A DNA stretch of 64,000 nucleotides from Periplaneta americana (taxonomy: Eukaryota > Arthropoda > Insecta > Blattodea > Blattidae), in NCBI RefSeq assembly GCF_040183065.1, contig NC_091120.1, positions 180,962,896 to 181,026,895 of the forward strand. The letters are read 5' to 3'. The notes below the pieces were generated by a model, which did no database searches, was not told the DNA's origin, and saw only the letters and a program-made list of their open reading frames with translations. Shown piece by piece: positions 1 through 64,000 of the stretch; within the stretch, counting starts at the first letter, position 1, and every line of letters begins with the position of its first letter. The position numbers and the translations under genes are program-made.

Positions 1-45
1 TGTGGTGTATCACGTTAATCACTACGCTACCGCGTGCCCCCAAAT
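1..45 (-). repeat. possible SINE head fragment cut by the window edge
   Basis: Read on the minus strand, this stretch carries TAGCGTAGTGATTAACG, which resembles the A box of a tRNA-derived pol III promoter. The window begins inside it, so neither the B box nor the boundaries can be judged. It could be chance. Confidence 0.22.
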
Positions 46-429
46 AACATTCTAGGAAAGCAGTAGAAGTGCTTTTGTTGCCTGCTTGTGTAAGGAATGG
101 AAGAGGAAAAGGAGATTTCTTTTTGCTGCACCTCATTGAAGCACCACAACCAGTAAAATGTCTTCTCATATACTGTATGTTACGTGGAATTCCCTACAGT
201 TAGATCAGTTACACACGTGGCCCTATGGAATGACGTTAAATCATATCGAGATACGGACGTGGCGAGATGTGCAATTCTCTGTGTAGGAGGAGGAAGATAA
301 ATGTTAGCGGAAAAAGTCTTATACTCGTAGAAACCACAACTTTGGCGAGAAGGCTGACGCAGTCCAACGGGAAAATTAAACGGAACTTTATCTCCGATAT
401 TTTCCCCTTCTTTGTTAAAACCTCTACCA
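46..429. other. no gene seen
   Basis: Only short open frames overlapping on both strands are present (for example 236-430 minus and 267-452 plus). Neither resembles a family I know. I see no repeat structure. Confidence 0.5.
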
Positions 430-1880
430 AGCTCCAGCGGGAGATATGTTAGATTTTTAATGTACAGAGCTGTTTTGAGACAGAGTTTCTTGGACTATTT
501 CTTTCCCTTGTGACGTTCTTCTTCCATTATCATAATTTCTCATTGAATAGCCTCTTCAGTTTAAAAGAAATGTTAAACAGGCCACCAATGAGAAGTAAAT
601 CTTCGCTTATGTTTGGAATGCTTCCAATAGTTTCTTTCTCTTGCAAGAAACTTGTACTTCGTACACCCGGTACAGAATTAGTCGGTATTTTCGCCCCTTC
701 ATTGCACATCCCGTTCCAAACCCCAGCGGAGAACATGTTACATTTGTAGTGTATACATAGCTGCTGTACAACAGAGCTTCTTGAACTATTTCTTTTGCTT
801 CTGGCGTTCTTCTTCCATTATCTTCTCTCTTTGAAGACAGTCTTCAATTTAAAAGGAACATTAAATAAATAATTACCAATGAAAAGTAAGTATCCGCTTG
901 TGTTCTGAATGTTTTTACTAAATTCCTTTTCTTTTAAGTAATTTCTGACACTTAACTTTGTACACCCGGTACATAATTAGTCAGTATCATCCCCCCCCCC
1001 CTTCCCTTCCTTCAATGTCCCGAACCAAACCCCAACACAAAACATATTAGATTTTACTATACAGATACGTTTGGTGACAAAGCTCCTTGGGCCATTTCTT
1101 TTCCCTCTGGTGTTCATCCATTATTGCTTCATTATTATTAGCCTATATCTCTCTGAATAACCCCTTTAGTTTAAAATTAACATTAAATGCATAATTACAA
1201 ATGAAAAGTAAGTCTTCTGAACATGTTAGATCTTCATTACTGCAACAGAACTCCACGAATTTTTCTTTTCCTCTAACGTCCTATCATTATCGTGGTTTCG
1301 TCACCAGTATTTCTGAGTAGCCTGTTCAGTTTAAACTATACCTTAAAATAATAAAGAATTTCCGATTAAAGTTCGTTTGTGTTCTGAATGTTTTTCGCTA
1401 GTTTCACTCTTGTAACTCTTAACATTGTACACCCGGTACAAAAATATTCGGTAATTTTCTCTCAAACTAACCGAACCGTAGGGGAGTACATGTAAAATCT
1501 TTAATGGACAGACCTTCTGTGCGACGGAGCTTCGTGGATTTTTCTTTTCACCTACTGTCCTTTTATTACCACAATTTCGTCATCCTACATCTAAGTAGTC
1601 CTTGCAGTTTAAAAGTGGCCATAAAATAATAAATAACTGTTAATTAAAAGTAAGTTTTCCTACGTGTTCAGAATGCTTTCATTAGTTTCATTCTGTTATG
1701 AGAAACGTGCAAGGCTTAATTTTGTACACCCGGTATAAAATTATGCAGTACTTGTTTCCTTTACAAAGAATTTCTTCCATTTTCAGCTCAAAAAGCGTCT
1801 ATTTGGCAGACCATGTTACACTGTATTTTCCCTCTGAAGTTCTGCAATGTTCTTCACCCATTATCACTCCAATGAATAAA
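430..1880 (+). repeat. diverged tandem array, unit about 290 bp
   Basis: At least five related units follow each other. A landmark of the type TTCAGTTTAAAAG recurs at about 556, 845, 1166, 1327 and 1603. It is followed by an ATG-rich AAAAGTAAG stretch and then, in four units, by the near-palindrome TGTACACCCGGTACA (about 660, 960, 1430 and 1722). The unit at 1166 is shortened and lacks the palindrome. Each unit ends in a stretch like GAGCTTCTTGAACTATTTC. Units differ by many substitutions, so the array is old. One more unit lies inverted at 3465-3665. I do not know this family. No unit keeps an open frame, so a satellite or tandem transposon end is more likely than a gene. Confidence 0.7.
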
Positions 1881-1897
1881 TAAGTATATTATTATTT

Positions 1898-2052
1898 ACT
1901 TACTTACTTACTTACAAATGGCTTTTAAGGAACCGGAGGTTCATTGCCGCCCTCACATAAGCCCGCCATCGGTCTCTATCCTGTGCAAGATTAATCCAGT
2001 CTCTGTCATCATATCCCACCGCCCTCAAATCCATTTTAATATTATCCTCCTC
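1898..2052 (-). mobile_element. 3' end of LINE family B
   Basis: The minus strand reads the last codons of the LINE that is better kept at 21141-21937 and 32757-33634, including the equivalent of DWINLAQDRD and RAAMNL. It then gives the stop and the AAGCCAGTAAG tail with (TAAG)n. Only about 150 bp remain, so it is a strongly 5'-truncated insertion. It directly abuts the next LINE fragment, which faces the other way. Confidence 0.82.
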
Positions 2053-2780
2053 ATACGATTCATCTGCAATACTCGTAAATTTGACCAAATAACACCTTCC
2101 CTCCAGTTACTTTCATGGGTGCGTCTGAAGGAACGAAGAACAATACATGCACTGTCTGTTCTGTTTAGAATCATGCATACTTCTACTCCGAATTATCTCT
2201 TATCGCGCTTTCAATTTCTTACAACTCTTCGAAACCGACATCAAGCACTTCTTTCTATTCTTCATCATAGAACGTCTTTATACTCATCTTACTATACTGT
2301 AGAAATACCTCGCCTCTGGAATTCGTTACCTAATGACGTCAGGGACTGCCGGACTTTATCACAATTCAAAATTAAATTGGAAAATTTTGTCTTAGTTAAT
2401 GTTTTTAGGTATTGCTAGAAGTATTGATTTGTGTTTTTTTTCTTTCTTTTTCTTTTTTAATCTAGATTAAAATTGTAAGTTTTTTGTTTATGTTAATTAG
2501 TTAGGATACAATTAATTATGATACTTAATCACTCATTTAAAGTTTGTGTGACTGCAACCTGTGTATATTTTTGTGTGGCTTTACTTTGTTTATAGTGTTT
2601 CTCTCTCTCTCTCTCTCTCTCTTTATTTTTGTGTAGCTTTATTTTGTAAATAGTGTATTTTTTTCCTCTGTTTATTTCTATTATTGTATTTGTATTCCTG
2701 GTGTTGTGGAAGAGAAGGCCTGATGGCCTTAACTACACCAGAATAAATAAATAAGTTAAATAAATAAGTTAAATAAACTA
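2053..2780 (+). mobile_element. C-terminal end of LINE family C with 3' UTR
   Basis: The frame from RFICNTRKFDQITPSLQLL to KIKLENFVL, stopping near 2418, matches the family copy at 27797-28862 almost residue for residue. It is the C-terminal end of a non-LTR reverse transcriptase protein, downstream of the polymerase domain, with the typical RLWNSLPNDVRDC stretch. The 3' UTR includes a (CT)n run at 2601-2623, then AAGGCCTGATGGCCTT, and ends in AATAAATAA repeats. The catalytic part is missing, so this is a dead 5'-truncated copy. Placement in the jockey/CR1-like group is an inference. Confidence 0.85.
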
Positions 2781-2831
2781 GCACTCTATCATATATGCAT
2801 TCGCCCATACGTGCTACATGCCCTAAATGTA

Positions 2832-3021
<190 letters not shown>

Positions 3022-3024
3022 TAT

Positions 3025-3185
3025 TAAAGTGAAACGGATGGGAGATAAAAGATTGCCAAAGCGAGTAGTGCATGGATGAGGGAAGTTAAGAAAACAATGT
3101 GTGAAAAATGCTTAAAAGGCAGAATGTGAAGGTAGAGGAGGTTGGAGAAAGAAAAGAGTGTAGATTCTGGGCCGAGGAAGATTTT
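3025..3185 (+). mobile_element. possible LINE C-terminal remnant
   Basis: The plus strand reads VKRMGDKRLPKRVVHG, close to the HVQRMENERLPK motif in the LINE at 17638-18921 and to similar tails in other LINEs here. The following codons hold stops. The (ATT)/(AGT) array lies directly upstream, as for other truncated LINEs in this window. Confidence 0.4.
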
Positions 3186-3464
3186 GCGAATGCATAGACT
3201 AATAGTAAAACAATAAGAATAGTAGTAATAAAATAATACGATTACCTGATCTTATATCTACTGCTAATACTTTCATCACCTAATTATTACAAAAAAAAAG
3301 TTAGAGTCGCTGTTTAGGTTCCACAATCTTACAAAAAAACACATTGGCAACATTGCAATGTTACGTAAGCTACCACAAGTGACGCAAAGAAACGTAAATG
3401 AATTACAAGCAAGGTGGAAAAAGCTGCGGAATAACGGAGGTAGATAAGTGTTCAGAACATGAAA
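3186..3464. other. no feature seen
   Basis: AT-rich sequence without a credible open frame or repeat that I can assign. Confidence 0.4.
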
Positions 3465-3665
3465 GTGATTTTATTTTTTCTCAAACTACGATAATTATGT
3501 ACCGGGTGTACCAAGTTAAGCGTTACAAGTTCTTTAGAAGAGAAGTAAACTAGTGAAATCATTCAGGACACAAGCAAGGTTTACTTTTCATTGACAGTTC
3601 TTTATTTAAGGTCCCTTTTAAACCGAAGGGAATCTTTAGAGACGTGATGATAAAATCGTGATAAT
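3465..3665 (-). repeat. inverted unit of the 430-1880 array
   Basis: The reverse complement gives, in the array's order, GGTTTAAAAGGGACC, then AATGAAAAGTAAACC, then GTACACCCGGTACA. Array units therefore also exist singly and in the opposite orientation, about 1.6 kb away. Confidence 0.72.
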
Positions 3666-3750
3666 GCTGGACAACAGCCAATTAAAGTCCAGCACAGTGT
3701 TAAAATTAATACAATAATAAAGTGAACAACAATGATACAAATTAACTACA

Positions 3751-3871
3751 GTATTATTACTATTTAATACGAGAAAAATTCGTACCGGCACCGGGAATCG
3801 AACCCAGGACCCCTCTGGGTTCGATTACCGGTGCCGGTACGAATTTTTCTCGTATTAAATAGTAATAATAC
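3751..3871. repeat. near-perfect palindrome with a tRNA B box in each arm
   Basis: Arms 3751-3806 and 3816-3871 are 56 bp each, with one mismatch and a 9-bp spacer. Each arm carries a TGGGTTCGATTCC-type B box followed by GTGCCGGTACGAATTTTTC. This looks like two 3' parts of one tRNA-derived SINE joined head to head. No second half of either SINE is present next to it. Confidence 0.88.
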
Positions 3872-4421
3872 ACATTGGCTACTTCATAGTAGTCGTGTAA
3901 TATTCAATGAGGTGGGCGAGACCTCATACATAATGAATATGTGATGTAACTACAGTATATAACAGTGACAATAAAAACAAATTTAAGATGTTCGGAATGG
4001 TTAATTTAAATAAATAATACAGTTAAATTTATAGTAAGGAATTAAATAGGCCTATTACTGAAAATATTATAATTTTGTGTAAAAAAGTTTACAAATAATA
4101 TAAAAGGAAGTGGCATTGCCATGATGTAATACTTCTATACACTGAATGGATCGAAATCATAAGGCAAACTAGCGAAAGTGACAAATTAGCGAATCTTCAC
4201 TTAAGGTCTACATTGTACAATCTATAAGAACTACATTCTGGCAAAGTATCGTACCTGCAGCTGCTGTGCTTTTTTCACCGAACTACGAAGCTAGTATATT
4301 AGACTATGCAGAAGTAGCGAATCTGCACTGTTGTTAGTTTACCATAGTCATTATTGTGGAAGTCGTCAACATTCACTACGGCAAATTAACGAAAGTGTCG
4401 GATCAGCTGTGTGATTGTTAG

Positions 4422-6037
4422 AATTTTCCCGCGGTTTTTGTTTGTCGCGAGTTTTTTCTGGACACATTAAATATCTCCGAAGGTTTAGTCAGGGGAGCAC
4501 TACGTAAAGTCACTGAACAAGGAATTTTACTTCCTGAGATGAGAGGGACACAAGAACCAAAGAACAAGCTTAATACAGAAGACGAAGCATTCATTAGGGA
4601 ACACATACTGTCTTTCCCGAGCGTAGAATCACACTTCTGCCGGAGGAAAAGTGAATACAGATATCTGGAACCCAATCTAAACATTACAAAAATGTATGAA
4701 CTGCACGAAAAGAAATGTCGTGACTCAGAAACAAGATATTGTGCAAGTATTGAAAAGTACAGGAGAATTTTCCGCGAATACAAAATTACCTTCCATGTTC
4801 CTAAGAAGGATCACTGCAAAACTTGTTCAATATATATTTTTAGTACGTTATTTTACGACGCTTTATCAACGTCTTAGGTTATTTAGCGTCTGAATGAGAT
4901 GCCGGTGAAGTGAGTCCGGGGTCTAGTACCGAAAGTTACCCATTTACTCGTATAGGGTTGAAGGAAAACCCCGGAAAAAACGTCAACCAGGAATCGAACC
5001 CAGGCCACCTGGTTTCACGGCTGTAGAAAAAAAGAAAACAGGGGAATTAACTGAAAATGAAAAAGAATCGTACAAAGAACATGTGGAGAGGAAAGAAGCT
5101 GCCCGTAATTTGAAAGACGTTGGTGAAGAGAAAACAAAGAATAACAAAACAATGTTGGCATTTGAATTCGATTTGCAGGCTGTTTTAAGTACCCCAAAAG
5201 GAGCTCAGGGTCCACTTTTCTATGTAAGGAAGCTGGCTGTGTATAATTGAACAGTTTACAATTTAGGTGATGCTTCAGTAGAATGTTTTATACGAGATGA
5301 GACTAAAGGAAAGAGAGGAAGCGTGGAAATTTCAGCTTGCGTTTACTCTTACCGCATGAAATACCCTAATGCTGAGACTGTAATGATGATGTCGGACAGC
5401 TGCGGAGGACAGCAAAAAAAAAAAAAAAAAACACAAATTTTGTATGTATGTGTCTAGAAGCAGTAAAAAACCATCCAAAAATCCAGCAGATTGATCATAT
5501 TTATTTTGAATCAGGACATAGTTTAATGGAGTGCGACTCTATACATCAAAACATATTTATGTCTGCAAAACAATTCCCAGTGTACACTCCAGAAGGGTGG
5601 GTTCAACAGATAGGGACTGCACGAAAGAATCCATCACCCTACAATGTATCTTCATTGGTACATGATGACTTCCTTGACTTCAACCAAAACAAGAATAATT
5701 TTACAGCTGAGGAAGAGAATACTTCTTTGCTCTCCCGACAAACGGTGTGGTTCGTTACACGAAGGATGCACCATGTACGGTTCAGATAAAGACTGGGTAT
5801 GAAGACAGCTACTTCAAAAGGTTCACTTTCAAGCAACGAAGGGGCCGCCCATTAAAGTCTGAACCAGTGAAACCTTACTGTGCAAGATTATGTATATCTG
5901 ATGCCAAACGAAAGGATCTGCAAAAACTTTGTGATGACCTGCAAATCCCGAAGGCATATCATGGATTTTATGAAAGCCTTCCATCATCAGCAACTGTGAG
6001 AGATGCTTTAGCAGAGCCAAATATTTCAGAGGAGTAA
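4422..6037 (+). pseudogene. broken transposon gene, DUF7869-like protein
   Basis: The frame opens at 4422 just after ATTGTTAG, which looks like a 3' splice site. It reads VCREFFLDTLNIS, then a region with SHFCRRKS-like and ITKMYELHEKKC motifs and a VPKKDHCKTC cysteine pair up to about 4830. After a SINE the frame resumes near 5022 and carries FEFDLQAVLS, then MMMSDSCGGQQ and IYFESGHSLMECDSIH. The last two are the blocks I remember from an insect-expanded family called DUF7869, probably an RNase H-like transposase; that name is from memory. It is dead four ways: the SINE insertion, TGA at 5248, an A-run with a likely indel at 5415-5432, and a frame change near 5745. The C-terminal part ends at the stop before 6038. 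Confidence 0.72.
4848..5022 (-). mobile_element. SINE family 1, truncated at its head
   Basis: The sequence runs antisense from TTATTTTACGACGC through CCGAAAGTTACCCA to a B box (GGTTCGATTCC on the minus strand). The A-box end is missing. It interrupts the DUF7869-like gene after its CKTC cysteine pair, and the host frame resumes in sense directly after it. Confidence 0.88.
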
Positions 6038-6152
6038 GACCAAGAATAGATTGGAAAAGTATTATTAAATAACACAAAAGTTTTTTTTTTAATTATTACT
6101 GACCAAAAAAAAGTTGTTTCATTATTTCTTGAATGTGTCCTCAACTCGTAAA

Positions 6153-6412
6153 GTCCACACCTGTGGAGTAACAGTTGGCGCGTCTAGCCGCGAAACCAGA
6201 TGGCCCGGGTTCGATTCCCGGTCGGGGCAAGTTACCTGGTTGAGGTTTTTTTCCAGGGTTTTCCCTGAACCCAATATGAGCAAATGCTGGGTAACTTTCG
6301 GTGTTGCACCCCAGACTCTTTTCACCGGCATTATCACCTTCATCTCATTCAGACGCTAAATAACCTAAGCTGTTGATAAAGCATCTTGAAATAACCTAAT
6401 AAAATAACAAAA
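6153..6412 (+). mobile_element. SINE family 1, full length
   Basis: It starts TCCACACCTGTGGAGTAAC. The tRNA-like head has an A-box region and the B box GGTTCGATTCC, followed by the body (CAAATGCTGGGTAACTTTCGG) and the 3' part GACGCTAAATAACC. It is flanked by a perfect 12-bp target duplication, TCAACTCGTAAA, at 6141-6152 and 6413-6424. This is the signature of LINE-driven retroposition. A short frame through it is incidental. Confidence 0.93.
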
Positions 6413-6800
6413 TCAACTCGTAAATTAAATGTTCTAATAAAATATTACATACACTTCTTATTTCCTTTCAATCCCTCTAATTTCTAAGTACAAGTGTATC
6501 TACTTAAATCATAATCATTAGTAAAACAATAACGGTTGTAGTGCAGACTCAACACTTTGCACCATGATGAGAGATGGGATGTGTAATAATATCACTCAGG
6601 CAAAGTAACGTAACTGCCATTTCTGCCCTTAAAACAAAGAAAAAGCACACAAACCGAAACTAATCTCACACAAGTTGGTAAACTAGTTTTTTAACACATG
6701 AAACAAACCATGCAAGAATAATACTTGATTTTACGTGAGCAATCAAAGTTTGTTTTAGCTCTCCTGAAAAATTAACAATTTGCATTTTCGCTAGTTTGCC

Positions 6801-7143
6801 AGAGGAGGGACGATATGCAAGTTAGCATTTTTAATGCATCTACAGACCGGGGAGAGAGATTTAGAACTTTTAATAGCCTATCGAAAAGTTTGTGATGTCT
6901 CATGTCCTTCATCGGAATACGAAAGTTGGCATTGCTTAAGAAAGATTTACAATTAATGTCATGTTTAAGAATCTTACATAACAATATGTAATCGAGTTCT
7001 TGACGTCTAGCATACAAGCTTCGACATTTAAAGTACTCACATGTTCGCTCATAGCTATGTCCGGAGTTATAAGGCTGAAATCTGTACGAACATAATGATA
7101 TAAATTTTCTTTTAATTCTTTCTAATTTAGCCGAATCAGTAGT
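6801..7143 (-). mobile_element. LINE C-terminal fragment (family G)
   Basis: The minus strand is open from TTDSAKLERIKRKFIS through YARRQELDYILLCKILK to NLSPRSVDALKM. This is the usual tail of arthropod jockey-like reverse transcriptases (LERxQRKF, RRxxLD, LRxxxLF, RSxxxR). It is truncated at its 5' side where an AT repeat begins. At 6800 it is cut by the right end of the DNA transposon. A weak continuation (YDFDPFSV) left of 4163 suggests the transposon split this LINE. Confidence 0.78.
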
Positions 7144-7148
7144 TGTAA

Positions 7149-7365
7149 TATAATAATAATAATAATATTAATAATAATAATTATATTAATAATAATAATA
7201 ATTACATTAATAATAATAATTATATTAATAATAATAATTATTATTATTATATTAATAATAATAATTATATTAATAATAATTATTATTATTATATTAATAA
7301 TAATTATAATTATAATAATAATATTAATAATGATAATAATTATTATTATATTAATAATAATAATA
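7149..7365. repeat. compound (AAT)/(ATT) array
   Basis: AAT and ATT runs alternate, with the motif AATTATATTAATAATAA recurring several times, so the array is rich in short palindromes. Confidence 0.93.
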
Positions 7366-7954
7366 TATCGCCTTCCTTGTTATACACTTAAGACCACTAT
7401 TCCTAGCGACTTTCGTGACACATATTTCCACTTATTAATAGTAATTTGTCTGGATCTTTTTTTTTTCTTTAGATTTATTTAGCCAGTCAGTAGCTACCGT
7501 AGACATCGTCACAGTCTTGCAGTCGCCCATTCTACGTAATAGATCAACCGAAACCTGATACACAGAGTTCAGTACCCAGTATTCGTAAAGAGAACAAACT
7601 CCCGTGCAATAACTCCCGATACGATGTAAACAACTGGATACGCTAGAAGTGACTAGTGACGTAGACCGTTGTTCCAACCAAGAAATTCATGGTTGTAACT
7701 CGTGTAGAAGCGCCTCTGATACAGATATTGAAAAACAATTTTTGTGACAGCTCTGTAAGACTAGGCTAAGTCATGGAAACTAATGTTTTTTTCTGTCGTA
7801 GGTGCACCAACACTGGAAATGTGATGTTTACGTTTGAAAGTGTACGTATGACATATACCTTTTAATTTTGTCACTAAAATATGGAATATGGAACACGATA
7901 CACTGATAGGGGAAAAATAAACACATTAAATTTGAAGTCATCATTATACTCTAG
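7366..7954. other. no gene recognised
   Basis: An 80-codon minus-strand open frame (7435-7677) has no resemblance that I can name and no start or promoter context that supports it. Confidence 0.4.
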
Positions 7955-8035
7955 CAGTGGTTCCCAATTATTTTTCGTAAAGAGTCAGAGTTTTTTTGCG
8001 GTTTGACTCGGGCAAGAGGACATAAATGAGCATTT
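7955..8035 (+). repeat. possible hAT-type terminus
   Basis: CAGTGGTTCCCAA is typical of one end of hAT transposons and their MITEs. A related CAGCGGTTCCCAAA end is present antisense at 55880-55963. I do not see the matching second end, so this is either a solo end or a coincidence. Confidence 0.4.
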
Positions 8036-8254
8036 AATATTCAAATGCTTGAAAAGGAAAACTATTTTGGGTTAATTATACAGTAGTACTGGAAATATTT
8101 ATCCTAGTATCTAATATTTATTCAGACTTGTAATACCTCCTTATTGCCAATTATTGTTACTAAATAATGTATTTAATTCGTAAATTTTAAGCCATCTCTT
8201 AGTATAGCTATTTATTGCTTCTAAAATAATATGTTTAATAGCTATTTTATGTAT

Positions 8255-8266
8255 GTATATATATAT

Positions 8267-8324
<58 letters not shown>
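8255..8324. repeat. (TA)n with TATG/CATA
   Basis: A TATG/TACATA start is followed by about 27 TA repeats. Confidence 0.95.
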
Positions 8325-8326
<2 letters not shown>

Positions 8327-9857
8327 CCATTACAGGTTGCCATTGACAAAGAGTATCATGATACAATAAATATAGAGAAATGCCTTGAGGCCTTATGAAA
8401 CATATTTTGTTGTTACAGTGAAAAATAACAAATTGAAACACAAAATAATATACATACGAAGTAACGTCAAAAGATGTGAATTAAAGACATGGTCCATGTA
8501 CATAATGCCTGAAAATAGCTATTGATCCTTTGCGTGTTCGTTTTTAAAATAATGTGTTTAATCTCTAACTACAGTCAGTGTATTGTTATTAGTATCTCTT
8601 TGTTGTTACCTATTGCTTTAAAAAGAATGTGTAATTTTAAGTCAATTTTTCTACTATTCCTTTACTGTTTACATTTGTTTTTAAATCTTTTGTATTACCC
8701 CTACTATTATATATTGCCCTTCAAGAATTTCGTTAGTTATAAGTTATTACTTGTGCTATTATTTCAATTACTGTACTTGTTCCTGAATCACGTATGTAAC
8801 TTGTAACCGTAAATCATTGCTTGTAATATCCTTTTATTACTCTTAACTGTTCCATTGTTCATGAATTAAGTATAAATTTGAAAGTGAAAGTCAAACTTTG
8901 TTATATTAATGTACTATTGATTATCTTTTTAGGTCGTGTATTTACTCTGAAAGGGTTAGACATTCTTGTATATCTTTGAATTGATTATTCCTCAAACATC
9001 TCATTAATCTTTAACAGGATCCATTCTTTCATTAAGGCGCATTTTTGTACATAATTCATGTGAACTGTAACCTTGACCACAATTTTGTATTATAATGTTA
9101 TTATTGTTTATTTCTTATAAAATATGTATTTTGATGCCAACTATAACCCTAATATACCTCAGGGTGAAATAGGGTTTATTAAATTGGATAATAAAAAAAA
9201 TATTTATTCAGAGAAACACATAGTTTTAATAACTTACTTAGCAAACATTTTAGCAAAGTTAGATTTTAGCGTCCAAAAACTTGAAAACTGGAGTTTTAAC
9301 AATTAAATATTTATTTCATATTTTCGTGTTCTGCCTAAAAAATTTTAATATTTTGCCAAATTTTGTTTTCATATTGTTCCCGTGATAGTGATAATTTATA
9401 TTTCTTCGGTTTCACTGCGTACTAAACAAACTTTGGTTGAAGAATAGCTTATCTGTAACACTGGCAACTCCCTTTGTCTGTAGCTTCAAATTCCTAGCTT
9501 TTTAAATCACACTTCGGGATCGATAGTTATGCGATAACAATCGTGCTAGAAAATTGATATTATCGACTTTCCTTTTAAGGATAGGGAATCATAGGTTGCA
9601 CAGTGCACACTCAAGGCCCACATCTGTTCCAGGCTATTAGACACGTACTATAGCACATGCGGAAAGCATGCCTGCTCTCTCAAACAATGCCTGCACGGGT
9701 ATTTAATTCTCATGGACACAGCTTACAAATGAACTCGTTGATTGTGTTACTAGGCATTACAGAGAAATGAATAACGTGTGCGTTAAAACGACAGGTCATT
9801 TTTTTACGTAGTTTCGAAGTTTAGAATACTAATTCGCAAATTATTTGTTGCAGAGCA

Positions 9858-9858
<1 letters not shown>
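8325..9858. other. AT-rich interval, no supported gene
   Basis: There are two open frames: 8522-8806 (hydrophobic, low complexity) and 9124-9306 (60 codons, begins YFDANYNPNIPQGE). Neither has a recognisable domain, and base composition alone makes such frames likely. Nothing else was noticed. Confidence 0.4.

Positions 9859-9921
<63 letters not shown>
9859..9921. repeat. (ATT)n
   Basis: A pure ATT array lies directly upstream of a 5'-truncated LINE. Confidence 0.97.
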
Positions 9922-9924
<3 letters not shown>

Positions 9925-9941
9925 CTATTTACAATATAATA

Positions 9942-11430
9942 TAATCATATACAGGTTAGCATTGAAAACAAATATTCAGAAAGGAAATGAATAAATCAAG
10001 GAGTGAGACAGGGTTGTAGTTTATCTCCTCTATTATTTATAATATACACGAATCACATTATTAAGGAATGGAGATTGAAACCACATGGAAGTATACCGAT
10101 AAGTCGTTTGTCCCAAATAGATACTTTATTATTTGCTGATGATATTGTGTTTATGGCATCTTCAGAAGATAATTTACAATGTTTGGTTTATAACTTTAGT
10201 CAAATGGCAGAAAGTTTCAATATGGAAATTTCAACTGACAAATCTAAAGTGATGGCGTTTTTAAGAAAGGAACCAGTCCGTAGCAAAATTTGCATTAATA
10301 ATAAGATCATTGAACAAGTTAAAAATTTTAGTTATCTCGGTTACCAGATTTCATATGAAAAAGAAAAAGATTTGAATGAGAAAATTATTAAATTCAACAG
10401 AGCAATGGGGATAATTAATCAGATATTCAAACCAACCTTAGTACAAAAACACACGCGCACCAGAATTTATAAAACATTGGCCAGACCTACTGGGTGTTCA
10501 GTTCAAAGTGTGTCATGGCTCGCTGTATGCCGTCATGTGGCTAGCCGATGAGCCTAGAAAATTCAATTTTCCTACACTTCCGCAGAGGCGTATTACCTGT
10601 GTGCCAGAGAAGTTGCCTAGCAAGTACGGCGTTCATTCTGAAGATTACTTACCGATACGTACGGTAACGCCGGTAGTGACAGGAATGTGAACTGTTTGGA
10701 AACACGTACAGAGGTGAGTTTTTTCTTACTGTCGGGATATGTGGAGAGGGTTAAGACGATCACTTACGTATTTGTTGACATTAACTTCGACGGTCAACAT
10801 GGACACGGAGCATTTGATTTGTATTGTGGAATGTTGCCGTACGCAACCGATGATAACAAATACCCTGCGTACGACTATCCCGCGCAAAACACAGTTCGAA
10901 AGAGGTTATGGTAGTACACAGACCGTACAGACCGCCATCTGTTGCTACGACGTTCAAGTTATACCGTACACGTTCTCAAGTTCAGATTGAACGCCTTGAT
11001 TAATAGGCAACTTCTCTGACATAAAAGCTGAAACTCGCTTCAAATCGCTGACTCAAAACAGTGACGTCATGACACACTTTGAAATGAACTCCCAGTATAC
11101 TCTGTTTTGGTAGTGAAGCTTGGACGATTCGTAATATTGATTCACAAAGATTAACGGCGGCAGAAATGAGATGTATGCGTCGTACAGCGGGATACACGAG
11201 AATGGATCACATTAGAAATTTTGACATTATGAAAGAACTGCACATTGAACCGATTACGGAATACCTACAAAAATACAGACAAAACTGGAGATCACATGTC
11301 ATCAGAATGCCTCGTTCTAGAATTCCACGCCAAATTTTAAATTACCATCCTGTGGGCAAGAGATCTTTGGGCAGACCGTTCAAGCGTTGGCAAGAGACCG
11401 TAACGGGCCACTAGGCCCAATACATGCAAG
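9942..11430 (+). mobile_element. LINE family D, 5'-truncated, split by a 606-bp element
   Basis: The open frame begins within the reverse transcriptase palm: VRQGCSLSPLLF, then the catalytic block LLFADDIVFMA, then MEISTDKSKVMAF and NFSYLGYQIS. At 10489 it is interrupted by the TA-flanked element 10490-11095. Without that insert and one TA, the frame continues without loss as ILCFGSEAWTIRN, RLTAAEMRCMRRTAGY and PFKRWQETVTGH, then a stop at 11412. The 3' end is GGCCACTAGGCC followed by (GATGAT)n and (ATT)n. A related copy is at 45672-46975. The clean frame suggests both insertions are fairly recent. The protein lacks its endonuclease and the first RT motifs, so it cannot move by itself. Confidence 0.92.
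10490..11095. mobile_element. 606-bp non-autonomous DNA element, TA duplication
   Basis: Ends read CTGGGTGTTCAGTTCAAAG and, reverse-complemented, CTGGGAGTTCATTTCAAAG, then GTGTGTCATG in both. TA flanks it at 10488-10489 and 11096-11097. Excising it with one TA repairs the host LINE frame, which fixes the borders exactly. A second copy is at 24454-24997. Short open frames inside are shared by both copies. Of nine differing codons in the first frame, however, eight change the residue, which argues against a kept protein. The TA target suggests a Tc1/mariner-type driver, but no transposase relic is visible. Confidence 0.9.
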
Positions 11431-11449
11431 GATGATGATGATGATGATG

Positions 11450-11479
<30 letters not shown>
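11431..11479. repeat. (GAT)n then (ATT)n
   Basis: This is the tail array of the LINE ending at 11430. It passes straight into the antisense LINE that follows. Confidence 0.95.
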
Positions 11480-11481
<2 letters not shown>

Positions 11482-11483
11482 TT

Positions 11484-12505
11484 TGTAGTTTTCCCCTAGG
11501 GTAGGTCTTTTACTGCAACACAGCATTCTCCAATCTTTCCTATTTTCTGCCTTCCTCTTAGTCTCCGAACATGATCCATATATCTTAATGTTGTTTATCA
11601 TCTGATACCTTCTTCTGTTCCGAACTTTTCTCCTATCCACCATTCCTTCCAGTGCATCCTTCAGTAGACAGTTTCTTCTCAACCAATTCCTTTTTCTCTT
11701 CGTGTTCAATTCCAGCATCATTCTTTCTTCACCCACTCTTTCCAACACAGCTTCATTTCTTATTCTGTCTGTCCATTTTACACGTTCCATTCTCTTTCAT
11801 ATCCACATTACAAATCCTTCTAGTCGCTTCTCTTTACTTCGTCGTAATGTCCATGTTTCTGCCCCATACAATGCCACACTCCACACAAAGCATTTAATTA
11901 GTCTCTTACTTAGTTATTTTTTCAGACATCCGCAGAAGATGCCCTTTTCCTATCAATAGCTTCCTTTGCCATTGTTATCCTCCTTTTGACTTTCTGACAG
12001 CAGCTCATGTTACTGCTTACAGGCCTAATGCATCCCAAGTATCTGAAGCTGTCCACTTCCTAAAATTCGCAAGTTTAGCTTCTTTATTGTTTCTTCCTAT
12101 GACCATGGTCTTCGTCTTGCTTGCATTTATCTTCATTCCATACTGCTCACAGCTGTCAATTAGCTCCAGCAGCATATCCCTTAGTATCATCTCCTCTTCT
12201 GCTAACGCCATATCATCAGCAAATCGTATAGGCCTATACTTTATTCTTCTTCCTCCTACTATCGCTCCTCCCATGTTCTGAAAACAGTTCTTCACTAAAT
12301 CCTCCAAATAAATGTTGAACAGAGTAGGTGATAAAGGGATCCTTGTTGTACTCCTCTTACGGTATCTTAACCAAAAATGTCATAATTATACAAAAATAAA
12401 ATAAATTATTAATATAAAAATTATCTACTCACTTCCTTCTGACATTTCTTCGCCTATCCTGACTTTGACTCGTTCCATATAAAGGTTTCTGATACGGAAT
12501 TAAAA
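11484..12505 (-). mobile_element. LINE family A, 5'-truncated, antisense
   Basis: The minus strand encodes the second half of a reverse transcriptase: the NIYLEDLVKNCFQNMGG equivalent, IRFADDMALAEEEM (catalytic FADD), YGMKINASKTKTMVIG, then after frame losses MERVKWTDRIRNEAVL and the 3' end. It matches the copy at 19072-20420. About 70 AT-rich bases at 12357-12427 are absent from that copy and split the segment before the RQGCPLSP motif. Several frameshifts make it a relic. Confidence 0.88.
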
Positions 12506-12598
12506 TTTGGAGCGAGTCTCGATGGGAGTGCACCTGTAAGTATCCAACAGTTTTGTACAACTGTCCACAAGTAGCATATATGCTTCCGATTTTATTTT

Positions 12599-12616
12599 AG
12601 TTATTATTATGATTAC

Positions 12617-12652
<36 letters not shown>
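12599..12652. repeat. (ATT)n
   Basis: ATT repeats with a slightly interrupted start. Confidence 0.93.
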
Positions 12653-12655
<3 letters not shown>

Positions 12656-13269
12656 AAAGAATATACTCATAAAATTCTCACCTTCCGCAGTTCATTGTCT
12701 CTAACGTTGGCAAGTCTGATGTTACATGCACTCTGGGATTGTTTTCAAACGTTTTCAGTATTTCGCCGATGAGACTGAACGCTTGATAGCACTATAAATT
12801 CTTAAGTTTATTTTGCTACACGTGGATAAATGGCACGCAATGAAGTATGGAGGGCGCAGAGATGCTAGCGTCACGCCAGAAGTACTAGACCTATATTATG
12901 CACGCCGCTGACGAATGTTGTAGAAACCTTGAAGGCAGGTGGAATATATGGAACTGAATCATAGTCACACGACTTTGAAAATGCTTAATTGTGCAGATAA
13001 TGCATTATCTACTTGGGTGTGAACCATCCCTGAGGCTCTGCTTCTATTCTGGGAAAACATTCATACGCTTCCTGAAACAAGATAAGTATTACATGATCAA
13101 ACTATTACCTAATGAGGAATAATATTCCTAACAAATGTCGAGAGAGTTGCGCGTCAACATCGTCAAGTACTATGATAACTTAAATTATGCAAATCAGGCT
13201 CAACATACGACCCATTTCTCTTAATGTCGTCTGCTATTACAAAAAAATGATTGACACTTTTGATCTATT
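12653..13269. other. no feature recognised
   Basis: Mixed-composition sequence without long open frames. Nothing here matches another part of the window that I noticed. Confidence 0.4.
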
Positions 13270-13801
13270 TGTCCGCCAAGTTAGCTCTGTGATAGCGTGT
13301 CTTCCACCAAACTAGCTGGCCCGGGTTCGATTCCCGGCGAGGTCAGAAATTTTAATATAAAAAAATTCTACCTCGGAACTAGGAGAGATGGCGATGCACA
13401 ACTTGTAATCACTACATTGTGCACCAATATGCCTGGGCTAATTCCAAATCTCTCCGCAGTGCATATGAAGAGGAGGCATATGTTACCGTTGATAGTGATT
13501 CGTCCCTCGGAGGGGACGTTAAGCCTGGCGGCCCTCTTGGTGCTATTCGACAGGAGTAGGCTACGTGCCGGCACCGGGTTTCCCCTTCTCCCTTCCTCAT
13601 CTTCATCATCATCATCACTCATTTCAGACACTACACTTACACGAACACTTATACATACACTCACCTTAGTACACGACATAACTCTCTACAGATACACATC
13701 ATGTACAGCGTGACTCGCCGAAGTGGTGTACAACTAGAAAATGGGTCACAGTTCTGCCATCTAACCACACCCGAATCACGCAAGTGAAGCGGGTGGGCAA
13801 T

Positions 13802-13840
<39 letters not shown>
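13270..13840 (+). mobile_element. tRNA-derived SINE with (CA)n tail
   Basis: The head has TAGCTCTGTGATAGCG as A-box region and GGTTCGATTCCCGGCG as B box. The body contains CCCTCGGAGGGGACGTTAAG and a GTGCCGGCACCGGG stretch, and ends in (CA)n at 13804-13838. Open frames on both strands run through it but follow the SINE, not a gene. Exact ends are uncertain because no target duplication was found. Confidence 0.72.
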
Positions 13841-13842
<2 letters not shown>

Positions 13843-13867
13843 TTTGATCTATTTAGGCCTGCTATTT

Positions 13868-14402
13868 TTTTATTTTATTATTTTTATTCATTTATTTAAC
13901 CTGGTAGAGATAAGGCCATCAGGCCTTCTCTTCCCCTCTACCAGGGGATTACAACTACAATATTAAGAATACAATTACAATTATAATTACAAATAATATT
14001 AAATTTACAAATGCAATAAAAATCAAAGTACTAAAAGATTAAGTGATTAATAAAATCTAGACAGTTTATTGTAAAAGTTAAGAAGAGAGAAGCATTTCTT
14101 TTATTAATTAAGTAAAAATTAAACGTACTCTACGCAGTAAGAAAATGCTTAATAAGTTTGCTTTTGAACGCTACTAAATTCCGACAGTCTCTGATGCCAC
14201 TGGGTAGGGTAATCCACAAGCGCGAGAGCGAGATTGTGTATGATGATGAATACGATGATGTCTTATGTGTTGGTATGGCTAGTATGCGGCTATTTTGCGT
14301 GCGTGTGAAGAGATTATTATATGGTGACAGGTAACTGAAACGGGAAGCAAGGTAGGTAGGTGTAAAAGTGTCAGCAGTTTTCAAACTTATTTTATTTCTA
14401 TA
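13868..14402 (-). mobile_element. LINE C-terminal end, relative of family C
   Basis: The minus strand reads TADTFTPTYLASRFSYLSP, then SSYTISLSRLWITLPSGIRD and FKSKLIKHFLTA with a stop. The 3' UTR ends in GAAGGCCTGATGGCCTTA followed by AATAAATGAATAA. Block order and UTR motif match the family C copies, but the sequence is clearly another subfamily. An in-frame stop lies just upstream of the part shown. Confidence 0.83.
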
Positions 14403-15004
14403 TGTTCAGTTTTCTAAATAATTAACTCGTTGTGGGACAAATAGATTTGGTCAAGTGCAAGGTAACGATACCAAACACAAGGGGTTAAGGAAAGTGCAAT
14501 GCAATTTGTGAAATTTTAGTGTTTTTCTCAAAATTATCTCTACATCACTAGCTTCAATTTCTTCAGTAAAAATGTGGATATTATTATTTCGTAGGGTAAG
14601 TCAACGCGTAAGAAATCCTGTTACTAATGCAGTTGAACGTTCTCCCTTCTAATAGAGTTTGTAGTTAGGGGTTGTCCCATCCTGTTAATCCGCCACAGGG
14701 TAGATGGCGGTGTCAGCCGTGTTATATCTTTGTAATAATCGCATTAAGCTGTCGACTTGCAACGGCTCACAATTTCACCTCCGCCCCCACCAAACAAAAG
14801 GTGCTTCCAGTGTGCTCCCCAAGAAACGTCAAGCAGCAGGGGTGAAGACGAGCTGTGTTGTCGCTTGCAGGCGCTTTCCTTGTCCAAATAGCCGCAAATG
14901 AAAGTGTAAAGAACTTTCTGTGTGCGCGCTATTTGTAAAGAAAAAAAGGCTCAAGAAGAAAACAATTTGTCACTGCAACAACGCTACGACTGATATTGCT
15001 CTTG
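14403..15004. other. no gene seen
   Basis: No open frame of note. A GATGGCGG-type stretch at 14700 and an A-run near 14940 are the only distinctive features. Confidence 0.4.
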
Positions 15005-15112
15005 CCCACCGCTATGGAGCAACAGCACGTCTGACGAGCGGGTCCGTGTTCAAATCCTGGTTAGGACAAGTTATTTCGTTGAGTTTTTAGATAAAATGAG
15101 TATCGGTCGGTG
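15005..15112 (+). mobile_element. SINE head fragment
   Basis: GCACGTCTGACGAGCGGG followed by GTGTTCAAATCCTGG is a tRNA-like anticodon and B-box region. The next bases, GACAAGTTATTTCGTTGAG, match the start of the SINE family 1 body. The 3' part is missing. Confidence 0.6.
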
Positions 15113-15131
15113 AAGAAGTACCTATTTTTGA

Positions 15132-15188
<57 letters not shown>

Positions 15189-15710
15189 TTATTTTAGCTG
15201 GCAGAGTTAAGGCCGTAAGGCCTTCTCTTCCACTCAACCAGCAAAAAGTATACATACATATGTATCAACTTACAAAGAATTCAACAATTTGATTTAGATA
15301 AGAGTTACATGTATACAAGAGTTATTTACGAATTAAACAACAAAATACTATGAACTATTAATTAAACACTGAAATAAACTGTGTAGCAGAATTAAGCTAA
15401 AATACATAGAATGTTAATATATTTCAAATAGTATTAGATAATAGAAAGAGATTATTATGAGACAATTTTGAAAATACAACACTATCAGGATGATGTCTAA
15501 AGAAAGAAGTACCAATGTAGTCAGTGATAGTTTAAATCAGTATGATTGGAGTGAAATGCTAATAGGGTTATCTTTTAAGCTGTTCTTAAAGGTGTTTGTT
15601 GTCTTGCAGCCCCTAATACTTTGTGACAAGGAATTCAGGGTTGTCGGCAAAGAAATTTATATGGTACATACGCCGAGGATCATTGTCCATGGTACGCCAC
15701 TATAAAATGG
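15132..15710 (-). mobile_element. decayed LINE 3' end with (ATT)n tail
   Basis: On the minus strand the 3' UTR motif GAAGAGAAGGCCTTACGGCC is followed by CAGCTAAAATAAATT and (ATT)n (15132-15188). Upstream, broken coding sequence still shows a TFKNSLKDN block like the end of the family C proteins. A 71-codon plus-strand frame at 15490 is a by-product. Confidence 0.55.
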
Positions 15711-15984
15711 GTTATGGAATTTAAGATATTTATGTGGTAGCTGTTAGGTTACGTCCATTTTCGGCTTTTTCCTTCAACTCGGAGCGAGACAAGTGACGAA
15801 CAGGCTTGGAGCTCACATAAACAGTTTTTCTCAGACCGATCTTCCTTGCAAGGACGCGTTTTTGCGTACCTTTTAATGTTTCTAGTCCCACTTCCCTCTT
15901 ATTCATTCATTCAAAGGAGGAAGAACGGATATCAAAGACGTACAGTAGTGGCAAAAAAAAAAAACCGGACCGGCCCTTGTTGCT
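15711..15984. other. no feature recognised
   Basis: Short interval between a LINE end and a SINE head with no open frame of note. Confidence 0.4.
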
Positions 15985-16095
15985 GATTTCAGAGCCTTGT
16001 TTACTCCAGAGCACGATAGACTGGTGACTAAGACTTCCGTGGTTCGAATCCTGCCTGGGAAGGAAACTTTTTTTTGTTCCTTATTCAAATTTATT
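15985..16095 (+). mobile_element. SINE head fragment
   Basis: GACTGGTGACTAAGACTTCC and the B box GTGGTTCGAATCCTGCC are followed by GGGAAGGAAAC and a T-run. The A-box half is poorly preserved. Confidence 0.6.
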
Positions 16096-16424
16096 CTCAA
16101 TACTTTTCGATTGCAGCGATATTTTACTACTTAATTAACTTATAATTCCCAGAACATGAATTTTCCACGAATTTTTCGTAATCCCGCCTCCACTGACGCT
16201 GCACTTCAACGGCATTATCAAACCTCATAACCACTTCAGAATACATTTTCGCTGCTCGAACGTCAAGCGTGCTCCAGCCATTTTATTTTCTCACTATCGT
16301 GATGAAAGTACCGACATCTGTTAAGCGAAAGGCCATACTATAACATACTCGTAACTCAAATCAATTGACAATATCAATATCTCGATAAAGTCTGACAAAA
16401 AGTGTAGGTCTATACATTTTTTTT

Positions 16425-16575
16425 GGTGGACTCTCTATTATTTATCGGGCAGTACATCTCACTTGACGATATGTGTCAGATGAAGAAAAGTGTTTGTATG
16501 CATCTGAAGTCTGATTAGTGTAATATGTATCTAATCGGCGATGTATGTATGCAATGGAGGGGGAAAGGATCTGGC
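16425..16575 (+). repeat. repeat shared with 55697-55835
   Basis: GCAGTACATCTCACTTGAC, ATGCATCTGAAGTCTGATT and GCAATGGAGGGGGAAAGGA all recur in the same order, antisense, at 55697-55835. There they adjoin a hAT-type end (CAGCGGTTCCCAAA). The plus copy lacks that end. Confidence 0.75.
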
Positions 16576-16650
16576 CACCTTACTCCATTATCTCCTGGCC
16601 TAGTTGCCTCATAAGTGGTGTCCAGTTGGTATCATTTGTGAGGTTCAGAA

Positions 16651-16902
16651 TTGAAGAGTCCACTGCAAGAATGATGGATGTCATTTGGAATACATTTTGC
16701 AGGAGAAGCAATTGAAAGTTTGAAATGCTTAGCGCTCAAAGCTTAACTGTGATTTTCCGATCATTACTGGACAATGACTATCAGTGTTAATGCCATATAA
16801 CTCTGTATGTACATTCTATATGTTTTAAGCTATGCACTGACAGTCTTGGTTCATTTTCGACAAGAAAGTGTCATCCATCATTCTTGCAGTGGACTCTTCA
16901 AA
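16651..16902. mobile_element. MITE with perfect 30-bp inverted termini
   Basis: The first 30 bases (TTGAAGAGTCCACTGCAAGA onward) are the exact reverse complement of 16873-16902. The 192-bp interior has no open frame. The outside sequences (GAGGTTCAG and TGTCTTCAGACAG) look like one older repeat split by the insertion. A target duplication could not be fixed, so the superfamily is open. Confidence 0.85.
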
Positions 16903-17583
16903 TGTCTTCAGACAGTTGACTAAACAAACAATTATAAGAAATTCGCAGACTGTTAATGAGACACAAATGGGTTGCCTACTATAACGCTTAGTAGAACACG
17001 CTGCTTTAAGTAACTTACATTTCGCACAGGTACCCTCATGAACACCGTTTCAGTACATATAAGTGCGTGATTTATCAAGTGAGAATTAGATCTCATCTCA
17101 TGATTTTGAAGATTCCCATCTTTGGGCAGTCGATCCTAGGACTCTTCCCTGCGAAACAGCCAGCTTGATACATGAGTGGGTATATGAATAAGTGCAAACA
17201 ACGAGATCGCTTGCGCATTTCAAATAAGCGCCATGTACAAAATAATCTTTTGTCTGACATAACAAAAAGTAATTTGGACGTTATCCAAAACACTACATCC
17301 AATTTTGAAGGCCTTGCATCATAGTGTACATACTTGGCGCTCCAAGGATGAATGTCTTCATTTCCAGACTCAATGTGCCCTTTAAAATGTATATAGAATA
17401 ATAACCATGCGATTCGGACATGGCGCGCGCAGGGTAATATATTTTCATAAAGCATCATGTGTTAATGGACTGTGACCTCGATGCGTTGGGTTTCATTACG
17501 CTATGGCCACAGCATGCAGACATGGCTACTGCGCTACTTACACGCTCATTTGTTTCTTCATTTTGCTTAGGCCTACATAGCGA

Positions 17584-17585
<2 letters not shown>
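16903..17585. other. no recognised gene; one 121-codon open frame
   Basis: A minus-strand frame at 17093-17458 is fairly rich in hydrophobic residues. It has no domain I know, no signal peptide I can argue for, and no neighbours that give context. Chance or an unknown repeat are the likeliest readings. Confidence 0.35.

Positions 17586-17637
<52 letters not shown>
17586..17637. repeat. (ATT)n
   Basis: ATT array directly at the 5' break of LINE family E. Confidence 0.97.
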
Positions 17638-17638
<1 letters not shown>

Positions 17639-18174
17639 CGAGGAATACACAAAATGGGGTTTGACAATAAACTGGGATAAAACCGAATATTTGTGTATAG
17701 GGGGTATAAGTAAAAATCTGAATTTGAGTAATAATATAACAATAAAATCATGTAATGAATTCACATATTTAGGAGCAAAATTTGATAATACAGGAAGATA
17801 TGAAAATATGATAAATGCAAGAATAATTAACGCCAGGAAAGTTACAGGAACACTAAATTCTATTCTATGGCAGAAGAACATTAGGACAAAAACAAAAATG
17901 ATGATATATGAATCCATAGTTAAAAGCACATTACTCTATGGATGTGAAGTTTGGCAGATACCTGAGCATATGAAAAATAAGCTTCTATCTACTGAAATGG
18001 ATTTCCTGAGAAGATCAGCCATGAAGTCAAGACTAGATAGGGTCAAGAACGAAGATATTAGAAGACTTGTGCATAAAGAGAAAACAGTCATCGAAGAAAT
18101 ACAAAGACAATGCAAATCTAGTCAGGTGAAGCTCCCTGTAAAGCAGATTTGAATAATTTCAAGGGAAAAATTGT

Positions 18175-18245
18175 TCCGGGGCCGGGTATCGATCCCGCGA
18201 CCTCTGGTTGAACGTACCAGCGCTCCACCACTGAGCTACCCGGGA
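18175..18245 (-). other. tRNA-like SINE head, left arm
   Basis: This 71-nt stretch folds as a cloverleaf like its partner at 18588-18658. It has GCTC/GAGC D stem, CTGGT/ACCAG anticodon stem and a GATCGATACC B box. One T-stem pair is lost. It is a SINE promoter, not a tRNA gene. Confidence 0.75.
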
Positions 18246-18587
18246 ACTCCACCCGACACCGTCTCAACTTTTCCCTTTATATCCACACATCTCGCGTGGG
18301 CTGACGAAACGCCAGAGACCCACATCGAGTGCACACAATCTCTGTGTGACTTGGAATTGTGGTTTTCTGTTAACGTACACTTGAAATTATTCAAATCTGC
18401 TTTACAGGGAGCTTCACCTGAAAGACTAGATTTGCATAATATATACGTTACTGTGTACGTTAACAGAAAACCACAATTCCAAGTCACACAGAGATTGTGT
18501 GCACTCGTTGTGGGTCTCTGGCGTTTCGTCAGCCCACGCGAGTTGTGTGGTTATAAAGGGAAAAGTTGAGACGGTGTCGGGTGGAGT

Positions 18588-18658
18588 TCCCGGGTAGCTC
18601 AGTAGTAGAGCGCTGGTACGTTCAACCAGAGGTCCCGGGATCGATACCCGGCCCCGGA
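18588..18658 (+). other. tRNA-like SINE head, right arm
   Basis: Acceptor TCCCGGG/CCCCGGA has one mismatch. The D stem is GCTC/GAGC, the anticodon stem CTGGT/ACCAG with loop ACGTTCA (GTT at the anticodon place), and the T stem CCGGG/CCCGG. The cloverleaf is so complete that a tRNA finder could call tRNA-Asn. The body on both sides and the inverted partner show it is the head of a SINE. Position 33 is C rather than the usual T. Confidence 0.78.
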
Positions 18659-18918
18659 ACAATTTTTCCCTTGAAATTATACAAAGAAGACAATTCATTT
18701 GGTACGGACATGTTCAGCGGATGGAAAACGAAAGACTGCCGAAAACTATCTTGAAATGGGTTCCAAATGGGAGAAGGAGAAGAGGGCGACCGCAAGATAC
18801 ATGGATTAAAGGAGTTAATAATGCTATGTACAGAGAGAGTTACAAGACGGTGATTAGGAGGACAGAAGAAGATGGCAACTAGGATCCGGAAGGCGAACCT
18901 TCTCGCTGTGAAGCCGGA

Positions 18919-18919
18919 C

Positions 18920-18982
<63 letters not shown>
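18919..18982. repeat. (ATT)n
   Basis: Tail array of LINE family E. Confidence 0.97.
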
Positions 18983-18983
<1 letters not shown>

Positions 18984-19071
18984 GAAAGGACTGAAAAATA
19001 TTCTGGTTCAAATACATTTAATTTCAGTAATTCTATCATTATACGAAAATTCTATCTTTATATAACGAAAT

Positions 19072-20440
19072 ATATGAGCAAGGCGACTGGTCCGAAGATT
19101 TCATGGAGACAGTGTTGCTTCCAATACTGAAAAAAATAATGCCAAGAAATGTAACGAGTTCAGGACTATCAGTCTGATATCACACTCGGCGAAGATTCTT
19201 CTGCGAATACTGAATCGACGTTTATATTCTAAGATGGAAGAACAGTTGGAAGAAGAGCAGTTTGGCTTCAGGATTGGAAAAGGTGCGGCAGATTCAATTG
19301 TACTACTACGCACAATCGGAGAAAGATGCTAGAGAAGAATAAAGAAGTGTATGTGGTATTTGTAGATCTATAAAAGGCGTTTGAAAGTGGATTGGAATAA
19401 ACTGATGGGGATCCTGAAGAAAATTGGCGTGGATTGGAAAGAGAGGAGGCTGTTCAGTACCGGCAACCTTTATATGAAACAACGAGTCAAAGTCAGGATA
19501 GGAGAAGAAATGTCAGAAGGAAGTGAAATAGGGAGAGGAGTACGACAAGGATGTCCTTTATCACCTACCCCGTTTAACATCTACTTGCAGGATTTAGTGC
19601 AGAACTGTTTCCAGAACATGGGAGGAGTGATAGTAGGACGAAGTAGAATAAAGTGTATAAGATTTGCTGACGATATGGCGTTGTTAACAGAAGAGATGAT
19701 ATTAAGGGATATGCTACTAGAGTTAAATGACAGCTGTGAGCAGTATGGAATGAAGATAAATGCCAACAAGACGAAGACCATGGTCATAGGAAGAAAAGTA
19801 AAGAAGGTAAACTTGAGAATTCTAAATGAGGCAGTAGAGCAAGTGGACAGCTTCAAATACTGGGTGTGTACTTTAAGCAGTAACATGAGCTGCTGCCAAG
19901 GATGAAAAGGAGAACAGCAATGGTAAAAGAAGCTGTTAATATAAAAAGGAGCATTTTCGAGGACCTCTAGAAAAATAATTAAGGAAGAGACTAGTGAAAT
20001 GCTTCGTGAGGAGTGTAGCACTGTATGGGGAGAAACATGGACATTACGACGAAGTGAAGAGAAACGACTAGAAGCATTTGAAATGTGGATATGGAGAAGG
20101 ATGGAACGTGTGAAATGGACAGACAGAATAAGAAACGAAGCTGTGTTGGAAAGAGTGGGTGAAGAAAGAATGATGCTGAAACTGATCAGAAAGAAGAAAA
20201 GGTATTGGCTGGGTCACTGTTGAGAAGAAACTGTCTTCTGAAGGATGCACTGGAAGGAATGGTGAACGGGAGAAGAGTTCGGGCCAAAAGAAGATATCAG
20301 ATGATAGACGACATTATGATATATGGATAATATGAGGAGACAAAGAGGAAGGCAGAAAATAGGAATGACTAGAGGATACTGAGTTTGCAGTGAAAGACCT
20401 GCCCTTGTGCAAAACCCTATGCCTGAATGAATGAATAATT
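19072..20440 (+). mobile_element. LINE family A, 5'-truncated
   Basis: Broken reverse transcriptase frames run in order: EFRTISLISHSAKILLRIL, EEEQFGFRIGKGAADS, a damaged motif-A region near 19370 (a stop where the DLxKAF segment is expected), GRGVRQGCPLSPTPFNIYL, IRFADDMALLTEEM (catalytic FADD) and YGMKINANKTKTMVIG. After frameshifts come ERVKWTDRIRNEAVLERVG and the 3' part. It ends with GAATGAATGAATAATTG. It is the longest copy of this family here and shows a nearly complete RT domain. Several frameshifts and stops make it inactive. Confidence 0.9.
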
Positions 20441-20660
20441 GAACTTTAAGTTTTCTCTCTAATCAGCAATTTTTTGAATTTCTTTTTTGAAATAAGAGCA
20501 TTAGCAAATTGTATGTTTGGAAATTTATCTATTATCATGTTATAAAGCCTTGGACCGAAGTTGCTACTGTGATTACAAGCTACAGTTGTGGTACATTTAG
20601 GTAGGCCTACTGTCAAGCATATGTTGTCTGATCTTATACTGTATTTATGTGAATATAACT
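20441..20660 (-). mobile_element. LINE C-terminal fragment
   Basis: The minus strand is open through RSDNICLTVGLPK, NHSSNFGPRLYNMIIDKFP and KKFKKLLIREKT with a TAA stop. The N-x(2)-FGPRLYN and terminal FKKxL blocks are typical of LINE protein ends. It abuts the family A LINE tail to tail. Confidence 0.68.
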
Positions 20661-20686
20661 ATATTCCATTACCCTACTGTTCTTCA

Positions 20687-20846
20687 ACCAGGAGATTAAC
20701 CGAGAAAGGAGTGTGCTTACTATTGCGTCATCTATTGGGGCGAAGTAGATAGATAATATTACCGTTATAACGTCAGTTTAAAAAACATGCGCTCCTGCAT
20801 ATGTTATTTCCAGTATGGAGGGATTAAAAGACCAGGAGATTAACCG
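20687..20846. mobile_element. 128-bp insert between 16-bp direct repeats
   Basis: ACCAGGAGATTAACCG occurs at 20687-20702 and again at 20831-20846. The 128 bases between end in GGATTAAAAG. A perfect 16-bp direct repeat around a short segment fits a target duplication of a retroposed fragment. The insert itself is not recognised; a local duplication is the alternative. Confidence 0.55.
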
Positions 20847-21140
20847 TGATCTAATTTTGTAACTAGGGTAGAATAAGTATCAGTGTTATCGTTTGTGCTG
20901 TGAGAGCCAATAGAGATATGTGTACCCACGTGTGTGACCTTATGACATCAACATTCATTCACAGTATTACCCCACTGCCTCTCATTCCCCTGAGACTTTC
21001 TCGTTGTTGTAGTACAGTAGTTCCTGCATAGAAGTTACACTCAATCAATGGAATTTCCTTATTTAGTTTTTAAAGGGCTAACAACCCATCACCGTAAAAA
21101 ACAGCTTGTTACGAAACCTAACAGTAAGCCTCGGAATGCG
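20847..21140. other. no feature seen
   Basis: No open frame or recognised repeat. Confidence 0.4.
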
Positions 21141-21937
21141 AAACGATTAGGGGAAACGCGGAAATTGTAGTTGAAGCAAGTAAAGCGACTGGGTTGGAAG
21201 TAAATCCCGAAAAGACTAAATACTTATATGATTATGTCTCGTGACCAGAATATAGTACGAAATGTAACTATAAAAATTGGAGATTTATCTTTCGAAGAGG
21301 TGGAAAAATTCAAATATCTTGAAGCAACAGTAACAAACATTAATGACACTCGGGAGGAAATTAAAAGCAGAATAAATATGGGAAATGGTTGTTATTATTC
21401 GGTTGAGAAGCTTTTGTCATCTAGTCTTCTGTCAAAAAAACTGAAAGTTAGAATTTATAAAACAGTTATATTACCGGTTGTTCTGTATGGTTGTGAAACT
21501 TGGACTCTCACTTTGAGAGAGGAACATAGGTTAAGGGTGTTTGAGAATAAGGTTCTTAGGAAAATATTTGGGGCTAAGAGGGATGAAGTTACAGGAGAAT
21601 GGAGAGAGTTACACAACACAGAGCTGCACGCATTGTATACTTCACCTGACATAATTAGGACCATAAAATCCAGACGTTTGAGATGGGCAGGACATGTAGC
21701 ACGTATGGGCGAAGCCAGAAATGCATACAGAGTGTTAGTTGGGAGGCCGGAGGGCAAAAGACCTTTGGGGAGGCCGAGACGTAGATGGGAAGATAATATT
21801 AAAATGGATTTGAGGGAAGTAGGATATAATGGTAGAGACTGGATTAATCTTGCTCAGGATAGGGACCAATGGCGGGCTTATGTGAGGGCGGCAATGAACC
21901 TCCTGGTTCCTTAAAAGCCAGTAAGTAAGTAAGTTTT
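21141..21937 (+). mobile_element. LINE family B, 5'-truncated
   Basis: The fragment starts within the RT thumb (TGLEVNPEKTKY), has a 2-base frame slip near 21226, then an open frame of 228 codons. This frame includes VEKFKYLEATVTNINDTREE, VVLYGCETWTLTLREEHRL, RRLRWAGHVARMGEA and GRPRRRWEDNIKMDLREVG, and ends RAAMNLLVP. The tail is AAAAGCCAGTAAGTAAG. A longer and better copy is at 32757-33634 and an antisense end at 1898-2052. I place it near RTE/BovB-like LINEs with low certainty. Confidence 0.9.
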
Positions 21938-21983
21938 TAACCATGAACTAATTTAATAATTTAATTTAAGTAATCATCATCAT

Positions 21984-22335
21984 GTCCCGCGCCGTGGCGT
22001 CGCTGTCTAAGGCATCCTGCCTAGGACTCGCGTTACGGAGTCGAGTTCGAGTCCTCATGGGGGAAGAAATTTTCTCATGAAATTTCGGCCAGTGTATGGG
22101 ACCGGTGCCCACCCAGCATCGTGATGCACTTGGGGAGCTACGATAGGTAGCGAAATCCGGTTGCGAATACCAGCTATAACGGCTGGGGGGATCATCGTGC
22201 TAACCACACGATACCTCCATTCTGGTTGGATGATCGTCCACCTCTGCTTCGGCATGTGGGCGTGAGGCCAGCAGCCGGCTGGTCGGTCTAGGCCCTTCTA
22301 GGCCCTTCACGGGCTGTAGCGCCACGGGTTATTAT
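21984..22335 (+). mobile_element. tRNA-derived SINE, about 350 bp
   Basis: The head has GTGGCGTCGCTGTCTAAGG and the B box GAGTTCGAGTCCTC. The body includes AATTTCGGCCAGTGTATGG, ATCGTGATGCACTTGGGG and CTCTGCTTCGGCATGTGGG, and the end is TGTAGCGCCACGGGTTATTATT. CTAGGCCCTT is duplicated near 22290. The GC-rich body and clear B box make this a solid call; the exact target duplication was not found. Confidence 0.85.
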
Positions 22336-23259
22336 TAATCATCATCATTTACCTACATTATTGCATTCCTCGGCCAGTTCCATAACAATTATTTTCTGCA
22401 ACTTTATTTGCAAGGTTTGGGTTTGTTGCTACCGAAAAAATTCTTAACGGAACCGAATGCCAGTGAGGTTCAGAAGAAGAGTCAAGATGAAGTACATCCA
22501 TTTTGTTTAGTAATAAAATCGAAACGTGCTTCTAGAGCTGTGCATGTCTATAAGTTTTACCTGTTCTAACAAAAAAGAACATGACTCCAAATGCTGCCTC
22601 ATCCATACCACACCGGTAATATTGACCAATGCAATTATAACGGTTAGTGGTGGAGAAATATACTTGACCGCTGGGTAATGTCTTTTGTGTTGAGAAACGC
22701 GAGCGTGAAGCATAAAGGCTTATCGGAAAGTGCGACTGTGGTTAGAGGACATGTTGAAGTCCGTGAGTTAGTTTTCTAAGCAAAAAGAACGCTTTCTTTA
22801 GCCTCCATTATAATCGCGTTTTTGTACGACAGACCACAATTGACTAAACGTAATAGTCGGCTTCTTTTTTATAAAAAAGAACAAGATTACTTACGTTGTA
22901 ATCGACAAACCTCCTTATCTTGTGCCACTGTTTGACGCAGTATGAGCTCAGAGCATCAGGGCTGGTAAGTGTAGATGAAAACAGCTGCATTACCTGGAAA
23001 GAAAAGAAAAAGCTTCGATACTTTACTTTGCTTCGTTAAACTAACAAATTACATTAGAGCAGCAGATTACATACAACTTCCAAACAACTATAATCTTCTG
23101 TTTTCTCTATCATTACTGTCATCAGAAGTTACAGGAAGCCATCACTATATTTAACGCGATATTTATAATTATTGTTATTTATTTAAACTTCACCACCAAC
23201 AGACGCAAGCTCACCAATTATAGGTGGCTTACATTGATACAATTTATATACAAAATCTA
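22336..23259. other. no gene recognised
   Basis: Only a 68-codon minus frame at 22507-22713, without known features. No repeat was identified. Confidence 0.4.
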
Positions 23260-24003
23260 TACTAATAATAAATCTGTAGCCGAAATTTTTTTGGTAATTT
23301 TCGATTTTTTCAAAAATAATTGGTCCTAACATATATAATTAACTACCCTGAAACCGAAAATCGCTTTTTTGAAATTTTTGTTTCTATGTCTGTCTGTCTG
23401 TATGTTTGTTACCTGTTCACGCGATAATGGATGAACGGATTTCGATGAAAATTGGAATATAAATTATGTTCGTTGTAACTTATATTTTAGGCTATATGGC
23501 ATTCAAAATACATTATTTCTAAGGGGGGTTATAAGGGGGCCTGAATTAAATCGAAATATCTCGCTTATTATTGATTTTTTTTTAATGTTACATAACAGAA
23601 GTTTCTTTAAAAATCATTTCCGATAAATTTATTCTTTGAAAAATTTTGATAGGACTGATATTTAATGAGATAAATGAGTTTTAAAATTAAAATAACTGCC
23701 ATCTAAGGCCGTATAATGAAATAAAAAACAAACGACTTCGTCTATAAGGGGCCTTGGACAGCAACAATCGAAAGCTATGAAAGATAGCCTACAGAGAACG
23801 TTTCTGTGTTTGTATGAAGTAATATCGAAAGCTAAATTAACCGATTTGTATAATTAATTATTATTTCAGCATTGGAAAGTGTAGTTTCTCTAGATGGACA
23901 TAATGCTATAATGTTATTACAGTAACTTCTGATATAATATAATGTAATATAATATAATATAATATAATATAATATAATATAATATAATATAATATAATAT
24001 ATG
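23260..24003 (+). repeat. AT-rich dispersed element ending in (ATAAT)n
   Basis: CTATACTAATAATAAATCTG begins a stretch with ATGGATGAACGGATTTCGA, a phrase often seen in arthropod Helitron-like and other non-coding repeats. It continues without open frames to a pentanucleotide ATAAT array at 23932-24003. Treating the array as the tail of one element is an inference. Confidence 0.45.
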
Positions 24004-24453
24004 TAATGTAATATTACATAATATAATTTAAGTTATTTGAAGGGTTCAGAATCATAGTGGGCCAAACGCCATTTACTGAATACGTAGAAAACAAGGGTTA
24101 AAATTAAGTTATTACCATAATTCAATGGAAGTGTCATTACAAATTAAAAACGAAAAAAAAAAAAACAAATAGATACTACCTAAATAAAAGACACAGATAT
24201 AGATATAAATGAAAAATACCAAATAAAAATTAATTACAATGAGTTAAGTATAGATATCATAGCCAAAAATGTAAAATGTAGCTATAATTGGCGAATTACA
24301 GAGTAAATATAACACTATGTTAATAAATTCAGTATGCAGTATTATATAGTAGGACTAATAGGCTTAATTTACTTATTTAAGAAATTCACCACTACAGAAC
24401 ACGTGTTCCAACCAGCATGATACCTGACTACAACTACAACCAACATGCAACTA
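24004..24453. other. AT-rich, no feature seen
   Basis: No long open frame and no recognised repeat. Confidence 0.4.
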
Positions 24454-24997
24454 TTGCGTGTTCAGTTCAAAGTGTGTCATGGCTCACTGTATGCCGTCAT
24501 GTGGCTAGCCGATGAGCCTAGAGAATTCAATCTTCCTACATTTCCGCAGAGGCGTATTACCTATGTGCCAGAGAAGTTGCCTGGCAAGTACGGCGTTCAT
24601 TCTGAAGAGTACGTACCGATACGTACGGTAACGCCGGTAGTGGTAGGAATGTGAACTGTTTGGAAACACGTACTAAGGTGAGTTTTTTTCTTACTGTCGG
24701 GATATGGGGAGAGGGTTAAGACGATTACTTACGTATTTGTTGGCATTAACTTGGACGGTCAACATGGACACGGAGCATTTGATTTGTGTTGTGGAATGTT
24801 GTGGTACGCAACCGATGATAACAAATACCCTGCGTACGACCTGCCCGCGCAAAACACAGTTCGAAAGAGGTTATGGTAGCACACAGACCGTACAGACCGC
24901 CATCTGTTGCTACAACGTTCAAGTTATACCGTACACGTTCTCAAGTTCAGGTTGAACGCCTTGAATAACAGACAACTCCTCTGGCATAAAAGCTGAA
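24454..24997. mobile_element. second copy of the 606-bp TA element, 3'-truncated
   Basis: From GTGTTCAGTTCAAAGTGTG to CATAAAAGCTGAA it follows the copy at 10490-11095 at high identity. TA precedes it at 24452-24453. The last ~100 bp and the right terminus are gone, replaced by a LINE fragment. Confidence 0.9.
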
Positions 24998-25150
24998 GCA
25001 GTTTTAGGATTTTATTCTGTACTCTCTCTAGAATGACCGAGTGCGAGTGATAGTGAGGGTTCCAAACTATAGATGCGTACTCTAATTTACTTCGTATTAA
25101 ATTATTATATATTTTTAAGACAGTTTCAACACAGCGAAACTTCCGACTAG
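24998..25150 (-). mobile_element. LINE fragment
   Basis: The minus strand reads VLKIYNNLIRSKLEYASIVW followed by LERVQNKIL, the LxRSxLEYxSIVW block found just after the RT domain in jockey-like LINEs. The flanks of this block show no clear LINE sequence. Confidence 0.75.
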
Positions 25151-25592
25151 ACTCTGACAACACAGCTGCCCTCGTGTTACTCATGTACAACAGAGAATTA
25201 GGCTCAAACTTGTGAAAACTTCTTGGTTGGTCAGATCTGTCACGAAACTTTTGGGGTGGAACGCACGGTTGTGAGCAAAGAAAAATCCAAGTAGTTCCAC
25301 AAATCCACATTTTTTTTTAATAAAGCAACTCTTCATTGATACGGGGATATGGAGTATTGGGATCCGCCCCAACAGTTGGTAACACTGGCTCTGGAGTTTA
25401 ATTTCCGGGAACAGATGCCACGGTTCCACTTGAATGGAGAGATAGATGCTTGTGCTCCTCTCTCTCTCGCAAATCTTCTTCACGCGCTCTGCGGATGTCA
25501 ACAGAATGAAGTGAGGCCCACCTCCACATGGCAAGCAACGCTGAAAGAGAGGGCTTGCTGGTTCGAACTCCTCTCGAATAAATGCTCATAAA
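25151..25592. other. no gene recognised
   Basis: Overlapping open frames on both strands (25181-25534 minus, 25349-25591 plus) look incidental. A short CT run is near 25460. Confidence 0.4.
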
Positions 25593-25939
25593 TAGGGACC
25601 GGATTTTTATGTAATTACATATTATATTCCTTTCAACCTAACCGTATATAAATAACAAATCTTTGCGAATCTTGTAATTACCATTAATATACAGAGTGTT
25701 TCAAAAATAGAGGGCATAATTTCAGATATGTATTCCCCATATGTAGACAATACAAAAAGTTCATTACAACATGTGTCCGGAAATGCTTGGTTTCCGAGTT
25801 ATGGCCTTCAAAACAGTGATATTCACCGGAACGTTTTTCTTCACGCAGGTAGGTGCCGTGACAGGAGATATTAACAAAGGACACTCTGACAGTTAATTCC
25901 GAGGCGAAGGGTACATTGAGTGTTGTGTTTGGCGTTGTA

Positions 25940-27005
25940 CAGGGACATCATTTTATTTTTACTAACATTTTTAATATTAATCTGGCTATACTTTTCTATT
26001 AACGATTGAAACAGGAAACACCGTTTGCTACCCCTTCCACGACTGGCGTAGATATAGGAGGGAAGAAAAGTAGTTCATCGATTTATGTAAACTAGGAAAT
26101 ATCACGATTTTGAGTTTGATAATTTTTATTAGGTTTTTGTTTAATCAAAATACAGTATTGTATTAACAGTGTTTTTACTCACGAATTGAGCTATCCATTC
26201 GAACGTATTAATTATGTATTGTATATTGTACTGTTGCAGCGCATTAGCGTACAATATAGAGAATGAAGTTAAATTGAAAATTATCATAATATGGATATTT
26301 AAACACATTTTTGAAAATGGTGGCCATTCATTTCGATACAGGCTTCAGTTCTTTTGTGCATATTATCACACTATAGACTATTGTACCTAATTCCAATTAC
26401 CAGTTTCGTCCTTCGTATGAGTAACTCATGTTGAAATAATTCTGTACCTACTCTATAAAAGAGTACCTTACGTATTGTAAATTCAATCTTCACTTCTGCC
26501 CGATCCGAAAAGATAAAATTACTCAGAAATGCTATCTACTGTCCGTTCAAGTGGTTTTGTCGCAGGGTCGTAGGAAGGGGGGGATCACGTGACAGTTAAT
26601 TACTTAACGAGGCCCTTTTATTTAAGTTATTTTAAACACTTGTGTAATATTACGCAGACGTCCAATTCCTAACAGAAATTAATGTTTTCAGAAAAGAGCT
26701 AAGATAGCCCAGCTACGAGACTTTACAGAGGAGCGAACAGAAGCAGGTGGGGGAAACCGGGATGCGACGTAGGCAAACGGACGACAGTACCTGTGCGAAA
26801 ATATGATTCAATATTGAAAGCGCTTTCGTCACTGGAAAACGCGAACATATTTCTGGAACGTACTGTACTCACTCAGTACTGCTTACGCGCCCTCAGCTCT
26901 GTGTCGTGAACGGTTGGAAGTTTACTAGTAGAAGGGGTGGGAGTGAAGTACATTCAAAAACTCAGGTACAATAAAAATTGAAGTAAAAATAAAGTGATGT
27001 CCCTG
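25940..27005 (-). mobile_element. mariner-like element 2, copy A
   Basis: Ends CAGGGACATCA(T/C)TTTATTTTT are inverted copies, with TA on each side (25938-25939, 27006-27007). It sits upstream of the transposase start of element 1. About 340 bp near 26100-26450, lost from copy B (39277-40636), contain a minus-strand RTEACIEMNGHHFQ tail. This resembles the C-terminus of mariner-like transposases (RxxxCIxxNGxHF). The rest of the gene is gone, so it is a deletion derivative. Confidence 0.85.
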
Positions 27006-27012
27006 TACTATG

Positions 27013-27560
27013 CGACATGTACTCAAATCAGGAGCTGGCAGAAGTGCACTTCATGTACGGTAAGGCAATGCTGCACTGGCTCTCGTCGTTTGTACCAGGA
27101 GAGGTACCCTGATCGATGGGTCTACACCTGTGGAGTAACGGTCAGCGCGTCTGGCTGCGAAATCAGGTTGCCCGGGTTCGAATCCCGGTCGGGACAAGTT
27201 ATGGTTGAGGATTTTTCCGGGGTTTTCCCTCAACCCAATACGAGCAAATGCTGGGTAACTTTCGGTGCTGGACCCCGGATTCATTTCACCGGCATTATCA
27301 CCTTCATTTCATTCAGTCGCTAAATAACCTAGATGTTGATACAGCGTCGTAAAATAACCCTGATCGATGGATAGGTAGAGGTGTGGCCCAAATGCTTGGC
27401 CTCCACGCTCACCTGATTTCAACCCTATCGATTTTTACTTGTGGGGCCATTTAAAAATCATTAGTGTATTCGTCTCCGGAACCTGACACGGAATTCCTTC
27501 GGAATCGAATTGTGGCAGGTTGTGAGGAAATATGCAATACTCCTGGAATTTGGGATCGTG
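27013..27560 (+). pseudogene. mariner-like transposase remnant
   Basis: The N-terminal bit reads YSNQELAEVHFMYGKA and, after a 2-base slip, LYQERYPDRW, as in the helix-turn-helix start of insect mariner-like proteins. After the SINE, frame-broken C-terminal blocks follow: PPRSPDFNPIDFYLWGHLK (the last catalytic aspartate region), then EFLRNRIVAGCEEICNTPGI. The whole middle with the first catalytic residues is missing, so the element was already non-autonomous before the SINE landed. Confidence 0.82.
27120..27356 (+). mobile_element. SINE family 1, full length
   Basis: A perfect 14-bp duplication ACCCTGATCGATGG (27106-27119 and 27357-27370) fixes the ends. The element starts GTCTACACCTGTGGAG and ends GCGTCGTAAAATAA. 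The B box is GGTTCGAATCCC. It is the best size reference for this family in the window (237 bp). Confidence 0.95.
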
Positions 27561-27796
27561 TGGGGACTGTATTCAAGCAGAAAATGGTCATTTTTAACTT
27601 TTGCTGTAAAGGCAACTACCTGCGGGAAGGAAAACGTTCCAGTGAATATCACTGTTTTGAAGGCCGTAACTCGAAAACCAAGCATTTCCGGACACATGTG
27701 CCAATGAACTTTTTGTATTGTCTACATATGGGGAATACATACCTAAAATTATGCCCTCTATTTTTGAAACACACAGTATTAAAATTTGATACTACA

Positions 27797-28862
27797 TACT
27801 GACGAGACTAGTGACGCAGTAAATAAAATAAACGAAGACTTAAATTCGATTTCACTGTGGGCACACAAATTTGGATTAAGGTTAAATCCAGAGAAATCGC
27901 AAGCAATCGTAATGGGACATAATCGTCTACGAAGTACTCTTGATGGTGGTACTATACCACATATAATATTGGATGGGATTATTGTTAAATACAGTGAAAC
28001 AGTTAAAAATCTTGGCATTTTTATGGATAGCGATCTAAATTGGAACACTCAAGTAACACACACTTGCAAACAAATATTTTCTCAACTTCACTCTTTGTTT
28101 CATATGAAAGAATTTCTACCACTTAGTCTAAAAAAGAATCTTATCCAGACGCTTGTAATGCCCCAATTTGATTATTGCGATTCCTTACTAACTATTGTAA
28201 GTTCACTCTTGGCTGAGAGACTACAACGTGTTCATAATGTGTGCATACGATTCATCTGCAATACTCGTAAATTTGACCATATAACACCTTCCCTCCAGTT
28301 ACTTTAATGGGTGCGTCTGAAGGAACGAAGAACAATACATTCACTGTCTCTTCTGTTTAGAATCATGCATACTTCTACTCCTTATCGCGCTTTCAATTTC
28401 TTACAACTCTTCGAAACCGGCATCAAGCACTTCTTTCTATCCCTCATCATAGAACGTCTTTATACTCATCCTCTACACTGTAGAAATACCTCGTCTCTGG
28501 AATCCGTTACCTAATGACGTCAGGGACTGCCGGACTTTATCACAATTCAAAATTAAATTGGAAAATTTTGTCTTGTTTAATGCTTTTTAGGCATTGATAG
28601 AAGTGTTGATTTGTGTTTTTTACTCTAGATTAAAATTGCAAGTTTCTTGTTTATGTTAGTTAATTAGGATACAATTAATTATACTTAATCACTCAATTAA
28701 AGTGTATATTTTTGAGTGACTTTACTTTGTTTATAGTGTTTTTTTTTCCTTTTTATTTCTGTTATTGTATTTGTATTTCGGAAGAGAAGGCCTGATGGCC
28801 TTAACTACACCAGAATAAATAAATGAATAAATAAATAAATAAATAAATCAATCAATCAATCA
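27797..28862 (+). mobile_element. LINE family C, 5'-truncated
   Basis: The frame starts just at the RT catalytic region (TDETSDAVNKINEDL, probably from a former YADD-type motif). It continues through FGLRLNPEKSQAIVMG, VKNLGIFMDSDLNW and MPQFDYCDSLL to LQLL, where TAA replaces the serine codon of the copy at 2053. A 9-bp deletion near 28380 follows. The 3' UTR has GAAGGCCTGATGGCC and ends in AATAAAT and CAAT repeats. It interrupts the hAT element. Confidence 0.88.
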
Positions 28863-29165
28863 ATTTTTACATATTTACCCCACATTACATATTATGGCTT
28901 GGTATTACATAAAACTATATATTTAGGGGTTTTATTCAATTTTACTTCTCTAAAAGGGGGAAAAAAACTTCTGCTAGGTAAGTTTACAATTTGAGATACA
29001 CAGATTTAAAAAGCCTTTTTACCTACCCAAGAAAGGATATATTTCGGGACGAAACATAACGTCCTTAGTTCCAGAAGTAATGGAGACACTCACCCCATAC
29101 CGCCCACTGTAAATATGAGTGAACAAAAGGCAACCTTTCTCTCACAACTACATTATATTGTAAAA

Positions 29166-29868
29166 ATCACTCAGAAGGAAGCGTTGCATTCATGCGGTGG
29201 AGTGGGATGAGGACGGCATGATTTGTCTCGAACTATAATTGTTCTGCACATGTCTTAACAAGCCGTTATCATGCAATTTGCAACCTTACCCACCCTCTTC
29301 CTAATCCTTCCAGGGAAAACCCGTGTCAAGTCTGACTTGAGCCGCAATAAAGTAGCCGACTTTTGAAAAGAAGCTGGAGTAAAGGAACAAACTGGAAAGA
29401 TGTTGAAAGATTAAAATATATTATAAAGCTTTTCAGTTTATTGCTTGACCTCTTTACTTTAATTTATTCTTATTAATTATTCTGTAGGACCAAAAAAATA
29501 ATAATCTTTACGTTAATTCTTTACTTTAAATTAAGTAGACCTATACGGAAATGGAATTTTTCCGAGCAATTAGAAAGTATGGTTCTCAGCTATAATAATC
29601 CTACTCCTGAATGAGACAGAAATGCCACTTTTCAAACAACAGTTTGTAAATGCCTATAGTTTAAAGTTTTAGTAGGTACTTTGTTTCTTACAGGGAGCAG
29701 CTAAAATGCATGTGTCCCATATCTCCACTTATTTTCTCCTAACCCAGTAAAGCGAAACAGTGCTTGCAGTTCTGTTGTGTCATTCATTTCACTCAGTTCT
29801 CTAGTTTTAGTACTTACAGTATAAAGTGCAAGTGAGTTTATCTACTGCGTTTAACTAACTACAAAAAT
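29166..29868. other. unassigned interior of the hAT nest
   Basis: This stretch is absent from the hAT copy at 44208-45008. No open frame is convincing. It may be original hAT interior or another old insertion. Confidence 0.4.
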
Positions 29869-29998
29869 AAAATCATGGATTGCGATGGACGAAGCTTTCA
29901 CTACAGATGGAAAAATAGCAATGTGTCAAGTGTGCGGTAAAAGAGTCGGGTGCTCTACGAAATCACAACTGGAGAGTCTTACCTATCCTATACCTGCC
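29869..29998 (+). pseudogene. BED-type zinc finger start of a transposase, fragment
   Basis: The frame reads DEAFTTDGKIAMCQVCGKRV followed by GCSTKSQLE. The FTTDGKxxxCxxC pattern is that of BED-like fingers in hAT-derived proteins such as the CGGBP1 group. The histidine half of the finger is lacking because the sequence passes into the hAT end. Its direction, reading towards the nearer end, is unexpected for a 5' exon and suggests rearrangement. Confidence 0.5.
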
Positions 29999-30117
29999 AG
30001 ATATTGATATTAAATATTTTCATGATTTTACATATTTTGGTACACAGTCAGCCTATTTTTCTTACATAAATATGTACATATTTCACACCTTGATATTACA
30101 TAAAAATCCGCTCCCTA

Positions 30118-30719
30118 CTCATAGAAGAGAAAAAAAATATTCTGGAGAAAAAAATTTTGAAGACGACGAAAAAACACAACGGCGGTGATTACGAAACAGA
30201 TGAGGACCACGAGCGTGTCACGTATCTCGATAAGATAGATACTATCATTCCGGCATAATTAAAAATGCCCCAAAAAAAATCAGATGAACAATGGACAATG
30301 TACTAATTGAACAATGGCTGATCCACTTCAAGAAGTTCACACGTAACTGGTTTCAACTAAACATATCAGGTATTCTGTGTGATTCTGTCGGAACATCAGG
30401 TCTAAACTAATAATTATCAGTAGTTAGACGGCACACTTGCACGTGAAAATCACAGCCATAACGTCTCCGCTGCTGGTCGTTATCATTCGTCTAGCCACAC
30501 ATCTTAATTATTGTCAGGAACTGACCACACCAACTTGGCCTTGATCAGCGTTATCTGGCGATGCTGGACTTATTTATCAATCTGAAGTGAACGTATTATC
30601 TCTGTTTTTGTGTCGACAGCATGTTCTGTTGATGGGTACTCCTGGTATTAAGAGGTGAGGTGTCCGCGTCAATCCATGCACCCTACAACAGGTGAAGTGC
30701 CGTTGCAGAGAGATTTCAC
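30118..30719. other. no gene recognised
   Basis: No long open frame. A short acidic stretch (YETDEDHERVTYLDKI) near 30190 is not enough for a call. Confidence 0.35.
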
Positions 30720-32090
30720 TCTCTCAATTTACATCATTCTCTCTTCCTTCTTTGTGATTCCTTTATTTCTCCCTATAGCCCTACCTAGTTTTCTATGAAT
30801 TTTTACTTTCTTATTGTAAGTATACTCCATCTTCTTTTATTTTATTCTTTCTTCCTGTTTTTCTATTTCTTCTGTCCACTTTTCTAAATTTTCTACCCCT
30901 AAAAGTTTTCTTAGTTTTTCAAGTCTATACTTTTCCATTCTCCATTCCTCTCATATTTAATTCTTTCTTTGCTCTTGCGTTTAATTTTTCTCCCTTCTTT
31001 TTTTCTATTGTAATATTTTTTATCTCATTTCCGTTTTGTTACTTAATTTTTATTAATCTTTATTGATCTCTTTCTTTCTAGTTCTCCATACTTTGCTTTA
31101 ATTCTCCATTTGCCTTATTTGCTTTCTTTCTTAATCTCTTTAATTTGTTCTACTCCTCTCTTCCTGTTCAGCGTAGTCGTCTCAAACTTTCTCTTTCTTT
31201 TATTTCCTCCGTTTGTCTTATTTTTTCTTTCTTTCGTTAAATTTTTTATCTTCTTTTCTGTACCAGCTCATTTCAATAATTATTTTGTTCTTCACTTTAC
31301 CATATTATTCCTTTTCTTTTCTTTTGATGGTTTATTTTCTCTTTTAGTTTGCCTCACCTTCTTTCTTTCTTTGTTACTTTCACTCTTCCTTTCTATTTTT
31401 CATTTCGTTCTATTCATTTTTCTTGTACTTTGCTCGTTTTTAATATATATATATTATTTTCCTTTTTTCATTTCGTCCTCTCTCTTTTTCATCTAACTCC
31501 GGTCAATCTTTGTTTCTTTGCCTTTCGCGTATTTTGTAATGTTTATTTCTTTCTTCCTTTCTTGCATCGTTCTATTATTCTCTTTCTTCGCATCTTATTT
31601 CCTTCAATCATTGTTTCTTTATTTTCTTGTTTTTCTTATACTTATCTCCTTCTTTCTTCCTTTCCGTCGTTAATTTTCCCTTTTCCTTATATTTTACTCC
31701 CTTCAAATTTTCCCTTCTTCCTATCTTTTATCCGTTGTTTTTATATGTTTCTTCTTGCTTTCATCTATTCTACTTTTCCTTTTTTTTTAATATTCTTACT
31801 TTTTAATTTGTATTTACTTTTCTCTTTCTATCATTCATCTTCTATTATTTCGTTTTCTTCGAATCTCTCTTTCTCACTTTCTTCTTCTTCCTTTGGCCTG
31901 CTTTTCTTTGCTCCTCCTCTTTTATTTGGTTTCTTTCTTCCTTCATTTTGTTTTCACGTACATTTAGTTTTTTTCCTTTCTCGTTTCATTCAATGTCACC
32001 TATTTTATCTCCTCTTTTTATTTGTCGCTCTTTCTTTCTGCCTTTAATTCTTTGTCCCTGCCTTTCGTATTTTATTTATTTATTTTTTTG
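30720..32090. repeat. pyrimidine-rich tract, about 1.37 kb
   Basis: The plus strand is overwhelmingly T and C (runs such as TTTCTTTCTTTC), with few purines and no regular period. Frames of 128 and 232 codons (31110-31496, 31349-32047) are made of Phe, Leu, Ser and Pro and follow from the composition. I do not regard them as genes. Confidence 0.85.
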
Positions 32091-32169
32091 TCCATACAAC
32101 ATAGACACGTGGCGATACACACATGTTGTGGAGAAACCAAGCATCGTCCTAGTCTCCACCAGATATTGT

Positions 32170-32224
<55 letters not shown>
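32170..32224. repeat. (ATC)n
   Basis: Pure ATC repeat at the 3' end of the antisense LINE fragment that follows. Confidence 0.96.
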
Positions 32225-32480
32225 ATAACTTCAACTCTCCAACGTCTCTTTGGTCTTCCCACTCGTCTTCTTCGTGTAGGTCTGTAACACCATGTTCTGA
32301 AAGGTATCCTGTCGTTGGGCATTCTTGTTATATGGTCCTACCAATTATTTCTACATTTTTCAATTATACTTGTTATACTCTCGATATTCAGTTCTTGACG
32401 TAGATATTTTCATTTCTGTTATGGTCCTGTAGTCTAAATCCTGCTAGTGGCCTTAAGAGTCTCATCTCATCGTTATTGTA
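32225..32480 (-). mobile_element. LINE C-terminal fragment with (GAT)n tail
   Basis: The minus strand reads PNDRIPFRTWCYRPTRRRR followed by VGRPKRRWR, and upstream LRPLAGFRLQDHNRNENIY with frame breaks. It is a family D-like end: the RRTAGY... R(I/L)PRQ... GRP(F/L)KRW order is the same. Confidence 0.72.
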
Positions 32481-32755
32481 AGATAACGCATTAAATTAAC
32501 GTAGAAAAAATATCAAAGCTTTACGCAGGACTCAAATATACTACCGAGGGCTCAACGTGATTTTCATAACTACTTACTTGTCTCACTTTTGAAGTGCGAG
32601 AAATAAGTTTAATAAATAGTTAAAAGATTTGAAACTGGTGAGAATAGGCAAAATTTCTACACATTCATACGTAAAATTTAATGGAGATTCGGAATATGTA
32701 AATTTTAATATAGGGTGTCATTTAAAAAAAATATAGTTTACTATCACACCCTTGT
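32481..32755. other. no feature seen
   Basis: AT-rich interval without open frames. Confidence 0.4.
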
Positions 32756-33634
32756 TTGGACAGACAGGGTTTGGAATTGAACGACTTATATCAGTTTCTT
32801 GTCTATGAGGATGACGTGAATATGTTAGCAGAAAATCCACAAACGATTAGGGAAAACATGGAAATTTTACTTGAAGCAAGTAAACCGATAGGTATGGAAG
32901 TAAATCCCGAAAAGACAAAGTATATGATTATGTCTCGGGACCAGAGTATTGTACGAAATGGAAACATAAAAATTGGACATTTGTTCTTCGAAGAGGTGGA
33001 AAAATTCAAATATCTTGGAGCAACAATAACAAATATAAATGACACTCGGGAGGAAATTAAACGCAGAATAAATATGGGAAATGCCTGTTATTATTCGGTT
33101 GAGAAGCTTTTGTCATCTAGTCTGCTGTCAAAAAATCTGAAAGTTAGAATTTATAAAACAGTTATGTTACCGGTTGTTCTGTATGGTTGTGAAACTTGGA
33201 CTCTCACTTTGAGAGAGGAACAGAGATTAAGAGTGTTTGAGAATAAGGTTCTTAGGAAAATATTTGGGGCTAAGAGGGATGGAGTTACAGGGGAATGGAG
33301 AAAGTTACACACCGCAGAACTTCATGCACTGTTTTCTTCACCTGACATAATTGGAAACATTAAATCCAGACGTTTGAGATGGGCAGGACATGTAGCACGT
33401 ATGGGCGAATCCAGAAATGCATGTAGAGTGTTAGTTGGGAGACCGGAGGGAAAAAGACCTTTGGGGAGGCCGAGACGTAGATGGGAGGATAATATTAAAA
33501 TGGATTTGAGGGAGGTAGGTTATGACGATAGAGACTGGATTAATCTTGCACAGGACAGAGACCGATGGCGGGGTTATGTGAGAGCGGCAATGAACCTGGG
33601 AGTTCCTTAAAAGCCAGTAAGTAAGTAAGTATCA
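32756..33634 (+). mobile_element. LINE family B, best preserved C-terminal frame
   Basis: An uninterrupted frame of 284 codons (to 33610) begins at LELNDLYQFLVYEDDVNML. This covers the RT catalytic block and is followed by MEVNPEKTKYMIMS, KFKYLGATITNINDTREE, VVLYGCETWTLTLREEQRL, RRLRWAGHVARMGES and RPRRRWEDNIKMDLREVG, to RAAMNLGVP. The catalytic motif reads YEDD instead of the family-typical YADD, an A to E change by one base. The endonuclease and most of the RT fingers are missing, so it is dead by truncation although young. The tail is AAAAGCCAGTAAGTAAGTAAG. Confidence 0.92.
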
Positions 33635-34749
33635 CACCCTATATGCTGAATAACTTTCTTTTTCTAACACTGGTATCATATTGTATGGTTCATCTCCAAC
33701 AGCCTTGTATAAAACTTGTTTTTGTAAAATTGAAATTTAAGAAGTTATTATCAATATATATATATAATTTGAACTGGTAATGGAAATTACGGGGAAACGG
33801 CTGAACGGATTTTAATAAATGAACCCTCATTTTGAAGCTTGAAACCGAGTTTTTCAGAAAAATAGTAGTTTTCAGTGAAGCGTTAGTTTTCCTACATAAT
33901 TTTCCTAATTTCCAAAATCTATCTTTCGTCAGTTTTGAGAATTAATTGCAGTACAGGATAAAACAAAACACATACAAACAATAGGCTATTACACGAAGGC
34001 CATGACTTGCAGGATTTCTGACATATTTAGAGCTCAAATTCAATTGGTTATTAAAAATTTCAACTCTTACTAAAAATAATTTACAGGTCTGATTCTGCGG
34101 TGTGTAATTTTCTGAGTACAACTGTGTATTGGATATTAAAATCTACAAAAATTAAGGTGGTTTGATGGCATTATTACTATTAGAAATGAAATATTATTAT
34201 AGTTAATGCCATGTTGTGACTATTTTTAATTAATTATACATTATCAATGCTATGTTCATGATATGAGAGTGGGGTTATGTAAGTAGATGTAGAGAATATC
34301 TTAAATTAGAACTTAATTTCTATAATATACTGAGCGGTGGCTATATAGTGTATATAACTACAAAACTATAACTAAGATAATAATATTGTTATTAAAAATC
34401 AAATATTTTTATAGTTATTAATCAAATGGGCTTGGGTATTTTTCATATACTTAATGGCGGTGTGGTGTAGATATTTATATGAGTCATTCTCTTCAGTATT
34501 GGCTCGAGAGAGCGCCAAAATTACAGTTCGTAAGGAAAGACCAAAATGTATATTTACTGATAAAATAAGAGGCCTACAAAATGTTGTAGACTCTCTGTAC
34601 CTTTACTTTTTGATTACTTTGCTTATTTCTTCCTAAAATTATGTACATTTAGAACGATCTCTCTTGTTCATCCCCGTTTAGTAGGCCTACTATAATTTCA
34701 GTTTATAAAATATCGTCATCTCGTTTAGCCTATAATACACACTTGGAAT
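33635..34749. other. AT-rich interval, possible old dispersed repeat
   Basis: TTACGGGGAAACGGCTGAACG near 33790 recalls the phrase seen at 23430 and in arthropod Helitron-like repeats. No hairpin end or gene could be found. A 60-codon frame at 34454 is not supported. Confidence 0.3.
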
Positions 34750-34757
34750 TTAATAAG

Positions 34758-35191
34758 TAGGGAGCGGAATTTTAGGCCCTAAAAAGTGGCATTTTAGGCG
34801 CCTAAAATAGGCTCTTAATCTCCTTTATTTAGTCTCTATAAAACACAAAAAAGGCTTTCTTGTTAAAGAATGTCGCTAATATAAGACTAAACATTTATTT
34901 AACGCAAAACTCTAGGATTAAAAGAAACTTCCACATAATTGACATTTTACAAGATGCACATGCATACACAAAATGAAGACATTCTGTCTTTAAGTTAGTT
35001 TTTTTCATTCACCAATCACACTTCCATAGTTTGCTTCACAGTAGAAGATCAGCACCTACTGTGTCGCTCACTGCTGTACTTACAAATGGTGAGAAAAAAG
35101 GAAGGGGTTGTTATCTGTCTTGGAATGAAAGAGAATGCTTATTCGGTACAACCCAGCGAGTTTGTGTTAAATTGCTGACAGACAGAGGAAG

Positions 35192-35249
<58 letters not shown>

Positions 35250-35738
35250 TTGTCCCACAGGAGTTTTACTTGCCAGTAAATCTATTGACATGAGCCTGTC
35301 GCATTTTCGTAAGCTTAAAGCCATTGACCTGGGCCGGGATCGAACGCGCAACCTCGAGCACAGAGGCCAGCGCTATACCGACTACTCTACCCAGGCCGAC
35401 TGAAAGTTGGAATTTTAGGATTGAAAGATTGTAAGAATGAAAAGGGGTGGCTGGGAGGTACTTCTCTATCTTGTGTCGTAGACTGCTAGGAAGGAGTTGC
35501 TGTTATCCGTTTTGGAATGTAAGCGGTACAGAATGGTAAGAAGAAGAGTAAATAGTTACAAAAAATGATGCAAAAATAAAAACTTAAAAATAGGCACTAA
35601 CGTCGAAATAGGCATTTTTAGGCGCTATAAAACCCCCTTTACTTATGACTATATTTCCATGGAAAATGTAAATGTTAAATCTCAAGCCTGTATGTATCAA
35701 GGAAAAAAAATAGGTTTTTGCTTAAATTCCGCTCTCTA
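34758..35738. mobile_element. hAT-type element with perfect 8-bp duplication
   Basis: Ends TAGGGAGCGGAATTTTAGG and, reverse-complemented, TAGAGAGCGGAATTTAAGC. The duplication TTAATAAG lies at 34750-34757 and 35739-35746. The palindrome TTTTAGGCGCCTAAAA lies near the left end and TTTTTAGGCGC near the right. There is no transposase. The interior holds (AAT)n and a SINE. The ends share TAGGGAGCGGA with the hAT at 25593-30117 but the interior differs, so it is a second subfamily. Confidence 0.9.
35185..35400 (-). mobile_element. SINE family 2 with (ATT)n tail
   Basis: The minus strand has the tRNA-like head GGGTAGAGTAGTCGGTATAGCG, B box GTTCGATCCCGG, and the body TGCGACAGGCTCATGTCAAT to CTGTGGGACAAA, then (ATT)n (35185-35249 on the plus strand). 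The same family, with a longer 3' end, is at 55978-56202. Confidence 0.85.
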
Positions 35739-35746
35739 TTAATAAG

Positions 35747-36429
35747 CTTACAGGTCGAATTCTTCTATTCAACTGAACATACTTTTCTTTAGTGTATTTG
35801 CTCCTTCATTTTCTACCCCAGTCCCTTTCCTTGACCCAACCCAGCACAGGATCAAGGCTTGCGTGCTAACGTTCTCTTTCCTCAAAAGTGCCAAATAGAT
35901 TTGCAGGACTTCATATAGATGAAATACACTAAGTTACCTCTATGTCATTACACGGCTTGCTAAAATAAGTTAATGTATACAATGTACAGCACAGTAAGCA
36001 GCTGTTGAGGACCGACTGGCCGTGTTTAATTGCGGCAAGTGGTCGCGGACCTGGAATCGTCGATGTAACGCTGTTTGTGGACCACGGAAGTCTGGCTGGC
36101 CACTAAATCACACGAATAGGAAGACCGTCGACAATGTCGTAATAACCGGGTTGTGTGGTGCTCATGGATAAGGCCTTGCCCGGCTCGGGAGGTTAAGCGG
36201 ACGTAATGAATGCCTCTCGTTCAGGCCTTTCGTTGCGGTAATTATACAAGTGGCAGCGCTCACTTCCTATCGAGAAGTCCACGCTTACGAAAGTTGACCT
36301 GCGACAGACAAACTTGAAGTTTCTTCGTAGTACAGACGAATTGACTTGCTGTGGGAATCAGCTACGAGATATTCACGAAAAAAAATGTTTCCGCGTCTTC
36401 GGTATAAAATCGCAAATATGCTATGTATG
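35747..36429. other. no gene recognised
   Basis: Higher GC content than the neighbours around 36000-36320, but no open frame or repeat that I can name. This is a candidate for non-repetitive sequence. Confidence 0.35.
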
Positions 36430-36431
36430 TA

Positions 36432-38059
36432 CAGTGACTAACAAAAATATTCGGACATCCGTCAACTAACAATTCAATGACATATTTACATATGAATATA
36501 TAAAAATAAGCTTTTCTTATTTTTTCCCTAAAAGTATCCCATTTCATATAAACATTTTCAACAGAACAATTCCAATTAACTTAATTTTCTTCTAATTATT
36601 AAAACATAAAGGAAAACATTTGATTTCTATTACTAACAAAAATATTCGGACACTTTTTCAAAACAAAGAATACTATTCCAGCTCGTCGTTATTAGCACCT
36701 TGCAGGACCTCCCTTCTGTTTAATAACCTCTTTCAGTCGACGTAGCATGCTATATACTAATTTTTTTTTGTTATGTCTATAGGAATTTTCACCCATTCTT
36801 CTTGAAGTCTTGCTTTCAGCTCTTCTTTAGAAGAAATAGGCCTTGATCGAAACCTCCTGTCAGGTTCTTCCAATAAATGTTAAATAGGGTTCAAATCCGG
36901 CGATTGTGGAGAAGGATGTAGCACTTTAGAGCATTTGTAGAGCAGAAATTCTTGTACAATATAGGAGTTATGCTTGGGATCGTTGTTCTGGTAAAACATA
37001 AACTCCTTTTCAATTCCAAGCTTTTCTGCACTTTTCACTAAATTATGTTGCACGAGGTGTAGGTAGTCTTCCTTCTTCATGATATACTCGATGAACACCA
37101 ATTCACCAGCCCAGAAGCTGCCATGCAGCCCCGTATCATCACATTTCCTCTACCGTGTTTAACAGTAGCTCGAAAATTCTTGGTTTTCACTTCCTCCATA
37201 GGCTTTCTCCAGACCATTTGTCTACCATCGCTGCCAAAAACATTGAATTTTCTCACATCAGAAAAAAAGCCTTTTCCCACCAATCTTCGCCTTTATTTTC
37301 ATATTCCTGAACAAACTGAAGTCGTTTACGTCTGTTCCTTTCACAAACATAAGGCTTTATTCGTGCTATTCTTCCGTTGTAGCCCAGTTTATATATTGCC
37401 CTTCTAATTGTTTGGGCATGCACTTTTTTTACCCGTAGCCGATTCAATTTCAGAAGCTAACTTCGGGACACTGGGTTCTTTTTAATCTGTCTTACAATAA
37501 GAGATTCTTCTCTGTCTGTGAGGATTTTTCGGCGACCTGTTTGCTTTCTCAGCTCTATTCTGTCCTCGTTTTTATATCTGAGAATTATGTCAAACACTGC
37601 ACTTCTCTTCATCTGCAATGTTTCGAATGGTTTGCCCTTTTTCGTGATGGAATATCACTAACTGCTTCTGATTAAATGTTGTTTGCTTGCCTTTACGCCC
37701 CATTTTGTGTTCCGTCTTGCGCAAACGACAGCACAAGTAAGACTAAAGAGGCCTCGCATGTTATTGAAACACGGTACCTCCATCTACGTGTAATGTAAGT
37801 GATCAACAGGGGTGTACAGAATATGACCAACAGGCCTGTCCGAATATTTTTGTTACGCAGTAAATTGTATATTTGTTTATTTTTATATAAATATATTAAC
37901 ATACCATTTCATTAGCAAGCTCTTTTTATGCCCATGTTATGCAAATTGGTTTATTTGACGTAACCGCAAGCGTAATTTCTGTGTTTTTGCAAACATGTTT
38001 AGTAACATATACATAAACATTTGGAATATTAAGTGTCCGAATAATTCTGTTATTCACTG
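36432..38059 (-). mobile_element. Tc1-like transposon of IR/DR architecture
   Basis: Outer ends CAGTGACTAACAAAAATATT and, reverse-complemented, CAGTGAATAACAGAATTATT lie next to TA on both sides (36430-36431, 38060-38061), inside a TATG microsatellite. A second copy of the ACAAAAATATTCGGACA motif lies about 200 bp inside each end (near 36640 and 37845). Paired direct repeats within the inverted ends are the arrangement known from Sleeping Beauty-type elements. The 1628-bp length is normal for Tc1. The gene inside is broken. Confidence 0.93.
36683..37703 (-). pseudogene. Tc1-like transposase, frameshifted
   Basis: The start MGRKGKQTTFNQKQLV at 37703 is followed by several frame losses. Recognisable are TIRRAIYKLGYNGRIARIKP (paired-like DNA-binding part), FFSDVRKFNVFGSDGRQ (first catalytic D), HGRGNVMIRGCMAASG, FYQNNDPKHNS (second D) and SPQSPDLNPI followed by a stop where the family continues to the catalytic E. 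The order and spacing fit a DD34E enzyme. At least three frame breaks and a stop make it inactive. Confidence 0.9.
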
Positions 38060-38113
38060 TATGTATGTATGTATGTATGTATGTATGTATGCATGTATGT
38101 ATGCATGCATGTC
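38060..38113. repeat. (TATG)n
   Basis: The tetranucleotide array continues the TATGTATG found left of the Tc1 element, so it was the insertion target. Confidence 0.93.
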
Positions 38114-38138
38114 TTTTCCTCTTTTTCTTATATTGGAC

Positions 38139-38986
38139 CAGGCCTGCACAAGGTTTGCGCTCTCCGAGCCGGCTCCGAGCGGAATGCAGATATTAGCTGC
38201 GCTCTGTATAAGGGTGGACTGGAAGAAGGGGTGATCTCGTACAAAATGTACACAAAAAGAAGTACCAGTAAGAGTGTTCTTGAAATGAATTCCCGTTCAG
38301 TGTTTGCAAACCTATCTTGGACTATTATTAATTAATAAAGAAATATTTATTTTTAAAAATAATAGAAATTCTATAGCTACTTAAATGTACAATATCATTT
38401 TGTTATATTTTTATTTATCAATACATTAAAACGATGTTTTATGCTATTGGCAGCTGAAAGGAACAGTAGCCTACTGATCGTAATGAAACATCAGTTACAG
38501 ATGTTCGTTGTCTGCCTTTATTACAGTTGATTATAGAAAACAGTTGCTCACAAATGTAAATGTTGAGCCAAACATAGCAATCATTTTCACAGCCAGCCTG
38601 TGTAGTCGTGGATATTATTGCTAATGTTTAGTCTTGTAAAACTCAACCAGGCTACTACTATTATTCTAACGGTCTTTAGCCCTTAGGTCACATTGAAGAT
38701 CAATAAGTTCGAGCTGTAAATCGTTAAATGTTAAATATTACGTTCCGTCTTTTAGATTCCTCCATACTGTACTGTAGCAGTAGGTAAACAACGTGAAACA
38801 GTTACTAAGAATAGGCCTACACACTGCACTCCACTAGATGTCTGAGTGGTCGTTTCCTTCTCCTCTACTTATAGCAAGTCTATGTCATTCTGACGTATCA
38901 TTCTCTCCGTTTCGGCGAGCGGTAAACACGGCTCTCCCGCTCCGAAGAAGCGCCCGCGCTCGTTGAGCGCTGTTTGTGCAGGCCTG
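38139..38986. mobile_element. hAT-type non-autonomous element
   Basis: Ends CAGGCCTGCACAAGGTTTGC and, reverse-complemented, CAGGCCTGCACAAACAGC. Flanks TATTGGAC and CATTAGAC agree at 6 of 8 positions, acceptable for an aged hAT duplication. The GC-rich ends (CCGAGCCGGCTCCGAGCGG) contrast with an AT-rich interior of 848 bp in total. No transposase. Confidence 0.78.
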
Positions 38987-39084
38987 CATTAGACTAATGG
39001 CCTGTTACGTAACGTCTCATTCCACCGTTTTAGCAGACGACCAAAAGATATTTCTCCTCGTGGATGATAACTAGACATCAGACG

Positions 39085-39225
39085 TTAAGGCACTAAAAAT
39101 GGTATTTTAGGCGCCTAAAAAGGCTCTAAAAACAACTAAAATAGTGCAATAAAAGGCATTGAAATTATTATTGAATCGCCAAAAATTCATAAAGTAAACA
39201 TCCACAAGACCATAAGTAACTTAAC
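39085..39225 (+). repeat. fragment of the 34758-35738 hAT subfamily
   Basis: ATTTTAGGCGCCTAAAAAGGC repeats the palindromic subterminal motif of that element, followed by related sequence. Both termini are missing. Confidence 0.55.
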
Positions 39226-39276
39226 AAAGTACACTGGAAAAGTATTTCTCTGTTCTATTGACTTGTTTCACTTGTA

Positions 39277-40636
39277 CAGGGACATCACTCTATTTTTACT
39301 AACATTTTTAATATTAACCTGGCTATACCTTTATAGAACCGGAAACACAGTTTGCTACCCCTTTCCACGACTGTAGTTCGATGATACTGGCGTAAAATAC
39401 AAACAAATCGCTTTACTAGGTACAGGAGGGAAGAAAGGTAGTTCATCCATTTACGTAAACTAGGAAATATCGCGATTTTGAGTTCGTTAATTTTCATAAA
39501 AGAGACGGTACCTTACGTACTGTAAATTCAATCTTCACTTCTGCCCGATCCGAAAAGATAAAATTACTCAGGCATACTATCTACTCTCCGTCCAACTAGT
39601 TATGTCGTAGGGTCGTAGAAAGGGATGAAATCACATGACAGTTAATTACTTAACGAGGCCCTTTTATATAAGTTATTTTAAACGGTTCTATACTATTACG
39701 TAGACGTCCAATTCCTAACAGAAATTAATGTTCTCAGAAAAGAGCTAAGACAGCCCAGCCACTAGCTGGCGAATAAAAGCTGGTGGGGGAAACCGGGATA
39801 CGACGTAGGCAAATGGACGACAGTACCTGTGCGAAAATGATACAATATTGAAAGCTCTTTCGTCACTGGAAAACGCGAACATATTTTTGGAACATACTGT
39901 TTAGTATGACCGTAAGGGTACTATGACTGTACAGACGTGGACAAATTATTAGCAAAATTGAAGATTTTTATTATATATTTTTACAAAATATGATTCTTCA
40001 ATTTAGACTACAGTTGACATTTTTGTGTATTTTCAAATAATTAGCCAAATTGAAGATTTGTATTGTATATTTTTCAAAATTTAACTCTCTAATTTGGACT
40101 ACATTTGATATTTTTGCATATTTACAAATTATTAGCAAAACTGAAGGTTTTTATTGTATATTTTTACAAAATTCGATTCTTCAATTTGGACTACAGTTGA
40201 CATTTTGGATATATCCAAATTATTAGCGAAACTGAAGATTTTTGTTTTATATTTTTACAAAATTTGGCTCGTCAATCCAGTTGACATTTTTGCTAATTTA
40301 TAAATTATTAGCTAACTTGAAGATTTTTATTATATATTTTTACAAAACTTGACTCTTCAATTTAAACTACAGTTGACATTTTTGCATATTTCTGTCTACT
40401 GTAATGATGGAAATATGCAAAATTGTCAATTGTAGTCTAAATTGAAAAGTCAAATTTTGTAAACAGAATTATCATAAAAATCGTCAATTTTGTTAATAAT
40501 TTGTCCACGTCTGTATATGCGGTCTTGGATATGTGTGGAGGACGGTTGAACTTCATTAGTAGAAGGGGTGGTAGCGAAGTACATTCAAAAACTCAGGTAC
40601 AGTAAAAATTGAAGTAAAAATAAAATGATGTCCCTG
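39277..40636 (-). mobile_element. mariner-like element 2, copy B
   Basis: The same termini as copy A (CAGGGACATCA...) with TA at 39275-39276 and 40637-40638. It lacks about 340 bp that copy A has near its left third, where the transposase tail lies. It carries a fold-back element at 39932-40513 that copy A lacks. Confidence 0.9.
39932..40513. mobile_element. fold-back element of about 90-bp tandem repeats
   Basis: The ends CAGACGTGGACAAATTATTA are exact inverted copies next to TA (39930-39931 and 40514-40515). From the left end a unit of about 90 bp (ACAAATTATTAGCAAAATTG to TTGACATTTTTGCATATT) follows five times in direct order, at about 39941, 40033, 40124, 40214 and 40299. One inverted unit fills 40396-40513. 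This is the layout of FB-type elements, where tandem repeats make up the terminal arms. No coding sequence. Confidence 0.9.
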
Positions 40637-40638
40637 TA

Positions 40639-42782
40639 CTTATTCATCCACAACTTCATGTCCATAATTTGAGTCGTTTTTCCGTTTCCAGTATAATATT
40701 GAATCCACAATAATACATCTCTCTCCTGGCTAAATATCATTTCCGTCCAACAAACGCAGCGCCCTCTAGAAACATTGTGACGTTGTTGTTCGCAATACTG
40801 TTATACCAGATCTAAAATGTTTAATGCGCTGTACCATAAATTCAACAATTTGTAGTTAAATTCTTGTTTCAGAGAACGTCTGAATTATTGTATGCATATG
40901 TGGATGCCCGCACACTGACTGTAGGCCTATGTATCTAGATAATTTGATTACCTCACTGTTAATAATAATTTTCCTCACAATCATTGAAGGCCTGGTTACT
41001 TCTGCAGTTCGAACGTAGAACGAGAAACTATTCATAACTGAAATCGCGTTCCTTAGCTCTGCAGCATGTGGTGTTCGTCTGTTTCAGCACAAGAAACAAA
41101 ATGTCAGACAAAAATGCGTCGAGAATGGATGTGTCTTGTGTGGAATCTGCACTTGTTGTTTCAGTGCTGGCATTCGCGAGAGTGTTACATTCATCTCTCG
41201 TCATGCAATCATTTGTCTCTCAGCTTCGATTTAACCTTCGCACGCCTTTGCTAACATTTGTGTGAAACGCTGCTTTCGAAATTCCATTGGGAATTTGGAC
41301 ATGGTACAGCGTGTTACATAAATATGCCGATCGGTATTGACGCTTGTACATTTGAGGTTATTTTAGTTGAACAGTAGTTCAGAGTGTGATGTGTTAAATC
41401 TTTCATTATTGTTCAGGGAAGAGAAAAATATGTGAGAATCTGTTCTATGTTATGTTGTTAGATCTATATAATGTAGCTTTATTTAACGACGCTTTATGAA
41501 CTGTCGTGCTATCCGGCTCAATTTATGAAACGAAATGGTATTTTAGCGACTTGAGTTGTACAGGTTCCAAGATAGTATTTTTTTTAGTATTTTTTTTTTT
41601 TCAGGAAGTAGAAAAACTGTATCGAGCCTTCACTTTACCCCAAAGTGAACGATGATTTTATGTGTCGTGCATGTTACGTCCGTTTTAATGGTGTCAATAA
41701 TCATGATTTTAGTTATTTTCTATGCATTTTAAGACGAACTTTTGAAAATGTCCGGTTTTGTTTGGAAATATGAGGGAAATGTTCACTTTTGTTCGAAAAA
41801 AAGTTATTTGATTTTTATAACTAGGCTTCGTATTTCAGCTACCTATAAACTGGAATGAGGTTGTCTGATTTTAAGTATAATGTGACGTCACGGCGCAGGT
41901 ACAGGTACGTTCGTATACAAAATAGTTACACCTCCTCTGCCCTCTTTCTCTAGAAAGTCAAAATTGGGACGCAGTCATAGTGAGTAGTCTTATCGATCAC
42001 TGCTCTTACTAGTCGTATTATTTAAATAACTACATCTTTGTGGCTGATTGAAGGTTCATTGCAGAGTTAAAATGCCTTGGGTAAGACGCTCAAGCGTGTA
42101 ATACAGTACTGCAGGGCATACTTGAGGATATTGGAAGCGATATTTTCACTGTCAATATAGACAACATTATATAGACATTGTGTAAGATGACCGTAAAAGC
42201 GACAAAAACTGTGCATTGAAAGACACTACAATACCAAAAGGCGCAGAAAATGTGTTGAACGTAGGTAATTCAAAAGTCAAAATCTGAAAATTATGAAGAT
42301 ATTAACTCGACGTTTAGCATGGATTTCTGTAGCCTACAATGATGTTCTGTGCCAACAACCCAATTAATAAATTAAATAATCTACATTGTAGGGAATTTCT
42401 AGAAAAGTACGTAGGAAATTAGTGGATTATCAGTGATGAGCGACACATACAATATACTAATGAAAAACAAAAAAATATCAGACAATAGAAATATCTTGTA
42501 CATCATGCACCAGTAATGTAATGTGCTATTGAAAGAATTTCTTGCAATATGAAATAGAATCTATCTATGGATGCATATTTACTACGTATTGAGCTTCGTG
42601 ATTGTATATAATTTACTAGACTGTGGTAAAACTGCGATACAAAAAACATTTCAAATTTACAAAATACAGCACAAACACACAAAACTGAAGAAGATAATCA
42701 TAATACAAAGTAAACAAATCAGTAGAAATGAGACATAATATATAACATATAGAAAGAAACGAAAAGGCATAATAAAATGTGA
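40639..42782. other. 2.1 kb without recognised gene
   Basis: Only short frames (for example 41066-41254) without known features. GTAGCTTTATTTAACGACGC at 41473 matches the 3' part of SINE family 2 and may be a small remnant. A T-run is at 41578-41601. Otherwise nothing was noticed. Confidence 0.4.
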
Positions 42783-43010
42783 ACAGACCACCTCTGTAGT
42801 GTAGGAGTCAGCATGCTGGTCTCTTAAACAGAGGGCCTGGGTTCGATTCCCGCTCGGGTTGAAGTTCCTGTTTGAGGTTTATTAGGCAAATTCCAGGAAA
42901 TTCGGGCCCCAACATCCCTGAATATCACCGGCCTCATTCATCACCGAAATCGTATTCATAACAAATCAGTAATACCTACACAGTCGCCATGTAGTTCACA
43001 ACAATAGAAC
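42783..43010 (+). mobile_element. tRNA-derived SINE, another family
   Basis: The head GTAGTGTAGGAGTCAGCATG and the B box GGGTTCGATTCCCGC are followed by AGTTCCTGTTTGAGG and a body (AATATCACCGGCCTCATTC) unlike family 1. The 3' border is a guess. Confidence 0.72.
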
Positions 43011-43096
43011 CAGTCTCAACAATAGTACACAGGCCTTCGGATTTCAACCAAAACATTAACTAGCGATATGACCAAAGATGTTAACGCTAGTATAAA

Positions 43097-43102
<6 letters not shown>

Positions 43103-43135
<33 letters not shown>
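43103..43135. repeat. (GA)n
   Basis: A dinucleotide run of about 16 units, followed shortly by a small (ATAC)n. Confidence 0.95.
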
Positions 43136-43138
<3 letters not shown>

Positions 43139-43187
43139 CAAGTCAAAATAAATTATACATACATACATACAAAGTATAAAAATGTGA

Positions 43188-43189
<2 letters not shown>

Positions 43190-43236
<47 letters not shown>

Positions 43237-43429
43237 TCTTCTGAAAGAGGCACTGGAAGGAATGGTGAACGGGAGAAGAGTAAGGGGCAGAAGAAGATAT
43301 TAGATGATAGACACAATAAGTTATATGGATCATATGACGAGACAAAGAGGAAGAGAGAAAATAGGAAAGACTGAAGAATGCTGGGTTTGCAGTGAAAGAC
43401 CTGCCCTTGGGCAGAACGCTATGAATGAA

Positions 43430-43475
<46 letters not shown>
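43190..43475 (+). mobile_element. LINE family A 3' end between (AAT)n and (ATT)n
   Basis: TGGAAGGAATGGTGAACGGG, AGATGATAGACACAATAA and GCAGTGAAAGACCTGCCC match the end of the copy at 19072-20440. AAT repeats (43190-43234) precede it and ATT repeats (43432-43475) follow. Confidence 0.87.
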
Positions 43476-43785
43476 GACGAAATAGTAAAATACAAGGCAT
43501 ACAATGAACACAATTTTTAGGTACACACAACAAGGAAAATTATGATTATAAGTAGCTCAAGTTATCACAAGATAGACATACCATTATCGGGAAATATGAT
43601 GAAACAAAAAGAGATAAAATGACTAGAATATAAACAATTTAGTGAATACGTTGAAATACAGTAAAAACATACAGTAAAAATTTCAAGTTCTTAACTCAGA
43701 ATTGTGAGAGCCTTTGCACGTTGAACATGAAGAAATGTGCTGAAAAAAGTGTGAGAAAACAGCTTTCGAAGTTTGCGTGCCATTA

Positions 43786-44015
43786 AAATTCTAGAGTTTG
43801 CTGCCGATCCGGAGTTACGCTCAGGCGTGTGTTCGATTTCCACTTGGTCTGATTACCTGGTTGGGTTTTATCCGAGGTTTTCTCCAACCGTAAGACGAAT
43901 GTCAGATAATATATGGCGAATCGTCTCGCCAAGTACCATCTCGCTATCAACAATTCTATCGACGCTAAATATTCCAGTAGTTGATACAGCGTCGCTAAAT
44001 AACCAAGTAAAAAAT
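43786..44015 (+). mobile_element. SINE family 3
   Basis: The head is decayed, with B box GTGTTCGATTTCC. The body includes GATTACCTGGTTGGGTTTT and CGAATCGTCTCGCCAAG. The 3' part is GTTGATACAGCGTCGCTAAA, the same tail as SINE family 1. Confidence 0.72.
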
Positions 44016-44207
44016 TTAAAAACGCAGCCATTTAGATAAGACGTAATTTATGCTACCGAGCACAAAAGTGTACTGAAACTTGGTGAACATAAATAAGAGA
44101 TTGCGGATTAATTTTTCACCAAAAAAAAAGAAAAAAGAGAATTTAACCTTTTTATTGAAAATTACCACAATTTCATCCGTCTTCTCCCTTAAAAGGACTG
44201 TCATTGA

Positions 44208-45008
44208 TAAGGACCGGATTTTTGTGTAATATCAAGGTGTGAAATATGTACATAGTTATGTAAGAAAAATGAGTTGAGTATGTACCAAAATATGTAAAAT
44301 CATGAAAATATTTAATATCAATATCTGCGCTGATTTGTATTGTTAAGCCTAGATATTTGTAGTCTCGTGCAATTTTTAATTTTGTTTTCTTCATGACGAT
44401 TTCTACTGTTTCTGGTGCTCTTCCGCCGTTTCTGAGTATAATCATTTCTGTCTTGTCCACATTTATATCAAATTTGTTTTCATTGCATCATTTTACCATG
44501 GTGTTTATTGTTTTTTTTTTAACTTTGTAAAGTCGTTAGACCCTACTACTATGTCGTCCGCTTAAACGTATGAGATTATTCCCTCCTTGATTTTTACAAT
44601 ACAAAGTAGTTGTATGAGAAAGGTTGCCTTTTGTTCACTCATATTTACAGTGGGCGGTATGGGGTGAGTGCCTCTATTACTTCCTGGAACTAAGATGTTA
44701 TACTGTATATGTTTCGTCCCGAAATATATCCTTTCTCGGGTAGGTAAAAAGGCTTATTTCAAATTGTAAACTTCCCCAGTAGCAGTTTTCTTTTTCATTT
44801 TAAAGAAGTAAAAGTGAATAAAACCCCTAAATATGTAGATTTATGTAATACCAAACCATAATAAGTAATGTGGGGTAAATGTATAAAAATCTGTATTATC
44901 AAATTTTAATATATTAATGGTAATTACAAGATTTGCAAACATTTGTTATTTATATACGGTTAGGTTGAAAGGAATATAATATGTAATTACATAAAAATCC
45001 GATCCTTA
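44208..45008 (+). mobile_element. hAT element with perfect 8-bp duplication
   Basis: Ends TAAGGACCGGATTTTTGTG and, reverse-complemented, TAAGGATCGGATTTTTATG. The duplication GTCATTGA is at 44200-44207 and 45009-45016. It is the same family as 25593-30117 but only 801 bp, with an antisense LINE piece (44331-44600) inside. The sequence around 44920 is the uninterrupted version of the site where mariner-like element 1 landed in the other copy. No transposase. Confidence 0.92.
44331..44600 (-). mobile_element. reverse transcriptase fragment of a LINE
   Basis: The minus strand reads KIKEGIISYV, a stop, then ADDIVVGSNDF (catalytic block, Y lost), NKFDINVDKTEMIILRNGG and ARDYKYLGLTIQIS. This is the end of the palm and the thumb of a non-LTR RT. 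Both borders coincide with the hAT sequence. It is not family A, B, D or E, judging by the spacing and residues. Confidence 0.78.
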
Positions 45009-45016
45009 GTCATTGA

Positions 45017-45671
45017 ACATCTACATTTTCCTTCTGCCAACTTCTCTAAGTCATGCGGGTTGTATCACAGAATGTAGCAGGCGTTTGTCAGAGTCTGTAT
45101 CCGTTGTGACTTTCACGTCGCCGTCGTCCGCGAATCCTATAGAAACAAGACGATTTTAAATGGAATCTGGACTAAATACATGAACTCTGAGATCATGTGG
45201 CGCTTGTCCTTGCACTTCGATAAAGGCAGTGCACCGGCTGCTTTCAAGAGACAAGCGTTGACCCCGATCGTTTGTAAACACATGGACTCGAACAATTAAG
45301 TCTCCCGTCCTCGAACCCTGGCCTCTGAGGCGTGCTGTAACCGCGTCCAGTTTTGCATCATTGTGTCTTCAAACCGCGATAAGATTAATAGCATTTCCGT
45401 GCAGCTATTTTTAATTGAATGTATTCCATCTTGTCTTTAATTAATACATTTCTTGTTGTACAAACAGAGCGTTCTGTGTCTGCAAGAAGGAATTAATTAC
45501 TTGGTTGTGAATGTGCTACACTGTTACTCATCTTCTCTGAAACGATGTTTATGTTTTCAACTCCGACTGGATTAATGAATATTTTGGGGGACTTGCAGGA
45601 AACTGTAACGGAATAATAATAAATATTATTGTAGCGAATATACAGAGTGTTCACAAAATTCCGTTAGAGAT
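45017..45671. other. no gene recognised
   Basis: ATACAGAGTGTTCACAAAATTC near 45641 looks like one terminus of a mariner-like element, without a partner. Nothing else was noticed. Confidence 0.4.
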
Positions 45672-46975
45672 GCAGAAGACGTGATAGAGGGGATACCAAG
45701 ACATGCAGTGACAGCAACATCATGGCAAAAAACTATCATCATCCCAATCTTCAAGAAAGACAACATCAAAGATTGCACAAATTACAGAGGACTCAGTCTC
45801 CTAAATAGTGGATACAAAATTTTCTCAAGAATAATAGCTCATAAGTTGGAAGCTCACTACAAAACTCTCATTGGTGAAGAGCAAAACGGTTTTCGAAAAG
45901 GCAGATCTTGCGCAGATGGATATTTTACTTTGAAGATTTTGATCGAAAAACATAGGGAATTTAATAAAGAAACTCACTTGGCTTTTATTGATTACGAAAA
46001 AGCTTTCGACCATGTTGACAGAAATAAGCTCTCTAAAATTTTGGCAGATGATTCAATTCCAAACGCAATTATAAGAACAATTTATGAATTATATAACCAC
46101 AATACTATAAAAATTACTATTAGATCAGAACATACCGAATGGAGACCAATAACCTGTGAAGTTCGTCAAGGATGCCCCCTCTCACCACTTTTATTCAATA
46201 TATACATCAACTCCATCATCAGACATTGGCGACTAACAATTCATGGAAACATCCCGCTCTTCCGAAATTGTACTCTAGATACATTATTATATGCAGACGA
46301 TCAGGTTCTTTTTGCTACAAATGAAGACGAGCTGCAGTACTCAATACATCACCTGAATATAATAGCACAAAATTTCAATATGAAAATTTCCCCAAACAAA
46401 ACAAAAATTATGGCGTTCCAAGGTAAAACAGCCAGTTAGGAGTAAAATTTGCATTGGAACTCATACGTTAGAACAGGTAAACTCATTTAAATATTTAGGT
46501 TATAATTTGTTACTGATATATATGAAAATATTCAACATTTTAATGGAGCCTTACGAACCATCAACTAGGTTTCACAACCACGAAAACCCAAAAACATACC
46601 AGGTTAAAAGCATATAAAGTTCTAGCAAGACTTGTCCTCATGTATGGTAGTGAGGCCTGGACTCTCCGAAACTCAGATGTTCAACGTCTAACAACTGCAG
46701 AAATGAGATTTCTAAGGAGGACTGCCGGCTACAGCTTGCTTGACCACAAAAGGAATGAACTAATTACAAAAGAATTGAAAATTACACCTTTCTATGAACA
46801 TCTCAACCACTATAGACAAAAATGGCTTAACCATGTCAATAGAATGGACCGTTCCAGACTCTCAAGACAAATTCTCCGCTATATACCACATGGAAGACGA
46901 TCTTTGGGACACCCCCTGAAAAGATGAACGGAGACCATAACAGGCCATTAGGCCTAATACCTGCAAGTACGATGA
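45672..46975 (+). mobile_element. LINE family D, reverse transcriptase domain largely intact
   Basis: An open frame to 46439 holds the RT motifs in order: SWQKTIIIPIFKKDN, TNYRGLSLLNSGYKIFSRI, EEQNGFRKGRSCADGYF, LAFIDYEKAFDHVDR (motif A, catalytic D), EVRQGCPLSPLLFNIYIN and LDTLLYADDQVLFATNEDE (catalytic YADD). After a frameshift comes VNSFKYLGY, then a disturbed part, then a second frame MYGSEAWTLRNSDVQRL to HGRRSLGHPLKR with a stop. The 3' end has GGCCATTAGGCC and (GAT)n. It is the most complete polymerase domain here. The endonuclease is missing. Confidence 0.93.
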
Positions 46976-47214
46976 TGATGATAATGATGAATCTTTACTG
47001 GAAAATCTATCTAGAAAATGGGCCTATTAATATATTGGTGACATTGAATTTTTACCACCATACTTTTCATAAAAATGTTTTATTCAAAAACTCTGCAAAA
47101 TGCTAAATTGTAGCATAAAAAGTGCTATAAAATGCTAAATATGATTTCTATACTTCTAGATTTTTAATTTTAAGTTGCTAAAGTCTACCATCTCTAATCA
47201 TTAGCAATGTGGGG
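46976..47214. other. no feature seen
   Basis: AT-rich interval between two LINEs. Confidence 0.4.
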
Positions 47215-48015
47215 CCTCTGATCTTGCCTGTCGGAACTGCAAGTGAGCAGAGATGAGGCTACAGGATCCGTGAAGCAATTAAGGCAATATCTTCGATACC
47301 GTGAATTTAAAACCTGGTGTGCATACCCCCAGAAAGGAAAAGGAGTCGTATTGTTTGAAGAAGTACCTGCAGCCAACTCGTGGATCATCAAGCATGACAG
47401 ATTATCAAGTTCTGAATGGAGAGAAATGCTAAAAATGACTGCGATGGTGACACCAGTACGTTCTCTCCCTGGTCGCTCTACAGGCACAACCCACTGTAAG
47501 CACTGCAGTATGAAACTTTACCACATGTGCTTGGGAGTTGCCCACAGGGAGAAGTACTCAGAATAAAACGTCACAACACCATACGTTCTATGATCGCAGA
47601 TGCACTTCGATCCAAAAATCTAGACGTTCACGAGGAAGTTCATTGTATTGCTGATGGTGGAAGCAATCGTAGGATCTATATCATAGCTATAAAGAGGAAT
47701 AAACAGTCAGCCGAAATAATTGATCCTACCATCAGATTTGAAATCTCAGCCACTCAACCATCTGAAGTGAATAAAGAGAAAAAGAAAATCTACGAGCCCA
47801 CGATTCAGTACCTATCGGCGAAATACAACATAGAAAAAATCACAGTTCCCGGTCTCTTCTGCGGAGCGAGAGGCACCATCCCGAAAGCCTTTGTAAAGTG
47901 GAGGGAAAAATACAAACTGACGAGAGATCTTCAAGATGCCATCGTCGGAACCATAATAAAATTTTCTGTAGCGATATTTCGTCAGCATCTTTATGGTGTA
48001 CATTCAATTTAAATT
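47215..48015 (+). mobile_element. C-terminal part of an R2-like (restriction-type endonuclease) LINE
   Basis: The first frame (to about 47565) reads SVKQLRQYLRYREFKTW, KGKGVVLFEEVPAANSW and VTPVRSLPGRSTGTTHCKHC. A frame change near 47530 leads to LGSCPQGEVLRIKRHNTI, EEVHCIADGGSNRRIYII, IIDPTIRFEISATQPSE and VPGLFCGARGTIPKAF, with a stop at 48012. A C-x(2)-C finger followed by GxCxxGE...RHN and then a D-rich endonuclease region is the known end of type-2 (R2/NeSL-like) elements. From memory, the family has D where this copy has Y in RRIYIIAI, so the nuclease may also be mutated. Confidence 0.82.
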
Positions 48016-49059
48016 ACATTTGGTTCTATTTCTTTTTCTTATGTCTTATTCACTTTTGTCTGAAACCTGTTTATATAATTTTTCATTTTAAATTTTATTG
48101 TGAGCTATTCTGTGTCGCAGGGCAAACGCAAAATATTGGGTCAGACTACTAAATTAAATAACAATTCAGTATTCTGAAAATGCCGTGAAGCCTGGCGTGG
48201 CTCACGGCCCCCATGTTACTGTTACAATCAATTGCGTAACTGTATTGCAGGCCAGGAGTTTGAACTGGATATCACGATTTGAAGGGAGCAATATCAAGAC
48301 GTAATTAGATGGATGAGTGGACGTCCCAGATTGGTCACACAATGCGCTTCCTACACAGCAACAACGGTCACCCATCACAAGCATTGAAATGCACAGCCCT
48401 GGCAATAATCTGACCGAAGCCTTTCTCATAGCGGACAATGGTCCAGCTGATTTCATCACCTACATTCGGACTTTTTCCGCCAGCTGTCGATGTCTCAAAA
48501 GAGCAATGTTTTTTTCCCAGCAGATTCCGTATTGACAGTATTGACAATTACATGCACTAAACATTCTAAAATATGCATGCAAACAGGTACTATATGTATG
48601 CGCTTAAAATGTCGAAATATTCACTTATACCGAGTGAACAATAAGTATGAAACTAGTGGCTTGTGCAGCAAATGCTGCAAACTAAGTTCATTACACGTTC
48701 AAATAAAGATTTTTCAGATTTATTTTCAGTGAAGAATACCAGACATTTTGAAAGTTATTTGCTTCCATAATAATGAAACATGCTCCCTCTGAATGGTTTT
48801 TTATGCCAAATACTTTTTCTTGAACCTATCCACCTTCAGGTTTTGAGTTTCAGCGCGAAAACTCAAGTAACAATGTCAGGACGATCAGTAGGCTTTTTAT
48901 GTGGGAGTAAAGCAATAGCTATTTCAGGTCATTGTGGATTGTAGATGAAAGTTAAAAAAAGGTCAGGTTTGTTATGCTTTCGAACAATAGACATAGCATT
49001 TTGGTATAACTGCTGCATGTAGAACTTGAATTGTAGAGGGTAAAATCATTTTATCCCAC
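48016..49059. other. no gene recognised
   Basis: Frames at 48317-48535 and 48490-48732 have no familiar features. No repeat was assigned. Confidence 0.4.
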
Positions 49060-49994
49060 TAAGAGATCTTGCTGAAATGATCGGGGAGATAAACAAGGTG
49101 TCTCTAACAAGGGTGGAGAGGATTTTATCTGAACAAAAATAACATGGAGCTGAAGGAACAAAAGACCGCTACTAACACAGATGACTTGACAAATGCGTGA
49201 TACGACGAACGGATTACGAATTCTATCGTTTGCACAAAATTTTTCCTATAATTTCTAAATTATTACCCATTCTACGCGAAATCGCCCATTACTTAATGGA
49301 GGAGGAGGAGGGGACTAGTTTAAGGGGTATTTTAAGAGAGTTAGGGTTCATGTGTAAGAGGACAGGGAAAAATAAAAGTGTACTGATCGAGAGGCAAAGA
49401 ATATCATCTCTGTCAGTCATAAAGTTTAGAGAGGAAGGCAGCAGTCGGCAAATTTGTACTGACGATGACTTCACTGGACGCAAGCCGCAATACATAAGAC
49501 GTAATATCAACCAAGAAGTAGAGCACCCCGTTGAGAGATATAAATCATCCGTATCCTCCACTTCTAGTCAGGTCTGAGTTGGGTTATTTTACGACGCTGT
49601 ATCAACATCTCAAGTTATTTAGCGTCTCAATGAAATGAAGGTGAAAATCCCGGTGAAATGAGTCCGTAGTCCAGCACCGAAAGTTACCCAGCATTTGCTC
49701 GTATTAGTTTGAGGGAAAACACCGGAAAAAACCTCAACAAGATAACTTACTCCGATCGAGCTTCGAACCCGGGCCATCTGGTTTCGCGGTCAGACGCGCT
49801 GTTACTCCTCCGCAGGTGTGGACTCTTCTAGTCCAACTGCTAACGTGGAAGACAAGGATTCGTATAGGCCGGAAGTGGAACATATATACCCATCAGTATT
49901 TCCAGTTTTCAGCAAAACACTTTCACGAAGTTTGGTATTTAGGCCTATAACTAGTTTTTCCCGAAATGCTCAAGTTGTCAAGTTATCTGGCTGA
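49060..49994 (+). pseudogene. IS630/Tc1-related transposase N-terminal half, split by a SINE
   Basis: Frame-broken DLAEMIGEINKVSLTRVERIL precedes an open frame (49197 on) reading RRTDYEFYRLHKIFPIISKL, LRGILRELGFMCKRTGKNKS and LIERQRISSLSVIKFREEG. It then reaches TDDDFTG, where the family has its first catalytic D (LDET). The blocks fit an insect family I remember as DDE-superfamily endonucleases. A SINE (49570-49824) interrupts the frame. Without it and one duplicated 9-mer the frame goes on (TANVEDKDSYRPEVEHIYPS) to a stop at about 49992. That distal part does not look like transposase, so it may be out of register or replaced. Confidence 0.62.
49570..49824 (-). mobile_element. SINE family 1, full length
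   Basis: It is antisense with the 3' part (TTATTTTACGACGCTGTATC) first and the head (B box on minus GGTTCGAAGC) last. The duplication CTTCTAGTC lies at 49561-49569 and 49825-49833. The interrupted frame rejoins when it is removed. Confidence 0.92.
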
Positions 49995-50912
49995 ACAGGC
50001 GTTCTGCTTCATCATTCGAATAGGAAAGAGGAAGTACAATCATAGCAAACATACAGAACTGTTAAAGATAATCCCGACAGAATATTTGTACTGGTACATT
50101 TCACTCCAACAATTTACTGTTGAAATATTGCACCATTTAACAACGCCAAGAATTCGCCAAGGGAAACATAATGCAGGGAATTATCCAAGTTGTCATGTTA
50201 CGTTGTGCAAGGTTGTTCTTATAACGTTTTGAAATTGTACCAAGGAAAATATTTTCTCAATAATAATATTTAAAATGTCAAAACACAACATTAATGTTTT
50301 CAAATACAGCTCACTAAAAACAGTTAAAAAGACAAAAAGTAAAAATCGCCAACTTTGTCGCCAAATGATTACTAAAAATACTCCAGGAAAGTAGTAGTCG
50401 CTATTCCGTTAGACTCCCCCTCAAAACCGCTAGATCTAGCGGCTTGTCGCTAAGTTGGCAACACTGCACTCTTCGCATCCCAGTGGCGGACTCTCGACCC
50501 AATCATCTGACGTAGACTACACAATATTGATTTATAGATGGACAGATTATATTTTATTTCGCCTTTATTTTGACTGCTGTGCTACAAAAACCTAGGAAAT
50601 TACGTCACAATTTGCCACTCTTAATACAATTCGTAAATTTTCGTCTGCTAGTCACGATCTTTGTTTAGATACAAGTTTTCATTTAGAAAGCAATTATTCG
50701 AAAATATACTGAATGTAGAGCCAAACATAGCAGCTATGTAGGGTAGCGGCAGGCAACCTGATAGGACTATATAATATATAGGGTCAAATCATAATAAAAA
50801 CGAATTAGAATGAAAGCAGTAGTGATAATGTAGTGACAAAAATTTCTAACAATAATAAACGCACAGTCTGTAACGTTTTAGGCCTATAAGCTTCGGTGTT
50901 CGTGACTTACTG
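49995..50912. other. no gene recognised
   Basis: A plus frame at 49966-50232 (88 codons) lacks known features. The rest is AT-rich. Confidence 0.38.
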
Positions 50913-51042
50913 GCAGACAGCGAACTTTCGGTCTCTACACAGCGACATGACGTCACGTCCCTTGGCGTACGGAAGGAGCATAGCAATGACCTCCATAAAC
51001 TGACGTAACGTTCAGTATCGAGACCGAAAATCCGCTGTCTGC
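50913..51042. repeat. inverted repeat, 25-bp arms
   Basis: GCAGACAGCGAACTTTCGG (50913 on) and its near reverse complement at 51018-51042 enclose 80 bp. A hairpin or MITE remnant is possible. A 119-codon minus frame covers the region but has no recognisable features. Confidence 0.6.
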
Positions 51043-51273
51043 TCATTGACATTGCAGGTCTATTTACACGAGTTCTGAGTGTACTTCTAGTGTCAAGGGG
51101 ATTGGGAGGCGAATGTAGGTTGTGGGTTGCAGCTGGTTGGAACACAATATACGAGTTGGATAGTGACTCGCTTCTTAACTTAGCATTTAAAATTTCAGGG
51201 GCCAAAAAGATCTGCGATACCTCTGGATTACGTCACAAAGTCCCTTGGAGGTAGAAGAAGATGAACGATAATA

Positions 51274-51288
51274 GTCTTATTGGGGGGG
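51274..51288. repeat. G homopolymer
   Basis: A run of about 12 G, unusual in this AT-rich window and prone to length error. Confidence 0.85.
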
Positions 51289-51420
51289 GGGGGTTGCAAG
51301 AAAGCATTTATTCCTTCATTAGCCGCCAATAAAATCGAAAGACTCGCTGAAGGAATATCTTTAGTGTTAATGGTCCATTGAGGGACTCACTAACTTAGAG
51401 ATCTGACTTCCCTGTATAAC

Positions 51421-51664
51421 AATATTTCGTCGTTGTTCCTGCAATAACTCCTATGTGACATATTTATCGATTTTCAGATTTTTGGTCTATTAAATAACTT
51501 AAATAGTGACGCAGGAAATAATAAAATCTCCTATATATAATTATATTTCTTTCTTTCGAAAATGTAAGAATTCACAATCTCCTATGCACTAGTGTTTTTC
51601 TTCCTACTGAAAAATTCCATATTTTGCACATGGGAGTTATTGCAGGAACAAAGACGATTTATTC
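51421..51664. mobile_element. MITE with 38-bp inverted termini
   Basis: GTTCCTGCAATAACTCCTATG on the left and GTTCCTGCAATAACTCCCATG (reverse complement of the right side) are the core of termini of about 38 bp with four mismatches. The interior of about 170 bp is AT-rich and non-coding. No clear target duplication. Confidence 0.8.
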
Positions 51665-52027
51665 CTCTGTTGGACAGCTGTCTTCAGTACACTTTGTATG
51701 GTGAAACAGCTGATCTATTCTGATTTATCACACTGCCATCTTTATGAGATTCAGGTATGTGATACTTTGTAGGCCTATAGCTATAATAATAATATCATAC
51801 AATTGTAGACAGCAAATTAATTACTTATTTATTCTTCTAAGATAAATTATTACATTTTCCCTTTACTACAAACTTCTGTACTTCTATGACGAAGAGTTTA
51901 TGACTGACATTCTGAAAATTCTACCTAGGCCGCAAATGTTCCGCGACAAATCAAATCCAATGAAAGGGTATGACGATGTTTATTTCAAGTTCTGTTTCAA
52001 TTTCTTTGGAGAAAACAATCAAGAGCC
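51665..52027. other. no feature seen
   Basis: AT-rich sequence up to the start of the minisatellite. Confidence 0.4.
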
Positions 52028-54690
52028 TTCTACATTAAGGCAGCAGGTATGGTGGTAGGTGGTCAGAAAGGCAGGCAGCAGGCAGGCAGGTTGCAAGGCA
52101 CCCAGGTAGGCCGGTAGGAAGGTAGGCAGCCAAGTTGGCAGCCAGGCAGCCAGGTAGGCAGACTGGCAGATAGGAGGGCAGGCAGCCAGGCAGGCTGGCA
52201 GATAGGAGGGTAGGCAGCCAGGCAGGCAGCCAGACTGGCAGATAGGAGGGTAGGCAGCCAGACTGGCAGATAGAAGGGTAGGCAGCCAGCCAGGCAGGCA
52301 GACTGGCAGGTAGGAGGGTAGGCAGCCAGGCAGGCTGGCAGATAGGAGGGTAGGCAGCCAGGCAGACTGGCAGATAGGAGGGTAGGCAGCCAGCCAGGCA
52401 GACAGACTGGCAGATAGGAGGGTAGGCAGCCAGCCAGGCAGCCAGACTGGCAGATAGGAGGGTAGGCAGCCAGCCAGGCAGGCAGACTGGCAGGTAGGAG
52501 GGTAGGCAGCCAGGCAGGCTGGCAGATAGGAGGGTAGGCAGCCAGGCAGGCAGGCAGACTGGCAGATAGGAGGGTAGGCAGCCAGCCAGGCAGGCAGACT
52601 GGCAGATAGGAGGGTAGGCAGCCAGCCAGGCAGGCAGACTGGCAGGTAGGAGGGTAGGCAGCCTGGCAGGCTGGCAGATAGATGGGTAGGCAGCCAGGCA
52701 GGCTCGCAGATAGGAGGGTAGGCAGCCAGGCAGGCAGACTGGCACGATAGGAGGGTAGGCAGCCAGCCAGGCAGGCTGGCAGATAGGAGGGTAGGCAGCC
52801 AGCCAGGCAGGCTGGCAGATAGGAGGGTAGGCAGCCAGGCAGGCAGGCAGACTGGCAGATAGGAGGGTAGGCAGCCAGGTAGGCAGACTGGCAGATAGGA
52901 GGGTAGGCAGCCAGGCAGGCAGGCAGGCTGGCAGATAGGAGGGTAGGCAGCCAGCCAGGCAGGCAGACTGGCAGGTAGGAGGTAGGCAGCCAGCCAGGCA
53001 GGCAGACTGGCAGATAGGAGGGTAGGCAGCCAGGCAGGTAGCCAGACTGGCAGATAGGAGGGTAGGCAGCCAGCCAGGCAGGCAGACTGGCAGATAGGAG
53101 GGTAGGCAGCCAGACTGGCAGGTAGGAGGGTAGGCAGCCAGACTGGCAGATAGGAGGGTAGGCAGCCAGCCAGGCAGGCAGACTGGCAGGTAGGAGAATA
53201 GGCAGCCTGGCAGACAGCCAGACTGGCAGATAGGAGGGTAGGCAGCCAGCCAGGCAGGTAGGAGGGTAGGCAGCCTGGCAGGCAGCCAGACTGGCAGATA
53301 GGAGGGTAGGCAGCCAGGCAGGCAGGCAGACTGGCAGGTAGGAGGGTAGGCAGCCAGGCAGGCAGCCAGACTGACAGATAGTAGGGTAGGCAGCCAGCCA
53401 GGCAGGCAGACTGGCAGGTAGGAGGGTAGGCAGCCAGACAGGCAGATAGGAGGGTAGGCAGCCAGACTGGCAGATAGGAGAGTAGGCAGCCAGCCAGGCA
53501 GGCAGACTGGCAGGTAGGAGGGTAGGCAGCCAGGCAGGCAGCCAGACTGGCAGATAGGAGGGTAGGCAGCCAGGCAGGCAGACTGGCAGGTAGGAGGGTA
53601 GGCAGCCAGACTGGCAGATAGGAGGGTAGGCAGCCAGCCAGGCAGGCAGACTGGCAGGTATGAGGGTAGGCAGCCAGGCAGGCAGCCAGACTGGCAGATA
53701 GGAGGGTAGGCAGCCAGACTGGCAGATAGGAGGTTAGGCAGCCAGCCAGGCAGCCAGACTGGCAGATAGGAGGGTAGGCAGCCAGGCAGGCAGCCAGACT
53801 GGCAGGTAGGAGGGTAGGCAGCCAGGCAGGCAGCCAGACTGGCAGATAGGAGGGTAGGCAGCCAGCCAGGCAGGCAGACTGGCAGTTAGGAGGGTAGGCA
53901 GCCAGGCAGGCAGCCAGACTGGCAGATAGGAGGGTAGGCAGCCAGCCAGGCAGGCAGACTGGCAGGTAGGAGGGTAGGCAGCCAGGCAGGCAGGCTGGCA
54001 CGTAGGAGGGTAGGCAGCCAGGCAGGCAGGCAGACTGGCAAGTAGGAGGGTAGGCAGCCAGACTGGCAAGTAGGAGGGTAGGCAGCCAGCCAGGCAGGCA
54101 GACTGGCAGGTAGGAGGGTAGGCAGCCAGGCAGGCAGCCAGACTGACAGATAGGAGGGTAGGCAGCCAGCCAGGCAGCCAGACTGGCAGATAGGAGGGTA
54201 GGCAGCCAGGCAGGCAGCCAGACTGGCAGATAGGAGGGTAGGCAGCCAGGCAGGCAGGCAGACTGGCAGGTAGGAGGGTAGGCAGCCAGGCAGGCAGCCA
54301 GACTGGCAGATAGGAGGGTAGGCAGCCAGCCAGGCAGGCAGACTGGCAGGTAGGAGGATAGGCAGCCAGTCAGGCAGCCAGACTGGCAGATAGGAGGGTA
54401 GGCAGCCAGCCAGGCAGGCAGACTGGCAGATAGGAGGGTAGGCAGCCAGGCAGGCAACCAGACTGGCAGATAGGAGGGTAGGCAGCCAGCCAGGCAGGCA
54501 GACTGGCAGGTAGGAGGGTAGGCAGCCAGGCAGGCAGCCAGACTGGCAGATAGGAGGTTAGGCAGCCAGCCAGGCAGGCAGACTGGCAGGTAGGAGGGTA
54601 GGCAGCCAGGCAGGCAGCCAGACTGGCAGATAGGAGGGTAGGCAGCCAGGAAGGCAGGCAGGCAGCTAGGCAAATAGGCAGGTAAGCAGG
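52028..54690. repeat. 2.66-kb minisatellite built from GGCA/GGTA words
   Basis: Units of about 32-48 bp vary on the theme GGAGGGTAGGCAGCCAG, CCAGGCAGGCAGACTGGCAG and ATA. Unit lengths change mostly by 4 bp, which points to origin from a (GGCA)n tetranucleotide by slippage and mutation. The minus strand stays open for 884 codons and also in other frames (Leu-Pro-Ala-Cys-rich), because the words contain no TTA, CTA or TCA on the plus strand. I do not regard that frame as a gene. The edges fade into plain (CAGA)-like repeats near 54700. Confidence 0.95.
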
Positions 54691-54849
54691 CAGGCAGATA
54701 GGCAGCTAGACAGACAAACAGACATATTTAAATAAGTAAATAATGCAATTTTATATTATTGTTTGCACTATTATTTCATGTATTTAAATATTTTAGAGAC
54801 TGAGAAATATATTACTTTTAAAATGAGTTCTAATTGTTTCTTTTGTTTT
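54691..54849. other. no feature seen
   Basis: AT-rich spacer after the array. Confidence 0.4.
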
Positions 54850-55655
54850 ACAGATAAATACTACAGGCTAGAGAACAAGTCATGAAAGGAGCTCGAGTAT
54901 CAGGTTACTTAAGGGATGTAACATAGAGTTAGAGTTAGAGTTATTGGGTTATTTTACGACGCTGTATCAACATCTAGGTTATTTAACGTCTGAATGATAT
55001 GAAGATGATAATGCCGATGAAATGAGTCCGGGGTTTAGCACCGAAAGTTACCCAGCATTTGCTCGTATTGGGTTGAGGAAAAACCCTGGAAAAAACCTCA
55101 ACCAGGTAACTTGCCTCGACCGGGATTTGAACCCGGGCCACCTGGTTTCGCGGCCAGACGCGCTGACCGTTACTCCACAGGTGTGGACTGTAACATGGAA
55201 AAATAAGTATCTAAGTATAGAAGGAAAAGTTAAAATATATAAAAAAAATGGTAAGACCGATATTGACCGATGGAGCCGAAACACGAGCCACCACAAAAAA
55301 AAAAAATAAAAATAAATCAGCTATATACAACAGTAGAAATGAATACATTAAGATCGATAATAGGGAAGACGAGAAGAGATAGGGTGAGAAACAAGGAAGT
55401 AAGGGACCAGTGTGAAATAATAGACATTAATAAATTTGTGTAAGGAAGAAAAAAAGGAATGGAATAATCATGTTACAAGAATGAGGGATGATAGAATAGC
55501 AAAAATAGCCAGGGACATGAAACCCCTAGGAAGAAGAGGTATAGGAAGGCCGCAACAAAGATGGAAAAATGGTCTGCAATCAACATCTAGTGAATCTCCA
55601 GGATAAAGCGTGTAGAAAAACAGGTTACGACCTATATAAAAGAAGAAGATAAATA
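54850..55655 (+). mobile_element. LINE fragment (family H) split by a SINE
   Basis: Before the SINE the plus strand reads REQVMKGARVSGYLRDV. Beyond it the same frame goes on as TWKNKYLSIEGKVKIYK. After an A-run with frame loss come GKTRRDRVRNKEVRDQCEII, EWNNHVTRMRDDRIAKIARD and PLGRRGIGRPQQRWK. This is the region after the RT domain of a LINE. A stop and frame changes make it inert. Confidence 0.82.
54925..55188 (-). mobile_element. SINE family 1 with (AACTCT)n tail
   Basis: The duplication TGTAACAT lies at 54917-54924 and 55189-55196. On the minus strand the element starts GTCCACACCTGTGGAG, has B box GGTTCAAATCCC, and ends in three AACTCT repeats. Tails of this type are made by LINEs that end in short tandem repeats. 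Confidence 0.93.
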
Positions 55656-55696
55656 TCTACTTCAGTGGTTTGCTTCCTTTGATGTGAGAAGTAGCG

Positions 55697-55963
55697 GAAC
55701 TATTTCCAAATCTATTTCCTTTCCCCCTCCATTGCATACATCGCCGATTAGCTACATATTACACTAATCAGACTTCAGATGCATACAAACAATTGTTTTT
55801 GCTCAGAACTGTCAAGTGAGATGTACTACCTGATAATAGATCAGAGGTAATAGGGCGTTTTTGTCTTATTTTCTAAATAATTTCGTGGCCCCTCTCAGCT
55901 CTTTACACTTCTCGATCCGCCCCCAAGGGATCGCGGTATACACTTTGGGAACCGCTGCTTTAC
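55697..55963 (-). mobile_element. hAT-type end with attached repeat
   Basis: The minus strand begins CAGCGGTTCCCAAAGTG, continues with GATCCCTTGGGGGCGGATCG, and reaches the block shared with 16425-16575. Only this end is present. Confidence 0.65.
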
Positions 55964-55977
55964 AGTAGTTATTAATG

Positions 55978-56202
55978 TTAAATGTTATGTTTTATTTAAC
56001 GACGCTCGCAACTGCAGAGGTTATATCAGCGTCGCCGGATGAGCCGAAATTTTGTCCCGGAGGAGTTCTTTTACATGCCAGTAAATCTACTGACATGAGC
56101 CTGTCGCATTAACCACACTTAAATGCCATCGACCTGGCCCGAGATCGAACCCACAACCTTGGGCATAGAAGGCCAGCGCTATACCAACTCGCCAGCCATA
56201 TA
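55978..56202 (-). mobile_element. SINE family 2, longer copy
   Basis: The plus strand shows the 3' end first: TTTATTTAACGACGCTCGC, then GGTTATATCAGCGTCGCCGG, the body (TAAATGCCATCGACCTGG) and the head GGCCAGCGCTATACCAACTC. The B box on the minus strand is GGTTCGATCTCG. Its 3' end shows TTAACGACGCT and GGTTAT like SINE family 1. Confidence 0.86.
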
Positions 56203-56878
56203 TGATGTGCTAAATTTTCAAATAGGTTTCGATCACAAGTTGTGGAAGGAAGAGCGGAAGTCAACCATCTTTGACAAGCCAAGAAAAACCTGCAGGAGCC
56301 CGGTGCTGTCTGTTAGCACTCTCGGCTTAATTAGAGTCGCAGTTTTCAGCAACGAACGGTCGCAATTACAAACACTAACTCCCACTTTCTCCCGAGGAGC
56401 ACAAAGACCGAGCAAACAGCCCAAATTATCAGCAATGCATCAATAGTCCTGGTGTCACACGCTAAAATATTCACCGCAAATGAGTGGTGCAAACGCTGGA
56501 CGGAAAAGAGACAGCCTGTCATTACGCATCAGCAAGACAATATGGATTTGAGCAACACTGCGGCGACCCCATTCAAACCGCTGCGCTGGTTAACACCCGA
56601 GCTTTAAGACTTGGCACGTGACTGCACAATGGATGTCATTCATGTGAGAGTTCGGAGTACAGTCAACCCATCTCACGTACAATACTGCCTGCCTGTGTAA
56701 TTTTCTGCATTCCTGCATTTGGCCCATTATCAGGGTTGTACAAATCCACGGGTAGGGATGCAGCCTCTGGGGCGAAATTTTAGAAATTAACTTCATTGTT
56801 AGAGACAGTCAAAATTCGTGACTCGCGATAAACCTAAAAAACAAATAATAGTACATTAGTAGCCTATAATAGTAGTAA
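56203..56878. other. no gene recognised
   Basis: A 107-codon plus frame begins inside the SINE and runs on; it has no familiar features. A minus frame at 56590-56796 is also unsupported. Confidence 0.38.
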
Positions 56879-57366
<488 letters not shown>

Positions 57367-57450
57367 GGTAGTAATTAAGACGCGAGTATGTTTGTTTATG
57401 AAACGAGCGAAAGCGAGTTTCATAATTTTCATACGAGCGTCTTAACTACC
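57367..57450. repeat. two-step hairpin with GAGCGAAAGCGAG core
   Basis: GGTAGTAATTAAGACGCGAG pairs with CGAGCGTCTTAACTACC. Inside, TTATGAAAC pairs with GTTTCATAA around GAGCGAAAGCGA. It may be a short MITE or the structured end of an element. Confidence 0.55.
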
Positions 57451-58232
57451 ATTATAGGCAAGTTTCATACGACTTTTTATGATCGACCATATTTCTAACT
57501 TGAAATTATTCAGAAGTATTCATGTTATGGTTATGTAAGTGAGGAGTGGAACTGATCTGAATTGTGAGATGTGCGCAGACGCGAAAGTATTGATTTTTTC
57601 CGAAACACGAATGTCATTGACCTTGATATATTCTAGAGAATAACATGAAGATTAGGCTTGATATAACCTGGAAATTGATTTAGAATTGAAAAACGAGATG
57701 ACAAATTGAATTTATTTGAATTTTATTTACAATTAATGTTAATTATTATAGTAACAGAACATAACCTTCTGCGACAATATTGGATTTCCAGCCTCCGTGA
57801 CTTTTCGCTAATTGTCTTTCGATTGCATATCCGAGAATAATCGATACTTGCGGTTTTATAATGGTACAATGGTTATTTTCATTGGCTGAACAACTGAATT
57901 ATAATGAATAGGTGTACTTTAATGAGGTGCATTAAAGGGCTACTACCAGGTGTATAATTACTACATTTCGGCATGGTCGAGCATAAACATAGTTTAAAAC
58001 ATGGTTCACATGAAAATATCATATAATTACACGTTTCAACTCGCGAAACACTCGCGAAAAATCGCAAAAAATCTTATGACTCGCGAATTTAGCATATTTT
58101 CTGTCGTTATTCGCGAAAAGATGCAATTTTTCAGCAATTAATAAATACATTATCTAAATTTGGAAATTTTAGAAGTTCTGTTTGAAAAATGCACAAGGTT
58201 TAGAATGCTGGCGCTAGATGGTGTGAGTTAAA
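57451..58232. other. no gene recognised
   Basis: Several TCGCGAA words cluster at 58035-58120 (ACTCGCGAAACACTCGCG and similar). No open frame was identified. Confidence 0.4.
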
Positions 58233-58566
58233 ATGGTTCTTAAACGGTTTGATGTAACTGAAAGCAGTTTGAAACCTCTCTTCGATCAGGTGCCAACCTT
58301 AAAGAATCTATCACCTGATATAGCAGTACATGCATACAGCGAACTGAAGGACATAGTTAAAAATAGTCCTGGACTTTCAGTACGAGAAGGTTTGCTGTCG
58401 TTACTTGAAGATCACAGTGATTTTGTGGACGGAACACTCCAAGCTATATGGGTTCCAGTTACTAATGTTGACTGTGAACATTTTCTTTTCACAGTTCTCG
58501 TGTGTGCTAACAAATAGAAGAAGAAACCTTACAATGACAAACTTAGAACTGCTATCTGCGTATACT
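58233..58566 (+). pseudogene. C-terminal end of a hAT-like transposase
   Basis: VPTLKNLSPDIAVHAYSELK and IWVPVTNVDCEHF, then after a 1-base shift near 58480 FFSQFSCVLTNRRRNLTMTN. The order (small-residue helix, PVTxVDCERxFS, then RRxNLxxxN) is that of the hAT dimerisation end. The CE(R)xFS motif is damaged by the frameshift. A T-run at 58569-58592 follows. N-terminal and catalytic parts are absent, so only one exon-like piece remains. Confidence 0.68.
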
Positions 58567-59099
58567 AGCTTTTTTTTTTTTTTTTTTTTTTTCATGGAGT
58601 GCAGTTTCATAGAAAAACCTTTGCCGACAGACCTTCTACTGCCCCCTACTAATTGGTTGTCATAAATAAATGTCTTCCTTACTGTGACGGAAATCTTGTC
58701 TTCTCTTGTTAGTAACCAATCACAACCCTTGTTCAGAAGAATTGACAGGCTCCCCTCAAATCCACGTGGAGGCAGAGTTGCCGCATCTTTTCCAAATTCC
58801 AAGAATCCCGTCAGTCTCACTGTCTCATTTCGAAGGTCACCAGGATTATGGCAACTATGCAATGTTGAGACGAGGGGACAGGATGGAATTGTCAGAGGTG
58901 TTTATGTAGGAAGTCATAAATCTGTAAGTGGGTGTTCAAAGGAGCCACCGAACTACACTCCTTGAAATAAAATAGAGTATACAACTTAGGTATCTTAGTA
59001 TCTTAGAATTGTTGTCAACGTAAAGCTTTGAATATATAATTATAATTGTGAATTATCTTAAGCAATATAATAATTTAATAAAACAGGGTGAAAATTTCA
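58567..59099. other. T-run and unassigned sequence
   Basis: (T)24 at 58569-58592, then overlapping plus frames 58684-58965 and 58706-58909 with no features I know. Confidence 0.35.
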
Positions 59100-59190
59100 G
59101 GTTCACCCAAGAAATTTTCGTTTTCACTCAAGAATTTTTATCCTTTTTAACCAAGAATTTTAGCCCCTTTTAATCAAGAATTTTGACTGT
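59100..59190. repeat. degenerate short tandem, period about 25 bp
   Basis: CAAGAATTTT-like words recur four times (CCCAAGAAATTTTC, CTCAAGAATTTTTA, CCAAGAATTTTAGC, TCAAGAATTTTGAC). Confidence 0.6.
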
Positions 59191-59711
59191 CTTTACTCAT
59201 TGTACACTAACAGTGATATACTCAATGACTAACAAGGAAAGACCAAGAACTGGAAAAATCACATTTCTTTATTGAACGTCTTTCTATATTGTAGGGTTTG
59301 AAGAATATACTCAAACATATTTGGTTTAAATAGCAATCTTACCAACATTACAATAGCAACCCATGTCATAGCGACAACTCGTTCCAAAAATGAAACCTTG
59401 CCAGACATAAACACATTCCCTTTAAGTTATATTATACCTTACAAAAATATTTATTGCAAGAAATATTATCATATACTACAACAATATAATGTTGAGTTAA
59501 TTTAATGTAATACAGGGTGAGTTTATTTTATTTCTTATAATAACTCAATTGAAAATATTAACTTCTTACGAGAATGGGCCTCAATGCTTACACCATAGCC
59601 TAAGGTTTATTGTTTACCATTCTGTTCTGTGAATATATGTCGCCGAATGGTCGCGCTCTTGTAAGAATAATGCACGCTGCACCGTGTATTTAACATAGCT
59701 ATGATATGGCG
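59191..59711. other. no feature seen
   Basis: AT-rich, no open frame of note. Confidence 0.4.
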
Positions 59712-59866
59712 AAAGGAGTCCGAGGTCCAACGCTGAAAGTTACCTAGCAATTCTGCTTCAATTTGTTGGGAGAAAACATCGGAAAAGCCTCAACTAGGAT
59801 TTGAACCCAGACCCGCTTACGGTCGGTCAGACGTGCTAATCGTTACTCCACAGCAGCGGTGGACGA
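59712..59866 (-). mobile_element. SINE family 1, 3'-truncated
   Basis: GAGTCCGAGGTCCAACGCTG, GGAAAAGCCTCAACTAGG and the head with CAGACGTGCTAATCGTTACTC match the family in antisense. The B box is worn (GGTTCAAATCC on the minus strand). Confidence 0.82.
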
Positions 59867-61518
59867 AACGATTAAATACGTTAAAAAAAAAAGAATCGTG
59901 TGTTTCGACAGTAACAGAATTTTCATTACCGGTACTATAATACTAGACGAACCCCAGATCCGAACATCCAACGTCAATATATAGCCAGAAGCCGAATGAC
60001 AGTGTTGTCTGATCAAGCACAGCACTGTAAGTCCATTCTTCATCTTTAAGGCTATAAGTTAGTAACTGTTTAGTTACCTTGACACGATGATACAGTTTGT
60101 GTATCCTCAAAGAGCTCATTTGGACCATAATGTAATACTGTACTTAAACATAATAAGATGTCCCCCACATTGAAATCTGCAGGTTTGAAAGACTTCCAAT
60201 AACACATCTCCAGGTCGCTGGATCGGGCGCAGTGGACTGTAGCTACCATGATCACCCGATCCAGTAGATTTCCTTTTGTGAAGTTCCTAACCTCCCAACT
60301 TTTAAGAGCCCTCATATGTAATATGATTGCCAAGGTAACAATGGACATGTTGAAAAGAACGTCGCGAGAATTTGACCTCAGGTTGGGTGTTGTCAGTCAC
60401 ACTAATGGGTCATGTGTAGATTTACTAATAAATAATAATTACATTTTTTGAGTTGCTCTTTCATTTCGCGCAGTTTAATTTCCTCACCTTTACTACTTCT
60501 TAAGTTAAAATATGAGACATTTGAGGGGAATATGTCGCATTAAATAGCGAATGAAGGTTAGTAGAAACGATGATAATTCAAGACGATTATTGAAGCTCTA
60601 CTGTAGTTGAAAATTTAAGAGTGCATGGTTACAGTTTATAAAGAAATGAGGATGAAGCAGAAATCCAGAGTCGACTGGAATTACAGTCTTTTCAAAATAT
60701 CTCTACTTCATTTCCAAAGTGAAAAAGTTTCAGTATATTATACAAGTTTAAATTTCAGCTCACGAACAGACAGACTGAAAACACAGCGAGTTCAATGAGA
60801 ACACGCATTTTTATTACGTCATTTTGATCATATATTTTTCTTCTTACCGATCATGCTTTACTCGGTATTGTTGCTAACTTTTTAAACTTCGTTAATTAAA
60901 CATAAATCTAATTATCTACTCCATACAGCACGAGCCATTATATTGTCTTTCTTTTTGCATAAAACTGAACTTTCTCTGGAGTTGGAGCCCACGGGAATGA
61001 GAACGCTAAATGAAATTTTGCTGGATGAATTCTAGCATTTCCCCTCCGTCCGCTTTGTTCTTGCTAGACCGCTTTGTTCTTTCGTAGTGGAAGAGCCGGC
61101 TTGTCGAGATTATTCTTTCTCGTAATACTACATTTCTGACATTAATTCTACTGACATTCCCTTACACTGATCAGCATAAATAAACAGTTGTAACAAAAGT
61201 AAAGGGCAAACTATAGCGCTGAACGTGTACGTCTGAGATGAATTCAGACGGACGGAAGATTAGATAACACCACCGGCTGTTTTCGAGTTTTCAAATAAGT
61301 TCTGTTTCGGGAGTATAAACTTGGCTTAACTAATGAAAATTTTGTATAGGGTATATTATAAAGGTTGCTTCTTCTTCTTCTCCTCCTCCTTCTTAATTAA
61401 GTGAAGTCTATTTCTGAACACAAGTCATACTGTTTTCGTAATAGCAAGATAGACTGTCCTAATCGACATCAGACTTTTTCTATCAAATTAAAGTAATCAG
61501 GATAATCAAAATTATATA
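59867..61518. other. 1.65 kb without recognised gene
   Basis: Overlapping minus-strand frames at 60070-60348 (92 codons; contains DFNVGDILLCLSTVLHYGPN) and 59943-60128 (EEWTYSAVLDQTTLSFGFW) look more protein-like than most. They would need a frame change to join. I cannot name a family; a decayed exon or transposon piece is possible. A CTT/CCT run is at 61369-61394. Confidence 0.3.
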
Positions 61519-62032
61519 CACTATATGCCAAAAAGTAATTGGGCACTGTTTTTGCCACTTTACAACCTCGTGGTACCACCTCTTGTTCCTATAACAGCAG
61601 CCACCCTGTCAGGCATGCTCTCCACTAGTTTGTGTAGGATATCCACTGGAATGCGTCGCCATTCCTCTTGCAACACGGCACTCAGTTGGACAATGGAAGT
61701 TGGCCACATCTCCTGAGACCTCAATCGCCGATCCAATTTGTCCCAAAGGTGCTCAATGGGATTGAGATCTGGACTCTGTGCGGGCCAGTCCAACCGGCGA
61801 ACATTATTGTCTGCATACCACTGCATAGTAGCCGCCGAAACATGGGGCCAACTTCCATTGTCCAACTGAGTGCCATGTTGCAAGAGGAATGGCGACGCAT
61901 TCCAGTGGATATCCTACACAAACTAGTGGAGAGCATGCCTGACAGGGTGGCTGCTGTTATAGCAACAAGAGGTGGTACCACGAGGTTCTGAAGGGGCAAA
62001 AACAGTGCCCAATTACTTTTTGGTAGATAGCG
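61519..62032. mobile_element. fold-back derivative of a Tc1 element
   Basis: The ends CACTATATGCCAAAAAGTAA and CGCTATCTACCAAAAAGTAA are inverted copies next to TA (61517-61518, 62033-62034). The similarity continues inward for about 185 bp. Both arms therefore contain the end of a transposase gene: antisense at 61560-61850 (RRLDWPAQSPDLNPIEHLW with the last catalytic E) and sense at 61856-61991 (LQEEWRRIPVDILHKLVESM). Any transcript across it would form a long hairpin. No other part of the gene is left. Confidence 0.92.
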
Positions 62033-62034
62033 TA

Positions 62035-63016
62035 TTTTCTCACTATACATTTTGTATTTTGATACAAGTAAACTCCCATAAGATGTTCTATGTTATCAGT
62101 ACAGATCGACACAATATGAAGCAAGTTTTACCAAAATATTACATTCATTTTCGCAAAATATGAAAATATATTAAATAAATATTTTAAAGCTAAAATATCT
62201 TCGTTTCTAAACCATTTAGAGTAGCTTTACAACATTATTTACAAAATAAAGCTTTAGATATTTACAGTCTTAATAATAAAAACTGTTATACAGACATTTA
62301 ACTGTCTTGTACTTCCACAGTGAATAGCTCGTTTATAAGTCGTGTGTAAATTCCCCATTCCCAATAATGAATCCAGATGAATCGTTTCTCACGTCTTTTC
62401 TCGATCTTGTTTTATGCTTCTTGAATTGTCTTTTCATTCCAATATTTTCTACGTTTATTGGAAAGTGAGGTTTTCCCTTCTCCTACAGGTGTCATCGCTA
62501 GTAACGAAATAGAAGACCAAAGTATAAATATGCTATACCGGTACTAATAATATTAGAATTTCCTATGTGTCACACATTGATGTTGTCATAACCTCAAAAC
62601 ATATCATAATTTGAAAACGAAATCAATTAAAGATATATTGTTATAAACGTAGACTATTTCTTTTTAAGAATATATATCATTAATATTTCTAACATTGAGG
62701 AATATCAATGTATGTTCAAGAAAAGAACTTACGGCCAAAATTTCACTTTCCTCCAAATCGTAATAATGATAAACGTTTCAACAGTCCAGCTTCTAACTGC
62801 AAACTAACACATTCCTGCGAAAGAGATTACCAGTGCGTAGTAATTTGGAAGGCTTCCGCTAGAATACAACACGTTTCAGGTTGTATATAACACTATTTCA
62901 AATTTGTACCTCTATTTGATATTTGTAACACTTGAATTAATTTCCAAAGACATCAAATTGTAGAAACGATTCACTATTATTTCATTTATTACTGACATAT
63001 ATAGTATATTACAGTA
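62035..63016. other. no gene recognised
   Basis: AT-rich, with one unsupported 60-codon frame at 62708-62890. Confidence 0.4.
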
Positions 63017-63505
63017 AAGTCCACAGTTGTGGCTGAGGGGTTAGCGAGTCTAACTCCGACCCAGCGATCCCGGGTTCGATTCCCAGCCAGGACGAGTTAC
63101 CCATCATCCTTTCCTCATCATCCCGTTTCTGGTTTTTCAGATCACTCTACAGGCGGCCTCCCGGAACTACTGGCTCTCTCGACCGGCCTCCGTGGAATGT
63201 AGCAACAAGACGTTGGATGGCTTCTGCAACGAACACCCGAGGCGGACCTACTCGGGGGAGGAGTTTCGCCTCGGACCGAGAGGGGGAGCCTTGGGGGAAG
63301 TTGCCGAAGCAGGAATGGCATATGGATTTCTGTTGGCTGTAGGGACCGGTCGTTAGGGAGTCATGTGGTTGGGTTGGTGCGCGCAGGAGATCTAGGGCAC
63401 GCAACTCATTCCATACCGAGGTTTAGCGCAATAGATCTCAACAGGTCGCAGTGCTGGGCCATACGTGTCCCCCCTCACTTAAATTCGATTCCATTCCATA
63501 CTACA
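63017..63505 (+). mobile_element. tRNA-derived SINE with GC-rich body
   Basis: The head TGGCTGAGGGGTTAGCGAG and the B box GGGTTCGATTCCCAGCC are followed by GAGTTACCCATCATCC. A GC-rich body follows (CTACTCGGGGGAGGAG, ACCGAGAGGGGGAGCC), running to about TTCGATTCCATTCC. The minus frame 63147-63404 is a by-product. The 3' border is uncertain. Confidence 0.68.
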
Positions 63506-64000
63506 GTAAATGTAAGTTACTCCCTATCTTTATTTTACCACGTCCATACAGCTTCACAAAATTTTGTGCGAGATCGTGCGTATTTGCTTGTTTTCCGCAC
63601 AGAACCAATACGCGGTAAGTGTGAAATACCACATTCAGTATTCCAACCTAACACACATAACAATTTCCCTCTTCTTACCGCTTAAGCGCGACATTCATTT
63701 TACTGCTTTAGCCTTTTAACATATTATTTTTAGAGACGTTTAACATAGTAATAATTATAAATTGGAAACTTACCACTGCAATTTCACCTAAATTGCAATG
63801 TTAATTATTGTTTTTAAATATTTTCAAAAATTAAGTAAACTCTACTACTCCACGAAACTTATTGCATTCCTGATACAAGTAACATTAAGGAAGCCGTGAA
63901 AAAAATCAACAAGATTCCAGATGCCGATGTTATTACTGCAATATGTTATATAAATAATATTGTTAAAATATTAAAATGAAAAAAAAACCATTACATAACC
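63506..64000. other. no feature seen
   Basis: AT-rich end of the window; the plus frame ending at 63685 is not supported. Confidence 0.4.

Follow-up and report, generated by a model that had tools for sequence, protein, structure and literature searches.

A decayed cut-and-paste DNA transposon in Periplaneta americana whose DUF7869-type gene probably encodes the transposase

Main finding

A stretch of the window, the 64,000 nucleotides of Periplaneta americana DNA analysed here, is a decayed, left-truncated copy of a cut-and-paste DNA transposon family, designated family A (Table 1). With a probability of about 0.92 it is such a copy whose gene, of the DUF7869 kind, encodes the transposase, and proteins of the DUF7869 family very probably act as the enzyme mobilising elements of this type. 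A sequence-only reading had taken the protein for a transposase, and target duplications, empty sites, intact genes between termini and a predicted RNase H fold agree with this, the activity itself being predicted. Of the features that define cut-and-paste elements with terminal inverted repeats, dispersed paired repeats, a duplication of fixed length and empty sites were all found, while the RNase H-fold (DDE/D) transposase inside them was found by prediction only.

In the mechanism proposed, the transposase would bind the terminal repeat and its subterminal variants, cut the element out and join the element ends across a 4-bp AT-rich target, most often ATAT. Entry of a SINE into the gene would have cost the window's family its own enzyme, and family A would then have spread with enzyme from other copies.

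Table 1 Features of the family A copy and its flanks in the window
Feature	Position	Strand	Remarks
LINE 3' part, left flank (tested stretch)	3963..4162	-	
Family A DNA transposon copy, left-truncated by ~12 bp, broken gene	4163..6812	+	7 other copies match positions 1-2638, 91-94% identity
Left terminal inverted repeat	4163..4180	+	inner 18 of 30 bp remain, outer CGTCCCNCCTCT gone
Subterminal variant GGCAAAGTATCGTA	4240..4253	+	
Subterminal variant GCAGAAGTAGCGAA	4308..4321	+	
Subterminal variant, reverse orientation	4330..4343	-	
Subterminal variant GGCAAATTAACGAA	4380..4393	+	
Transposase gene piece 1, N-terminal part	4422..4832	+	open frame, ending CKTC (CxxC)
SINE within gene	~4838..5022	-	in all 15 aligned family A copies; family B without such a stretch here
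Transposase gene piece 2	5029..5247	+	FDLQ at 5167-5178, first conserved Asp
Transposase gene piece 3, after TGA	5251..5412	+	MSDSCGGQ at 5389-5412, second conserved Asp
18-A run shifting the frame	5414..5431	+	length varies among copies
Transposase gene piece 4	5433..5747	+	GHSLMECDSIH at 5514-5546
Transposase gene piece 5, C-terminal part	5747..6034	+	
Second SINE	~6149..6402	+	missing in a number of sister copies
3' subterminal variant GGCAAAGTAACGTA	6599..6612	+	
Right terminal inverted repeat	6783..6812	-	complete, 30 bp
Target duplication ATAT, right copy	6813..6816	.	left copy gone; same site and length in sister copies
LINE coding 3' part, right flank (tested stretch)	6817..7011	-	query start 6812

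Bounds of the window copy

An exact GGCAAACTAGCGAAA was located at 4163-4177 on the plus strand and at 6786-6800 on the minus strand with no further exact match in the window, and allowing up to 3 mismatches gave 7 window matches against a shuffle mean of 1.77, a count reached by one of 100 shuffles. The inverted pair can be followed over 18 bases, of which 17 match. The sequence-only reading had placed the ends of the element at 4163 and 6800; the inverted pair was confirmed, and the bounds were revised because comparison of the ends among copies gave a full family A terminal repeat of 30 bp, CGTCCCNCCTCTGGCAAACTAGCGAAAGTG. The repeat of the sister copies thus runs 12 bases further out, which sets the right end at 6812 and leaves the left end without its outer 12 bases.

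A LINE had also been described as split around the gene, and this was borne out. When the two LINE flanks were joined and compared with the genome, at least 41 matches were obtained (40 of 1745 candidates scored), of which 38 crossed the junction and two of the three that did not were the window's own flanks. Three LINE copies that were aligned run continuously through the insertion site.

The broken gene

Between the termini lies a broken coding frame carrying FDLQ, MSDSCGGQ and SGHSLMECDSIH, which is split into five open pieces: a SINE, a stop codon (TGA) at 5248, a stretch of poly-A and frame shifts break it up. Piece 1 matched the intact protein of a related family (family C, below) at 39% over 132 residues. 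The pieces, single or joined, gave no match to Pfam DUF7869; it is related proteins that match the profile. The gene first proposed between the inverted ends is present, but dead.

The SINE within the gene occupied the same place in 15 of 15 aligned family A copies, the window included, which share a mean pairwise identity of 93.8%. No target duplication of this SINE was found by eye in the 15-copy alignment. An ancestral intron was considered for this stretch and rejected, as family B has no corresponding one. The second SINE, which only some of the family A copies carry, marks a sub-branch of the family.

Family A in the host genome

The host genome (3.23 Gb, 91 contigs) was searched with the element, and at least 8 places including the window matched positions 1-2638, a lower bound as are all counts from this search (40 of 9903 candidates scored). 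Further family A copies without the second SINE were also seen. Copies with the gene between the same termini are present elsewhere in the genome; their absence would, according to the first reading, have refuted it. The 30-bp terminal pattern with up to 3 mismatches was located at 501 places (246 + 255) and its reversed control at none. Among the 100 exact places listed were 32 facing pairs, with lengths of 76 bp (two pairs), 135-151 bp (24), 788 and 827 bp (one each) and 2675-2705 bp (four); 36 places were unpaired, some perhaps for want of a listed partner with mismatches. The close facing pairs look like putative miniature elements or short derivatives.

Thirty loci were compared, of which 12 were without one or both ends and 18 rows had both; because two of these rows (L057 and L058) represent a single element, the number of distinct copies with both ends is 17. 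A stop-free single-frame gene was found in none of the 21 family A loci examined, and family A, judged by these copies, is a defective, non-autonomous family, of which an intact member may yet exist among the remaining copies. Since all 15 aligned copies carry the SINE-broken gene, we infer that they must have been moved by an enzyme from elsewhere.

Target duplications and empty sites

Identical 4-bp flanks were found in 11 of the 17 distinct family A copies with both ends, the sequences being ATAT (seven copies), ACAT (two), ACTT (one) and ATTT (one); these clean duplications were chosen by eye and then measured by script. The other six comprised two copies with a lost left end (L037, which is the window copy, and L040), two with differing sides (L042 and L044), one with a single mismatch (L043) and one with a decayed end (L049). 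Duplications of 4 bp were likewise present in related families, in three of three copies in family C (ATAT, CTAT and ATAT), two of two in family D (ATAT on both sides of L101 and L102, L101 lying within a TA run) and one of two in family B, where L082, within a TA run, was flanked by ATAT at either end and L095 by TTAT on one side and ATAT on the other. ATAT is self-complementary and could belong to the repeat, so it is the non-palindromic cases that mark these as genuine duplications.

Besides the LINE copies above, empty sites were identified for other elements. The target of L098 (family C) is empty at window positions 25687 and 27779, with ATGT in place of the ATAT of L098, the target of L039 is empty in L067, that of L038 is empty in L042, and that of L102 (family D) is empty at window position 26081, apart from small gaps close by. 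Two further candidates were not counted: window position 13628 for L041, where about 10 bases are missing, and L057, which has 5-12 extra bases beside the site and lies within a repeat array.

Target duplications and empty sites, both of which had been suggested as checks, bear directly on whether the element is a transposon at all. Taken alone, the window copy with its dead gene and no left duplication could be read as a host gene spread by segmental duplication or flanked by chance repeats, a reading that is highly improbable as it is contradicted by the target duplications, the empty sites, the 501 terminal-repeat places and the close facing pairs. Elements of the piggyBac, Kolobok and Sola3 type have a TTAA target duplication. 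These were rejected as TTAA occurred in none of the 17 matched duplications (11 in family A, three in C, two in D and one in B).

Intact genes in related families

When the genome was searched at the protein level, 123 matches were obtained, among them families sharing approximately 31-52% identity with the query over long stretches. Family C is represented by three copies (L098-L100) on three contigs that are 99.4-99.7% identical over 3.2 kb, a letter-by-letter identity that covers three of the five family C copies, and each has an open frame of 590 aa. The other two copies have a stop in one case and a shorter frame of 544 aa in the other. Family C terminal repeats start with CGCACCCC, and the terminal pattern was found at 21 genome places, ten of them forming five pairs 3191-3195 bp apart and 11 unpaired. 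All five family C gene places (query residues 4-455 or 4-456, 37-38%) are enclosed by these pairs. In L100 (1500-1560) TTTGCAG precedes the frame, in which the first Met comes at residue 115, and an upstream 5' exon is therefore likely.

Family D consists of L101 and L102, which are 98.3% identical with frames of 684 and 686 aa and terminal repeats CGCTCG, and the family B repeat, CGTCGTTCCAATGGTAAAGTTGCGAA, resembles that of the window with both ends present in two copies. Family E (L103) has a frame of 671 aa and was examined as a frame alone. Intact genes between paired termini thus occur in related families, and the family A copies examined carry a broken gene.

The same elements bear on whether the DUF7869 gene might be a passenger on elements moved by another transposase. 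In favour of a passenger is the mobilisation in trans that must occur if the aligned family A copies, all with a broken gene, are to have moved. A passenger is nonetheless highly improbable, as the DUF7869 gene is the sole open stretch of at least 100 aa on either strand of the three family C elements, and on either strand of the two family D elements the next-longest is 125 aa; the invariant acids and predicted RNase H fold described below also suit the enzyme itself. Family C, with its near-identical copies, intact frame and matching ends, is a natural start for activity tests in insect cells.

DUF7869 profile and predicted fold

The proteins of families D, C and E exceeded the 26-bit cut-off of Pfam PF25273 (DUF7869), which is described as a domain of unknown function alone, with L101 scoring 44.8 bits, L103 32.2 bits and L100 28.2 bits. 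The family A copy L044 scored 21.6 bits (E 1.8e-4), under the cut-off, and the tie of family A to DUF7869 runs through the related families at approximately 31-52% identity. Residue 353, at profile position 35 of 192, is where the L100 match begins, past the first conserved Asp at 305.

At least 150 scored DUF7869 matches were found in the host genome and every listed row was above the cut-off; numerous predicted genes of this type may accordingly be transposons. A likely function is thereby offered for a Pfam unknown domain with this many matches in one animal genome. A much-repeated fragment covering profile positions 66-187 or 66-188, often in a frame open over exactly 143 aa, was seen on many contigs. 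It suggests another high-copy family and may be a single exon of some larger gene.

For the family C protein an RNase H fold was predicted at moderate confidence from a structure model built on a 13-row alignment, in line with the relation to RNase H-fold transposases that had been proposed for checking. All 50 VIA-align structure matches listed were integrases or mariner-type transposases. Identity to retroviral integrase cores and mariner-type transposases (Mos1, Metnase) was 6-14% with an rmsd of 10-13 in the longer alignments, and the likeness predicted by the model is one of common fold, not close kinship. In family C numbering the predicted catalytic residues are Asp305 of FDLQ, located on the first strand, Asp380 of SDxC, which follows the fourth, and a third acid (Glu422, Asp424 or Glu431) at the helix after the fifth strand. 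The acids are invariant in the protein alignment, as is the DxxH after the second Asp.

Searches beyond the host were negative within their scope. No relative was found in the viral collection with two window pieces or the core alignment A2, none in the prokaryote genome collection with alignment A2, and the PHROGs and PDB sequence searches gave nothing useful. The occurrence of the 15-base terminus in 36 viral contigs was set aside as chance, with no convincing protein relative there (local tblastn, best E 0.018).

Subterminal motifs

The subterminal variants noted in the first reading exceeded chance, with 5 in two 300-bp stretches of the window copy against a shuffle mean of 0.44. All four families tested (A-D) have variants of the repeat core inside their ends, with counts and shuffle means of 5 and 0.42 for L053, 6 and 0.64 for family B, 6 and 0.14 for family C and 6 and 0.26 for family D, and a second, shorter motif in family C gave 4 against 0.23. 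None of 300 shuffles was as high in any of the six motif tests, for which the motifs and mismatch limits were set per family by the analyst.

Motif positions were similar between families as judged by eye; they are given relative to where the scanned stretch begins, 30-40 bp in from the terminus. The first lies at about +52 to +62 and the second at about +142 to +150, except in the window copy, which carries a small deletion and has it at +128. A reversed motif follows at about +164 to +172 in families A, B and C (window copy, +150), a further one occurs near +190 to +222, and the last precedes the 3' repeat by about 175-198 bases. Family D agrees with the others at the first, second and last of these positions. 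A layout that is alike despite differing motif letters is a clue to how the transposase may assemble on the ends.

Classification

Pfam models of the hAT, P, MuDR, Kolobok and Dada transposases did not match the proteins studied here. A match to the Pfam integrase core is expected of IS481EU, Ginger and rve integrases and was absent, though the predicted fold resembles integrases.

The element group may be Sola2, or related to Sola2, as compared by description alone. Slightly short of an even chance is given to the reading that the mechanism is as proposed but not new, the elements being Sola2 or another listed superfamily and DUF7869 being Pfam's unlabelled name for that transposase. Dictyostelid Sola2 elements are described with terminal repeats of 12-21 bp and 4-bp AT-rich duplications of the form AWWT (ATAT, AAAT, ATTT) (PMC3627910), and Sola2 elements are reported from bivalves (PMC10294476). 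The duplications found here (ATAT, ATTT, ACAT, ACTT, CTAT) share the length and AT-richness described there, and ATAT and ATTT fit the strict form, but ACAT, ACTT and CTAT fall outside it, the terminal repeats are longer at about 30 bp, and no Pfam transposase model matches.

Doubtful, and clearly less likely, is that DUF7869 constitutes a separate animal DDE/D superfamily characterised by termini in 5'-CG, AT-rich duplications of 4 bp (ATAT for the most part), DxxH and an asymmetric set of subterminal sites conserved between families with different motif letters. The element had been put forward as new, which holds in that its domain is a Pfam unknown and that no paper with the term DUF7869 or the motif text was found in the literature searched, and a new superfamily goes beyond the evidence. 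The elements are neither assigned to Sola2 nor claimed as a new superfamily.

Other features of the window

Near the left flank, window positions 3751-3871 match their own reverse complement at 92.6% over 121 bp. Diverged direct repeats were seen at 500-1800, some with TGTACACCCGGTA-like ends as judged by eye, and the left flank at 3551-3665 matches these repeats in reverse. An open frame of 884 aa on the minus strand (52019-54673) is a low-complexity CLPSYLP/CLPGWLP repeat and is probably a minisatellite rather than a gene.
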